From positions 1 to 58,085 of the forward strand of contig NZ_JTDL01000013.1 of NCBI RefSeq assembly GCF_000802235.1: a stretch of DNA of 58,085 bases, given 5' to 3'. Numbering within the stretch: position 1 is the stretch's first letter; each line of letters starts with the position of its first letter. Source of the stretch: Sinomonas humi (lineage in GTDB: Bacteria > Actinomycetota > Actinomycetes > Actinomycetales > Micrococcaceae). Below the pieces are notes generated by a model. That model made no database searches and had not been told where the DNA came from. It saw nothing but the letters and a program-made list of their open reading frames with translations. The position numbers and the translations under genes are program-made. Shown piece by piece: positions 1-58,085 of this stretch.

Positions 1-192
1 TCCCTCAACGCACGCTACCGGCGCGCAGTCAGGGCCCGAGGCCACTTCCCCAACGACGCGGCGGCCCTGAAGTGCCTGTACCTCGTCACCCGGTCCCTTG
101 ACCCCACTGGGCGCGGCAGGGCACGCTGGGCCACACGCTGGAAGCCGGCACTGAACGCCTTCGCGATCGCCTTCGAAGGCCGCATCAACTAA
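1..192 (+). CDS. IS256-family transposase, C-terminal fragment (5' cut by window edge)
   Basis: Frame 1 reads without a stop for 63 codons and ends in TAA. The peptide contains NARYRRAVRARGHFPNDAA, then LKCLYLVTRSL and WKPALNAFAIAFEGRI. This order matches the C-terminal end of IS256/Mutator DDE transposases (N-R-RRAVR-RGHFPN-AALK-LYL-then a W-K-x-LN-F-F-x-GR tail). These enzymes cut and rejoin element ends through a DDE catalytic triad, which would lie upstream of the window. Only the tail is visible, so integrity cannot be judged. The family assignment is firm. Confidence 0.85.
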   Translation, partial: SLNARYRRAVRARGHFPNDAAALKCLYLVTRSLDPTGRGRARWATRWKPALNAFAIAFEGRIN

Positions 193-232
193 CCATGGGC
201 CAAACCGAACCCACCGTTATTCGGACAGTCCC
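1..232 (+). mobile_element. Right end of an IS256-family (Mutator-type) insertion sequence
   Basis: The first 192 bases encode the C-terminus of an IS256-family transposase. About 20-40 bases after its stop the sequence read inward from position 232 (GGGACTGTCCGAATAACGGT) looks like the terminal inverted repeat expected at that distance. Beyond about 233 the reading frame of an ABC binding protein begins abruptly, so the element ends near 230-233. The left end lies outside the window, so the repeat pair and the target duplication cannot be checked. The exact boundary is an inference. Confidence 0.75.
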
Positions 233-1027
233 CTCCCGGACCGTGCGCCCAAGATCTGGGACGAGTTCGCGCAATGGGCTCCGCAGCTCAAGACGGCGGC
301 CGGTGCGCAGTACGCGTACATGTATCCCGCCCTCGCGGGCTATGCAGGCTGGACCCTGCAGAACAACCTGTGGGGCTGGGGCTCCGGCTGGTCGAACGGC
401 TGGGACATCACATGCGACTCCCCCGACGCGGCCGCCGCACTGCAGTGGGTGCAGGACTCGGTCTACAAGGGCAAGTGGGCCGGCGTCTCTTCCAAGGACT
501 CAGCCGATGACTTTTCCGCGGGAATCACCTCGACGACCATCTCCTCGACGGGCTCACTCGTCGGCATCCTCAAGAACGCCAAGTTCAACGTCGGCGTAGG
601 CTTCCTCCCCGGAGGCCCGAAGGCGAGCACGAATGTGTGCCCCACGGGCGGCGCAGGCCTTGGCATCCCCTCGGGGATTTCCAGAGAGCAGCAGCTGGCC
701 GCAGCGATGTTCATAAAGTTCATGGGAGAGCCCGAGAACACAGCCGCCTTCTCTGCCGCGACGGGGTACATGCCAGTCCGGAAGTCGGCCGACATGACCT
801 CGATACTTGCGAAGACGCCTCAGATCCAGACGGCGATCGACCAGCTCGCCGTGACAAAGGTCCAGGACAACGCGCGCGTGTTCCTCCCGGGGGCCGACCA
901 GGAGATGGCGAAATCAGTTGCGAAGATCGTCACCCAGCAGGGCGACGTCAAGGCAACGATGGCGGACCTCAAGAAAACGCTCCAAGGCATCTACGAAAAG
1001 GATGTAAAGCCGAAGCTCACGGCGTGA
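233..1027 (+). pseudogene. ABC transporter sugar/glycerol-phosphate binding protein, 3' remnant interrupted by the IS
   Basis: The frame is open from the IS edge to a TGA at 1027, about 264 codons. It starts in mid-domain at APKIWDEFAQWAPQLK, which is the conserved P-x-T/I-W-D-E-F segment found in the middle of family-1 solute-binding proteins (UgpB/MalE-like). Later segments WSNGWDITCDSP, GFLPGGPKASTNVCPTGGAGLGIP and AAMFIKFMGEPENTAAFSAATGYMPVRKSA are typical UgpB-type substrate-lobe features. The signal peptide and N-lobe are absent here and are presumably on the other side of the IS. The protein would normally sit outside the membrane and feed a permease pair. Without an N-terminus it is almost certainly non-functional. 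ATGs such as 320 are internal methionines rather than true starts. Confidence 0.8.
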
Positions 1028-1043
1028 ACCGCCGTACCCGAGA

Positions 1044-1083
1044 ACGACGGCGCCGCTCGCCTTTCGGTGAGCGGCGCCGTCGT
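1044..1083. terminator. Bidirectional hairpin between converging genes
   Basis: An 18-bp stem (ACGACGGCGCCGCTCGCC pairing with GGTGAGCGGCGCCGTCGT, one G-T wobble) closes a TTTC tetraloop. It lies 16 bases after the stop of the binding-protein remnant and 22 bases before the end of the converging oxidoreductase gene, so it can serve both. There is no U-run, as is common for actinobacterial terminators. Confidence 0.8.
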
Positions 1084-1105
1084 CCGCGATTGAGAGTCCT
1101 AGGAA

Positions 1106-2029
1106 TCAGACCCGCACGACGATCTTCCCGCGGACGTGCCCAGTCTCGAGCTTTCGGTAGGCCTCGGCGGCCTCAGCGAGGTCAAAGACCTCGGCGATCT
1201 CGATCTTCAGGCTCCCCCGAGCGGCAAGGCCTGCGAGTTCGGCAAGATTGGCCCGGTCGGGGCGAACCCACACGTACTGGCCGCCGTACACGTCACGCGC
1301 GCGGTGGTCGGTGATCGAAGCGACGATGCCGCCGTCGCGGAGAAGGTCCGGGACCGTTTGCATCGCCGAGTGCCCAGCAAAGTCGAGGATGACGTCGAAG
1401 CCTTCCGGCGCAAGGGCCCTGGCTGACTCGACGAGATCGTCTCCGTACGTGACCGGCTCCGCACCGAGCGAGCGAAGGTACTCGTGGTTCCGCTCAGAAG
1501 CCGTCCCGACGACGCGCGCGCCCGCGAGGACAGCGAGCTGGGTAGCGAAAGAGCCAACCCCTCCCGCAGCCGCATGGATGAGCACCCGCTGGCCAGCGGA
1601 GACTCCGGCGCGGCGGACGGTCTGGAGCGCGGTGAGGCCGGTGAGAGGCAGCGCCGCCGCCTCCTCGAAGCTCAGCTCCTTCGGCTTGTGGACCGCCGTC
1701 CGGACGGGGACCTCGACGAGTTCCGCGAGCGTCCCATTCGAGATGAAGTCCTTCCGGGCGTAGGCCAGAATCTCGTCGCCCACCTCGAATTCAGGGGTGT
1801 CCAGACCCGGCTTCACAACGACGCCGGACACATCCCAGGCGGGGATCACGGGGAAGACGGTATCGATGAGCCCCTTGAGGTGGCCTTGGCGGACCTTGTA
1901 GTCGACGGGGTTGATGCTCGCGGCCTTCACTTGGACGAGCACCGAGTCCGAGCCCGGGTGGGCGTCGGGAACTTCCTTCAGTTCGAGGACATCTGCATTT
2001 CCGAATCGTTCATACGTCATCGCCTTCAC
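1106..2029 (-). CDS. Zinc-independent NADPH:quinone-type oxidoreductase (MDR family)
   Basis: A medium-chain dehydrogenase/reductase that probably reduces a quinone or enone with NADPH in the cytoplasm. The N-terminus KAMTYERFGNADVLELKEVP is the usual start of QOR-like proteins. AASINPVDYKVRQG, PVIPAWDVSGVV and the Rossmann segment AGQRVLIHAAAGGVGSFATQLA are family signatures. No structural or catalytic zinc cysteines are present. I chose the GTG at 2029 because homology begins there; an upstream TTG at 2071 would add 14 residues of poor similarity. About 307 aa is normal for the family. It starts 48 bases after the upstream membrane-protein gene and could be co-transcribed with it. The physiological substrate is unknown. 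Confidence 0.85.
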   Translation of the reverse strand: MKAMTYERFGNADVLELKEVPDAHPGSDSVLVQVKAASINPVDYKVRQGHLKGLIDTVFPVIPAWDVSGVVVKPGLDTPEFEVGDEILAYARKDFISNGTLAELVEVPVRTAVHKPKELSFEEAAALPLTGLTALQTVRRAGVSAGQRVLIHAAAGGVGSFATQLAVLAGARVVGTASERNHEYLRSLGAEPVTYGDDLVESARALAPEGFDVILDFAGHSAMQTVPDLLRDGGIVASITDHRARDVYGGQYVWVRPDRANLAELAGLAARGSLKIEIAEVFDLAEAAEAYRKLETGHVRGKIVVRV

Positions 2030-2077
2030 GTCTGTGGCGAACGTGCCACGGCTGCGGGGAATTCCCCGCAAGCCACC

Positions 2078-3697
2078 TCAGGGAACCGGGTTGGTGCTTG
2101 CCGGCCCAATGACGAGCACGGGTGAGACGAAGTCGGTGATTGTGTAGCGGCCGCATCTAATGGTCTGGCGTGGGTCGTTCTCGACCCCTACCGGAAGTGC
2201 CGGGGCCGGATACTCGGTGTCGCTCAGAACGAATGAAACGTTCTTCGTCGCATAGTCGGTACGGTTGGTAAGCCACTGATAAGCGCCGAACGATTTGTCC
2301 ACCTGAATGAGTTGCCCCGGGTCCCTCAGATAGGCCTTCGGTCCGCGGATTGTCCAGAAGCGCCCCCCGCCCGTTCTATGGCTCGAAGCAATCCACGCGT
2401 CCACACAGCCGATGTCAGGGTTCATCGCCTCGGCAGAATCGCGCAGCGTGAGCGCAACGAGCCCTGAACCTACAAGGCACACGGCGGCTATCGATGCGAC
2501 CAAGACGCGCGCCCTCCGCCAGTGCACGCCGAGCGTCCGCCGGGCGAGAAGTTCCGGCACAAGGACGAGAAGGCAGAGCGGAGCGAAAAAGATGGGCTGG
2601 AAATATCGCGTTCCCACCCCTCCCAGCGCCACCATTCCGACAACCACCACCAGCGGGGCCGCCCACGCCATTCCCGCTAGGACAGCCGTCCGCACGTCCC
2701 CATCTCTCGTCGAACTGCGGAACACGATGACCGCAAACAGGATCAGCGCGACAACGAAGCCCATCTCGACCGTGCCAGCAGGTGTTGATGCCAAATCCGA
2801 GAATTGTTTGAGGAAATAGAGCCCGGCCCCCGCGGCTGCACTGGGCTTTGCATAGGCCGGCCCGTCTTTCGTGATGAGCGACGCGAACGGAATCCTCGCG
2901 ATGAGACCAAATAGCGCACCGATGGTCAGAACTGCGCCGAGGCGCCCGGCCAACTTCCACGAAGTGACGCGCCGACGGGCGAGGAGCGCGAAGACGAACG
3001 CCAGGGGTACTGCTTCCCAAGCCAGAATCAGTGGATTAGTCAACGTCGCGACAGCGATTATCACAAGGAGGGCGACTTCGAGGACCGCACGACGGCGGGG
3101 CGTCGCCAACGACGCTCGCGGAACGGCCAGAGGTGCGGCCAGCCCGGTCGAGAGGACGGACGCGAGGACAGTCGTGCCGTAGAACGTCCCAGTAGCTAGG
3201 AGAGAAACGACTTCGAACGAGTCCCAGCGAGATGAATTCTCGAGAAAGGTGAGGAATACCGTCGCTGCAAACGCCACCAAAGCCCCAACGATGCGACGAC
3301 TCCGGGGGCGTTCGGGCCGCACGAGGCCGCTCAGCAGCCGAAACGACCCATAGAGCAGGAGGAAGTTCACCACGGCATTGAGGATGAAGGTCCCCTTGAC
3401 CCCGAACCCAAGCGCGGCAAGGGCCCAGTACACCCCCATCTCAGGGATGAAGAGGACCGCGGAAAGCGCCCAATCCTGCGGCTGCCCAGCCATCACTGAA
3501 CCGCGCACGAGCGCCGGCAGGACGGTCTCGGAATCGTAGAAGAGCATCCACGACCTGTCGGTGGCCGCCATGTGGCCCACAGCGAGGAGGGCCAGGAGCA
3601 GGGCGGCAACCCAACCGACGAGCTCGGACACCCATGCGGGAAGAGGCGGCGCGAACTGCTCGCGCTCCTCCCTCACGGTCTCCGCCTCACGCCCCAC
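2078..3697 (-). CDS. Polytopic membrane protein of unknown function (539 aa)
   Basis: I do not recognise the family with certainty. After a charged 30-residue N-terminus the protein has about ten or more hydrophobic segments (for example VGWVAALLLALLAVGHMAA and GTFYGTTVLASVLSTGLAA). It ends in a non-membrane domain of roughly 110 residues (RDSAEAMNPDIGCVDAWIAS to PASTNPVP). An acidic D-S-E motif (FYDSETVLPALVRG) follows the first membrane segment, where GT-C glycosyltransferases carry catalytic acidic residues. A GT-C-like cell-envelope role is therefore possible but unproven. The GTG start has a good ribosome site (AAGGGG, 4 bases upstream). It lies 52 bases downstream of map. Confidence 0.7.
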   Translation of the reverse strand: MGREAETVREEREQFAPPLPAWVSELVGWVAALLLALLAVGHMAATDRSWMLFYDSETVLPALVRGSVMAGQPQDWALSAVLFIPEMGVYWALAALGFGVKGTFILNAVVNFLLLYGSFRLLSGLVRPERPRSRRIVGALVAFAATVFLTFLENSSRWDSFEVVSLLATGTFYGTTVLASVLSTGLAAPLAVPRASLATPRRRAVLEVALLVIIAVATLTNPLILAWEAVPLAFVFALLARRRVTSWKLAGRLGAVLTIGALFGLIARIPFASLITKDGPAYAKPSAAAGAGLYFLKQFSDLASTPAGTVEMGFVVALILFAVIVFRSSTRDGDVRTAVLAGMAWAAPLVVVVGMVALGGVGTRYFQPIFFAPLCLLVLVPELLARRTLGVHWRRARVLVASIAAVCLVGSGLVALTLRDSAEAMNPDIGCVDAWIASSHRTGGGRFWTIRGPKAYLRDPGQLIQVDKSFGAYQWLTNRTDYATKNVSFVLSDTEYPAPALPVGVENDPRQTIRCGRYTITDFVSPVLVIGPASTNPVP

Positions 3698-3749
3698 AGG
3701 TCCCCTTACGCCGATGGCATCCCTCGGTCATCTTAGGGGCTGCGAGCGC

Positions 3750-4577
3750 CTACGCCGGGATGGGCACCGGGGTGACGCCGAGCGGCTCGAGCTCTGATGC
3801 GCCGCCGTCCTCCGCGGTGAGCACCCAGATCCCGCGCTCGTGCCGCGCCACAGAATGCTCCCACTGGCACGAGCGGGAGGCATCGGTCGTCACGACCGTC
3901 CACTCGTCGTCGAGCACGCGCGTCTCGATCGAGCCGCGGACGAGCATTGGCTCGATCGCGAGCGCCAGACCGGGCTTGATCTTGGGGCCGCGGTGCCCAG
4001 TGCGGTAGTTGAGGACGTCCGGGGCCATATGCATCTCCGAGCCGATCCCGTGCCCCACGTAGTCCTCGAGGATCCCAAGCGGCGCGCCCGTCTGCGCGGT
4101 CACGAAGTCATCGATCGCGTCCCCGATGTCGCCGACGTGCGAGCCCTTCCCGAACGCCGCGATGCCATGCCACATCGCCAGACGCGTGATCTCGGAAAGG
4201 CGCCGGTCCTCAGGATCGCCCTCCCCCACGATCGCGGTACGGGCGGAGTCGGCGTTCCAGCCGCGGACGATGCATCCGCCGTCGATCGAGAGGATGTCCC
4301 CCTCCTTGAGCGTCCGCGGCCCCGGGATGCCGTGCACCACTTCCTCATTGACGGAGACGCAGATGTGCTTCGGGTAGCCGAAGTAGCCCAAGAAGTTGTA
4401 CTGGGCGCCGGCCGCGTCGACGACCTCGGCGAAAACCGCGTCGAGCTCGTCGGTGGTGACTCCCGGCGCGACAGCCGCAACCGCGGCGTCGAGCGCACGG
4501 CTCAGCAGCACCCCAGCCTCGGCCATGATGCGGAGCTGCCCGTTGTTCTTGTACTCGATCTTCCGCTGCCCGATCAC
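3750..4577 (-). CDS. map: Type I methionine aminopeptidase
   Basis: Removes the initiator methionine from nascent proteins using a two-metal centre. The protein has the type I hallmarks HGIPGPR (substrate histidine), LSIDGGCIVRGWNADSARTA (first metal aspartates), GHGIGSEMHMAP (metal histidine) and LAIEPML (metal glutamate). Start choice: the GTG at 4577 gives VIGQRKIEYKNNGQLRIMAEAG, the usual N-terminus, and is preceded by GAGAGG at 6 bases. A longer reading to 4613 adds unrelated residues. About 275 aa, with no zinc-finger extension (type Ia-like). It follows secY and adk, the classical order, but is separated from adk by 127 bases holding a hairpin. The usual infA does not follow. Confidence 0.95.
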   Translation of the reverse strand: MIGQRKIEYKNNGQLRIMAEAGVLLSRALDAAVAAVAPGVTTDELDAVFAEVVDAAGAQYNFLGYFGYPKHICVSVNEEVVHGIPGPRTLKEGDILSIDGGCIVRGWNADSARTAIVGEGDPEDRRLSEITRLAMWHGIAAFGKGSHVGDIGDAIDDFVTAQTGAPLGILEDYVGHGIGSEMHMAPDVLNYRTGHRGPKIKPGLALAIEPMLVRGSIETRVLDDEWTVVTTDASRSCQWEHSVARHERGIWVLTAEDGGASELEPLGVTPVPIPA

Positions 4578-4599
4578 AGGTTTCCTCTCACAGAAAGCG

Positions 4600-4677
4600 G
4601 ACGACGGCGCCACCCCACCCGCGCTGCCACCCCCAGCTCAGTGCCGGGTCGGCAGGCGGACGAGCGGCGCCGTCGTC
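4600..4677 (-). terminator. Large inverted repeat between adk and map
   Basis: The 12-bp arms GACGACGGCGCC (4600-4611) and GGCGCCGTCGTC (4666-4677) are perfect complements separated by 54 bases. The loop can itself form a smaller CTGCC/GGCAG stem. It sits 28 bases after the adk stop on the transcribed strand and just before map, so it may attenuate or stop adk transcription, or stabilise the mRNA end. Confidence 0.5.
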
Positions 4678-4704
4678 AATTGTCCGGCGGGCCCGGATCC
4701 CGGC

Positions 4705-5289
4705 TCAGGCCAGGTCCGCAGCCCCGTTCTTGATGGCGGCCAGAACCCGCTCGGTGACCTCGTCGATAGCCCCGATGCCGTCGACCTTCGTCAGGATCCC
4801 GCGCTCGTCGTAGCGGGACACGACGGCCTCCGTCTGCGTGTGGTAGAGCTCGAGGCGGTGACGGATCACGCCCTCGTTGTCGTCGCTGCGGCCCGTCTCC
4901 TTGGCCCGGCCCAGCAGGCGGTGGACGAGCTCCTCGTCGTCGGCAGTGAGCTGGAGGACAACATCCAGCTGCAGACCGGTCTCGGCGAGGATGTCGTCCA
5001 GGTACTCGACCTGGGCGACGGTGCGCGGGTAGCCGTCGAGCAGGAAGCCCTCGCGGGCGTCGTCCTGGGCGAGGCGGTCACGAACCATGCTGTTCGTCAC
5101 GCTGTCCGGGACGAAGTCGCCAGCGTCGATGTACTTCTTCGCCTCGATGCCGAGCGGAGTCTGCTCCTTGACGTTGAAGCGGAAGATGTCCCCGGTTGAG
5201 ATGGCCACGATGCCAAGTCGGTCGGAGATCCGTTCGGCCTGAGTTCCCTTGCCAGAACCAGGGGGGCCAATGAGCAGCATTCTCGTCAT
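4705..5289 (-). CDS. adk: Adenylate kinase
   Basis: Catalyses ATP + AMP = 2 ADP in the cytoplasm. The P-loop LIGPPGSGKGTQAERIS begins at residue 5, followed by the AMP-binding segments STGDIFR and GFLLDGYPRTVAQVEYLD. The lid region (GRAKETGRSDDNEGVIRHRLE) is short and lacks zinc cysteines, so this is the short-lid type. At 194 aa it matches other actinobacterial adenylate kinases. Its ATG overlaps the secY stop by 4 bases, so the two are translationally coupled in the classic secY-adk order. Confidence 0.97.
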   Translation of the reverse strand: MTRMLLIGPPGSGKGTQAERISDRLGIVAISTGDIFRFNVKEQTPLGIEAKKYIDAGDFVPDSVTNSMVRDRLAQDDAREGFLLDGYPRTVAQVEYLDDILAETGLQLDVVLQLTADDEELVHRLLGRAKETGRSDDNEGVIRHRLELYHTQTEAVVSRYDERGILTKVDGIGAIDEVTERVLAAIKNGAADLA

Positions 5290-6608
5290 CGCAGGAGTCC
5301 TTCGTAGTGTCGCTGTTGGAGCTGTGCATCGATCTGCTTGACCGTCTCGATGCCGACGCCGACCATGATGAGGATCGACGTCCCGCCGAACGGGAAGTTC
5401 GTGTTGGCCTGAACCAGCACGAGGGCGATCAGCGGAATGAGGGCAACGAGGCCGAGGTACAGCGAGCCCGGCAGCGTGATGCGCGAAAGTACGTACTGCA
5501 GGTAGTCCGCAGTCGGCTTCCCAGCACGGATGCCGGGGATGAAGCCGCCGTACTTCTTCATGTTGTCGGCGACCTCTTCAGGGTTGAAGGTGATCGCGAC
5601 ATAGAAGTATGTGAAGAAGATGATCAGGATGAAGTAGATGATCATGTAGACCGGGTGGTCGCCCTTGGTCAGGTTGTTGTTGATCCACTCGACCCACGGC
5701 TGGATGTTCGAGCCGTTCTTCGGAGTGTTGAACTGGGCCACGAGCGCCGGCAGGTAGAGCATCGACGAGGCGAAGATGACCGGGATGACACCTGCCATGT
5801 TCACCTTGATCGGGATGTAGGTGGTCGTGCCGCCTACCGTGCGCCGGCCGATCATACGCTTCGCGTACTGGACCGGGATGCGGCGCTGGGACTGCTCGAC
5901 GAAGACCACGAGGGCCATCGTGACGAGGCCGATCACGAGCACGATGAAGAACGTCCCCGGGCCCTTGGAGGACCAGATCGCTCCGAGCGACGACGGGAAG
6001 TTGGCCGCAATCGAGGTGAAGATGAGCAGCGACATGCCGTTGCCGATGCCCTTCTCGGTGACGAGCTCGCCCATCCACATGATCAGGCCGGTGCCGGCCG
6101 TGAGGGTGATGATGATGAGGATCGTGGTGACAATGCTCTGATCAGGGATGATCTGCAGCTGGCAGTTCGGGAAGAGCTGCCCCGAGCGCACGAGCGAGAC
6201 AAGCGTCGTCGCGTTCAGCAGGCCAAGGGCGATCGTGAGATACCGCGTGTACTGCGTGAGCTTCGTCTGCCCGGCCTGACCCTCGTCGTACAGCTCCTGG
6301 AACCGCGGGATCACCACGCGGAGGAGCTGCACGATGATGCTCGCCGTGATGTACGGCATGATGCCGAGCGCGAACACCGAGACCTGAAGCAGCGCGCCGC
6401 CGCTGAACAGGTTCATGAGCTGGTAAATGCCCTGCTGCTGGTCCTGCCCGCTCACGAGCGGCGAGAGGCATGTCTTGACGTTGCTGTAGTTGACCCCCGG
6501 GGAGGGGATGAACGCGCCCAGACGGAAGATGGCAATGATGCCCAGCGTGAACAGCAGCTTGCGCCGCAGGTCCGGCGTACGGAAAGCCCGGACGATGGCA
6601 GAAAGCAC
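5286..6608 (-). CDS. secY: Protein translocase subunit SecY
   Basis: The pore subunit of the SecYEG protein-conducting channel in the cytoplasmic membrane. The 440-aa protein starts MLSAIVRAFRTPDLRRKLLFTL and includes the plug/TM2 region (LMNLFSGGALLQVSVFALGIMPYITASIIVQLL), MWMGELVTEKGIGNGMSLLIF (TM5 region), and the cytosolic loop KYGGFIPGIRAGKPTADYL that contacts SecA and the ribosome. It fits the usual ten-helix length. It lies at the end of the spc operon but is separated from rplO by 291 bases with a strong hairpin and a TAGACT promoter motif, so it probably has its own promoter. Confidence 0.98.
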   Translation of the reverse strand: MLSAIVRAFRTPDLRRKLLFTLGIIAIFRLGAFIPSPGVNYSNVKTCLSPLVSGQDQQQGIYQLMNLFSGGALLQVSVFALGIMPYITASIIVQLLRVVIPRFQELYDEGQAGQTKLTQYTRYLTIALGLLNATTLVSLVRSGQLFPNCQLQIIPDQSIVTTILIIITLTAGTGLIMWMGELVTEKGIGNGMSLLIFTSIAANFPSSLGAIWSSKGPGTFFIVLVIGLVTMALVVFVEQSQRRIPVQYAKRMIGRRTVGGTTTYIPIKVNMAGVIPVIFASSMLYLPALVAQFNTPKNGSNIQPWVEWINNNLTKGDHPVYMIIYFILIIFFTYFYVAITFNPEEVADNMKKYGGFIPGIRAGKPTADYLQYVLSRITLPGSLYLGLVALIPLIALVLVQANTNFPFGGTSILIMVGVGIETVKQIDAQLQQRHYEGLLR

Positions 6609-6687
6609 GCTTCTCCTCCCCGATCACGAGGAACGTAGGGTGTGTGGGGCTCGCGCAGAGGATGCAGCGAGCATGGTACAGCTACCG

Positions 6688-6718
6688 AGTCTAACTGCCC
6701 GGCGCCCGGACGAGATAA
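6688..6718 (-). promoter_or_regulatory. Candidate secY-adk promoter
   Basis: On the minus strand TTATCT and TAGACT are separated by 19 bases. TAGACT is a strong actinobacterial -10 hexamer; the -35 and spacing are suboptimal. It lies 80 bases upstream of secY and downstream of the rplO hairpin, where a promoter is needed if that hairpin terminates. Confidence 0.45.
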
Positions 6719-6817
6719 TTCCGGCGGCTGCGCCGGGGTTGCAGGGGCACGAAAAGGGCCCCGCCGCCGTCGTGCCCGTGCTTTCCCCCCGTAGCTCCGA
6801 CTCGCCTTAACGCAGAG

Positions 6818-6864
6818 GGCCCCCGTCGCCGTCGTGGTTTTAACTCACGACGGCGACGAGGGCC
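6818..6864 (-). terminator. Hairpin terminator after rplO
   Basis: A 19-bp stem with one mismatch (GGCCCCCGTCGCCGTCGTG with CACGACGGCGACGAGGGCC) and a 9-base loop GTTTTAACT begins 36 bases after the rplO stop on the transcribed strand. A second, weaker stem (GGGCACGA/TCGTGCCC, 6743-6776) follows. Together they separate the ribosomal-protein genes from secY. No U-run is seen. Confidence 0.75.
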
Positions 6865-6899
6865 TTCCGCTCACAGCGTCGGTTGGACTCCGGGGATCG

Positions 6900-7370
6900 T
6901 CAGAGGACGGTCGTGGAGCCGCCGGCGGCGGCAATCTTCTCGGCGGCGGACGTCGAGAACGCGTGCGCGGTGATGTCGAGCTTCACGGTGACGTCGCCGT
7001 TGCCCAGCACCTTGACGGGCTGGTTCTTGCGGACGGCGCCCTTCGCGATGAGCTCCTCGACACCCACGGTGCCACCCTCGGGGAACAGCTCGACGAGCCG
7101 CTCGAGGTTGACAACCGAGTACTCGACCCGGAACGGGTTCTTGAAGCCGCGGAGCTTCGGCAGGCGCATGTGCAGCGGAAGCTGCCCACCCGCGAAGCCC
7201 GCACGCACCTGGTAACGGGCCTTGGTGCCCTTGGTGCCACGACCGGCGGTCTTGCCCTTGGAGCCTTCACCGCGACCCACGCGGGTCTTCGCGGTCTTGG
7301 CACCAGCGGCGGGACGCAGGTGGTGGACCTTGAGCGCGTGAGTCTTGCGCTCGGTTTCGTTCTCAGCCAT
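6900..7370 (-). CDS. rplO: 50S ribosomal protein L15
   Basis: A late-assembling large-subunit protein bound to 23S rRNA. The protein (156 aa) has the conserved N-terminal [33 protein letters not shown] glycine-rich arm, then [20 protein letters not shown] and the C-terminal [20 protein letters not shown]. It is the last ribosomal gene of the spc operon here. Its ATG shares one base with the rpmD stop (TAATG), which implies translational coupling. Confidence 0.98.
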
Positions 7371-7576
7371 TACTTCGCCTCCTCAACCTTCACGAGGTGC
7401 GGAACCGTGTTGATCATGCCCACCGTCACGGCGTCGGCCTTGCGGACGACGGTGTGACCGATGCGCTTGAGGCCCAGGGAGCGCAGCGTCTCGCGCTGGT
7501 TCTGCTTGGCGCCGATGACGCCCTTGATCTGGGTGATCTCCAACGTGGCGTCGGAGGGAGCCAGGTTCTTCGCCAT
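7370..7576 (-). CDS. rpmD: 50S ribosomal protein L30
   Basis: A 68-aa large-subunit protein with the L30 core [49 protein letters not shown], present in one piece. The N-terminus [16 protein letters not shown] is slightly longer than in enterobacterial L30, as usual in Arthrobacter relatives. It lies 3 bases downstream of rpsE and overlaps rplO by one base. Confidence 0.96.
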
Positions 7577-7579
7577 GAC

Positions 7580-8269
7580 TCATGCACCTGCCTTCTGGTT
7601 CTCGAGGTTGCGCACGAGAGCAGCCGGAGCGACCTCCTCGAGCGCAAGGCCGCGGCGCGCGGCCACAGCCTGCGGCTCCTCGAGGCCCTTGAGCGCCTCG
7701 ATCGTCGCGTGCACGATGTTGATCGCGTTCGACGAGCCGAGGGACTTCGACAGCACGTCGTGGATACCGGCGCACTCGAGGACGGCGCGCACCGGACCAC
7801 CGGCGATAACACCGGTACCCGGAGCAGCCGGACGCAGCATGACGACGCCGGCGGCGGCCTCACCCTGCACGCGGTGCGGAACGGTCGTGCCGACGCGCGG
7901 GACGCGGAAGAAGGACTTCTTGGCCTCCTCGACGCCCTTGGCGATGGCCGCGGGAACTTCCTTGGCCTTGCCGTAGCCAACACCCACGGTGCCGTTGCCA
8001 TCGCCGACCACCACGAGAGCGGTGAAGCTGAAGCGGCGGCCGCCCTTGACGACCTTGGCAACGCGGTTGATGGTTACGACGCGCTCGACGAACTGGTTCT
8101 TCTCGGCGTCACGGCCACCGTCGCGGCCGCGGCCGCCACGGTCGCCACGACCGCGGCCCTCGCCACGACGACCGCCGCGGCGGTCCTCGTTGGCGGGAGC
8201 GGCAGCCTCAGCGGCGCCCTCGGTCACATTCTCAGACACGTTGTCCTTCTCGTTGTTCTCAGCGGTCAC
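7580..8269 (-). CDS. rpsE: 30S ribosomal protein S5 with a long RGG-type N-terminal tail
   Basis: S5 binds 16S rRNA near the mRNA entry site and affects decoding accuracy. The double-stranded-RNA-binding core starts near residue 60 ([21 protein letters not shown]) and continues with [16 protein letters not shown] and [23 protein letters not shown]. The first 58 or so residues are low-complexity: an acidic/Ala stretch followed by [22 protein letters not shown]. This makes it 229 aa against about 167 in E. coli. Its start overlaps the rplR stop by 4 bases. Confidence 0.97.
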
Positions 8270-8649
8270 AGTGCCAGCCCGCCTTCCCGGGCGCCGTCTG
8301 CAATCGCAGCAACGCGGCCGTGGTACTTGTTGCCGCCGCGATCGAACACGACGGACTCGACACCGGCAGCCTTCGCACGCTCGGCGACAAGTTCGCCGAC
8401 GCGCTTGGCCTTGGCCGTCTTGTCGCCCTCGAACGCGCGGAGGTCAGCCTCGAGCGTGGAGGCCGACGCGACGGTGATGCCCTTGGCGTCGTCGACAACC
8501 TGGACGAACACGTGGCGCGAGGAACGCGTGACCACGAGACGCGGACGCTCGGCAGAGCCGACGACGCGCTTGCGGAGGCGGATGTGGCGACGCGAGCGAG
8601 ACGCGTTGCGCGACTTGGCCGGACGCTTCTTGTTGATGCTCAGACCCAT
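8266..8649 (-). CDS. rplR: 50S ribosomal protein L18
   Basis: Binds 5S rRNA together with L5 and L25 in the central protuberance. The 127-aa protein has the conserved [44 protein letters not shown] and the C-terminal [26 protein letters not shown]. The ATG at 8649 lies 2 bases after the rplF stop, and the 3' end overlaps rpsE by 4 bases, in keeping with a polycistronic unit. Confidence 0.97.
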
Positions 8650-8651
8650 GG

Positions 8652-9188
8652 TTACTTACCAGCCTTCCCGACCTTGCGGCGGACAACTTCGCCGGCGTAA
8701 CGGATGCCCTTGCCCTTGTAGGGATCAGGCTTGCGCAGCTTGCGGATGTTGGCAGCCACCTCGCCGACGCGCTGCTTGTCGATGCCGGACACGGTGAACT
8801 TCGTGGGGCCCTCGACGGTGAACGCGATGCCCTCAGGGGCAGACACGGTGACCGGGTGGGAGAAGCCGAGCGCGAACTCGAGGTCCGAGCCCTTGGCCTG
8901 CACACGGTAACCGGTGCCGACGATTTCGAGCTTCTTCTCGTAGCCCTTCGTCACGCCCTCGATCATGTTGGCGAGGAGCGTGCGGGTGAGGCCGTGCAGC
9001 GAACGCGAGAGGCGCTCGTCGTTCGGGCGCGTCACCGAGAGCGTGCTGTCCTCGAGGTTGACCTCGATCGGGGTCGCCACGGTGTGCGTGAGCTCGCCCT
9101 TGCCGCCCTTGACGGTGACAACGGCGCCGTCGATCTTCACCTCGACGTCGGACGGGATGGTGATGGGGAGACGTCCAATACGGGACAT
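8652..9188 (-). CDS. rplF: 50S ribosomal protein L6
   Basis: A two-domain large-subunit protein near the factor-binding centre. It begins [21 protein letters not shown] and carries the C-terminal signature [25 protein letters not shown]. The length of 178 aa is standard. A purine-rich ribosome site (GGAAGGAAGAAG) precedes the ATG. It lies 19 bases after rpsH in the order L5-S8-L6-L18-S5. Confidence 0.98.
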
Positions 9189-9207
9189 ATCTTCTTCCTT
9201 CCTTCCC

Positions 9208-9606
9208 TTACCAGACGTACGCGAGGACTTCGCCGCCCACGCCCTTCTTGGCAGCCTGACGGTCAGTCAGAAGCCCAGAAGAGGTGGACAGGATGGCGAT
9301 GCCGAGGCCGCCCAGCACGTGCGGGAGGTTCGTGGACTTCGCGTACACGCGGAGACCCGGCTTGGAGATGCGGCGGACGCCCGCGATCGAACGCTCGCGG
9401 TTCGGACCGAACTTGAGCGTAAGGGTCAGCTTCTTGCCGACCTCGGCGTCCTCTTCCTTCCAGCCGGCGATGAAGCCCTCGGCCTTGAGGATGTCGGCAA
9501 CTCGAACCTTGAGCTTCGACGAAGGCATGGCAACCTCGTCGTGGTAGGCCGAGTTGGCGTTGCGCAGACGGGTGAGCATGTCTGCGACGGGATCAGTCAT
9601 AGTCAT
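9208..9606 (-). CDS. rpsH: 30S ribosomal protein S8
   Basis: Binds helix 21 of 16S rRNA and in many bacteria represses its own operon. The 132-aa protein starts [22 protein letters not shown] and ends with the conserved [34 protein letters not shown]. An internal ATG at 9600 (MTDPVADML) is also possible. It follows rplE directly with 84 bases between them. The rpsN (S14) gene that lies at this spot in many bacteria is absent. Confidence 0.97.
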
Positions 9607-9690
9607 GTGGGCTCGTGCCCTTCCTCATGACGGTTTCCGCGCCGTCCTGGGCTTTAGCCCCGGAGCTGCGCGGACCTGTCACGTAGTGAT

Positions 9691-10269
9691 TCAGTCTTCG
9701 GTCTTGAACGGGAAGCCCAGCGCCTTGAGCAGCGCGCGGCCTTCGTCGTCGGTCTTGGCGGTCGTGACAACCGTGATGTCCATGCCGCGGGGGCGATCGA
9801 TCTTGTCCTGATCGATTTCGTGGAACATCACCTGCTCGGTGAGACCGAACGTGTAGTTGCCGTTGCCGTCGAACTGCTTGCCGCTCAGGCCGCGGAAGTC
9901 GCGGATACGGGGCAGCGCGAGGGTCACGAGGCGATCCACGAACTCCCACATGCGGTCGCCGCGAAGCGTTGCGAAGGCGCCGATCGGCATGCCCTCACGG
10001 AGCTTGAACTGGGCGATCGACTTGCGTGCCTTCGTAACCTGCGGCTTCTGGCCCGTGATGAGGGTCAGGTCGCGCACAGCGCCCTCGATGAGCTTCGAGT
10101 CCTTGGCGGCGTCGCCGACGCCCATGTTCACGACAACCTTGACCAGGCGCGGGACCTGGTTGACGTTGGCGTACTTGAACTCGTCCTGGAGCGAGGCCTT
10201 GACGGTATCCGCGTACTTCGCCTTGAGACGGGGCACGATCTTGACCGGAGTATCGACAGTCTCAGTCAT
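9691..10269 (-). CDS. rplE: 50S ribosomal protein L5
   Basis: Binds 5S rRNA and contacts P-site tRNA. The 192-aa protein includes [49 protein letters not shown] and [31 protein letters not shown], all L5 signatures. Its ATG overlaps the rplX stop by one base (TGATG). The following gap to rpsH holds only a short hairpin (about 9625-9675) and no coding potential for a zinc-type S14. Confidence 0.98.
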
Positions 10270-10631
10270 CAGATGTCCTTCCCAGTGGCCTTGGAGTAGC
10301 GGACGCGCACTGTCTTCTGACGGCCGTCCTTCTCCACGGTCTCGACGCGGAAGCCGACCTTGGTGGGCTTCTTGGTCTCGGGGTCCACGAGAGCCACGTT
10401 GGAAACGTGGATCGGGGCCTCGACCTGCTCGATGCCGCCGGTCTTGGTGCCGCGCTGCGACTGGCCGACCTTGGTGTGCTTGGTGACTCGGTTGATGCCC
10501 TCGACGAGCACGCGGCCCGTCTCGGGGAACACCTTCAGGACCTTACCCTGCTTGCCCTTGTCACCACCCTTGTCCTGCTTGGAACCGGTGATGACCTGGA
10601 CCAGGTCGCCCTTCTTGATCTTTGCGCCCAT
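10269..10631 (-). CDS. rplX: 50S ribosomal protein L24
   Basis: An early-assembly large-subunit protein with a KOW motif near the N-terminus ([47 protein letters not shown]). The conserved [29 protein letters not shown] follows. It is 120 aa long. Adjacent to rplN (3-base gap) and rplE (1-base overlap). Confidence 0.97.
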
Positions 10632-10634
10632 GAG

Positions 10635-11003
10635 TCAGAGCACCTCCGGAGCCAGCGAGACGATCTTCATGAACTTCTTGTCGCGCAGCTCGCGGCCGAC
10701 CGGGCCGAAGATGCGCGTGCCACGGGGGTCGCCGTCGTTCTTGAGGATGACTGCTGCGTTCTCATCGAACTTGATGTAGGAGCCATCCGCGCGGCGGCGC
10801 TCCTTCTTCGTGCGGACGACGACGGCCTTGACCACGTCGCCCTTCTTGACGTTGCCGCCAGGGATCGCGTCCTTGACGGTGGCGACGATGACGTCGCCGA
10901 TACCTGCGTAGCGGCGGCCAGAACCACCGAGAACGCGGATGGTCAGGATTTCCTTCGCACCCGTGTTGTCGGCGACCTTGAGCCGCGACTCCTGCTGAAT
11001 CAC
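10635..11003 (-). CDS. rplN: 50S ribosomal protein L14
   Basis: A large-subunit protein at the subunit interface, 122 aa. It begins with GTG ([37 protein letters not shown]) preceded by AAGGAG at 5 bases, and carries [32 protein letters not shown]. It is the first gene of the downstream half of the broken S10-spc cluster. In most bacteria it directly follows rpsQ, but here 664 bases intervene, so it must rely on read-through or its own promoter. Confidence 0.98.
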
Positions 11004-11340
11004 TTTTACTCCTTACGTCACGCTGGTTCTCTGATCGCGATGAAGCCTGCGCCGAGCCTTGCGGAACGGATTGTCGGGGTGTCTCTCGACCCGTCTGGAT
11101 GTTGCCAGTACGGGCCTGAATCACCGTGCCAGAGGCAATGGACCCCTTCCGATACGCCCGTGCTTGGGCACGTGGGAGGGCATTATGCGGTGGCACGATG
11201 GTTCACGAGGTACTGCACGCCCGCTGGCGGTCCGCTCGTTCAGGCCCTTAGAACCTGAGGAAGGCACGCCGAATGCAGCCGTACAAGCTCAATATCGTAG
11301 CACGAAACGGCGACCCCACTTGACAGCAGCACCACCGCCC

Positions 11341-11387
11341 CATCTCGGGTACGCCACCCCCCCCACCACCCCATCTCGGGTACGCCA
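11341..11387 (-). repeat. Two inverted copies of the GGCGTACCCG repeat core
   Basis: CATCTCGGGTACGCCA occurs at 11341-11356 and again at 11372-11387, a 31-base spacing. It is the reverse complement of the core (GGCGTACCCG) of the four-unit array at 11492-11605. The two sets face each other across about 100 bases, so the transcript could fold them together. Confidence 0.85.
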
Positions 11388-11491
11388 ACTCCCCCAACTC
11401 TGAAGGCGAGGCTGACGGCGAAGTCCGCCCTCGGCGTCGTGCGTCAAATGCCGCTAGGAACGCAGTGCTTCGAATAGCCGAAATAGGGGGT

Positions 11492-11605
11492 AGTTGGCGT
11501 ACCCGAAACGGCGAAAAGGGGGTAGTTGGCGTACCCGCAACGGCAAAAAGGCGGGAGTTGGCGTACCCGCAATGGCAAAAAGGCGGGAGTTGGCGTACCC
11601 GAAAC
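11492..11605 (+). repeat. Tandem array of four 32-bp units (AGTTGGCGTACCCG core)
   Basis: Units begin exactly 32 bases apart at 11492, 11524, 11556 and 11588, each opening AGTTGGCGTACCCG followed by a C/A-A-A-C/T-GGC-AAAA-GG segment. Units two and three differ at very few positions; the fourth is truncated where it meets the rpsQ terminator hairpin. There are no variable spacers, so this is a simple tandem repeat and not a CRISPR array. Confidence 0.95.
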
Positions 11606-11608
11606 GGG

Positions 11609-11647
11609 AAGTGGCCCGCCCCTCCGTTTGGGAGGGACGGGCCACTT
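11609..11647 (-). terminator. Terminator-like hairpin directly after rpsQ
   Basis: A 17-bp stem with one mismatch (AAGTGGCCCGCCCCTCC against GGAGGGACGGGCCACTT) and a GTTTG loop begins 20 bases after the rpsQ stop. It should end or strongly reduce transcription of the S10 half of the cluster. There is no U-run; T-rich segments appear only in the repeats that follow. Confidence 0.8.
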
Positions 11648-11667
11648 GGTGCGAGAACCAGGAAGGC

Positions 11668-11970
11668 CTACTTGGCCTTTTCGAGGATCTCCACGAGGCG
11701 CCACCGCTTGGTGGCGGACAGCGGGCGGGTCTCCGCGATGAGAACGAGGTCGCCGATGCCGGCGGTGTTGTTCTCGTCGTGGGCCTTGCGCTTGCTCGTG
11801 CGGCGAATGACCTTGCCGTAGAGCGAGTGCTTCACGCGATCCTCGACCTCGACGACGATGGTCTTCTCCATCTTGTCGGACACGACGTAGCCGCGGGCCG
11901 TCTTGCGGTGGCCACGCTCTTCGGCCGCCGCCTCGGGGGCGTTCTGCGTCACGTTGTTCTCCTCGCTCAC
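11668..11970 (-). CDS. rpsQ: 30S ribosomal protein S17
   Basis: A primary 16S rRNA-binding protein. The S17 core is [47 protein letters not shown] then [31 protein letters not shown]. About 20 acidic/Ala residues ([19 protein letters not shown]) precede it, giving 100 aa. It overlaps the rpmC stop by 4 bases. It is the last gene before the break in the superoperon. Confidence 0.97.
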
Positions 11971-12310
11971 TTGGCCTCCTCGGTCTCAGCCTCGGAGGTC
12001 TCAGTCTCTGCCTCAGAAGCCTTCTCGGCCTTGGCAGCCTTCTTGGACTTCTTCGCGTCCTTCGCGTCCTCGACAGTGGACGTGGGCTCAACACGAATGC
12101 CGAGCTCGCGCTCACGGAGGACCGTGTAGATGCGGGCGATGTCCTTCTTCACGGCGCCGAGGCGGCCGTGGCTCTCAAGCTGGCCCGTGGCCGACTGGAA
12201 GCGGAGGTTGAACAGCTCTTCCTTCGCCTTCTTGAGCTCCTCGAGGAGGCGCTCGCTGTCCAGCTGGTCGAGCTTCTCAGCGGTCAGGTCCTTCGAACCG
12301 ACTGCCATTC

Positions 12311-12314
<4 letters not shown>
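11967..12314 (-). CDS. rpmC: 50S ribosomal protein L29 with an acidic/lysine-rich C-terminal tail
   Basis: Located at the peptide-exit tunnel, where L29 and L23 form the docking site for trigger factor and SRP. The helical-hairpin core is [63 protein letters not shown]. About 40 residues of K/A/E/T-rich tail follow, so the protein is 115 aa against about 63 in E. coli. The ATG at 12314 overlaps the rplP stop and has AAGG 6 bases upstream; an ATG at 12308 (MAVGSKDL) is an alternative. Confidence 0.95.
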
Positions 12315-12727
<413 letters not shown>

Positions 12728-13570
12728 TTAAGCCTCTCCTCCTTCCGCTGCCGGAGCAGCCTCAGCGGCCGGAGCCTCAGTCGCCTCAGCCGGGGCTGCA
12801 GCCTGAGGCTGGCGGTCGCCAGCCGGACGACGACGGCGCTCGCCACCGCCCGGGCGGCCGGGACGATCGCCGCGGTCACCACGGGGGCCGCGCGACGACG
12901 GAGCAGCGGCGGCCTGGGCAGCCAGCTCCTTGGACGTCACATCGCCCTTGTAGATCCAGACCTTCACGCCGATGCGGCCGAAGGTCGTCTTGGCCTCGTA
13001 GAAGCCGTAGTCGATGTTCGCGCGAAGGGTGTGCAGCGGCACGCGACCCTCACGGTAGAACTCGGAACGGGACATCTCGGCGCCGCCGAGACGGCCGGAG
13101 CAGGCCACGCGGATGCCCTTGGCACCGGCGCGCTGCGCCGACTGCATGGCCTTCTTCATGGCGCGGCGGAACGCGACGCGGCTCGAGAGCTGCTCCGCGA
13201 TGCCCTGCGCGACGAGCTGAGCCTCGATCTCGGGGTTCTTGACCTCGAGGATGTTCAGCTGGACCTGCTTCCCGGTGAGCTTCTCGAGCTCGCCACGGAT
13301 GCGGTCGGCCTCGGCGCCGCGACGGCCGATAACGATGCCCGGACGCGCCGTGTGGATGTCCACGCGGACGCGGTCGCGGGTGCGCTCGATCTCGACGCGG
13401 GCGATGCCGGCGCGCTCCATGCCGGTGGTCATGAGCTTGCGGATCTTGACGTCCTCGCGGACGAAGTCCTTGTAGCGCTGACCGGGCTTGTTGCTGTCGG
13501 CAAACCAGTGCGAGACGTGGTCAGTGGTGATGCCGAGTCGGAACCCGTGCGGGTTGACCTTCTGTCCCAT
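12728..13570 (-). CDS. rpsC: 30S ribosomal protein S3 with a disordered Arg/Gly and Ala/Glu tail
   Basis: Lines the mRNA entry channel and has helicase activity with S4 and S5. It begins [20 protein letters not shown], has the KH domain ([33 protein letters not shown]) and the C-terminal S3 domain ending near KVWIYKGDV. Beyond residue about 215 a tail rich in R/G/D/P and then A/P/E extends the protein to 280 aa, against 233 in E. coli. Contiguous with rplV. Confidence 0.98.
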
Positions 13571-13936
13571 TTAGCGGGCCTCCTCGTTCTCGGGGGTCGC
13601 CACGACCACAGTGATGTGGCTGGTGCGCTTCTTGATGCGGTAGGCGCGGCCCTGGGCGCGCGGCTGGAACCGCTTCATGGTCGGACCCTCGTCGACGAAC
13701 GCCTCGCTGATGTAGAGATCGCTCTCGTCGAATGCCAGACCGTCACGGTCGGCCAGGACGCGCGCGTTGGCCATCGCGGAGGCGACCACCTTGTAGACCG
13801 GCTCCGAAGCCGCCTGCTGGGCGAACTTCAGGATTGCCAGAGCCTCATTCGCCTGCTTGCCACGAACAAGGTTGACGACGCGCCGGGCCTTCATCGGCGT
13901 TACGCGAATATGGCGCGCAATTGCCTTGGCTTCCAT
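13571..13936 (-). CDS. rplV: 50S ribosomal protein L22
   Basis: A beta-hairpin protein lining the exit tunnel, where macrolide-resistance mutations occur. The 121-aa sequence includes [30 protein letters not shown] and the tunnel-loop region [33 protein letters not shown], with no insertion or deletion of the resistance type visible. It lies 56 bases after rpsS. Confidence 0.98.
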
Positions 13937-13992
13937 TGCTTTCCTTCTCTTTCTCGAAGTTCAAGCACTGCTTCCTCTGCCATGCGGCAGGG

Positions 13993-14274
13993 TCAGCGGC
14001 GCTTGCCCTTCTTGTCGTCCTTCACGTGGCCGCGGAAAGTCCGCGTCGGGGCGAATTCGCCGAGCTTGTGCCCGACCATCGACTCGGTAATGAAGACCGG
14101 GACGTGCTTCCGGCCGTCGTGCACGGCGATCGTGTGCCCGAGCATGTCGGGGATGATCATCGAGCGGCGGGACCAGGTCTTGATGACGTTCTTGGTGCCC
14201 TTATCGTTTTCCCGGGCGACCTTCACAAAGAGGTGCTGGTCAACGAAAGGACCCTTCTTCAGGCTGCGTGGCAT
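13993..14274 (-). CDS. rpsS: 30S ribosomal protein S19
   Basis: Located in the head of the small subunit, near the A-site finger. The 93-aa protein has [72 protein letters not shown], the full S19 signature. It follows rplB by 12 bases. Confidence 0.98.
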
Positions 14275-14286
14275 GTGTCCAGGCTC

Positions 14287-15126
<840 letters not shown>

Positions 15127-15156
15127 TTACCTGTTCCTCGTTAAAGTGGTCTCCGC

Positions 15157-15465
15157 TCAGGCGAGCGGACCGCCGAAGATGTCGATCGTGCTGCCGTCCT
15201 TGAGAGTGACGATGGCACGCTTGGTTGCCTTGCGCTGGCCCCAACCGAACTTGGTGCGCTTGCGCTTGCCCTCACGGTTCGCCGTGTTCACGGACGCAAC
15301 CTTGACGGAGAAGATCTGCTCCACCGCGTTCTTGATCTCGGACTTGTTGGAGCGGGGGTCCACCAGGAAGGTGTACTGGCCCTCGTCGATCAGGCCGTAG
15401 CTCTTCTCGGAGACGACCGGTGCGATGATGACGTCGCGCGGATCCTTGTAGCTCGATGCAGTCAC
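15157..15465 (-). CDS. rplW: 50S ribosomal protein L23
   Basis: Forms part of the nascent-chain exit site with L29. The 102-aa sequence has [55 protein letters not shown], a typical L23. The GTG start overlaps the rplD stop by 4 bases (GTGA), and a longer frame upstream belongs to a shadow of rplD. Confidence 0.97.
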
Positions 15466-16085
15466 TTGGAGGTCTCCTCGTTCTTGGGCGCCCGATCGGC
15501 GACGAACGCGTCGAAGGCCGCCTTGGTGAACACCACGTCATCGGAGACCAGCACGTCGTACGTGTTGAGCTGGTCGGCGTAGAGCGCGTGGACCTCGGGG
15601 AGGTTGCGGACCGAGAGGGCTGCGTTCTCCTCGGCGCGCTCGAGAACGACAAGGATGTTCTTGCGGTCGGTGATGGACTTGAGGGTCGCGATCGCGCCCT
15701 TCGTGCTCGGCTTCTCGCTTCCGCCAAGCGTCTCCACGACGTGGATGCGGCCGTTGCGGGCGCGGTCCGAGAGGGCACCGCGGAGCGCGGCAGCCTTCAT
15801 CTTCTTGGGGGTGCGCTGCGAGTAGTCACGCGGGGTCGGGCCGTGCACGACGCCGCCGCCGGTCATGTGCGGAGCGCGGACGGAACCCTGACGGGCGCGG
15901 CCGGTGCCCTTCTGCTTGAACGGCTTGCGGCCAGCGCCGGAGACCTCGCCACGGTTCTTCACCTTGTGCGTGCCCTGGCGTGCAGCGGCCAGCTGGGCGA
16001 CGACAACCTGGTGCAGCAGCGGCACGTTGGTCTGGACGTCGAAGATCTCGGCGGGGAGATCGACATTCACAGTTGCGTTAGCCAT
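15462..16085 (-). CDS. rplD: 50S ribosomal protein L4
   Basis: A tunnel-lining protein that in E. coli also represses the S10 operon. The 207-aa protein includes [70 protein letters not shown], the extended loop that enters the tunnel. The short gap (4 bases) to rplC and overlap with rplW show co-translation. Confidence 0.98.
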
Positions 16086-16089
16086 GAGT

Positions 16090-16740
16090 TCAGGCTCCCT
16101 TCACAGCGGTGCGGACGAGGACGACCGAGCCGCGGGGCCCGGGAAGGGCACCCTTGATGAGGAGCAGCGACTTCTCGGCGTCGACAGCGTGGACCGTGAG
16201 GTTGAGCGTCGTCTGGCGCTCATTGCCCATGCGGCCCGCCATGCGCAGGCCCTTGAAGACGCGGCCCGGGGTGGCGCAAGCACCGATGGAACCGGGCTTG
16301 CGGTGGTTCTTGTGGGCACCGTGCGAGGCGGAGACACCGGCGAAGCCGTGGCGCTTCATGACGCCGGCGAAGCCCTTGCCCTTGGTCTTGCCGACGACGT
16401 CGATCTTCTGGCCGGCTGCGAACTGCTCGACCGAGAGCTCCTGGCCGAGCGAGTAGGTCTCTGCATCCGCGGTGCGGACCTCGACGAGGTGACGGCGCGG
16501 GGTGACCCCGGCCTTCTCGAAGTGGCCGGCGAGCGGCTTGGTGACCTTGCGGGGATCGATCTGGCCGTAGCCGATCTGAACGGCCACGTAGCCGTCGGTC
16601 TCAGCGTTGCGAAGCTGAGTCACGACGTTCGTGTCGGCCTTGACGACAGTGACGGGGATGACGTTGTTGTTCTCGTCCCAGACCTGGGTCATGCCGAGCT
16701 TCGTGCCCAGCAGGCCCTTGACGTTGCGGGTTGCGGTCAT
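16090..16740 (-). CDS. rplC: 50S ribosomal protein L3
   Basis: Early-assembly protein reaching to the peptidyl-transferase centre. The 216-aa protein contains [83 protein letters not shown], where the glutamine methylation site of enteric L3 lies. Follows rpsJ after 21 bases. Confidence 0.98.
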
Positions 16741-16761
16741 AGTTCTCTCAGCACCTCCCTA

Positions 16762-17070
16762 CTAGAGCTTGATTTCGATGTTGACGTCCGCGGGCAGGTC
16801 GAGGCGCATAAGCGAATCGACGGCCTTGGGGGTCGGATCGATGATGTCGATCAGCCGCTTGTGCGTGCGCATCTCGAAGTGCTCGCGGCTGTCCTTGTAC
16901 TTGTGCGGAGAGCGGATGACGCAGTAAACGTTCTTCTCCGTGGGCAGCGGCACGGGGCCGACCACCGTTGCGCCTGCGCGCGTGACCGTCTCAACGATCT
17001 TCCGAGCCGAAGTATCGATGACCTCGTGGTCATACGACTTCAGCCGGATGCGGATCTTCTGTCCCGCCAT
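16762..17070 (-). CDS. rpsJ: 30S ribosomal protein S10 (also NusE)
   Basis: Part of the 30S head and, as NusE, of antitermination complexes with NusB and NusG. The start at 17070 gives [24 protein letters not shown], the normal 102-aa protein; an in-frame ATG at 17085 would add five residues (MRVED). The remaining signature [45 protein letters not shown] is complete. It is the first gene of the S10 operon. Confidence 0.97.
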
Positions 17071-17608
17071 ATCCTCAACTCGCATTCAGTCATGTGCACT
17101 GTTCGGTTTCAGCTATCCGTGGCTGCCGAGGCATTCAAGGTCGAGGCCACCACAGGCCGCACTGACTGAATCCGGGCATCCCCGGGTTCCTCAATCAGCC
17201 GGCCCTCCGACCCCCGCGGTCGGGCGTGTCGCAACTTGCACACGCACATACCCGTAGCTTCTCTGCGGAGGTGGGTCATATTTGGGCTCCAGCTTGGACC
17301 CTGCACCCGGCATTATCCGGATCGGGACACGAAGGAGCGCTTGAACAACTCATCTAGTGTGCCAGAGATCGGCGGATAAGAGAAATCCGCGGAAGATGGC
17401 CCCCGCTCGACCAAGCGCGAAGGGCCGGGCTCAAGCCCGAAGAGTAGTCGAGTCCAGACTACGGAAGAAGTTCGACCACGATGCGGATGAACACTTGCCT
17501 ATCTTGCGGCTTCCTTACTAGTTTCAGTTACGGAAAGTCATTAGGGATCCTAATTGAATGCTGCGGGGGCTCCGGAACCTCTGCGGCCTCACCGCAAAGG
17601 GCACACCC
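17071..17608. other. Divergent intergenic region between rpsJ and the aroA-like operon
   Basis: About 540 bases without a convincing gene. Toward rpsJ it should hold the S10 promoter and leader; several GC hairpins are visible (for example the CCCGG-centred palindrome at 17170-17210). A minus-strand GGATAAT (17312-17318) is only a weak -10 candidate. Toward the plus strand a better promoter motif is listed separately. An ATG at 17558 could extend the fusion gene by 17 residues, but those do not look like AroA sequence. Confidence 0.6.
17495..17524 (+). promoter_or_regulatory. Candidate promoter of the aroA-like/ligase operon
   Basis: TTGCCT (17495-17500) and TAGTTT (17519-17524) are separated by 18 bases. 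This matches the sigma-70-like spacing and lies about 85 bases upstream of the preferred ATG at 17609. No operator was recognised. Confidence 0.4.
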
Positions 17609-20600
17609 ATGCATCTCTCCGTCCTAGGAACGGCCGCGCCCGTCAAGGGCGAGGTACTCGTCCCCAACTCGAAATACCACGCGCACAGAGCACTCATCCT
17701 CGCGTCCCTCGCACCCGGGGTCAGCCGCATCCGGGGGCTCACGGACGCCCGCCACGTCCAATACACCGTCGGGCTCCTCCGCGGACTCGGCACCCGGATC
17801 GACGTCGTCGGCGATACCTTCGTCGTCGAGGGCGGCCCCTACCGCCCGCGGCGCGAGTCGGTCTCCGCCGGAAGCTCCGGCACCACCCTGTACTTCATGG
17901 TCGGCCTCGCCTCACTGAGCGAATCCGACGTCGTCGTGACGGGCCAGAAGTACTTCCAGCGCCGCCCCATCGGCCCCCTCCTAGCCGCCCTGCGGCAGAT
18001 GGGCGCGGACGTTTCCTCGCCCGACGACTGCCCGCCGATCCGCGTCCGGGGCCAGCGTCCCACCGGGGGCGACGTCCACATCGCAGGCACCCTCTCCCAG
18101 TGGATCTCCGGGCTCATCCTGCTCGCCCCGTTCGCGACGGGCCCGACAACGATCACGGTCGAGGGTGAGTTCAACGAGCGCACCTACATCGAGCTCACGG
18201 TCAGCATGATGCGCCAGTTCGGCCTCCACGTGAACGTCTCCGAGGACTGGCGCCACTACGAGATCGAGCCCAACCAGGTCCCCGTCCCCACGGACCTGGT
18301 GATGCCGCCGGACATTGGCTCGGCAGCCTTCGGGCTGGCCGCCGCAGCCCTCCAGCCCGCCGACGTCGTCCTGCACGGCCTGCGCAAGACGAGCGCCGGC
18401 GAGTCGGACCACCCTGAGTCGGACTTCCTCGACATCGTGAGCGCCATGGGCCTGCCGATGGCGTACGACCCCTCAGTGGACGCCGTGCGCGTCAAGCACG
18501 ACGGGCTGCGTCTCTCCCCCATCGAGGTGGACTGCCGCACCGTCCCCGACATGCTGCCGATCCTCTCCACGCTCGCGACGTATGCCGACGGCGAGAGCGT
18601 CTTCCGCAATGTCGCCCACGTTCGCCTCAAGGAATCGGACCGCGTGGCGGCAATGCTGCAGCTCAACAGCATGGGCGGGGACCTCCGCATCGACGGCAAC
18701 GACCTCCGCGTCCGCGGGGTGCGTCGGCTCGTCGCCGCCGACCTCTCCTCGTTCAACGACCACCGCGTCCTCATGTCACTCGCCGTCGCCGCCTCCGCGG
18801 CCGAGGGCCGCTCGACGCTCACCTACCCGAACGCCTACCGGATCTCGTACCCCGAATTCCTCACGGCCATGAACTCGCTCGGGCTTTCCATGCGGGTCGA
18901 GGACGGGCCCGTCAGGCGCCCGGAGCCCAAGAAGCCAGCGGCGCGCGCCTCCCGCGACAACCTCCACCGCATCGCCACGCAGCGCGACGTCGACACCGCG
19001 GCCGCCGTTCCGGCTTCTGACTGGGTCCGGCGATGGGCCGCCGAGAAGCCCAACGCAAGCGCCGTCGTCGCCATTCGCCCCAGCGTGACCGAGCATCGCA
19101 CGTGGGCTGAACTCGACGAACGCGCCGACCGCATCGCCATGCTCCTGACCAAGCTCGGCGTCCAGGCGGGCGACCGCGTTGCGGTGCAGCTGCCCAACCG
19201 CGCGGAGTTCGTGGGATGCGCCGTCGCCGCGGCTCGCATCGGGGCGGTCATCGCACCGATCATGCCGATCTTCCGCGAGCGCGAAGTCTCCTTCGCGCTC
19301 CGCCGGTCGCAGGCGAGCGTCATCATCCTTCCTTCGTCCTTCCGCGGGCGCCGGCACGCCGAGGAGCTCGCCTCGATCCTGCAGGGCGAGGACGACGGCG
19401 GGTCGGGCCTCCCGCTTGCGCTGCGGCACGTCGTCGTCATCTCCGACGACGACGCAGCGAACGTGGGCACCGCAGGTCAAGGCACCGGTGAGAACGGACC
19501 GCAGTGGCACGACTGGGACGAAGCGCTCGCCGGCGTCGTCGTCGACCGAGATGCCCTCGACGCCCTCGCACCCGACGCCTCGGTGCACGCCCAGCTCCTC
19601 TTCACGTCCGGCACCTCGGGCGAGCCGAAGGGCGTCCTGCAGCGGCATTCCGTGCTGAGCCGGGCCGCCGCCATGGAGGCCCGCCACCTAGGGCTCACGG
19701 GCGACGACACGATCTACATCCCCTCTCCGCTCGCACACCAGACCGGCTTCCTCTACGGCATGTGGCTCGCCTTCGTGCTCGGTGCACCTCAGGTGGTCCA
19801 GGAAGTGTGGGACCCCCAGCGTGCACTCGATGCGATGCAGGGCTGGCGGGCGACGTTCGTGCAGGCGGCCACGCCGTTCCTCATGGACCTCGTCAAGAAG
19901 GTCGAGGAGACTGGCCAAGTGCCCGAGAGCCTCCGCATCTTCGTCGCGACCGGCGCCGCCGTGCCGCGAGCGCTCGCCGAGCGGGCCACGAGGGTGCTCG
20001 GCGCCGCAGTGTGCGGCGCGTTCGGCACGACTGAGACGTGCCTGGGCGCCCTCGCCACCCCGAGCGATGAGCCGGTCAAGATGTGGGGAACGGACGGGCG
20101 CATGCTCGAGGGCGTGAAGCTCCGGATCGTGACCGACGACGGCCAGCCCCTCCCGTCCGGGGTCGAGGGGAACTTCGAACTCAACAGCCCGACAATGTTC
20201 GAGGGCTACCTGGACCGGCCGGATCTCACGGCCGCCGCGTTCACCGAGGACGGGTGGTACCGCACCGGTGACCTCGGCATCATCGACGACGCTGGCTTCC
20301 TGCGCATCACCGGCAGGGTCCGCGACGTCATCAACCGCGGCGGCGAGAAGATCCCGGTGGCCGAGATCGAGCAGCTCCTGTTCGAGCACCCCCTCGTCGA
20401 GGACGTTGCCCTCGCAGCCATCCCCGACGAGCGGCTCGGCGAGCGCGCGTGCGCGTTCGTGGTGCCGGCGGCGGACGGCACGCTCACGTTCAAGGAGATG
20501 CAGGAGTATCTGGACGCGCACCAGGTCTCCAAGCACTACTGGCCGGAGCGGCTCGAAATCGTGGACGCCCTCCCCCGCAACGCGGTGGGCAAGATCCAGA

Positions 20601-20668
20601 AGTACCTGCTGCGGGATCGGGCAAGGAACCTGACGCCTCAGCGGACAGACCAGGGAGGAAGCAAGTGA
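17609..20668 (+). CDS. EPSP-synthase-like domain fused to an acyl-CoA ligase
   Basis: One 1019-aa protein holds two enzymes. Residues 1-430 are AroA-family: K22, R27, G91, R119, S163-Q164, D314, K341-E342, R345 and D384-H385-R386 match EPSP synthase. The positions equivalent to E. coli S23, N94, S169, N336 and K411 are Y23, S89, L162, H337 and I412. Normal EPSP synthesis is therefore doubtful. Residues 456-1010 are an AMP-forming ligase with the P-loop FTSGTSGEPKG (about 665), GAFGTTE, YRTGDLG and the catalytic lysine in RNAVGKIQK (about 994). I chose ATG 17609 for its AAAGGG site at 7 bases and AroA-like numbering; ATG 17558 is the alternative. By analogy with ansatrienin starter-unit genes, it may eliminate a hydroxyl from shikimate (or its phosphate) and load the product onto CoA. 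Function is inferred. Confidence 0.85.
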   Translation: MHLSVLGTAAPVKGEVLVPNSKYHAHRALILASLAPGVSRIRGLTDARHVQYTVGLLRGLGTRIDVVGDTFVVEGGPYRPRRESVSAGSSGTTLYFMVGLASLSESDVVVTGQKYFQRRPIGPLLAALRQMGADVSSPDDCPPIRVRGQRPTGGDVHIAGTLSQWISGLILLAPFATGPTTITVEGEFNERTYIELTVSMMRQFGLHVNVSEDWRHYEIEPNQVPVPTDLVMPPDIGSAAFGLAAAALQPADVVLHGLRKTSAGESDHPESDFLDIVSAMGLPMAYDPSVDAVRVKHDGLRLSPIEVDCRTVPDMLPILSTLATYADGESVFRNVAHVRLKESDRVAAMLQLNSMGGDLRIDGNDLRVRGVRRLVAADLSSFNDHRVLMSLAVAASAAEGRSTLTYPNAYRISYPEFLTAMNSLGLSMRVEDGPVRRPEPKKPAARASRDNLHRIATQRDVDTAAAVPASDWVRRWAAEKPNASAVVAIRPSVTEHRTWAELDERADRIAMLLTKLGVQAGDRVAVQLPNRAEFVGCAVAAARIGAVIAPIMPIFREREVSFALRRSQASVIILPSSFRGRRHAEELASILQGEDDGGSGLPLALRHVVVISDDDAANVGTAGQGTGENGPQWHDWDEALAGVVVDRDALDALAPDASVHAQLLFTSGTSGEPKGVLQRHSVLSRAAAMEARHLGLTGDDTIYIPSPLAHQTGFLYGMWLAFVLGAPQVVQEVWDPQRALDAMQGWRATFVQAATPFLMDLVKKVEETGQVPESLRIFVATGAAVPRALAERATRVLGAAVCGAFGTTETCLGALATPSDEPVKMWGTDGRMLEGVKLRIVTDDGQPLPSGVEGNFELNSPTMFEGYLDRPDLTAAAFTEDGWYRTGDLGIIDDAGFLRITGRVRDVINRGGEKIPVAEIEQLLFEHPLVEDVALAAIPDERLGERACAFVVPAADGTLTFKEMQEYLDAHQVSKHYWPERLEIVDALPRNAVGKIQKYLLRDRARNLTPQRTDQGGSK

Positions 20669-21861
20669 CCATCACCAGCATCAGTCTCGACGGGCGAGGA
20701 AGCGCGCTCCCCGAGGCAGAGTACGAGCAGCTCAAGTCCGACGTCGATGCTTGGGTGAGGGGGCCGGGCGAGGCTTGGGCGGAGCGCATCGAGGCCTCCG
20801 GCGAGGTTCCCGAGGAGCTGTGGACCGAGCTCAAGGAACATGGCTTCCTCTCCCTCGCCGCTCCCGTTGAGCTGGGCGGGCGCGGGCTGAGCTTCGTGCA
20901 GTGGATGGGCCTCATGGAGATCTTCTCCCGCTCGCACGCGTCGGTGCGCATGATCGTGCACGTCGTGAACGGCACGTGGCGCGCCATGAACCCGTTCGCG
21001 AACGAGGCTCAGCGCGATCGCTTCATCAAGCCCTCGGTCGCGGGCGACATCAAGGTGGCCTTCACCCTAACGGAGCCCGGCAACGGGACCGGCGCGGACA
21101 TCACGAGCACCGTCCGGCGCGAGGGCGACACCTACTACCTCACCGGCCGGAAGCACCTCATCACCTTCGGCGTCAGGTGTGACTACTGGCTCCTGTTCGC
21201 CCGGCTCGAGGGCAGCACGGGCAAGCACGGCACCGTCGCGCTCCTCGTCGACCGGCACGCGCCGGGCGCCACCGTGATCGATACGTCCGAGACCATGGGC
21301 GTGCGCGGCACGGACCACGCCGAGCTCGTCTTCGCCGACACCCCCGTTCCCGTGGCCAACCGCCTGGGCGAGGAAGGCGAGGGCCTCGCCGTCGCCCTCG
21401 GAGGCTTCCTCACGCCGAGCCGCATCTCGGTGGCGATGAGCTGCGTGGGCCTCGCAGAGCGCGCCCAGGAGCTCGCCGTCGAGTACGCCCTGCGCCGCGT
21501 GACGTTCGGCAAGCAGCTCGCCGAGCGCCAGGCCATCGCGTTCCAGATTGCCGAGAACGAGGCGGACATCGAGGCCGCGAAGGCCCTCGTGCTCCACGCG
21601 GCCGAGCAGTGGCAGGAAGGCCGTGAAACCGCGAGCGCGCTCTCCTCCATGGCCAAGATGACCGCCGTCGACATGCTCACGCGCGTGACGGACAAGGCCC
21701 TGCAGGTCCATGGTGGACTCGGGTACTGGAAGACCCAGACCATCGAACGCGTGTACCGGGACGCCCGGGCGCAGCGTTTCGAGGAGGGCACGAACGAGAT
21801 CCAGAAGACTGTCGTGGCGCGGGACGTGTTCCGCCGCGCCGCCGTGAAGGAGTCGAAGTGA
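20665..21861 (+). CDS. Acyl-CoA dehydrogenase, AnsJ-like
   Basis: An FAD-dependent acyl-CoA dehydrogenase of 398 aa. It has the FAD/substrate segment AFTLTEPGNGTGADITSTVRR, the RVTFGKQLAERQAIAFQIAENEADIEAA helix, LQVHGGLGYWKTQTIERVYRDAR, and the catalytic glutamate in RFEEGTNEIQ (about residue 372). The GTG start overlaps the fusion stop by 4 bases (GTGA) and has GGAGG at 6 bases, so the two are coupled. In this context it may introduce or isomerise a ring double bond on a cyclohexene-carboxyl-CoA intermediate, as proposed for its ansatrienin-cluster counterpart. General fatty-acid oxidation is the alternative, but no enoyl hydratase or beta-oxidation set adjoins. Confidence 0.9.
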   Translation: MTITSISLDGRGSALPEAEYEQLKSDVDAWVRGPGEAWAERIEASGEVPEELWTELKEHGFLSLAAPVELGGRGLSFVQWMGLMEIFSRSHASVRMIVHVVNGTWRAMNPFANEAQRDRFIKPSVAGDIKVAFTLTEPGNGTGADITSTVRREGDTYYLTGRKHLITFGVRCDYWLLFARLEGSTGKHGTVALLVDRHAPGATVIDTSETMGVRGTDHAELVFADTPVPVANRLGEEGEGLAVALGGFLTPSRISVAMSCVGLAERAQELAVEYALRRVTFGKQLAERQAIAFQIAENEADIEAAKALVLHAAEQWQEGRETASALSSMAKMTAVDMLTRVTDKALQVHGGLGYWKTQTIERVYRDARAQRFEEGTNEIQKTVVARDVFRRAAVKESK

Positions 21862-22679
21862 CGGAGAAGGTCCACGCAGACAAGATCGCCCTCATCACAG
21901 GGGCCTCCCGGGGCATCGGGCGGCAGCTCGCCGAACAGCTCGCCTCGGGCGGCGCGAAGGTCGTCGTCAACTACAAGAAGAACGTGGGCCTCGCCGAGGA
22001 CGTCGTCGAGCGGCTCAAGGAGCTCGGCGGCGACGGCATCGCCGTCCAGGCCGACGTCGAGAATCCCGAGGACATCGTCCGCCTGTTCGATACCGTCGCG
22101 GAGACGTACGGCCGGCTCGACTACTTCGTGAACAATGCTGCCGCTGCCGCGTTCAAGCGCGTCATGGAGCTGCGCACGCACCACCTCGACCGCTCCTACG
22201 CCATGAACGTGCGCCCGTTCGTCCTCGGCAGCGAGGAGGCGGTCAAGCTCATGGACCAGGGCGGCCGGATCGTCGCAGTCACCAGCTACGGCAGCCACCG
22301 CGCGTTCCCGACGTACGCTGCGCTCGGTTCCTACAAGGCCGCGATCGAATCCTTCGTCCGCTACATGGCGGTGGAGTTCGCCCCGTACGGCATCAACGTG
22401 AACGCCGTAAACGGCGGCCTCATCGATTCCGACTCGCTCGAGTACTTCTACAACGTGCCCGGGCAGGCTCCGATGGATACGGTCATCGCCAAGATCCCGA
22501 AGGGGCGGCCGGGCACCATCGCGGACATGGCGAACGCGATCGAGTTCCTCCTCTCGCCCAATTCGGACTACATCACCGGGCAGACCCTCGTGGTCGACGG
22601 CGGCATGACAGTTGCCGCCCCTCCCTACTTCCACGAGACGAGCGAGCCGATCAGCATCCCCGAACGGCCCACCCGCTGA
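21858..22679 (+). CDS. Enoyl-thioester reductase of the SDR family, ChcA/FabL-like
   Basis: A 273-aa short-chain dehydrogenase/reductase with NAD(P)-binding ALITGASRGIGRQLAEQL. The catalytic pair is Y153-x6-K160 (TYAALGSYK), the spacing of FabI/FabL enoyl reductases rather than the YxxxK of ketoreductases. VNNAAAAAFKRVMEL and VNAVNGGLIDSDSL resemble FabL closely. This suits reduction of 1-cyclohexenylcarbonyl-CoA to cyclohexylcarbonyl-CoA, the ChcA step. The GTG start overlaps the dehydrogenase stop by 4 bases. A role as a housekeeping enoyl-ACP reductase is less likely given its neighbours. Confidence 0.85.
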   Translation: MTEKVHADKIALITGASRGIGRQLAEQLASGGAKVVVNYKKNVGLAEDVVERLKELGGDGIAVQADVENPEDIVRLFDTVAETYGRLDYFVNNAAAAAFKRVMELRTHHLDRSYAMNVRPFVLGSEEAVKLMDQGGRIVAVTSYGSHRAFPTYAALGSYKAAIESFVRYMAVEFAPYGINVNAVNGGLIDSDSLEYFYNVPGQAPMDTVIAKIPKGRPGTIADMANAIEFLLSPNSDYITGQTLVVDGGMTVAAPPYFHETSEPISIPERPTR

Positions 22680-24700
22680 TGACCGCGCGCGCGTTCACGC
22701 CGGTGCACATCGGCACGCTCGAGTTGAAGCACCGGATCGTCATGGGTTCAATGCACCTCAACCTCGAGCGGACCGACGACGGCGGGGCCGCGCTCGCCCA
22801 GTTCTACCGCGAACGCGCGCTCGGCGGTGCCGACCTCATCATCACCGGCGGCGCCGCCGTCAGCCGGGAGGGTGCGGGGGGCCGGACCTACGCGCTCGTC
22901 AACGAGCCGGAGTCCGCCCCGGCCCTCGCCCGCGCCGTGACCGCCGTCCACGAGGCCGGCGGCCACCTGGCGCTGCAGCTCTTCCACGCGGGCCGGTACG
23001 CGTTCGAGGCGACATTCGGACTCAGGCCGCTCGCGCCGTCGTCCGTCTACAGCCGCTTCTCACGCTGCGAGCCGGAGGCGATGGACGAGGAGCAGATCCA
23101 ACGCACCATCGCGGACTTCGCGGCGGGAGCGCTCCGAGCAAGAGAACTCGGCTTCGACGCCGTCGAAATCATGGCGTCCGAGGGCTATCTCATCAACCAG
23201 TTCGTCTCCCCGCTCACCAATCTGCGGGACGATGCGTGGGGCGGCGACGCCGAGCGGCGGCGCCGCTTCCCGCTCGCCGTACTGGGCGCGGTGCGTGACG
23301 CGGTGGGCGCAGACTTCCCGGTCATCGTGAGGACCTCGGGCACGGACCTTATGGAGGGCTCAAGCAGCGACCGAGAACTCGATGACCTCGCCGTCGCCCT
23401 CGTCGCCGCCGGAGCCGACGCGCTCAACGTGGGTATCGGCTGGCATGAATCCTCGGTCCCCACCGTCCAGGCCCTCGTGCCGCACGGGCACTGGCTCGGC
23501 GTCGCCCGCCGCGTGCGCGAGGCCGTGCGCGCTGCGGGGTTCGAGGCGCCGATCGTCGCTTCGAACCGGGTGAACTCGGTTCCGCTCGCTGACGAGGCCC
23601 TCGCGCGCGGGGATGCGGACCTCGTGGCGATGGCCCGCCCATTCCTTGCCGACCCGCGGATCGTCTCGACGTCCCGCGCGCGCCGGCTCGAGCTGGTCAA
23701 TACCTGCATCGGCTGCAATGAGGCGTGCCTCGACCGCTCGTTCGGGGACGAACCGGTCTCGTGCCTCGTCAATCCGCGGGCCGGGCGCGAGCTCGAGTAC
23801 CCGCCGATTCCACTCCCTGAGGCGCCCGCGCCCAGCGACGAGCCTGGGGCAACGGCTTCCGTCGAACGTCCGGGGCGGGTCGCCGTCGTCGGAGCCGGCC
23901 CAGCTGGGCTCCAGGCCGCCGCGACCCTGGCCGCAGCCGGGATGCGGGTGGACCTGTACGAGGCCGCCGACGCAATCGGGGGCCAGTTCCAGCTCGCGGG
24001 GAGCGTACCCGGCAAGGCGGACTTCCTCGAGACCATCCGGTACTTCGAGAACCTCCTGCCCGCTCTCGGGGTCCGGGTGATCACGGGTACGCATGCTGCG
24101 GCGTCCGATCTGGTGGGTTACGCGCACGTCGTTGTTGCGACCGGCGTCCTTCCCAGGGCTGTGCACGTGGCCGGCGCGGAGCTGGGGCACGTCATGGACT
24201 ACCGGCAGGCTTTCGCCGAGCCCTCGGCGGTGGGCCGCCGGGTTGCCATCATCGGTGCCGGGGGAATCGCCGTCGACCTCGCCCACCTGCTGGCCGAAGC
24301 CGACCCCGAGCGGGAGATCACGATCATGCGGCGGAGCGGGCGCATCGGCGCGGGGATCGGCCCCTCGACGCGCTGGGCTGTCCTCGCGGAACTGCGTGCC
24401 GCCGGCGTGCGGACGCTCACCGGCGTCGTCTACGGCAGGATCACGGCCGACGGCGTCGAGATCACCGACGCGGACGGCGCGCTCGAGCTCGTCCCCGGCG
24501 ACACGGTCATCCTCGCGGCGGGCCAAGAACCCCATGTCACCCTGGCCTCGGAACTCGCCGGCGAGGGCGTCCCGCACACGGTCATCGGCGGAGCGCGGGA
24601 CGCGAGCGGGCTCAACGCCGTCCGCGCGTTCGACGACGGACTCCGCGCCGGAACGGCCGTCGCCGCGCTGCTCACCGGGGCGGCCGCCCCGGCCCGGTGA
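22679..24700 (+). CDS. FadH-like 2,4-dienoyl-CoA reductase (FMN, 4Fe-4S, FAD), AnsM-like
   Basis: A 673-aa multi-cofactor reductase. Residues 1-340 form an Old Yellow Enzyme barrel (HRIVMGSMHLNLE, GRYAFEATFGLRPLAPSSVYS, IMASEGYLINQFVSPLTNLRDD). C343, C346, C350 and C362 have exactly the CxxCx3Cx11C spacing of the FadH iron-sulfur cluster. The C-terminal half has FAD and NAD(P) Rossmann motifs VAVVGAGPAGLQAA and VAIIGAGGIAVDLA. FadH reduces 2,4-dienoyl-CoA with NADPH; here the likely substrate is a cyclohexadiene-carboxyl-CoA. The ATG overlaps the SDR stop by one base. No second FadH-like gene is present. Confidence 0.9.
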   Translation: MTARAFTPVHIGTLELKHRIVMGSMHLNLERTDDGGAALAQFYRERALGGADLIITGGAAVSREGAGGRTYALVNEPESAPALARAVTAVHEAGGHLALQLFHAGRYAFEATFGLRPLAPSSVYSRFSRCEPEAMDEEQIQRTIADFAAGALRARELGFDAVEIMASEGYLINQFVSPLTNLRDDAWGGDAERRRRFPLAVLGAVRDAVGADFPVIVRTSGTDLMEGSSSDRELDDLAVALVAAGADALNVGIGWHESSVPTVQALVPHGHWLGVARRVREAVRAAGFEAPIVASNRVNSVPLADEALARGDADLVAMARPFLADPRIVSTSRARRLELVNTCIGCNEACLDRSFGDEPVSCLVNPRAGRELEYPPIPLPEAPAPSDEPGATASVERPGRVAVVGAGPAGLQAAATLAAAGMRVDLYEAADAIGGQFQLAGSVPGKADFLETIRYFENLLPALGVRVITGTHAAASDLVGYAHVVVATGVLPRAVHVAGAELGHVMDYRQAFAEPSAVGRRVAIIGAGGIAVDLAHLLAEADPEREITIMRRSGRIGAGIGPSTRWAVLAELRAAGVRTLTGVVYGRITADGVEITDADGALELVPGDTVILAAGQEPHVTLASELAGEGVPHTVIGGARDASGLNAVRAFDDGLRAGTAVAALLTGAAAPAR

Positions 24701-24756
24701 ACTCCGGCTCTGCCTGGCCAATAGCCAAGCCGCTCACTCGGCGCGATGATAGGCCC

Positions 24757-26196
24757 ATGCCTCGCGCCGCCGTCGACCGTCTGGCAGCCCTGCTGCCCCC
24801 GGGCTTCACGCTCGGGGTCGCCACGGCCGCCTTCCAGATCGAGGGCGCGGTCGACGACGACGGTCGCGGACCGTCGGGGTGGGACACCTTCGCGCACTCC
24901 CCCGGCATGATCGCCGAGGGCGCCTCGCCTGACATCGCCGACGACCACTACCACCGGGCAGACGAGGACCTAGCCCTTCTGGCACGTCTCGGCGTCGACG
25001 CCTACCGGCTCTCGATCGCGTGGCCACGCGTCCAGCCGGATGGCCGCGGAGCGTGGAACGAGAAGGGCTGGGCCTTCTACGAGCGCCTCCTCGACGGCCT
25101 GCTCGAGGCCGGAATCCGCCCCCTTGTGACGCTCTACCACTGGGACACCCCTCTTCCCCTCGAGAGGGAAGGTGGGTGGCTCTCACGCGGGACGGCGGAG
25201 CGGTTCGCCGACTATGCCGCAGAGGCAGGGCGACGGCTCGGCGACCGCGTGGGCCAGTGGATCACGCTCAACGAGCCGGCCACCGTCACGCTCAACGGGT
25301 ATGCCCTCGGGGTGCACGCACCGGGAAGGCAGCTCCTCTACGACGCCCTCCCGACCATCCACCACCAGCTCCTCGCGCACGGCCTGGCGGTTCAGGCGCT
25401 GCGGGCGTCGACGGACGGCGGAATCGGGATCACGAACCTCCACTCGCCCGTCTCGGCGAAATCGTGGCGGCCGTTCGACCGGCTGCACGCGGGGCTCTTC
25501 GACGTCATCTTCAACCGCCTGTTCGCCGACCCCGTCATCCTCGGCCGATATCCCCGGGTTCCATGGTTCGCGAAACGCGATTTCGCACCGCTCCTACGCG
25601 CCGTACGCCCCGGCGATCTCGACCTCATCCGCCAGCCACTCGACTTCTACGGGCTCAACTACTACTACCCCATGCGGATCGGGGCAGGAGCGGCGCGCAC
25701 CGCAGCGGTGCCGGTCGGGAACCACCCCCAGCTGGCCGCGCTAAAGCGCCTGCCGTTCCACCTCGCGGACTTTCCCGAGCTACCACACACCGGATTCGGC
25801 TGGCCGATCGCGCCGGCCCATCTGGGCACACTGCTCGCCCAGATGCGAGACCGTTACCGCGACGCGCTTCCCCCTGTGCTCGTGACCGAGAACGGCGCGA
25901 GCTTTCCTGAACCCGAGCATGCCGACGGACCGATCGACGACAGCGAGCGGATCGATTACCTCGCCGCCCACCTCGAGTCGGCACTCCTGTCAGTAGCTCC
26001 TGGCGCCCCAGCAGAGGGCGTGCAGCTTGCCGGCTGGTTCGTCTGGACCCTACTCGACAACTTCGAGTGGGCCGAGGGCTACACCCAGCGCTTCGGGCTC
26101 GTGCACGTGGACTTCGACACTCTCGAGCGGACGCCCAAGGCCTCGTTCGAGTGGCTCCGGCAGCTCACCGCGGCACGCGAACGGACCCCGGCGTAG
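24757..26196 (+). CDS. GH1 family beta-glucosidase
   Basis: Hydrolyses beta-glucosides (or related beta-glycosides) in the cytoplasm; no signal peptide. The N-terminus LPPGFTLGVATAAFQIEGAVDDDGRG is the GH1 signature. Acid/base glutamate is in ITLNEPATV and the nucleophile in PVLVTENGAS. Sugar-binding ASN/trp segments YHWDTPLPLE and GWFVWTLLDNFEWAEGY complete the fold. I chose ATG 24757; an earlier GTG at 24697 adds an atypical extension. It starts 56 bases after the FadH-like gene on the same strand and could be read through from that operon, but a functional link is only a guess. Its stop touches the end of the converging small gene. Confidence 0.9.
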   Translation: MPRAAVDRLAALLPPGFTLGVATAAFQIEGAVDDDGRGPSGWDTFAHSPGMIAEGASPDIADDHYHRADEDLALLARLGVDAYRLSIAWPRVQPDGRGAWNEKGWAFYERLLDGLLEAGIRPLVTLYHWDTPLPLEREGGWLSRGTAERFADYAAEAGRRLGDRVGQWITLNEPATVTLNGYALGVHAPGRQLLYDALPTIHHQLLAHGLAVQALRASTDGGIGITNLHSPVSAKSWRPFDRLHAGLFDVIFNRLFADPVILGRYPRVPWFAKRDFAPLLRAVRPGDLDLIRQPLDFYGLNYYYPMRIGAGAARTAAVPVGNHPQLAALKRLPFHLADFPELPHTGFGWPIAPAHLGTLLAQMRDRYRDALPPVLVTENGASFPEPEHADGPIDDSERIDYLAAHLESALLSVAPGAPAEGVQLAGWFVWTLLDNFEWAEGYTQRFGLVHVDFDTLERTPKASFEWLRQLTAARERTPA

Positions 26197-26337
26197 CTAC
26201 TCCCCGCGGTTCGCCCTGCGGATGCGGCGCGCGCGCTCGATCTCGTTCTTGAAGTTCTTGCGGATGCTGAAATAGCCGCCCACGATCACGATGAGCAGAG
26301 CGATGACGATTATCCAGGCCACGGCGGCCTTCCTCAC
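26197..26337 (-). CDS. Small single-span membrane peptide (46 aa)
   Basis: GTG at 26337 has GGAG at 7 bases and gives a short peptide with one hydrophobic helix (VAWIIVIALLIVIVGGYFSI) followed by a basic tail KNFKNEIERARRIRRANRGE. This is the layout of small integral membrane proteins with a cytoplasmic positive end. Function is unknown. A longer reading upstream overlaps the coding frame of the giant membrane protein and does not look real. Confidence 0.6.
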   Translation of the reverse strand: MRKAAVAWIIVIALLIVIVGGYFSIRKNFKNEIERARRIRRANRGE

Positions 26338-26368
26338 TAGGGTGCTCCGGGCTGCCCGGTTGACGTTC

Positions 26369-29300
26369 CTACCGTAACAGCGTGCCGCGCGAGGCGCGCA
26401 GAAGCCACCAGACAGCCGCCCCGACAAGAGCAAGGCCGAGGGCGGCGAGCAGCAGATACGGGTAGGCACGGACAGCCCAAAGGACGCAGGCGAGCACCCC
26501 GACCCCGCCCCACGCCGCGAACCTGCGGTCCGCTGCCGCAAGTCCCGCAACGGTCAGGCCGACGAACACCAGAAGCAGCCAGATCTGCCGGGCAGCGTCC
26601 GCTTCGGGTGCCGAGACGAGGCCCACGAAGCTCGCCGTCCCGGCCGCAACGGTGAGCCATCGTTGGCCCACCCGGCGGCCATTTCTGCGATCACCGGCTA
26701 TGTAGCGCAGCAGTGCTATGACGGCCGCGGCGGCGACGTACCACTGGACGAGCCAGTACATGCTGGGCTCATCGTCGGCGAAGACCGCACGTTGCGTTGC
26801 CGCCAGCACGACGACGCTGCCGAGTTCTGCTGATGCCCTCCGCCAGCGTTGGGGTACCTCGGAGACGACGAGCGCGACGAGGGCGGCCGCGAGAGCAGGA
26901 AGCAGATGCGCCGCGGGCCGGTCCCACGAGGCCAGCGCTGGCAGGATCAGGGCGAGTCCGGCCCCGGCGGCGAGGGACCAGCGGCGGACTGGATCGATCG
27001 CGAGCTGGACGACCGGCGCGGTGAGGTGCTCGTCGCCCCTCAGCCACAGAGGCGCCCAGCGGAGTGCGAGCCCGACGCCGGCCGGAATCAGGCCTCCGAC
27101 GAGCAACGGCAGCACGTACCTCCACGGCGCAGACTCCCCTTCGAACACGCTCGTCCCGGCCGCGATCCCGGCCATGAGGAACCCCAGAACGCCCGTAGGA
27201 AATGTCGCTTCCGTCAGACCAGTGATGCTGCGCCACACCCAGCTGGCCGTGACGAGGACCGCGGCCCCGGCGCTGAGGGCGAGGCTCAGGACCCACGGCT
27301 CCTCGCCGAGAGCACCGATGAGCCCGGCAGACGCAAACAGCAGTCCGCCGGTGGTCCACGGCCAGACAGCGGGGCGCAGTCCGCTTTCACGCTGCTCTGG
27401 GCTGCCCCGTCTGGGCGCGCCGCCCCAACGGCCGAGGCCGAACGCGTGCGCACCCGCGAGCGCGGCCGAGGCGAGTACGAAGCCCAACGAAGAGAGGAGG
27501 GGCTCCGATAGTGGCTGGCCAGCTGGGAACGGGAAGGCTGGCCCAAGCCAGATCAGCGCAAGGAATGCGGCACTGGCCGCCCCGTCGCTGGCCCGCGGAT
27601 GCTCGCGCAGTGTCGCCACCGCCGAGGCCGCGGCAAGTGCCGTTTCGACCAATAGGACCCACCGCCCGCCGCCCGCTTCGTTTCGGGATGTGAAGGCGTA
27701 GGCGATCGGCAGGGCAAGCTGGGCCGCCAACGCGCTCCAGTATGCCGCGCTCTGGAACGGGAGCCCCGGCGTCGTTCGCTGCAGCAGGCGGCGCACGGCG
27801 TGCTGCAGCGCAAGCCCGACAGCGAAGACGAGGCTCAGCACGGTCGGCGAGGCGGTCGCGTCGTGCGCGACGAGCCCCGCCAGGATGAGAGGCAGCGCCC
27901 GGGCCGCGAGAAGGTGAATGCCGCGAAGCCTGATCCCGGGGGCGAGGTACACCATCGCGGCTGCATAGGCGGCCGAGACCCCTACTGCGATCTCGAGGAC
28001 TCGCAGGTCGCCGCGGGCAGCCACGGGGATCAGGGTCAGTACGGCGGGCAAAAGGGCCAGTGCGGCGGGGCGACGGCGGAGCACGACGCCGGACGTCGCG
28101 GCGCCGACCGTCAGCCCCACACAGAGAAGCGAAGTCGGAAGACCGAGGGAGCGAGGACCTCCGAGCCATTCCGTCAGGCTCGCCAGCATTGAGGCAGCGG
28201 TCGCTAGGCCAAGGGTGACCGTCACGTCTTCAAGCGCCCAGCGCGCCTCGGCGCCTCTGGCGGCTGCCGCCTTGGTGGCCCTTCGGGCCGCCGCCGCGAG
28301 CGGGACACAAAGCTGGGCGAGGGTGACGGCAGCGAGAATCTGCCACCCCGAGACTGGCTGGCCACCGACGTTCAGCCTCCACCCTTCGCGGCCAAGAGCG
28401 TGGAAGACCCCGAGGGCGAGGAGGATCCCCGCGATCCGAGTAAGCCACACGTAGGCCAAACGGCCCAGACTGCTTGGCAGGCGCAACGCTGAAGCGCCCA
28501 GTACGAGTGTCAGCACGCACAGAACCGAATTGGCGATACCCCACTGGTTTGCCAGGTACCCCTCGCCCGCAAGAACGGCCAAAAGGCTCGGCGGAACGGC
28601 GACGCAGAGGAGCGCGCCTCGCTTGCGCTCTTCGTCGCCCCTCGTGAAAACCGCCGAGAGTGCCACGCCTGCTCCGCAGACGAACGCTACAGTCACGGCA
28701 TAGACGACCCAGCCCGTCGCCGTCACGGCCACTAGGCCGCAGCCGATAGCGGCCGCCGCGGACATGATCACGAGAGCCGCAGGACGGCCGAATTCGGCGA
28801 GACCGCGAACTCGTAGCAGCGCTGAGAGCAGGAGCTGGGCGGCGGCAACGCCAGCGAAAGCGGTGCCCAGGACTACCTCACGGCCGAGAGCGTCCCATAC
28901 ACCGGGCCCGCAGGCATCCACCACAGCAGGCACGGCGAGAAGGGACGCGTAGCGTGCCGCCGCCACCAACTGAGTCTGATGCCAAGGACGTCCCGCGATC
29001 GGCCGAGGATTGCGAGGCCGTCTAGCACGGATGAGCCAGTACACCGCTCCCCACCCGACAACCACGGCAAAGGGAACACGCCCCATCGACCCGTGCGCGA
29101 TCACGAGGACGGCATAAGCTGCGCACGGAAGCCACTCGGCCACCCGACCGTGCCACCACGCCACGACTTGGGCGGCCACGAGCAGTGCCGCCGAGGACCA
29201 AAGCACGGCACCGCTGCCAAGGCGACCGTCCGCCGTGTCTCCCAGAACGCCCGTCACGGCCAGCAAAGAGATCAGACCGACCGCCGACGCCTGCTCGATA

Positions 29301-30517
29301 CCAATGTGGCCGCGCTTGAGCCCCACCCGGGCCTCGAGGCGATCTCCGAGGAACACGACGAGGAAGACCTCGCCGGATAGGGTCACGGCCGCGGCCGCGA
29401 TCGCGGCCGCGAACGGATCCGCGCCGTTCCCCAGCCATCCGAGGTCGGCGGCTTGGGCGAACCCGGAAGCCGTCGCGAGGGCTGCCGTCGCCCGTGCGCC
29501 CCACCATGAAAGCCGGCGCACGAGCGCCGGGCCCCGCACCAGAGCGGCCACGGAGAGGGAGGCACACACGGCGGCCACCAGTGCGGGGTACTGCCAACGC
29601 TCCAAAGTCCCGGACGCGATCGTTGCCGCGACCAGCACCGCGGGGGCCGCGAGCGGATGCACACGGACAACGGGACGCAGATAGGCCCGCGGAATCCATC
29701 GCGGACGAACGAGCGCGAGGACCCCCATGGCGGCCGACAAGACAAGGAGGGCCGCCAGATCAACGGCGAGGGCACCACCGAGCGCCGCAGCACCGGACCA
29801 CGCCCCAGAGAACGCAAACGTGAGCGACGCGTAGACAAGAATGCGGCTCTCAAGCCGAACCGCCGCCATCCCGAACGCTATGAGCCCAAGAACGCTCGTC
29901 GCGAACCAGGTCAAGGCAGGACTGCGTACGGCCAGAACGTCGACCGCGAGACCAGAGACCGGCAGAAGCGCGAGTCCCGTGCCGGTGAACGCCACCGCAG
30001 CCGGCCGGAGACGTGGTACGCGTGGGTGCACCACCAGGCCGGTCGCATAGAACAGCGCCGTGACCGTGAGCAGGGCGACGAGTCGCAGGGCATCGCCCAC
30101 GGCGCTCGCGAGGAACAGCGCAGCAGCCGCGACGAACAGGAGAGTCGCCGCGTACAGCGCGATGTTCGCGTTCAGCATTCCGCGGCGCCGGCGACGGCGG
30201 GCGGCGTCCTCGTCGTCGTACCTCTCGGAGCTGGGCTTCAGGGTAGGGGGATGCGCAGGGCGCGGCCCGCGGGGCAGCGGCGGCGCCGCTGGCGGGCGGA
30301 GGAATGGCGCTCTGCCTTCGACAGGCGGCCTCGCTCGGGGTGGTTGTGGCGGGGCCGGAGCCGAAGGCGCAGCGCTTGCCGCAGAACGGTCCTCCCAGCC
30401 AGCACGATGCCCCTCGATGAACCCAGCCCGGTGCCCCTGCAGGAAACCTTCGCGTCGCCCGACTTCGAGCCCCTCCGCGTAACCCGCGTCGAATTCGGAA
30501 GACCTGGTTACCATCAT
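26369..30517 (-). CDS. Giant polytopic membrane protein with an N-terminal GX3-repeat helix
   Basis: About 1382 aa; I do not know a named function. It opens with eight glycines spaced every four residues (GYAEGLEVGRREGFLQGHRAG and on to GHRAGWEDR), a GX3 pattern as in Yae1/FliH-type helices. A proline-rich linker (about 40-110) and an arginine patch RRRRRRG follow, then some thirty or more hydrophobic segments to the end. Little soluble domain is seen. Start: ATG 30517 or 30514 just after GAGGGGGA; an upstream reading to 30562 is unlikely. Similar giant membrane proteins of unknown role (DUF2157/DUF2339-like) occur in actinobacteria, but the family is not confirmed here. It is read toward the small gene at 26197. 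Confidence 0.75.
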   Translation of the reverse strand: MMVTRSSEFDAGYAEGLEVGRREGFLQGHRAGFIEGHRAGWEDRSAASAAPSAPAPPQPPRARPPVEGRAPFLRPPAAPPLPRGPRPAHPPTLKPSSERYDDEDAARRRRRRGMLNANIALYAATLLFVAAAALFLASAVGDALRLVALLTVTALFYATGLVVHPRVPRLRPAAVAFTGTGLALLPVSGLAVDVLAVRSPALTWFATSVLGLIAFGMAAVRLESRILVYASLTFAFSGAWSGAAALGGALAVDLAALLVLSAAMGVLALVRPRWIPRAYLRPVVRVHPLAAPAVLVAATIASGTLERWQYPALVAAVCASLSVAALVRGPALVRRLSWWGARATAALATASGFAQAADLGWLGNGADPFAAAIAAAAVTLSGEVFLVVFLGDRLEARVGLKRGHIGIEQASAVGLISLLAVTGVLGDTADGRLGSGAVLWSSAALLVAAQVVAWWHGRVAEWLPCAAYAVLVIAHGSMGRVPFAVVVGWGAVYWLIRARRPRNPRPIAGRPWHQTQLVAAARYASLLAVPAVVDACGPGVWDALGREVVLGTAFAGVAAAQLLLSALLRVRGLAEFGRPAALVIMSAAAAIGCGLVAVTATGWVVYAVTVAFVCGAGVALSAVFTRGDEERKRGALLCVAVPPSLLAVLAGEGYLANQWGIANSVLCVLTLVLGASALRLPSSLGRLAYVWLTRIAGILLALGVFHALGREGWRLNVGGQPVSGWQILAAVTLAQLCVPLAAAARRATKAAAARGAEARWALEDVTVTLGLATAASMLASLTEWLGGPRSLGLPTSLLCVGLTVGAATSGVVLRRRPAALALLPAVLTLIPVAARGDLRVLEIAVGVSAAYAAAMVYLAPGIRLRGIHLLAARALPLILAGLVAHDATASPTVLSLVFAVGLALQHAVRRLLQRTTPGLPFQSAAYWSALAAQLALPIAYAFTSRNEAGGGRWVLLVETALAAASAVATLREHPRASDGAASAAFLALIWLGPAFPFPAGQPLSEPLLSSLGFVLASAALAGAHAFGLGRWGGAPRRGSPEQRESGLRPAVWPWTTGGLLFASAGLIGALGEEPWVLSLALSAGAAVLVTASWVWRSITGLTEATFPTGVLGFLMAGIAAGTSVFEGESAPWRYVLPLLVGGLIPAGVGLALRWAPLWLRGDEHLTAPVVQLAIDPVRRWSLAAGAGLALILPALASWDRPAAHLLPALAAALVALVVSEVPQRWRRASAELGSVVVLAATQRAVFADDEPSMYWLVQWYVAAAAVIALLRYIAGDRRNGRRVGQRWLTVAAGTASFVGLVSAPEADAARQIWLLLVFVGLTVAGLAAADRRFAAWGGVGVLACVLWAVRAYPYLLLAALGLALVGAAVWWLLRASRGTLLR

Positions 30518-30574
30518 TCCCCCTCGGACGATTAATCCACTCGTTGGAATAATAGGCGACAAGAAAACCCCGCC

Positions 30575-30604
30575 GCAATCCTGCGACGGGGTTTCCTCAG
30601 CTAA
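30575..30604 (-). terminator. Intrinsic terminator after tuf
   Basis: Reading leftward, AAACCCCGTCGC pairs with GCGGCGGGGTTT around a six-base loop, followed by TTCTTGT. It starts 33 bases after the tuf stop and is the only hairpin here with a U-rich tail, as expected of a strong intrinsic terminator for a highly expressed gene. Confidence 0.9.
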
Positions 30605-30637
30605 GGCCTGCTACCGGCCCCCAAGATCTCGAAGAGA

Positions 30638-31828
<1,191 letters not shown>

Positions 31829-31898
31829 TGGTTCCTCCTATGAAGGTTTCTTAAGAAGACTGCCTCCAGCCGCGCTTGTCGCAACTGAAACTCTGGCA

Positions 31899-31928
31899 AG
31901 TCTACTGGGGGGCTGTTTCTTTCGTAAA
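31899..31928 (-). promoter_or_regulatory. Candidate tuf promoter
   Basis: On the minus strand TTTACG is followed after 18 bases by TAGACT. The -10 matches strong actinobacterial promoters such as those for rRNA. It lies about 70 bases upstream of tuf, just downstream of the fusA hairpin. Confidence 0.5.
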
Positions 31929-31961
31929 ATTCGCGGGGCGTTCAGCCCCACAGTGTGGTGA

Positions 31962-32027
31962 CCCGCCGCCGTCGTCCGCTATTGGGAGAAACCCTCTGGG
32001 TCAATCCCGAAGACGACGGCGTGCGGG
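31962..32027 (-). terminator. Hairpin between fusA and tuf
   Basis: CCCGCCGCCGTCGTC (31962-31976) pairs with GACGACGGCGTGCGGG (32012-32027) with one bulged base; the inner 35 bases hold GGG/CCC pairs. It begins 13 bases after the fusA stop. Probably a partial terminator. Confidence 0.6.
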
Positions 32028-32039
32028 CACCTTCCAGAA

Positions 32040-34154
32040 CTACTCGCCGCGCGACTTCTGGATGATCTCTTCGGCGACAGCCTTCGGGACCTCGGAGTAG
32101 CTGTCGAACTGCATCGAGTAGACAGCACGGCCCTGGGTCCGGGAGCGCAGGTCGCCGATGTAGCCGAACATCTCGGACAGCGGGACGAGCGCACGGATCA
32201 CCTTGACGCCCACCGCGTCCTCCATGGCCTGGATCTGGCCGCGGCGGGAGTTGAGGTCGCCGATGACATCGCCCATGTAGTCCTCAGGCGTGCGGACCTC
32301 AACCGCCATGAGCGGCTCGAGGAGCACCGGGTTGGCGCGGCGAGCGCCTTCCTTGAAGACCTGCGAACCGGCGATCTTGAACGCCATTTCCGAGGAGTCG
32401 ACGTCGTGGTAGGCACCGTCGGTGAGGGACGCCTTGACGCCCACCATCGGGTAGCCCGCCAGGATGCCGAACTGCATGGCATCCTGGATGCCGGCATCGA
32501 CCGACGGGATGTACTCGCGCGGCACGCGGCCACCCGTCACAGCGTTCACGAACTCGTAGAACGTGCCCTCCGACGTGTCGAGCGGCTCGAACGTGACCTG
32601 CACCTTCGCGAACTGGCCGGAACCACCAGTCTGCTTCTTGTGCGTGAAGTCGACCTTCTCGACCTTCTTCTTGATGGTCTCGCGGTACGCGACCTGCGGC
32701 TTGCCGACGTTGGCCTCGACCTTGAACTCGCGGCGCATGCGGTCCACGAGGATGTCGAGGTGGAGCTCGCCCATGCCGCCGATCTCGGTCTGGCCGGTCT
32801 CCTCGTTGAGGGAGACGGTGAACGTCGGGTCCTCAGCGGAGAGCTTCTGGATAGCCGTCGAGAGCTTCTCCTGGTCGCCCTTCGTCTTCGGCTCGATCGC
32901 GACGAAGATGACCGGCTCCGGGAACGTCATCGACTCGAGGACGATCGGGTTGTTGATATCGCAGAGCGTATCGCCCGTCGTCGTGTCCTTGAGGCCGATG
33001 ACGGCGTAGATGTGGCCAGCGTGGAGCTCGTCTACCGGGTTCTCCTTGTTGGCGTGCATCTGGAAGAGCTTGCCGAGGCGCTCCTTCTTGCCCTTCGTCG
33101 AGTTCAGCACCTGCATGCCGGACGTCGCCTTGCCCGAGTACACGCGGATGAAGTTGAGCTGGCCGAAGAACGGGTGAGCCGCAATCTTGAACGCGAGGGC
33201 CGAGAACGGCTCCGTCTCGCTCGGCTTGCGGTTGAGCTCGACCGACTCGTCCTTCGGATCGTGGCCGACCATGGCCGGCACGTCGAGGGGCGAGGGAAGG
33301 TAGTCGATGACCGCGTCGAGCATGGGCTGAACGCCGCGGTTCTTGAACGCCGAGCCGCAGAAGACCGGGTAGATCTCGGAGTTGACGGTGAGCTTGCGCA
33401 CACCCTCCTTGAGCTCCTCGACCGTGAGCTCTTCGCCCTCGAGGTACTTCTCCATGAGCTCCTCGGACGCCTCAGCGACGGTCTCGACGAGCTGGTGGCG
33501 GTACTCCTCAGCGCGCTCCTTGAGGTCCGCGGGGACCTCCTGGGTCTCATAGGCAGCACCCATGGTCACGTCGCCCTTGGCGTCGCCAGGCCAGACGAGG
33601 GCCTTCATGGTGAGCAGGTCGACGACACCGACGAAGTCGTTCTCAGAACCGATCGGAAGCTGCATGACGAGCGGCTTGGCCCCGAGGCGCTTCACGATCG
33701 TGTCGACGGTGAAGTAGAAGTCGGCGCCCAGCTTGTCCATCTTGTTGACGAAGCAGATGCGGGGCACGTCGTACTTGTCGGCCTGGCGCCAGACGGTCTC
33801 GGACTGCGGCTCGACGCCCTCCTTGCCGTCGAAGACGGCAACGGCGCCATCGAGCACACGCAGGGAGCGCTCGACCTCAACCGTGAAGTCCACGTGGCCG
33901 GGGGTGTCGATGATGTTGATCTGGTTCTGGTTCCAGAAGCAGGTAACGGCGGCGGACGTGATGGTGATGCCGCGCTCCTTCTCCTGCTCCATCCAGTCGG
34001 TCGTCGAAGCACCGTCGTGCGTCTCGCCGATCTTGTGGTTCACGCCCGTGTAGAAGAGGATCCGCTCGGTCGTGGTGGTCTTGCCGGCATCGATGTGCGC
34101 CATGATGCCGATATTGCGGACCTTGCTGAGGTCGGTAAGCACGTCGAGTGCCAC
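32040..34154 (-). CDS. fusA: Elongation factor G
   Basis: GTPase driving ribosomal translocation. 704 aa with [19 protein letters not shown] (P-loop), [34 protein letters not shown] and [10 protein letters not shown], then domains II-V including [19 protein letters not shown] and [33 protein letters not shown] start with GGGAG at 6 bases. It lies 76 bases after rpsG in the str operon. Confidence 0.98.
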
Positions 34155-34230
34155 GGTGTCTCCCTATGTTTCCCTTTGTAGGCTGCGCATTCGCCGCCGG
34201 CCCTCGTGAGGCCGGCGGCGAATCAGGCTC

Positions 34231-34701
34231 TTACCAGCGGTAGTGCGCGAAGGCCTTGTTCGACTCGGCCATCTTGTGCGTGTCCTCGCGGCGCTTGACC
34301 GCGGCACCGAGACCATTCGAGGCGTCCAGAAGCTCGTTCTGGAGGCGCTCGGTCATGGTCTTCTCGCGGCGGGCCTTCGAGTAGCCGACGAGCCAACGCA
34401 GGGCGAGCGCCGTTGCGCGGCCCGGCTTGACCTCGACGGGAACCTGGTAGGTCGCGCCACCGACGCGGCGGGACTTGACCTCAAGGGTCGGACGAACGTT
34501 GTCCATCGCCTTCTTGAGAGTGGCGACCGGATCGCCGCCGGTCTTCTGGCGGGCACCCTCGAGGGCGCCGTAGACGATGCGCTCAGCCGTGGACTTCTTG
34601 CCGTCGACGAGCACCTTGTTGATGAGCTGAGTGACGAGCGGCGAGCCGTAGACGGGGTCGACGACGAGCGGGCGCTTCGGGGCAGGACCCTTGCGAGGCA
34701 T
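34231..34701 (-). CDS. rpsG: 30S ribosomal protein S7
   Basis: Primary 16S rRNA-binding protein of the 30S head, at the E site. ATG 34701 gives [26 protein letters not shown] and 156 aa, the normal length; the longer upstream frame is a shadow of rpsL. Conserved [36 protein letters not shown] is present. The ATG shares one base with the rpsL stop. Confidence 0.98.
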
Positions 34702-35075
34702 TACTTCTTCTCCTTCTTCGCGCCGTAGCGGCTGCGGGCCTGCTGACGGTTCTTGACGCCCTGCGTATCGAGCGCACCGCGGACGATCTTGTAGCGCACA
34801 CCCGGGAGGTCCTTCACGCGGCCGCCGCGGACGAGCACGATCGAGTGCTCCTGCAGGTTGTGGCCGACGCCGGGAATGTACGCCGTGACCTCGACGCCAC
34901 CGTTGAGGCGGACACGGGCCACCTTGCGGAGGGCCGAGTTCGGCTTCTTCGGGGTGGTCGTGTACACACGCGTGCACACGCCACGGCGCATGGGGCTGCC
35001 CTTGAGGGCAGGAGCCTTGGTCTTGGAGACCTTCGGCGTGCGGCCCTTGCGGACCAGCTGCTGAATAGTAGGCAC
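34701..35075 (-). CDS. rpsL: 30S ribosomal protein S12
   Basis: Decoding-centre protein that controls accuracy. GTG 35075 starts [24 protein letters not shown] and gives 124 aa. The lysines that change in streptomycin resistance are wild-type ([15 protein letters not shown] and [12 protein letters not shown]). First gene of the str operon, with a long leader upstream. The reading upstream of 35075 is not S12 sequence. Confidence 0.98.
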
Positions 35076-35387
35076 TTTCGTGTTCTCCGTACTTCGTTGA
35101 ACTTCGCCCGGACGGGCTTGCCCGGATGCCGGGCCTGCCTCAAGAGCATTTGACGGTCGATTCCACACTCGCTGCGGTGGTGTTCGACCGTAGGCGTGCG
35201 AAAGTGTGGCATTTGTTGCGCATCAACCCCGCAACCCGGAAACAGGCTTCCTCCGCGCCTTGACACGGCGGCCATCATCCTCTGCCACACAGAAACAATC
35301 GTAGAAATCTTAGCACGCGATGGACGTCCTCCCCTAAACGGCGTCTCCCCCACCGTTCAACCGTCACCTCCCGACGGTGCCCGAGGG

Positions 35388-35433
35388 CGGACGACGACGC
35401 AGCGCGCCCGAGCGGGGATCACGCCGTCGTCCG
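35388..35433 (-). terminator. Second hairpin after rpoC
   Basis: CGGACGACGACG (35388-35399) pairs with CGCCGTCGTCCG (35422-35433), one mismatch, 22-base loop. It lies downstream of the tandem repeats on the rpoC transcript and carries the same GACGAC core as other intergenic hairpins in the window. Confidence 0.5.
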
Positions 35434-35443
35434 TTTTCTAGCC

Positions 35444-35502
35444 GCGCACCCGCGGGACGTGACCAACAAACGCGCGCGCACCCGCGGGACGTGACCAACA
35501 AA
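35444..35502 (-). repeat. Two perfect copies of a 27-bp direct repeat spaced 32 bp
   Basis: GCGCACCCGCGGGACGTGAC followed by CAACAAA occurs at 35444-35470 and 35476-35502. On the transcribed strand each copy starts TTTGTTGG. The unit contains the palindrome CCCGCGGG. It sits directly downstream of the rpoC terminator hairpin. Confidence 0.95.
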
Positions 35503-35505
35503 GGT

Positions 35506-35541
35506 GCGCGGCCGGCATCCCCTGAGGGAGGCCGGCCGCGC
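35506..35541 (-). terminator. Terminator of the rpoBC operon
   Basis: A perfect 11-bp GC stem (GCGCGGCCGGC with GCCGGCCGCGC) plus an inner TCCC/GGGA helix. On the transcript it is followed by ACCTTTGTTGG, which is mildly T-rich. It starts 56 bases after the rpoC stop. Confidence 0.8.
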
Positions 35542-35597
35542 GTGGTTCGCTACGCCGTCGTCCGCTGCCCTAGAGCAGCAGACTCAGGACCCGGGCG

Positions 35598-39500
<3,903 letters not shown>

Positions 39501-39555
39501 TATGGTCCCTGTTCTCTCGTTCTCTAAGTCGTTCGTAATGCCGATGCCTGAAGGA

Positions 39556-43056
<3,501 letters not shown>

Positions 43057-43203
43057 GAGGGATCCTTCCACAGACCTTCAGGATTGTCCGCACCCTCCCC
43101 CAACCGTGCAGCTGCCCAGCAACTCTTCTGTTAGATGGACGGCCGCCCACGAGCCCACCGCTATATGAAGGCTGGAGGTCAGAAAGGGAGAACGCAAAGA
43201 TCT

Positions 43204-43255
43204 ATCATAGCCGTTATGAGCGCGCGTGTCTAGCGCACATCTCAAGCGCGGTCAA
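43204..43255 (-). promoter_or_regulatory. Overlapping tandem promoters of rpoBC
   Basis: On the minus strand TTGACC (43250-43255), TAGACA (43227-43232) and TATGAT (43204-43209) are each separated by exactly 17 bases. TTGACC-17-TAGACA and TAGACA-17-TATGAT are both good promoters, so the middle hexamer can be the -10 of one and the -35 of the other. The leader to rpoB would be 140-170 bases. Confidence 0.75.
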
Positions 43256-43439
43256 GTGCCCTTCTGAGGGCTCCTGAAGAGGCTCCTGAGAGGGCTCCGC
43301 GAGGATCCTGCCGCACACAGAGTACACCCGCCTCCCGCCCTGCGCGCCGCCGCTTTATCGGCTTATCGGCGGTAGCCTGAAGTCAGCCCTACCACGCTCC
43401 GACTCCCGGAGCAGGCACGACGACGTGACAGGAGATGCC

Positions 43440-44633
43440 ATGAGCAGCGGCACCGACGAAGTGGTCATCCTTTCCGCAGCGCGCACCCCGTTCGGCAGGC
43501 TCAATGGGCAGCTCGTGGGGCTCACCGCCGTCGACCTCGGCGCGCACGCCATCACCGCGGCGCTCGCCAGAAGCGGCATCGGCCCGGATGCCGTGGACGC
43601 GGTCATCATGGGCCAGGTGCTCCAGGCCGGGGCCGGGCAGAACCCCGCCCGCCAGAGTGCGATCGCGGCTGGGATCGGCTGGAACGTCCCCTGCGTGACG
43701 ATCAACAAGGTGTGCCTCTCGGGGCTCACGGCGGTGATCGACGCGGCCCGCATGATCCGCGCGGACGACGCGACCGTCGTCGTCGCCGGCGGCCAAGAGT
43801 CCATGAGCCGCGCCCCGCACGTGTTGCCCGGGTCGCGCCAGGGTTGGATGTACGGCACTGTCGCGGCGCTCGACGTCGCCGCCCATGATGGGCTGACCGA
43901 CGCGTTCGACGGCCAGTCGATGGGCCTTTCGACCGAAAGCCGGAACCTCACGCTCGGCATCGACCGCAAGGCACAGGACGAGGTCGCCGCAGCGTCCCAC
44001 CGGCGGGCCGCGGCAGCCCAGGAGTCAGGCGTGTTCGACGACGAGATCGCGCCGCTCGAGATCCAGCAGCGCAAGGGCGCCCCGATCACGCTGGCCGCCG
44101 ACGAAGGCATCCGCCCGGGCACAACCCTCGAGACGCTCGCGCCGCTCAAGCCGGCGTTCGCCTCGGACGGCACGATCACCGCAGGCAACTCCTCCCCGCT
44201 CTCCGACGGCGCCGCCGCCCTCGTCGTGACGAGCCGCGCCTACGCCGAGGAACACGGCCTCCCGTGGCTCGCCGTCGTCGGCAAGCCCGGGCAAGTGGCT
44301 GGACCCGACAACTCGCTGCATTCACAGCCCGCCAACGCGATCTCGAACGCCCTCTCCCGCGCTGGCTGGACGACCGAGGATCTCGACTTCATAGAGATCA
44401 ACGAGGCCTTCGGATCCGTCGCCGTGCAGTCGCTCAAGGAGCTCAAGTACCCGCTCGAGAAGACGAACATCCACGGCGGGGCGATCGCGCTCGGGCACCC
44501 CATCGGGGCCTCCGGCGCGCGCCTCGCCGGGCACGCCGCCCTCGAACTTGCGCGGCGCGGCGAGGGGCGGTCCGCAGTGTCGCTGTGCGGCGGCGGAGGG
44601 CAGGGCGAAGCCCTCCTCCTCTACCGGGACTGA
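43440..44633 (+). CDS. Acetyl-CoA C-acetyltransferase (thiolase)
   Basis: Condenses two acetyl-CoA or cleaves acetoacetyl-CoA. 397 aa. Active-site C92 is in [50 protein letters not shown] and the second cysteine [11 protein letters not shown] are all present. ATG 43440 has AGGAG at 5 bases; an in-frame GTG at 43425 is a weaker start. It could supply acetoacetyl-CoA or act in fatty-acid degradation; no operon partner for either is adjacent except ybaK, 7 bases downstream. Confidence 0.95.
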
Positions 44634-44640
44634 GCCGGGC

Positions 44641-45105
44641 GTGAGCGGCTACGAGCGCTTTGCGGACGACGCCGCGGCGCGCGGCCTCCGCGTCGAGCTC
44701 GCCGAACGCGGGCGGGCGAAGAGCCTCGAGGAGGCGGCGGCAAACCTCGGGATCGAGCCGCGGGAGGTCGTGAAGACGCTCGTCGTCCGGCATCCGGACG
44801 GCAGTTTCCTCTTCGCCCTCATTCCAGGCGACCGGCAGATCTCGTGGCCCAAGCTGCGCCGGCTCCTCGGCGTCAACCGGCTCTCGATGCCATCCGCCGA
44901 CGTCGCCTTCGACGCGACCGGCTACGAGCGGGGCACCATCACGCCCGTTGGATCGACGACGGCGTGGCCGGTGTTCGCGGACGAGAGCATCTCGGGCCGG
45001 ATCTCCCTCGGCGCGGGAGAGCACGGGCGCAGCGCGTTCGTCGACGCGGAAGAGCTCTTCGGATCGCTGGGGGCGACCGTCGCGGACATCAGCGAGCCCC
45101 TGTGA
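44641..45105 (+). CDS. YbaK/EbsC-type aminoacyl-tRNA deacylase
   Basis: Hydrolyses misacylated tRNA such as Cys-tRNA(Pro) in the cytoplasm. The 154-aa protein has the family order SLEEAAANLGIEPREVVKTLVV, FLFALIPGDRQISWPKLRRLLG and the GYERGTITPVGSTTAWPVFAD substrate loop with the conserved lysine in VVKTLVV. GTG 44641 gives a normal-sized domain; a longer frame starting in the thiolase is not supported. It lies 7 bases after the thiolase stop, so probably co-transcribed. Confidence 0.85.
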   Translation: MSGYERFADDAAARGLRVELAERGRAKSLEEAAANLGIEPREVVKTLVVRHPDGSFLFALIPGDRQISWPKLRRLLGVNRLSMPSADVAFDATGYERGTITPVGSTTAWPVFADESISGRISLGAGEHGRSAFVDAEELFGSLGATVADISEPL

Positions 45106-45125
45106 CCAGTCGGCGGGTGGGTGGT

Positions 45126-45155
45126 GGCCACTCGTCTGGGAAGCGGCCACTCGTC
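45126..45155 (-). repeat. Two copies of GGCCACTCGTC spaced 19 bp, after the rplL terminator
   Basis: GGCCACTCGTC is at 45126-45136 and 45145-45155, with similar flanks (TGG/CGG before, TGGGAAG/GGGGCTG after). It lies directly past the rplJL terminator on the leftward transcript, between the ybaK stop and rplL. Confidence 0.75.
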
Positions 45156-45168
45156 GGGGCTGACACGG

Positions 45169-45206
45169 GAAGGGCCCCGGTTCCGCAACGGGAACCGGGG
45201 CCCTTC
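45169..45206. terminator. Bidirectional terminator between ybaK and rplL
   Basis: A perfect 16-bp stem (GAAGGGCCCCGGTTCC with GGAACCGGGGCCCTTC) closes a six-base loop GCAACG. It sits 63 bases after the ybaK stop and 15 bases after the rplL stop, at the junction of converging transcripts. Confidence 0.9.
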
Positions 45207-45221
45207 GGGCAAGCGTGAAGC

Positions 45222-45602
45222 TTACTTGAGGGTGACGGTAGCGCCAGCGGCCTCGAGGACCTCCTTGGCCTTCTCCGCCGTCTCCTTGTTGGCGCCCTCG
45301 AGGACGGCCTTGGGAGCACCGTCGACGAGGTCCTTGGCCTCCTTGAGGCCGAGCGACGTGAGGCTACGGACCTCCTTGATGACCGCGATCTTCTTGTCGC
45401 CAGCAGCCTCGAGGATGACGTCGAAGGAGTCCTTCTCCTCCTCAGCAGCAGCCTCAGCACCGCCACCGGCGGGGCCGGCAACGGCCACGGCAGCAGCGGT
45501 GACCTCGAAGACCTCCTCGAACTTCTTCACGAACTCGGAGAGCTCGATGATGGTGAGCTCCTTGAAGGCCTCGATCAGCTCGTCCTGGGTGAGCTTCGCC
45601 AT
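45222..45602 (-). CDS. rplL: 50S ribosomal protein L7/L12
   Basis: The multi-copy stalk protein that recruits GTPase factors. The N-terminal dimerisation helix [32 protein letters not shown] is followed by an Ala/Gly hinge and the C-terminal domain [44 protein letters not shown]. 126 aa is normal for actinobacteria. It follows rplJ by 72 bases. Confidence 0.98.
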
Positions 45603-45674
45603 AGTTGGCGTCCTTTCATTCTGTGGCGCGGCCGGGGCATTCCCTCAGCGCGCCGAGTGTGTGGGTGTTTGAGA

Positions 45675-46268
45675 TCAGCTCTCGACAGCAGCCTCGGCGG
45701 CCTCAGGGGCCTCCTCGGCGGCAGCTTCGGCAGGGGCCTCGGCCTCGGCGGCCGGAGCCTCGGAAGCAGCGGCCGGAGCGCCGCCCTCTTCCTCGAGCTT
45801 GATGCGCAGGGCATCGATGGTGCGCGCAGCGGCGGCCATGGGCGCCTTGAGGACGCCGGCAACCCGTGCGAGCTGCAGTTCGCGGGACTCCAGGGCGGCC
45901 AGAGCGGCCACCTCGTTCGCGTCGAGCGACTTGCCCTCGAAGTAGCCGGTCTTGATGACCAGCTGCTTGTTCTCCTTGGCAAAGTCGGTCAGGCTCTTGG
46001 CGGCCGCAACGGCGTCACCCTTGATGAACGCGATCGCGGTCGGCCCGGCAAGCTGGCCGTCGAACGCGTCGACGCCAGCCTCCTTCGCGGCGATGGCGGT
46101 CAGGGAGTTCTTCACGACCGAGAACTTGCTGTCCTGGCCGAGCGCACGACGCAGCTTCTTGAGCTGGGCGACAGAGAGCCCACGGTATTCGGTCAGGACT
46201 GCGGCTGCCGACTCCTGGAAATCCTTGGTGATCTCCTCGACAGCTGCCACCTTGGCAGGCGTTGCCAT
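45675..46268 (-). CDS. rplJ: 50S ribosomal protein L10
   Basis: Anchors L7/L12 dimers to 23S rRNA. 197 aa, with the RNA-binding N-terminus ATPAKVAAVEEITKDFQESAAAVLTEYRGLSVAQLKKLRR, AGPTAIAFIKGDAVAAAKSL and the L12-binding helix. The last 40 residues are a low-complexity Ala/Glu/Pro tail (EEEGGAPAAASEAPAAEAEA and on), longer than usual. The upstream leader is probably L10-responsive. Confidence 0.97.
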   Translation of the reverse strand: MATPAKVAAVEEITKDFQESAAAVLTEYRGLSVAQLKKLRRALGQDSKFSVVKNSLTAIAAKEAGVDAFDGQLAGPTAIAFIKGDAVAAAKSLTDFAKENKQLVIKTGYFEGKSLDANEVAALAALESRELQLARVAGVLKAPMAAAARTIDALRIKLEEEGGAPAAASEAPAAEAEAPAEAAAEEAPEAAEAAVES

Positions 46269-46475
46269 AACCCTCCTTCCGGGGGAACTAGGCCGATACT
46301 CGGTCCCGGAATGACGAACGCCCCGCGCAGATGCACGGGGCGTGGAGGGCCGGCCGGGTCGAACCCGTGCCGGAGCTTTCGCTCGTTCACCTGCGCAGGC
46401 CGCCCCTCTCCGGGGACCTTAGGCTGATTGGGGCGGGCAAATGCACACGACAATCAGCGACCGGCGGTCTTTGGT
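46269..46475 (-). promoter_or_regulatory. rplJL leader, possible L10-binding autoregulatory RNA
   Basis: About 205 bases between the promoter motif and rplJ fold into several stems, notably CGCCCCGTGCATCTGCGCGGGGCG about 50 bases before the ATG, a paired GGCCGGCC segment and a CTGCGCAG palindrome. L10 leaders regulate this operon in many bacteria and sit here. I did not match a full Rfam motif by eye, so the class is inferred from position and structure. Confidence 0.45.
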
Positions 46476-46481
46476 CCTTCA

Positions 46482-46510
46482 AGACTACGGGATGGCAAGG
46501 AAACCGCCAA
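46482..46510 (-). promoter_or_regulatory. Candidate rplJL promoter
   Basis: TTGGCG and TAGTCT on the minus strand, separated by 17 bases, about 215 bases upstream of rplJ. It lies just inside the intergenic space, close to the 3' end of the upstream DUF998-like gene. Confidence 0.55.
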
Positions 46511-46523
46511 ATCGCGGCGCATC

Positions 46524-47741
46524 TCAGCTTCCGAGCAGCTCGCTCAGCGCGCTGCGGCGGGCGTCCTCGACCGCGGCGGCCAGATTCCGGATGAGCAGGA
46601 CAAGCCAGCCGAGCACAATGCCGGCGACGAACATCTCCATCGCCGTCATGTTGTAGTAGCCGAGCGGATACCAGAGGACGACGGCGAGCACGGCTCCCCC
46701 GAGCATGACGAAGCCCGTGAACTGGAACGTCCGGCTTACGCCCGGAAGCCACCACGGCAGACCGACTACGAGGACCACGAAGGCGCCTGACATCGACGTG
46801 GCGAGCACGTTGTGGCCCGGCATGTACACGTCGACCGGGACGAGCCCCGTCCCTGCGAGCAGGAGGCCCATGAGCACAAGGCACACGAAAACCGGACGGA
46901 TGCGCACGTCGGTTCCACCAAAGGCCCTACCGCGGCGTCGGACGAAGCCGTTCTCCTGGACGCCGAGGCTCGCGAGCCTATCTGCGCGGAAGGCCGCGAG
47001 CGCCTGGATATCGCGCGTGACGTACTCCGCGAGCATCGTGATCACGATCCCGCCGGTTACTAGCGTGACGTTGAACGTCCAGGCGACCCCGCTGTTGGCC
47101 GCCCCGAGCGCGCTGAAGTTGATCTCCCACCAGTTGGGGTTCTTCGTCGTGACCATCGAGGTGAGCACTCCCGCGGCCAGATACGTCGCGAGCAGGTTCG
47201 AGAGCAGGTAGCTGTTCATCCGCGCGCCCGACTGGTACGTCGCGTAGGCGGAGAGCCCGCCCACGACCGCCGTCTCGATCGCACCCGCGAAGGGATCGAA
47301 TGTGAGGGCGCCGAACGCCTGCTGGAAGATCCGGAAACCAGCCCACGCAGCCATGAACGCGATCGCCCCGTGGACCACCGCAAGGGCCAGCACGCCCAGG
47401 TACCGCCGCCAGGCCGGCCGTTCCACCAGCCAATGGTGCTGGGGGTGATCGAAAGTGTGCCGGTAGGCGAGCGGCAGGACGATCACGGCGACGGCGCCGC
47501 CCACGAGGCCTGCGACGTCGCCCACGCTGTGGTCGCCCGAAAGGGCAGGACGCCGCCCGGCAAACGCAATGAGCGCGGCGACAAAGCTCACGACGACGGC
47601 GAGGCCCGCCACCTGCACTGCTCGCGCCTCCGTCCGGACGGCCGACGTCGGCGGAAGCGGGACGCTCGGCCGGATCTCCCGGAGATCATCCGCCTCAGGC
47701 GTCGGCTCGACGGCCTCGGCCGAACGCGGGTCCGGGGTCAT
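46524..47741 (-). CDS. DUF998-like polytopic membrane protein
   Basis: A 405-aa integral membrane protein of unknown biochemical role. About 60 hydrophilic residues are followed by roughly ten hydrophobic segments. VLTSMVTTKNPNWWEINFSALG, LAGTGLVPVDVYMPGHNVLATSMSG and the C-terminal NMTAMEMFVAGIVLGWLVLLIRNL resemble the DUF998 family. ATG 47741 overlaps the GNAT stop by 4 bases (ATGA), so they are coupled. A longer upstream frame shadows the GNAT gene. Confidence 0.75.
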   Translation of the reverse strand: MTPDPRSAEAVEPTPEADDLREIRPSVPLPPTSAVRTEARAVQVAGLAVVVSFVAALIAFAGRRPALSGDHSVGDVAGLVGGAVAVIVLPLAYRHTFDHPQHHWLVERPAWRRYLGVLALAVVHGAIAFMAAWAGFRIFQQAFGALTFDPFAGAIETAVVGGLSAYATYQSGARMNSYLLSNLLATYLAAGVLTSMVTTKNPNWWEINFSALGAANSGVAWTFNVTLVTGGIVITMLAEYVTRDIQALAAFRADRLASLGVQENGFVRRRGRAFGGTDVRIRPVFVCLVLMGLLLAGTGLVPVDVYMPGHNVLATSMSGAFVVLVVGLPWWLPGVSRTFQFTGFVMLGGAVLAVVLWYPLGYYNMTAMEMFVAGIVLGWLVLLIRNLAAAVEDARRSALSELLGS

Positions 47742-48823
47742 GCGAGCCTCCTGTACCACTCGCCGTCGTAGCCCACCGGACGGAACCCGAGCGCCTCGTT
47801 GATGGCGAGCATGGGCCGATTCTCCTCCGCGTTGAACGTGATCACCTTGCGAGCCGTCGGAAACCGCTCCCGGTACGCCTTCAGGTTGGCGAGCTTGATG
47901 AGCGTCCCGAGCAAATGGCCGCGGTGCTCGGGCACGACGAGCGTATCGTCTTGATCCGCAACGTCCTCCTTGCCTGACCGAATCCAGAGCGACGTGTAGG
48001 CGACGAGCTGGCCGCTCGCGCGGTGCCGAGCGACCGCATAAAGCGGAAGCGTGTTGGCGTCTGAGAGCTGGGCCTCGAGCGAGGCGACCCTGTCCGCGTC
48101 CCACTCGGCCCGCTCATAGCGATCCACCCCGTACGGAACATCCGTCGACATCCTGCCGAGGAGCAGAGCCATCTCAGCCTGGTGCTCGAGCGGAATGCCC
48201 TCCCACACGAGGACCTCGTAGTCCCCCGCCGCTGCCGTGGCCGCCGCCTCCAGCGCCCGCCGCCCGCCGTCGTACTCGCTGAGGATCAGCTCGCTGTAGC
48301 GCTCCACCTGGCTCAGCTCGAAGCCCGCTGCGTTGGCAAAAGCCACCGCGCGGGAGTCCGCGGGCAGCGCGCCATAGCCCGTGGAAGGGACGACGGCGTC
48401 CGGGGCCTCCTCGTCGAAGCCCACCGGGTGCTCGGTGAACGAGTTGAGGATCGTCCGGCTGTAGCGGGCGGCCTCCTCCGTTGCCGCGTCGAGGAGAAGC
48501 CTTCCGATCCCCCGCCCCGTGAAGTCGTCGAGCACTTCGGCGCGCACCATCGCGCGGTCCCTGTCCTCCTTGAGGGACATCTGGCACCACCCTCGCCCAA
48601 CCATGCGCTCGCCGTCGCGCACGAAAAAGAGCGAGGTCAATTCGTAGCTCGTGTCCCGCCAGACGCCGAGGCGGAAGGCTGCGGGAGAGCACCGATCGTC
48701 ATTTCCCCAGATCTGCCGCTCGATCGCGTCCGTGAGATCCGAGAACTCCCGGAACTCGGCAGCATCCGCGTCGTAGATCGAGGCGGGCAGACGCAGGCGC
48801 TGCACCCGGTATTGGGAGCTCAT
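47738..48823 (-). CDS. Protein with two GNAT acetyltransferase domains
   Basis: About 361 aa. The N-terminal GNAT half has RAEVLDDFTGRGIGRLLLDAATEEA (acetyl-CoA loop GRGIG). The C-terminal half has DDTLVVPEHRGHLLGTLIKLANLKAY and ITFNAEENRPMLAINEALGFRPVG, a second GNAT domain. Substrate is unknown. I chose ATG 48823 because a start at 48859 would lie inside the rplA terminator hairpin. Coupled to the DUF998-like gene by overlap. Confidence 0.8.
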   Translation of the reverse strand: MSSQYRVQRLRLPASIYDADAAEFREFSDLTDAIERQIWGNDDRCSPAAFRLGVWRDTSYELTSLFFVRDGERMVGRGWCQMSLKEDRDRAMVRAEVLDDFTGRGIGRLLLDAATEEAARYSRTILNSFTEHPVGFDEEAPDAVVPSTGYGALPADSRAVAFANAAGFELSQVERYSELILSEYDGGRRALEAAATAAAGDYEVLVWEGIPLEHQAEMALLLGRMSTDVPYGVDRYERAEWDADRVASLEAQLSDANTLPLYAVARHRASGQLVAYTSLWIRSGKEDVADQDDTLVVPEHRGHLLGTLIKLANLKAYRERFPTARKVITFNAEENRPMLAINEALGFRPVGYDGEWYRRLA

Positions 48824-48855
48824 GGGGCAAGTTTCACAAACGGTGCCACAAAAGC

Positions 48856-48893
48856 ACAACGCCCCTCCCCGCGGGTCGCGGAAAGGGGCGTTG
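48856..48893 (-). terminator. Terminator of the rplKA operon
   Basis: On the transcribed strand CAACGCCCCTTTCCGCG pairs with CGCGGGGAGGGGCGTTG around ACC, followed by TGCTTTTGTGG. It starts 46 bases after the rplA stop. The pyrimidine-rich tail supports termination. Confidence 0.85.
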
Positions 48894-48939
48894 AAAGGGG
48901 TAGGAGCGGGTGCGTTCCTCAGCCCTCTGAGTTCGTTCC

Positions 48940-49647
48940 TCAGCCCTCGAGAACCACGCGGGTTGCGTTCGGGTCGACCGGAACGCCGGGGCCGAACGTC
49001 GTGGCCACGGTGGCCTTCTGGATGTAGCGGCCCTTCGAAGCCGACGGCTTGAGGCGAAGCACCTCATCGAGGGCGGCCGCGTAGTTCTCGGCCAGCTGGC
49101 GGGCCTCGAACGAGGTCCGGCCGATGATGAAGTGGAGGTTCGAGTGCTTGTCGACGCGGAAGTCGATCTTGCCACCCTTGATGTCCGTAACAGCCTTCGC
49201 AACGTCCGGGGTCACCGTGCCGGTCTTCGGGTTCGGCATGAGGTTGCGGGGGCCGAGGATCTTGCCGAGACGGCCGACCTTGCCCATGAGCTCCGGCGTC
49301 GCCACAGCGGCGTCGAAGTCGGTCCAACCGCCCTGGATGCGCTCGATGAGGTCATCCGAACCGACGACGTCGGCGCCGGCGGCCTCAGCGGCCGCGGCCT
49401 TGTCACCCGTCGCGAAGACGACAACGCGGGCGGTCTTGCCGGTACCGTGCGGGAGGTTGACCGTACCGCGGACCATCTGGTCTGCCTTACGCGGGTCAAC
49501 GCCGAGGCGGAACGCGACCTCTACGGTCGAGTCCGTCTTCGACGGGTTGATCTCCTTGGCGAGGGCAATGCCCTCGGCCGGCGCGTAGACCTTGCCAGCC
49601 TCGATCTTCGCCGACGCTGCCTCGTATGCTTTGCTGCGCTTTGCCAT
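48940..49647 (-). CDS. rplA: 50S ribosomal protein L1
   Basis: Builds the mobile L1 stalk at the E site and in many bacteria represses its operon. ATG 49647 starts [23 protein letters not shown], giving 235 aa. Conserved [27 protein letters not shown] and [24 protein letters not shown] are present. The 117 bases before it contain GACGG/CCGTC and GGGCCG/CGGCCC stems that could be L1-responsive. Confidence 0.98.
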
Positions 49648-49764
49648 GCTGCTCTGTATCTCCTTGTGCAGTTGTGGTCCAAATGGGCCGCGCTCGGCCC
49701 TGCCACCGACGACGGCGGGAATCACCGTCCGTCTTTGTCTTCAGTTGTGGTGCGGTGAAGGCAA

Positions 49765-50196
49765 TCAGCCTTCGACAGTGATGCCCATCGAGCGGGCCGT
49801 ACCCGCGATGATCTTCTTTGCGGCCTCGACGTCGTTCGCGTTGAGGTCCTCGAGCTTGGTCTTGGCGATCTCCTCGACCTGGGCATCCGTGAGCTTGGCG
49901 ACCTTCACAGTGTGAGGGGTCGCGGAGCCCTTGGGGACGCCCGCAGCCTTCTTGATGAGTTCGGCGGCCGGCGGGGTCTTCGTGATGAACGTGAAGGAAC
50001 GGTCTTCGTAGACCGTGATCTCCACGGGGATGACGTTGCCACGCTGGGATTCCGTCGCGGCGTTGTACGCCTTGCAGAATTCCATGATGTTGACACCGTG
50101 CTGACCGAGCGCAGGGCCGATCGGCGGGGCCGGGTTCGCGGCGCCTGCCTGGATCTGCAGCTTGATAAGGCCGGTGACCTTCTTCTTGGGAGCCAT
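49765..50196 (-). CDS. rplK: 50S ribosomal protein L11
   Basis: Part of the GTPase-associated centre, binding the thiostrepton loop of 23S rRNA. ATG 50196 gives [45 protein letters not shown] and 143 aa. [17 protein letters not shown] and the C-terminal helices are normal. The reading upstream of the ATG is not L11. First gene of the rplKA unit, after a strong hairpin. Confidence 0.98.
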
Positions 50197-50275
50197 TGAG
50201 GATCCTTCTCTTTCATTGCTTCCTGAGCAGCAGGAGCGCCGCCCAGGTGGTGACTGCCCTGGCCAGACAGTCGGC

Positions 50276-50313
50276 CGCCCCGGGGCCGGCAAAGCGGGCC
50301 GGACCCCGGGGCG
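50276..50313 (-). terminator. Hairpin between nusG and rplK
   Basis: On the transcript CGCCCCGGGGTCCGGC pairs with GCCGGCCCCGGGGCG, one bulged base, seven-base loop. It starts 18 bases after the nusG stop and separates secE-nusG from rplKA. Could be terminator or attenuator; the rplK promoter would have to lie in the remaining 80 bases. Confidence 0.6.
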
Positions 50314-50330
50314 AAGTCTTCAGTTGGGAA

Positions 50331-51215
50331 TCAGATCTTGGAGACCTGGTTGAACGCGAGGGTCACGGGAGTCTCGCGCTCGAAGATCGAGACCAGCACG
50401 ACGAGCGTCTGCGATTCGGGCTTGATCTCGGAGATCGTGGCCGGAAGGGTCTCGAACGGGCCTTCCTTGACGATGACCGACTCGCCGATCTCGAAGTCCA
50501 CGTTGACGGGAGCACTCGGCTGGCGTCCGCCGCCCTTGCCGGAGGCCTTCGCCTCGGCCTGCTGCTCCTGCTCGAAGACGGGCGCGAGCATCGTGAAGAC
50601 CTCGTCGAGCCGCAGCGGGACGGGGTTGTGGGCGTTGCCCACGAAGCCGGTCACGCCCGGCGTGTGGCGCACCGCGCCCCACGAGGCGTCCGTCAGGTCC
50701 ATGCGGACGAGAACGTAGCCGGGGATTCGAACGCGCTTGACGATCTTGCGCTGCGCGTTCTTGATCTCGACGACTTCCTCCATCGGGACCTGGATTTCGT
50801 AGATGAAATCCTCCATGTCCAGAGTCTGGATGCGCGTCTCGAGATTCGCCTTTACACGGTTCTCGTAGCCGGCGTAGGAGTGGATGACGTACCAGTCGCC
50901 GGGCTGACGGCGGAGCTTCGCCCGGAAGTCCTCTGCGGCCTTTTCGGCGGCCTCGGCCGGATCGACCGGCGCCTCCTCGCCTCCGGCCTCTGGCTCGGCC
51001 TCGGCTTCCTCGACCTCGCCGACAGGCTCGGCCTCGACGGCGGCAGCGTCCTCGTCCACAGAGTCCGCGGCTTCCGCCTCGGAAGACTCATCGTCGAACG
51101 CGAGATCGACATCGGATGCCGTGGGCGCCGCTGCGGGCACCGGGGCAGCGTCGCTGAAGACCGCGGCCTCGGGGGCCGGGGCCTCGCGCTCTGTCTCGCT
51201 CTCGTGCTCAGACAC
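50331..51215 (-). CDS. nusG: Transcription termination/antitermination protein NusG
   Basis: Binds RNA polymerase and links it to Rho or the ribosome. The NGN domain starts near residue 105 ([27 protein letters not shown]) and the KOW domain is near the C-terminus ([24 protein letters not shown]). The first 100 residues are acidic and low-complexity, giving 294 aa, a normal actinobacterial feature. GTG start with GGAG at 5 bases. Lies 103 bases after secE. Confidence 0.97.
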
Positions 51216-51318
51216 TTAGTCTCCTGCTCTCCTCTTGCGACTTAAATGCGAATCCGCACACCACGCCGTCGGACCCCCTTTTCCGATCCGGACATGGTCT
51301 GCGGAGACCGACCGTCTA

Positions 51319-51594
51319 CTAGCTCGACTTCCCTGTGAAGACCCAGCCGACACCGAGTCCGAGGAGGAAGTCGAGAACGAAGACGATGACCATCATGACC
51401 ACCACAAACGCCAGCACCACGACCGTCATGTTCAGGAGCTCCTGCCGGGTAGGCGTGACGACTTTGCGGAGCTCGCCGACGACCTGCCGGAAGAAGAGAG
51501 CGATGCGGCCGAAGAAGCCGAGCTTCTTGGCCTGCTTGGCGGGGCGGCCCTGAGAGCTGCTCGCAGCTGTTTCGGTCACCTGTTCCTCGCTCAT
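51319..51594 (-). CDS. secE: Protein translocase subunit SecE
   Basis: Small clamp subunit of SecYEG. A 91-aa protein with a soluble N-terminus (SQGRPAKQAKKLGFFGRIALFFRQVVGELRKVVTPTRQELLNMT), the amphipathic helix that contacts SecY, and one C-terminal membrane helix (VVVLAFVVVMMVIVFVLDFLLGLG). Between tRNA-Trp and nusG in the typical order. Confidence 0.96.
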   Translation of the reverse strand: MSEEQVTETAASSSQGRPAKQAKKLGFFGRIALFFRQVVGELRKVVTPTRQELLNMTVVVLAFVVVMMVIVFVLDFLLGLGVGWVFTGKSS

Positions 51595-51640
51595 CCTGGA
51601 TGCCTGCGGGATTCCCGCTGACTGTTCTTTGTGCTGGAGC

Positions 51641-51658
51641 GTCCCGGGCTACCGGGAC
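51641..51658 (-). terminator. Short hairpin downstream of tRNA-Trp
   Basis: GTCCCGG and CCGGGAC form a perfect 7-bp stem with a four-base loop, 11 bases after the tRNA 3' end on its transcript. It may aid 3' processing or partly terminate before secE. Confidence 0.35.
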
Positions 51659-51668
51659 ACGCCGTGCG

Positions 51669-51741
51669 CAGGGCAGACAGGACTCGAACCTGCAACCTGC
51701 GGTTTTGGAGACCGCTGCGCTACCAATTGCGCCACTACCCT
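51669..51741 (-). tRNA. tRNA-Trp (anticodon CCA)
   Basis: Reading leftward, AGGGTAG pairs with CTGCCCT (one G-T), the anticodon arm is GCGGT-CTCCAAA-ACCGC with CCA, and the T-arm is GCAGGTTCGAGTCCTGT. The D-arm is GCGCAATTGGTAGCGC. Discriminator G; the 3' CCA is not encoded. Located upstream of secE, the expected position for tRNA-Trp in this group. Confidence 0.95.
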
Positions 51742-51859
51742 TCGGTCAGAAACCGACTCCTCAGCTTACCAAGGATCGGACGCGGCTTCGCTGCGTCCTC
51801 CCAGACCGTCCGCGCCGGGGCACGGCCGACTGAGGCTATGTTTCTGATACCGGTGGACC

Positions 51860-51889
51860 AGTCTACGCACAATCACCGTCCGCGTCGAA
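51860..51889 (-). promoter_or_regulatory. Candidate tRNA-Trp/secE promoter
   Basis: TTCGAC and TAGACT separated by 18 bases on the minus strand, about 120 bases upstream of the tRNA. TAGACT is a strong actinobacterial -10. Confidence 0.5.
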
Positions 51890-51943
51890 CCGGAGCCCTC
51901 AGTGGCGCGTAGAGCACCTAGAGTAGTGGTCGGGGCTCTCGCC

Positions 51944-52003
51944 GCCCACAGCAAGACCGCCCAGAACAAGACCGGCCAGAACAAGACCGGCCAGAGCAGA
52001 ATC
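51944..52003 (+). repeat. Four tandem 15-bp units upstream of the aminotransferase
   Basis: Units GCCCACAGCAAGACC, GCCCAGAACAAGACC, GGCCAGAACAAGACC and GGCCAGAGCAGAATC are contiguous. The 15-bp period could encode pentapeptides, but the frame is not that of the following gene. The rest of the 300-base gap (51742-52041) shows only the tRNA promoter. Confidence 0.9.
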
Positions 52004-52041
52004 ACGCCCACCCCACGCCCATCGAAAGTCAGGAAGAGCTC

Positions 52042-53247
52042 ATGACCTCCGCCCGTGTGTCCCAGCGCATCGGATCCATCGCCGAATCCGCGACCCTGGC
52101 CGTCGATGCGAAGGCGAAGGCGCTCAAGGCGGCTGGGAGGCCCGTGATCGGTTTCGGCGCTGGCGAACCTGACTTCCCGACGCCCGACTACATCGTGGAG
52201 GCCGCGATCGAGGCGGCACGTCAGCCGCGCTTCCACCGCTACTCCCCTGCCGGCGGCCTCCCGGAGCTCAAGCAGGCGATTGCGGAGAAGACTCTCCGCG
52301 ACTCGGGCTACGAGGCTTCGCCCTCCCAGGTCCTCGTGACCAATGGCGGCAAGCAGGCGGTCTACAACACTTTCGCGACACTCCTCGATCCGGGCGACGA
52401 GGTCCTGCTCCCGACCCCCTACTGGACCACCTATCCGGAGGCCATTCGGCTCGCGGGCGGCGTGCCCGTCGAGGTCTTCGCGGGTCCTGAGCAGGGGTAC
52501 CTCGTAACGGTCGATCAGCTCGAGGCCGCGCTCACCGAGCGCACCAAGGTGCTCCTGTTCGTCTCGCCCTCCAATCCGACGGGTGCTGTCTATGAGCCCG
52601 CCCAGGTGAAGGAGATCGGTGAGTGGGCCGCGTCGAAGGGCCTGTGGGTCGTCACCGATGAGATCTACGAGCACCTCACCTATGACGGCGTCCCGTTCAC
52701 GTCGATCGCGACTGCGGCACCCGCCCTTGGCGACAAGGTCGTCATCCTCAACGGCGTAGCCAAGACCTACGCGATGACCGGGTGGCGCGTGGGCTGGATG
52801 ATCGGGCCGGCCGACGTCATCAAGGCCGCCACCAATCTGCAGTCGCACGCGACGTCGAACGTCTCCAACGTCTCCCAGATGGCGGCCCTCGCAGCGGTGT
52901 CGGGGCCGCTCGACGCGGTCGAGGAGATGAAGGTCGCCTTCGACCGCCGGCGCCGCGCGATGGTTGAAAGGCTCTCCTCGATCGAGGGCGTCAATTGCCC
53001 GACGCCGCATGGGGCGTTCTACGCCTACCCCGACGTACGCGGGCTTCTGGGCAAGGAGATCGCCGGCGTGCGCCCGACGACGTCGGCCCAGCTTGCCGCG
53101 CTGATCCTCGACAAGGTCGAAGTCGCGATCGTCCCCGGCGAAGCCTTCGGGCCGAGCGGCTTCGTCCGCCTCTCCTACGCACTCGGAGACGACGATCTGG
53201 CCGAGGGCGTCGGCCGCATCCAGGAGTTCTTGGGCACGGCGCGCTGA
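52042..53247 (+). CDS. Pyridoxal-phosphate aminotransferase, aspartate aminotransferase type
   Basis: A class I/II aminotransferase of 401 aa, probably aspartate/2-oxoglutarate. Conserved [17 protein letters not shown] (N-terminal), [48 protein letters not shown], the PLP lysine in [16 protein letters not shown] (about 238) and [21 protein letters not shown] are present. It is transcribed away from tRNA-Trp/secE, a common arrangement in Arthrobacter relatives. Substrate preference is not proven by sequence. Confidence 0.9.
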
Positions 53248-53302
53248 CCCCGTCCGCGGGCGTCTATCCCGGCCCGAGACCGGCTCTCCCGCCCGGGGGC
53301 GG

Positions 53303-53947
53303 CTACCAGATCCGGCGGTCGGCGGCCCAGCGGCTCAGTTCGTGCCGGTTCGTGAGCTGGAGCTTGCGGAGGACGGCGGAGACGTGGGTTTCGACCGTCT
53401 TGACTGAGATGAACAGCTCCTTCGCGACTTCCTTGTACGAGTAACCGCGGGCGATGAGGCGCATGACCTCAAGCTCGCGAGCGGAGAGCCGGTCCAGCTC
53501 GTCGTCTGCTACGGCCGCGGTGCCGAACGCATCGAGGACGAAGCCTGCGAGGCGTGGGGAGAAGACGGCGTCGCCCTCGGCGACCCGGAGCACGGCGTCG
53601 GTGATCTCCGGTCCCGACGCCGTCTTCGTCACGTAGCCGCGCGCGCCGGCGCGGATGACGGAGACGACGTCCTCGGCGGCATCGGAGACGCTCAGTGCCA
53701 GGAATCGGACCTGTGGGGTGAGCGTGGTGGACCGGGTGAGCACCTCGCGGCCTCCCCCGCCAAGCCCACCGGGCAGGTGAACGTCGAGAAGCACGACTTG
53801 CGGGCGGAGCCTTTCGATGGCCTCGACGGCTTCCTCAACCGTGCCGGCCTCTCCCACGACGCGGACCCGCTCGTCGAGGTCTGCCTTGAGGCCGGACCGG
53901 AAGATCGTGTGGTCGTCCACTATGACGACCGTGACCGGTTCGCTCAT
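53303..53947 (-). CDS. LuxR-family response regulator
   Basis: 214 aa. Receiver domain with VVIVDDHTIFRSGLKADL and the phospho-aspartate in QVVLLDVHLPGG; a glycine-rich loop (GGLGGGGREV) follows. C-terminal HTH LSARELEVMRLIARGYSYKEVAKELFISVKTVETHVSAVLRKL binds DNA. Its ATG overlaps the kinase stop by 4 bases, so it is the partner of that kinase. Probable targets are the divergent PspC-like genes. Confidence 0.9.
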   Translation of the reverse strand: MSEPVTVVIVDDHTIFRSGLKADLDERVRVVGEAGTVEEAVEAIERLRPQVVLLDVHLPGGLGGGGREVLTRSTTLTPQVRFLALSVSDAAEDVVSVIRAGARGYVTKTASGPEITDAVLRVAEGDAVFSPRLAGFVLDAFGTAAVADDELDRLSARELEVMRLIARGYSYKEVAKELFISVKTVETHVSAVLRKLQLTNRHELSRWAADRRIW

Positions 53948-55239
53948 GTTTCCTCCGTTCCCGCGCCCGGCAGATGCAGGCGCACCTCGGTCCCTCCGGC
54001 ACTGGAGACGATCGTCGCCTCGCCGCCGTGCCGCCGCATCCGCCCCACAATCGATTCGCGGACACCCAGACGATCGGCGGGCACCTCGTCCAGATCGAAT
54101 CCGGGGCCGCGGTCCTTGACGAAGACGTCGATGGCCTGCGCACCTGCCTCCGCGTACACGGACACGGGGCCGCCGCCGTGCCGAGCGGCGTTGACCATGG
54201 CCTCACGCGCGGCCTGCAGGAGTGCCTCGGGCCGTTCGCGCTGGTCGCCGTCGAGCGGTGCGTCTCCCACGCAGACGACGTCGACCGGTTGGCCATGCGC
54301 GTCCTCAACCTCGGCGGCGAACGCCTTGAGCCGATCCGTGAATGTCCCCTCGCCCTTCCGCGCATCGCGATAGAGCCACTCGCGCAGCTCGCGCTCCTGG
54401 GCGCGGGCGAGACGTATCACGTCGGCCTCGTTTCCAGCCCTGCGCTGGATAAGCGCGAGTGTCTGGAGGACCGAATCGTGGAGATGCGCTGCGATCTCGG
54501 CCCGCTCCTCCTCGCGCACCCGCGCGGCGCGTTCGGCCCCGAGATCCCGCCAGAACTTGAGGCCCCACGGCAGGAGCACGAGCGCGACGCCCGCGAGCAC
54601 TGCCAGCGAGGCGATTAGGGCGAGACCCAAGACGTTCCACTGGCTGCCTGAGACCGCGAGCGCGACGCCGGCGACCACGAGCGCGAGACCGGCGCCCAAT
54701 CGAAGGCCGCCGTTCCACCGGCCGGCGCCTGCCCCGCGGACAAGCTGCTCGCGGCGCGAATCGTCGAGCTGCATCCACGCGAGGGCGGCCCCGCCGAGGA
54801 TCGCGGCCACCGGGACGATGACGCCCAGGGGGATCTCGAAGCCAATCAGGCGGCTGCCGAGCACGAGAGCGCCGAGGAGCAGGACGGCGCCAAGCAGCAT
54901 CTCCCGCGCATGCCCGGCCAGCCGCCTCGCTCGCCGCACCTGCGCTGGTGAGGCGGGTTCCGCCGTCGTGCGTGGAGCCTGCGGGCGGCTGACGGCTGGA
55001 GCGATGGGCGACGCCGGCCTGCGCCCCCCGCGGCGGGCCGCCTCGGCCGCCGTGGGCACCATGATCCACAGCCAGGCGTAGAACACGATTCCGGCGCCGC
55101 CGAGGAGCGACGCGAGGACCATGACCCACCGGACGACGTCGACACGCACCCCGAGGTGCCGGGCAAGCCCTGAACAGACTCCCGCGACGAACCGATCCTC
55201 GCCGCGCACGAGCGGCGGCCGGATCTCAAGGGTGTCCAT
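53944..55239 (-). CDS. Sensor histidine kinase with N-terminal PspC domain
   Basis: 431 aa. Residues about 10-65 form a PspC domain (LVRGEDRFVAGVCSGLARHLGVRVDVVRWVMVLASLLGG) with a membrane segment; further hydrophobic segments span to about 230. The phospho-acceptor is in AAHLHDSVLQTLALIQRRAG, followed by the N-box AAREAMVNAARHGG and G-box GGEATIVSSAGGTEVRLHLPG of the HATPase. Such kinases sense envelope stress (LiaS/PspC-type). Coupled to the regulator; divergent from the PspC operon. Confidence 0.9.
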   Translation of the reverse strand: MDTLEIRPPLVRGEDRFVAGVCSGLARHLGVRVDVVRWVMVLASLLGGAGIVFYAWLWIMVPTAAEAARRGGRRPASPIAPAVSRPQAPRTTAEPASPAQVRRARRLAGHAREMLLGAVLLLGALVLGSRLIGFEIPLGVIVPVAAILGGAALAWMQLDDSRREQLVRGAGAGRWNGGLRLGAGLALVVAGVALAVSGSQWNVLGLALIASLAVLAGVALVLLPWGLKFWRDLGAERAARVREEERAEIAAHLHDSVLQTLALIQRRAGNEADVIRLARAQERELREWLYRDARKGEGTFTDRLKAFAAEVEDAHGQPVDVVCVGDAPLDGDQRERPEALLQAAREAMVNAARHGGGPVSVYAEAGAQAIDVFVKDRGPGFDLDEVPADRLGVRESIVGRMRRHGGEATIVSSAGGTEVRLHLPGAGTEET

Positions 55240-55364
55240 GCGATCAATCCAAGCACGATCGGGCCCTCTCAGGGCTGCGGAACCGGGGGTTCAGGGGGTG
55301 AATCAGGGTGCTTTCAGGGTTTCACCCCATGGGGAGCGGCTCCGCCGGCCGGAAGGATAGAGGC

Positions 55365-56792
55365 ATGAGCACGGAACAGACTCCAGGGGAACCCTCCCCC
55401 ACTCCCGGCACGACCGGCCACCATCATGGCAAAGCCGCCGGGTCAGACTTCTTCGGCTGGATCCGACGACTCCGCGTCACCCGCGGCTCGGACCGGTGGG
55501 TCGGCGGAGTCGCGAGCGGACTCGCGCACCGCTGGGGCGTCGACCCCGTTGTGGTTCGCGGGCTCTTCATCGTGGCCGCGATCTTCCTCGGCATCGGCGT
55601 CCTCGCCTACGGCCTCCTGTGGCTGCTGCTGCCCGAACCGGACGGACGCATCCACTGCCAGGAAGCCATGCGCGGCCGGTGGACGGCAGGCATGACAGGC
55701 GGCCTCATCGCTACCATCCTCGGGCTCGGCGGCGCACGGGCAGGCTTCTGGTTCGGTGACCTGCGCGGAGCGGGCCCGCTCTGGGGGCTCTTCTGGATCG
55801 GGGCGGCGGCGCTGGCCATCTTCAGCATCTCGCGTTCACGGCGTCGCCGGCGCCATGGCTGGTACGGCTATGGGCCGAGCCGTCCCGAACCGGCAGCGGA
55901 GGCACCCGGCGACACTGGCACGGAGGCTGCAGATCAGAGCGGGTCGGAGGGCGCCGGCTCCTACGCGAACACCTCCTACGCGAACGGTCCGTATGCCGGC
56001 GGCACATACGCTGCCGGCGGCCCGTACTCGGGCGGCCCCTACTCGGGTGGCCCTTACTCGGGTGCCCAGTACTCGGGTGGCCCCTATGCGCGGGCATATC
56101 AGGGGGAAGGCGACTCACCGGTCCACGGCACTCCCACCGCTCCTGGAAGCACGGCCGTTCGCACGCGCCGTCCTGGGCCAGGCGGTCCGTTCGCGGCCGT
56201 CGTCGTCGGCGCCGCTGTGCTGGTATCCGGCGGACTGCTCGCCTTGCAGTTCGCCGGCGTCGCCCTCGTCGACCCGAGCACCGGGGCGCTGTGGGCAGTG
56301 GGAGCGGCGATCCTTGGCCTGGGCATCATCGTTGCGGGGCTGCGCGGCCGCTCGGGCGGGGTCCTCTCGTTCCTCGCGATCGTCGCCCTCGCCATCGCCG
56401 CGATGACCCAGCCCGCCTACGAGCTGAGCCGCCCCCGGCACGCAGTCAACCTCGCACCCGCTAACGTCCAACAGGCCCAAGCGGGCTACAAGGTCACGGC
56501 GGCAGCGGGCCAGCTCGACCTCACCGGTCTCGACTCGTCCGGTCCACTCGCCTCGACCGCGAACGTTCCGGTTGACGCGACCATGAGCCAACTCCACATC
56601 CGCATTCCCAAGGACGTGCCCGTGCGAGTCGATGCGGACGCAACGATGAGCAACGTGCAGTTCGGCGACAAGTCGATCGCCGGCGTCGGAACCAACGGTT
56701 CCGAAACCTACAACGCGAGCCGTCCCGGCGAGATCCTTGTGGTGACGGTGCACGCGACCATGAGCAACGTCGACATTCAGCAGGAGCGGTGA
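55365..56792 (+). CDS. PspC-domain membrane protein with Gly/Tyr repeats and a LiaF-like C-terminus
   Basis: 475 aa. After an N-terminal Pro/Thr segment the PspC domain is VTRGSDRWVGGVASGLAHRWGVDPVVVRGLFIVAAIFLG. Middle residues (about 205-245) are repeats of GGPYS/GPYA type, then four membrane segments. The C-terminus (DATMSQLHIRIPKDVPVRVDADATMSNVQFGDKSI) resembles the LiaF/toast-rack beta domain. ATG 55365 has AAGGA 9 bases upstream; the ATG-like codon at 55308 is weaker. Likely partner in envelope-stress sensing with the divergent kinase. Confidence 0.8.
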   Translation: MSTEQTPGEPSPTPGTTGHHHGKAAGSDFFGWIRRLRVTRGSDRWVGGVASGLAHRWGVDPVVVRGLFIVAAIFLGIGVLAYGLLWLLLPEPDGRIHCQEAMRGRWTAGMTGGLIATILGLGGARAGFWFGDLRGAGPLWGLFWIGAAALAIFSISRSRRRRRHGWYGYGPSRPEPAAEAPGDTGTEAADQSGSEGAGSYANTSYANGPYAGGTYAAGGPYSGGPYSGGPYSGAQYSGGPYARAYQGEGDSPVHGTPTAPGSTAVRTRRPGPGGPFAAVVVGAAVLVSGGLLALQFAGVALVDPSTGALWAVGAAILGLGIIVAGLRGRSGGVLSFLAIVALAIAAMTQPAYELSRPRHAVNLAPANVQQAQAGYKVTAAAGQLDLTGLDSSGPLASTANVPVDATMSQLHIRIPKDVPVRVDADATMSNVQFGDKSIAGVGTNGSETYNASRPGEILVVTVHATMSNVDIQQER

Positions 56793-56793
56793 G

Positions 56794-57159
56794 ATGAGCA
56801 CCAACGTCGAACAGCAGGGGAACAAGCAGGGCCCGCGGGTGGGCACGATCGTCTGGGGGGCCGTGGTGGTCGCAATCGCGGGCCTGCTCGTCGCAAGCCG
56901 CCTCGGCTGGTTCACAGTCGATCCCGCTCTGGCAGCCGTCGCGCTCCTGATCCTCGCGGGCCTCGGCCTCGTCATCGGCGGCGGTCTCGCCGCCGCCCGG
57001 AGCCGGCGGGCAGTCGAGGGCGGGGAGTCGTCCACGCCGGAAGCCGAGGACCCGCGCCCGAGCCCGTACGAGACGCGGCCCTACGAGGCGCCGTACGAGA
57101 CTGCCCGGCCTTACAGGACGTCTGGCTCTTACAAGAGCGACCCGCCCGCGCAAGACTGA
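56794..57159 (+). CDS. Small membrane protein, hypothetical
   Basis: 121 aa, two hydrophobic segments (GTIVWGAVVVAIAGLLVASRLGW and VALLILAGLGLVIGGGLAAARS) and a Tyr/Pro/Arg-rich tail (SPYETRPYEAPYETARPYR). Begins one base after the upstream gene, so co-transcribed. No named family recognised; probably an accessory of the PspC system. Confidence 0.75.
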   Translation: MSTNVEQQGNKQGPRVGTIVWGAVVVAIAGLLVASRLGWFTVDPALAAVALLILAGLGLVIGGGLAAARSRRAVEGGESSTPEAEDPRPSPYETRPYEAPYETARPYRTSGSYKSDPPAQD

Positions 57160-57214
57160 ACCTCTCGAACCACCCCCAAATCCCACCGCACCACTTCGCA
57201 ACCTAGGAGACACC

Positions 57215-57499
57215 ATGGACTCGTTCTTCAACGCCATCCGGTCCACCGGCCTGCGCCGAAGCCCCCGCCGACTCCTCGGCGGCGTCCTGGGCGGCATCGC
57301 GGAGAGGCTCAACGTCGACGTCATGTTCGTCAGGATCGTCTTCATCGTCCTGTGCTTCCTGCCCGGACCGGCCGTCCTCGCGTACGTCATCGCTTGGGCG
57401 CTCCTGCCTGATCCGAACGGGTCGATCATCCTCGAGCGGCTCGTCGGCGGCGGAGGCCGCGGTGCGGTGCGCGGACCCGGCGAAGGCCCCATGGCCTGA
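57215..57499 (+). CDS. Stand-alone PspC-domain protein
   Basis: 94 aa. GLRRSPRRLLGGVLGGIAERLNVDVMFVRIVFIVLCFLPGPAVLAYVIAWALLPDPNGS is a complete PspC domain with its membrane helix pair. Third gene in the plus-strand group; PspC proteins help maintain the membrane under stress. Gap of 55 bases after the previous gene; terminator follows. Confidence 0.9.
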   Translation: MDSFFNAIRSTGLRRSPRRLLGGVLGGIAERLNVDVMFVRIVFIVLCFLPGPAVLAYVIAWALLPDPNGSIILERLVGGGGRGAVRGPGEGPMA

Positions 57500-57559
57500 G
57501 CGGCAGACTCGCCCGAGTCAGCAGGATCGGACCTGAGCCGCCAAACGCGGCAGGCGCAG

Positions 57560-57592
57560 CGGACGACGACGGCAGAGCGCCGCCGTCGTCCG
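57560..57592 (+). terminator. Terminator after the PspC operon
   Basis: CGGACGACGACGGC pairs with GCCGCCGTCGTCCG (one mismatch) around AGAGC, followed by TTGTGGTGTG. Lies 60 bases past the stop and before pfkA. Confidence 0.85.
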
Positions 57593-57711
57593 TTGTGGTG
57601 TGCATCACGCATTCCACGCCGCTAGAATCGGCTTGGCTCAACGGGGCGCCCAAGCTCACCCACCACGGCTCGCCGCTCTCCCACGGCCGGCCGCACCCGG
57701 AAAGGCCCTGA

Positions 57712-58085
57712 ATGAAGATCGGCATCCTCACCTCCGGCGGCGACTGCCCCGGCCTCAACGCTGTCATCCGCGGCGCCGTCCTCAAAGGAATCGCGGTGCA
57801 CGGCCAGGAGTTCGTGGGCTACAAGGACGGCTGGCGCGGAGTCGTCGAGGGCGACATCATCGACATCCCCCGCACCATGGTGCGTGGCATCTCGAAGCAG
57901 GGCGGCACGATCCTCGGCACCTCGCGCACGAACCCGTTCGAAAACGGCGGCGGCCCGCAGGTCATCAAGGGCCACATGGACCGCCTGGGCATCGACGCGA
58001 TGATCGCGATCGGCGGCGAGGGAACGCTCGCGGCCGCGAAGCGCCTCACGGACGCCGGGATCAGGATCGTCGGCGTGCCCAAGAC
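57712..58085 (+). CDS. pfkA: 6-phosphofructokinase, 5' part (cut by window edge)
   Basis: The first 124 codons of an ATP-type phosphofructokinase. MKIGILTSGGDCPGLNAVIRGAV is the ATP site; GISKQGGTILGTSRTNPF and AIGGEGTLAAAKRL follow. The G in GGEGT, rather than D, points to ATP and not pyrophosphate as donor. ATG 57712 has AAAGG at about 6 bases upstream. A TAGAAT at 57623-57628 may be its -10. The rest lies beyond the window. Confidence 0.92.
   Translation, partial: MKIGILTSGGDCPGLNAVIRGAVLKGIAVHGQEFVGYKDGWRGVVEGDIIDIPRTMVRGISKQGGTILGTSRTNPFENGGGPQVIKGHMDRLGIDAMIAIGGEGTLAAAKRLTDAGIRIVGVPK

Follow-up and report, generated by a model that had tools for sequence, protein, structure and literature searches.

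Layout of the operon and its products

The window analysed here is the whole 58,085-nucleotide stretch of Sinomonas humi contig NZ_JTDL01000013.1 (positions 1-58,085), and the feature under study occupies positions 17609-24700. Four intact genes with no internal stops are packed into this feature on the forward strand. The first (17609-20668, start ATG) encodes a 1019-aa fusion of an EPSP synthase (EPSPS)-like domain and a CoA ligase, and is followed with a 4-base overlap by an acyl-CoA dehydrogenase gene (20665-21861, start GTG, 398 aa). A second 4-base overlap leads into a gene for a FabL-type Y-x6-K SDR, ChcA-like in class (21858-22679, start GTG), which shares 1 base with the gene for a FadH/OYE-type dienoyl-CoA reductase of the FMN and Fe-S kind (22679-24700, start ATG). 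The overall extent and the overlaps had been proposed in a first-pass annotation of the DNA and are borne out by the reading frames. The same annotation ended the cluster at the fourth gene; the four are real, and a fifth, co-directional gene for a GH1 beta-glucosidase (24697-26196, forward strand) had been overlooked, overlapping the OYE gene by 4 bases. Its product scores above the cut-off of TIGR03356 (490 bits, cut-off 478.5), and a GH1 relative (980 bits) likewise lies 3' of the cassette in S. susongensis (L005). The route proposed below offers no evident place for the GH1 gene. A large membrane protein encoded at 26369-30562, which has no Pfam match, was considered as a part of the system and is taken as a neighbour; in Arthrobacter its relatives lie at the equivalent junction, on the other flank of the cassette.

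The enzyme classes first assigned to the four products agree with their Pfam domains, nearest solved structures and motifs. The fusion protein carries PF00275 (273 bits) together with PF00501 and PF13193 in a single chain, the EPSPS-like domain spanning approximately residues 1-440 and the acyl-CoA ligase domain approximately residues 455-1019. The ligase domain contains the motifs TSGTSGEPKG, YRTGD and PRNAVGKI, and its top model is the cyclohexanecarboxylate-CoA ligase TIGR03208 (AliA), at 463 bits, short of the cut-off of 792. The dehydrogenase combines PF02771, PF02770 and PF00441, has 5lnx as its nearest solved structure (218 bits) and carries EEGTNEIQ at residue 373, of which the Glu is presumably the catalytic one, kept here. 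In the SDR, YAALGSYK at residue 153 supplies the Y-x6-K motif and Y-x3-K is absent from the protein; the nearest solved structure is FabL 3oic (194 bits), and the NCBIfam FabL model gives 259.8 bits (cut-off 328). The OYE-type protein has Oxidored_FMN and Pyr_redox_2 domains and is nearest to the E. coli 2,4-dienoyl-CoA reductase structure 1ps9 (469 bits). It keeps C-x2-C-x3-C-x11-C at 343, SEGY at 167 and GIGWHE at 252, which we take to be the Fe-S cysteines and the catalytic Tyr and His, as in FadH. The curated-model scores listed for the ligase, dehydrogenase, SDR and OYE all lie below their cut-offs.

Active-site changes in the EPSPS-like domain

The EPSPS-like domain scores 314.8 bits against the TIGR01356 aroA model, above the cut-off of 287.25, and is an extra copy, since the host encodes a separate AroA of its own (C88). 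An alignment of 114 relatives, numbered by the equivalent residues of EPSP synthase, was used to compare the two. The likeness consists of the fold family and the equivalents of Lys22, Arg27, Arg124, Gln171, Asp313, Lys340, Glu341 and Arg344, each kept in all 114 sequences, and of Arg386, kept in 113 with one gap; the PEP-site arginines are intact. The differences are Tyr23 and Glu197 (S23Y and S197E), fixed in 114 of 114 relatives, the replacement of Lys411 (Ile in 111, Val, Gly and a gap in one each, Lys in none) and the CoA ligase fused on. In EPSP synthase S23, S169 and S197 are presumably contacts of S3P and K411 a contact of PEP. The Glu at the Ser197 position is at about residue 190 of the fusion protein. 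At S169 all 114 relatives show a gap and, as the same alignment gap occurs in the host AroA, this position is treated as uncertain. The domain also carries N94S, P101F and N336H, and the host AroA departs from the E. coli enzyme at these positions too (Leu at 94, Phe101, His336) while retaining S23 and S197. The Phe101 and His336 changes are not diagnostic, because both are common to the host's own AroA.

To our knowledge, no enzyme has so far been assigned to the start of the shikimate-to-cyclohexyl route. Because S23Y and S197E are fixed, K411 is lost and the host has a separate AroA, the domain is probably the enzyme of the first 1,4-elimination rather than an EPSP synthase. A more far-reaching reading, which is tentative, slightly weakened by the sharing of Phe101 and His336 with the host AroA and to be taken as a whole, would see in the domain a shikimate 1,4-dehydratase, an activity new to the superfamily, acting on unphosphorylated shikimate within a mobile module for ring-tipped fatty acids. 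In that reading the fixed Glu197 would supplant the S3P-phosphate contact and, as general acid, protonate the C3 hydroxyl. The module would comprise the EPSPS-like domain, the ligase and the three redox enzymes, joined in many species by a dedicated FabF-like ketosynthase (KS) and a second ligase. It would have spread in soil actinobacteria and uncultured Eremiobacterota, beyond the mostly acidophile range known for such lipids.

Distribution and context of the cassette

The locus survey covered the top 80 named loci with a relative of the EPSPS-like gene, each scored within its fetched stretch. At least the ligase, dehydrogenase and OYE lie near the EPSPS-like gene in 57 of the 80 named loci, 44 of which also have the SDR, and the gene order is conserved to a degree far from chance. 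The EPSPS-ligase fusion itself is present in 97 of the 114 relatives. Species with the cassette include Arthrobacter luteolus, A. koreensis and Cellulomonas timonensis. Queried at E up to 1e-50, plasmids gave zero matches to the EPSPS-like domain. A search of the open literature, which covered subscription papers sparsely, showed no description of the cassette in Micrococcaceae or of the EPSPS-ligase fusion.

Cassettes lacking the SDR alone account for 13 of the 80 loci and those lacking the OYE alone for 9. All 13 genomes with an SDR-less cassette encode an SDR of 69-73% identity elsewhere. In each of the six such regions fetched, the displaced SDR adjoins an AMP-binding ligase and a KS that is 71-73% identical to the KS of locus L013, an arrangement that was scored in cassette-carrying genomes only. 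Six OYE-less genomes of Arthrobacter, Specibacter and Paenarthrobacter were searched, and in them no OYE outside the cassette exceeds 45-46% identity. A FabF-like KS lies within the fetched stretch of 31 of the 80 loci, 15 of them forming one clade, and Cys-His-His is kept by the 30 that could be aligned and by 7 more from other fetches. Half of the aligned proteins (15 of 30) are just 32-39% identical to the L013 clade, which is no nearer than ordinary FabF, and among Microbacteriaceae only 1 of 30 stretches has a KS.

In five of the 80 loci (L034, L036, L039, L041 and L052), the cassette is adjoined by relatives of AHBA synthase, RifL and aminoDAHP synthase and by an NRPS adenylation domain. 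L041 was the one locus of the five followed further: its AHBA synthase relative matches the solved structures 1b9h/1b9i at approximately 635 bits, and its contig continues into a PKS, with adenylation and carrier domains before the first KS. DAHP synthase near some cassettes was rejected as proof of shikimate feeding; it accompanies the AHBA synthase and RifL relatives and is therefore read as the aminoDAHP synthase of ansamycin clusters.

In the ansatrienin producer, the genes for cyclohexylcarbonyl-CoA are reportedly ChcA and AnsJ-M, in the account of Cropp et al. from 2000, and cyclohexanecarbonyl-CoA (CHC-CoA) is the product in that setting. The EPSPS-like, ligase, dehydrogenase, SDR and FadH-type classes are common to that cassette and the present one, a likeness drawn by class and from the context of the relatives. 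The operon of Sinomonas humi differs in that it stands alone, with one SDR only. An ansatrienin-like pathway is supported by the gene context of relatives, beyond enzyme class alone. The original proposal of a shikimate-to-cyclohexyl(enyl)carbonyl-CoA operon gains from the fused cassettes found beside AHBA-type genes and often beside ketosynthases, although the operon is not unique in its family: the EPSPS-like gene occurs in 30 of 295 Micrococcaceae genomes, Sinomonas humi included.

Predicted product and outlet

The order of the genes, their domains, the setting of the relatives and the altered active site are seen directly; every reaction, the product and the outlet are what we infer. The operon is likely to make a six-membered-ring acyl-CoA from shikimate, most likely cyclohexane- or cyclohexenecarbonyl-CoA. 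The EPSPS-like domain would carry out a 1,4-elimination in which the C3 oxygen and a C6 proton are lost, yielding a 3,4-dihydroxycyclohexa-1,5-dienecarboxylate, and the fused ligase domain would form the CoA thioester. The FadH-type OYE, the Y-x6-K SDR and the acyl-CoA dehydrogenase would reduce and re-oxidise the ring between dehydration steps. In Sinomonas humi the acyl-CoA would probably prime ordinary type II fatty-acid synthesis via FabH, giving omega-cyclohexyl fatty acids. The pathway and outlet together form the best explanation and are put forward with good confidence.

A KS search of the Sinomonas humi genome gave just two full-length matches, FabF and a paralogue, so the search finds no modular PKS, and a dedicated ketosynthase of the L013 kind is absent from the genome. 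With neither present, type II fatty-acid synthesis is the likeliest outlet, at roughly even confidence for omega-cyclohexyl fatty acids, and the missing dedicated ketosynthase leaves this part uncertain. The second KS (C9) was rejected for that role, being 43% identical to the L013 protein versus 51% to the host's own FabF. A second FabH was also considered as the dedicated consumer. Within Sinomonas, at 95% identity or more, it is found in 3 of 3 genomes with the operon versus 0 of 12 without, two of the 12 having a FabH relative at 58-59%. Across the family it is found in 5 of 30 genomes positive for the EPSPS-like gene versus 47 of 265 negative ones, and it was rejected because it tracks the operon in the genus and not in the family. 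We know of no omega-cyclohexyl lipids in Sinomonas.

Omega-cyclohexyl fatty acid synthesis is described in Alicyclobacillus, Sulfobacillus and Curtobacterium (PMC3035248 and PMC4378227, and a reference listed in PMC5118839). The use of a shikimate-derived ring as fatty-acid starter in these systems is the outlet proposed here. In the asukamycin producer, an excerpt of PMC4147253 states that CHC-CoA also feeds omega-cyclohexyl fatty acids, at 3.1% of the total. CHC-CoA there goes into a secondary metabolite as well as into fatty acids, whereas no antibiotic genes are recognised adjoining the Sinomonas humi operon.

The same acyl-CoA could have another outlet than membrane fatty acids, namely a small specialised metabolite made elsewhere in the genome, which it would prime or decorate, or release as the free acid or, with the GH1 enzyme, as a glucoside. 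The ansamycin, modular PKS and NRPS settings of relatives and the coupling of GH1 to the operon favour such an outlet, which is nonetheless rather unlikely given the two full-length KS of the genome and the cassette of L005, beside which no PKS, NRPS or KS query match was found. It is unlikely that reduction stops short of the saturated ring, at cyclohexenyl- or dihydroxycyclohexenyl-carbonyl-CoA. The cassettes without OYE or SDR, and the distant OYEs of the OYE-less genomes, indicate that the set is not fixed, but the Sinomonas humi operon has the full set and every genome with an SDR-less cassette has the SDR elsewhere.

A catabolic operon of the Ali/Bad type, for cyclohexanecarboxylate or shikimate, is very unlikely. 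Among named families AliA fits the ligase domain best, the acyl-CoA dehydrogenase and SDR classes are shared, and six loci (L010-L012 and L015-L017) have relatives of thiolase and fadB in the neighbourhood of the cassette. Yet AliA on annotated plasmids is only about 41% identical to the ligase domain, whose model score is far below cut-off, and the AliB model TIGR03207 gives 126 bits against a cut-off of 575. Such an operon also has no place for the EPSPS-like domain or the FadH-type reductase, the SDR is FabL-type, and cassettes are found in ansamycin settings. A duplicate shikimate-pathway AroA fused to a ligase by accident, as the aroA model score and the retained active-site residues might suggest, is extremely improbable in view of the second AroA of the host and the S23Y, S197E and Lys411 changes across 114 relatives.

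The pathway class is already known, and the points of interest are its stand-alone form and the EPSPS signature. The first elimination step is directly testable here, given a four-gene operon, a cultivable soil genus and distinctive, fixed active-site changes. If the proposed pathway is correct, the operon would be a compact source of the doramectin starter unit, and ring-tipped fatty acids, instead of marking mainly acidophiles, would belong to the membranes of common soil actinobacteria, where they have been overlooked.

The operon and its chromosomal junction

The first-pass annotation described four overlapping genes at 17609-24700 (+), and all four frames are open at these coordinates, with overlaps of 4, 4 and 1 bases. 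The enzyme classes it assigned were likewise confirmed. Gene 1 encodes a 1019-aa protein in which an EPSPS-like domain (PF00275) is fused to an AMP-dependent ligase, and gene 2 an acyl-CoA dehydrogenase that retains the EGT motif. Gene 3 encodes an SDR nearest FabL with the Y-x6-K motif, and gene 4 an OYE (FadH-type) enzyme nearest E. coli 2,4-dienoyl-CoA reductase, in which the cysteines of the iron-sulphur site and both the SEGY and GIGWHE motifs are conserved. The EPSPS-like part scores over the aroA model cut-off. The top NCBIfam model for the ligase part is a cyclohexanecarboxylate-CoA ligase, with a score under its cut-off. Among the listed models (limited to the 25 best), no model passes its cut-off for the ligase part or genes 2 to 4, which are therefore not established as textbook family members.

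A fifth gene, encoding a GH1 beta-glucosidase (24697-26196, +), overlaps gene 4 by 4 bases. Upstream of the cassette lies rpsJ of the S10 ribosomal operon (16762-17085, -; assigned by eye), and downstream a gene for a 1397-aa membrane protein (26369-30562, -) with ~29 hydrophobic segments and no match in a Pfam search. Its Arthrobacter relatives, at the same junction, are about 1700-2000 aa long and match at 34-45% over parts. Genes beyond it match tuf and fusA in size and order. The host, whose assembly comprises 156 contigs (4.4 Mb), is a Sinomonas. Among named relatives S. susongensis is the closest, with 98% across the EPSPS-like domain, and an EF-Tu relative was confirmed at its locus (L005). 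In Sinomonas the cassette occupies the rpsJ-tuf junction (window 17086-30640), lying between rpsJ and the large membrane-protein gene; 11 of the Arthrobacter relatives have it at this junction too, there between the large gene and tuf. Because the cassette occurs in both groups on differing sides of the large gene, the junction looks like a repeated insertion site.

Active-site changes in the EPSPS-like domain

The host encodes a separate AroA (C88) and two further PF00275 genes, MurA-like as read by eye. Residues were numbered by E. coli EPSPS (29% identity) and compared in 80 named relatives, the best 80 of 194 in genome contigs, chosen by similarity and short peptide patterns. Lys22, Arg27, Arg124, Gln171, Tyr200, Asp313, Lys340, Glu341 and Arg344 are retained in 80/80 and Arg386 in 79/80, the remaining one having a gap. 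Tyr23, Ser94, Phe101, Glu197 and His336 occur in all 80 and Lys411 in none; the E. coli chain used is a variant at position 101, where the Klebsiella chain has Pro. Choosing the 80 loci partly by peptide patterns inflates invariance at those positions; the same retained and changed positions hold across 114 relatives, of which the 34 added came from a whole-protein search cut at E 1e-100, not from the patterns.

Host AroA carries Leu94, Phe101, His200, Glu313, His336 and His340, so Phe101 and His336 were rejected as diagnostic changes. Positions 23 and 197 remain Ser in the host AroA, whose Lys411 stretch is TSKTMPEF; the diagnostic changes are therefore Tyr23, Glu197 and the absence of Lys411. 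In EPSP synthase, Ser197 and Ser169 together contact the 3-phosphate of shikimate-3-phosphate; the Ser169 column is a gap in the EPSPS-like alignment. Given this role of Ser197, a Glu at its position argues against a phosphate on the substrate. From these residues we infer that the domain would act on unphosphorylated shikimate by elimination. With the PEP-site arginines intact, a PEP-dependent variant of the chemistry is possible.

Distribution and biosynthetic settings of relatives

All five functions lie within the fetched stretch at 44/80 loci. The SDR alone is missing at 13, the OYE alone at 9, and 14 have fewer functions still, several being contig ends. The EPSPS-like gene is present in 30/295 Micrococcaceae genomes, 3/15 in Sinomonas (host counted), and in 34/299 Microbacteriaceae. 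Of the 34, 30 stretches were fetched: 28 carry the complete set, one of them with its OYE split over two frames, and the 2 incomplete ones end at contig ends. Across the phylum 5/396 genomes are positive, host counted; in the other four the genes are unfused and no OYE lies nearby. The EPSPS-ligase fusion occurs in 97/114 genes, the other 17 being split, broken or without ligase. This patchy presence suggests gain and loss.

Three variants were also observed. An unfused set of EPSPS-like, ligase, dehydrogenase and SDR genes in a separate actinobacterial family (L122-L124, L155) is the first branch in a weakly supported tree. In Microbacterium elymi (L082 9776-17212) the cassette genes are broken over several frames, through decay or sequencing errors, and EPSPS-like genes without ligase occur at L083 9908-11275 and L076 9947-11353.

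The proposed reading as a shikimate-to-cyclohexyl(enyl)carbonyl-CoA operon, with product and outlet predicted, is supported by the context of relatives, namely ansamycin-starter (AHBA) loci and ketosynthases (KS). At 5/80 loci, all Streptomyces, the cassette adjoins an NRPS adenylation domain and relatives of AHBA synthase, RifL and aminoDAHP synthase, the last two being our presumed labels for Gfo/Idh and class II DAHP synthase family neighbours. At one Streptomyces locus (L041) the AHBA synthase relative matches a solved AHBA synthase, and the contig continues into a PKS where adenylation and carrier domains come ahead of the first KS and two KR stretches. A start of this kind matches the pattern of AHBA loading, the place of the first KR being presumed. 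In ansatrienins the cyclohexanecarbonyl group sits on an alanyl side chain, which the NRPS domain beside the cassette fits. Modular PKS genes occur in three further loci and a FabH relative in two; a KS, AHBA, modular PKS or FabH gene is present in 41/80. At two Streptomyces loci, one of L042 type and one of L023 type, the other scanned neighbours form no PKS cluster; they are permease, ROK, peptidase, DNA-repair and saccharopine-dehydrogenase-like genes, plus a single ORF that matched nothing.

A FabF-like KS lies within the fetched stretch at 31/80 loci. Fifteen of these, the KS of Microbacterium L013 among them, group in a single clade at 60-62% identity to the L013 protein. The remaining 15 in the alignment share 32-39% identity with that protein and are no nearer to it than to ordinary FabF; one KS was too short to align. 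In Microbacteriaceae 1/30 fetched stretches has a KS of this dedicated clade. All 13 genomes with an SDR-less cassette (11 Arthrobacter, 2 Cellulomonas) encode a 69-73% SDR elsewhere. In 6/6 fetched (L116-L121) it heads a second operon, SDR - acyl-CoA ligase (AMP-binding relative) - FabF-like KS, the KS being 71-73% to that of L013; Pfam was used to check this neighbourhood at L118. Cys-His-His is retained in 39/39 aligned KS, both host KS counted.

Lentzea loci were observed separately. At L083 the EPSPS-like gene adjoins NRPS-like genes and a relative of clavaminate-synthase-like dioxygenase. L063 and L084 have the full cassette, NRPS-like genes, a divergent KS and a TauD-type dioxygenase akin to the arginine/enduracididine hydroxylases; they possibly encode an undescribed cyclohexyl-bearing peptide.

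Predicted outlet in the host

A whole-genome search found two full-length host KS, FabF, in a fabD-fabH-acpP-fabF cluster assigned by gene order, and a paralogue, neither of the dedicated clade; the remaining four PF00109 matches are short and weak. Of two host FabH enzymes, the second follows operon presence within Sinomonas, not across the family. Elsewhere in the host (L099 1871-5610, -), a gene for an OleA-like synthase, labelled 3-oxoacyl-ACP synthase III, adjoins one for a protein with an OleC-related C-terminal part; these are possible long-chain olefin genes.

In the open literature searched, two papers name both Sinomonas and cyclohexyl, and by title neither deals with Sinomonas lipids. 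According to the review PMC4147253, cyclohexanecarbonyl-CoA also primes omega-cyclohexyl fatty acids in the asukamycin producer, so membrane lipids would be the simplest outlet of the host operon. Other literature consulted includes PMC4378227, PMC10562698, PMC3035248, PMC5118839 and PMC10295569. The pathway class is already known, and the Sinomonas cassette is a stand-alone variant of it with a fused, remodelled EPSPS-like protein as its putative first enzyme.
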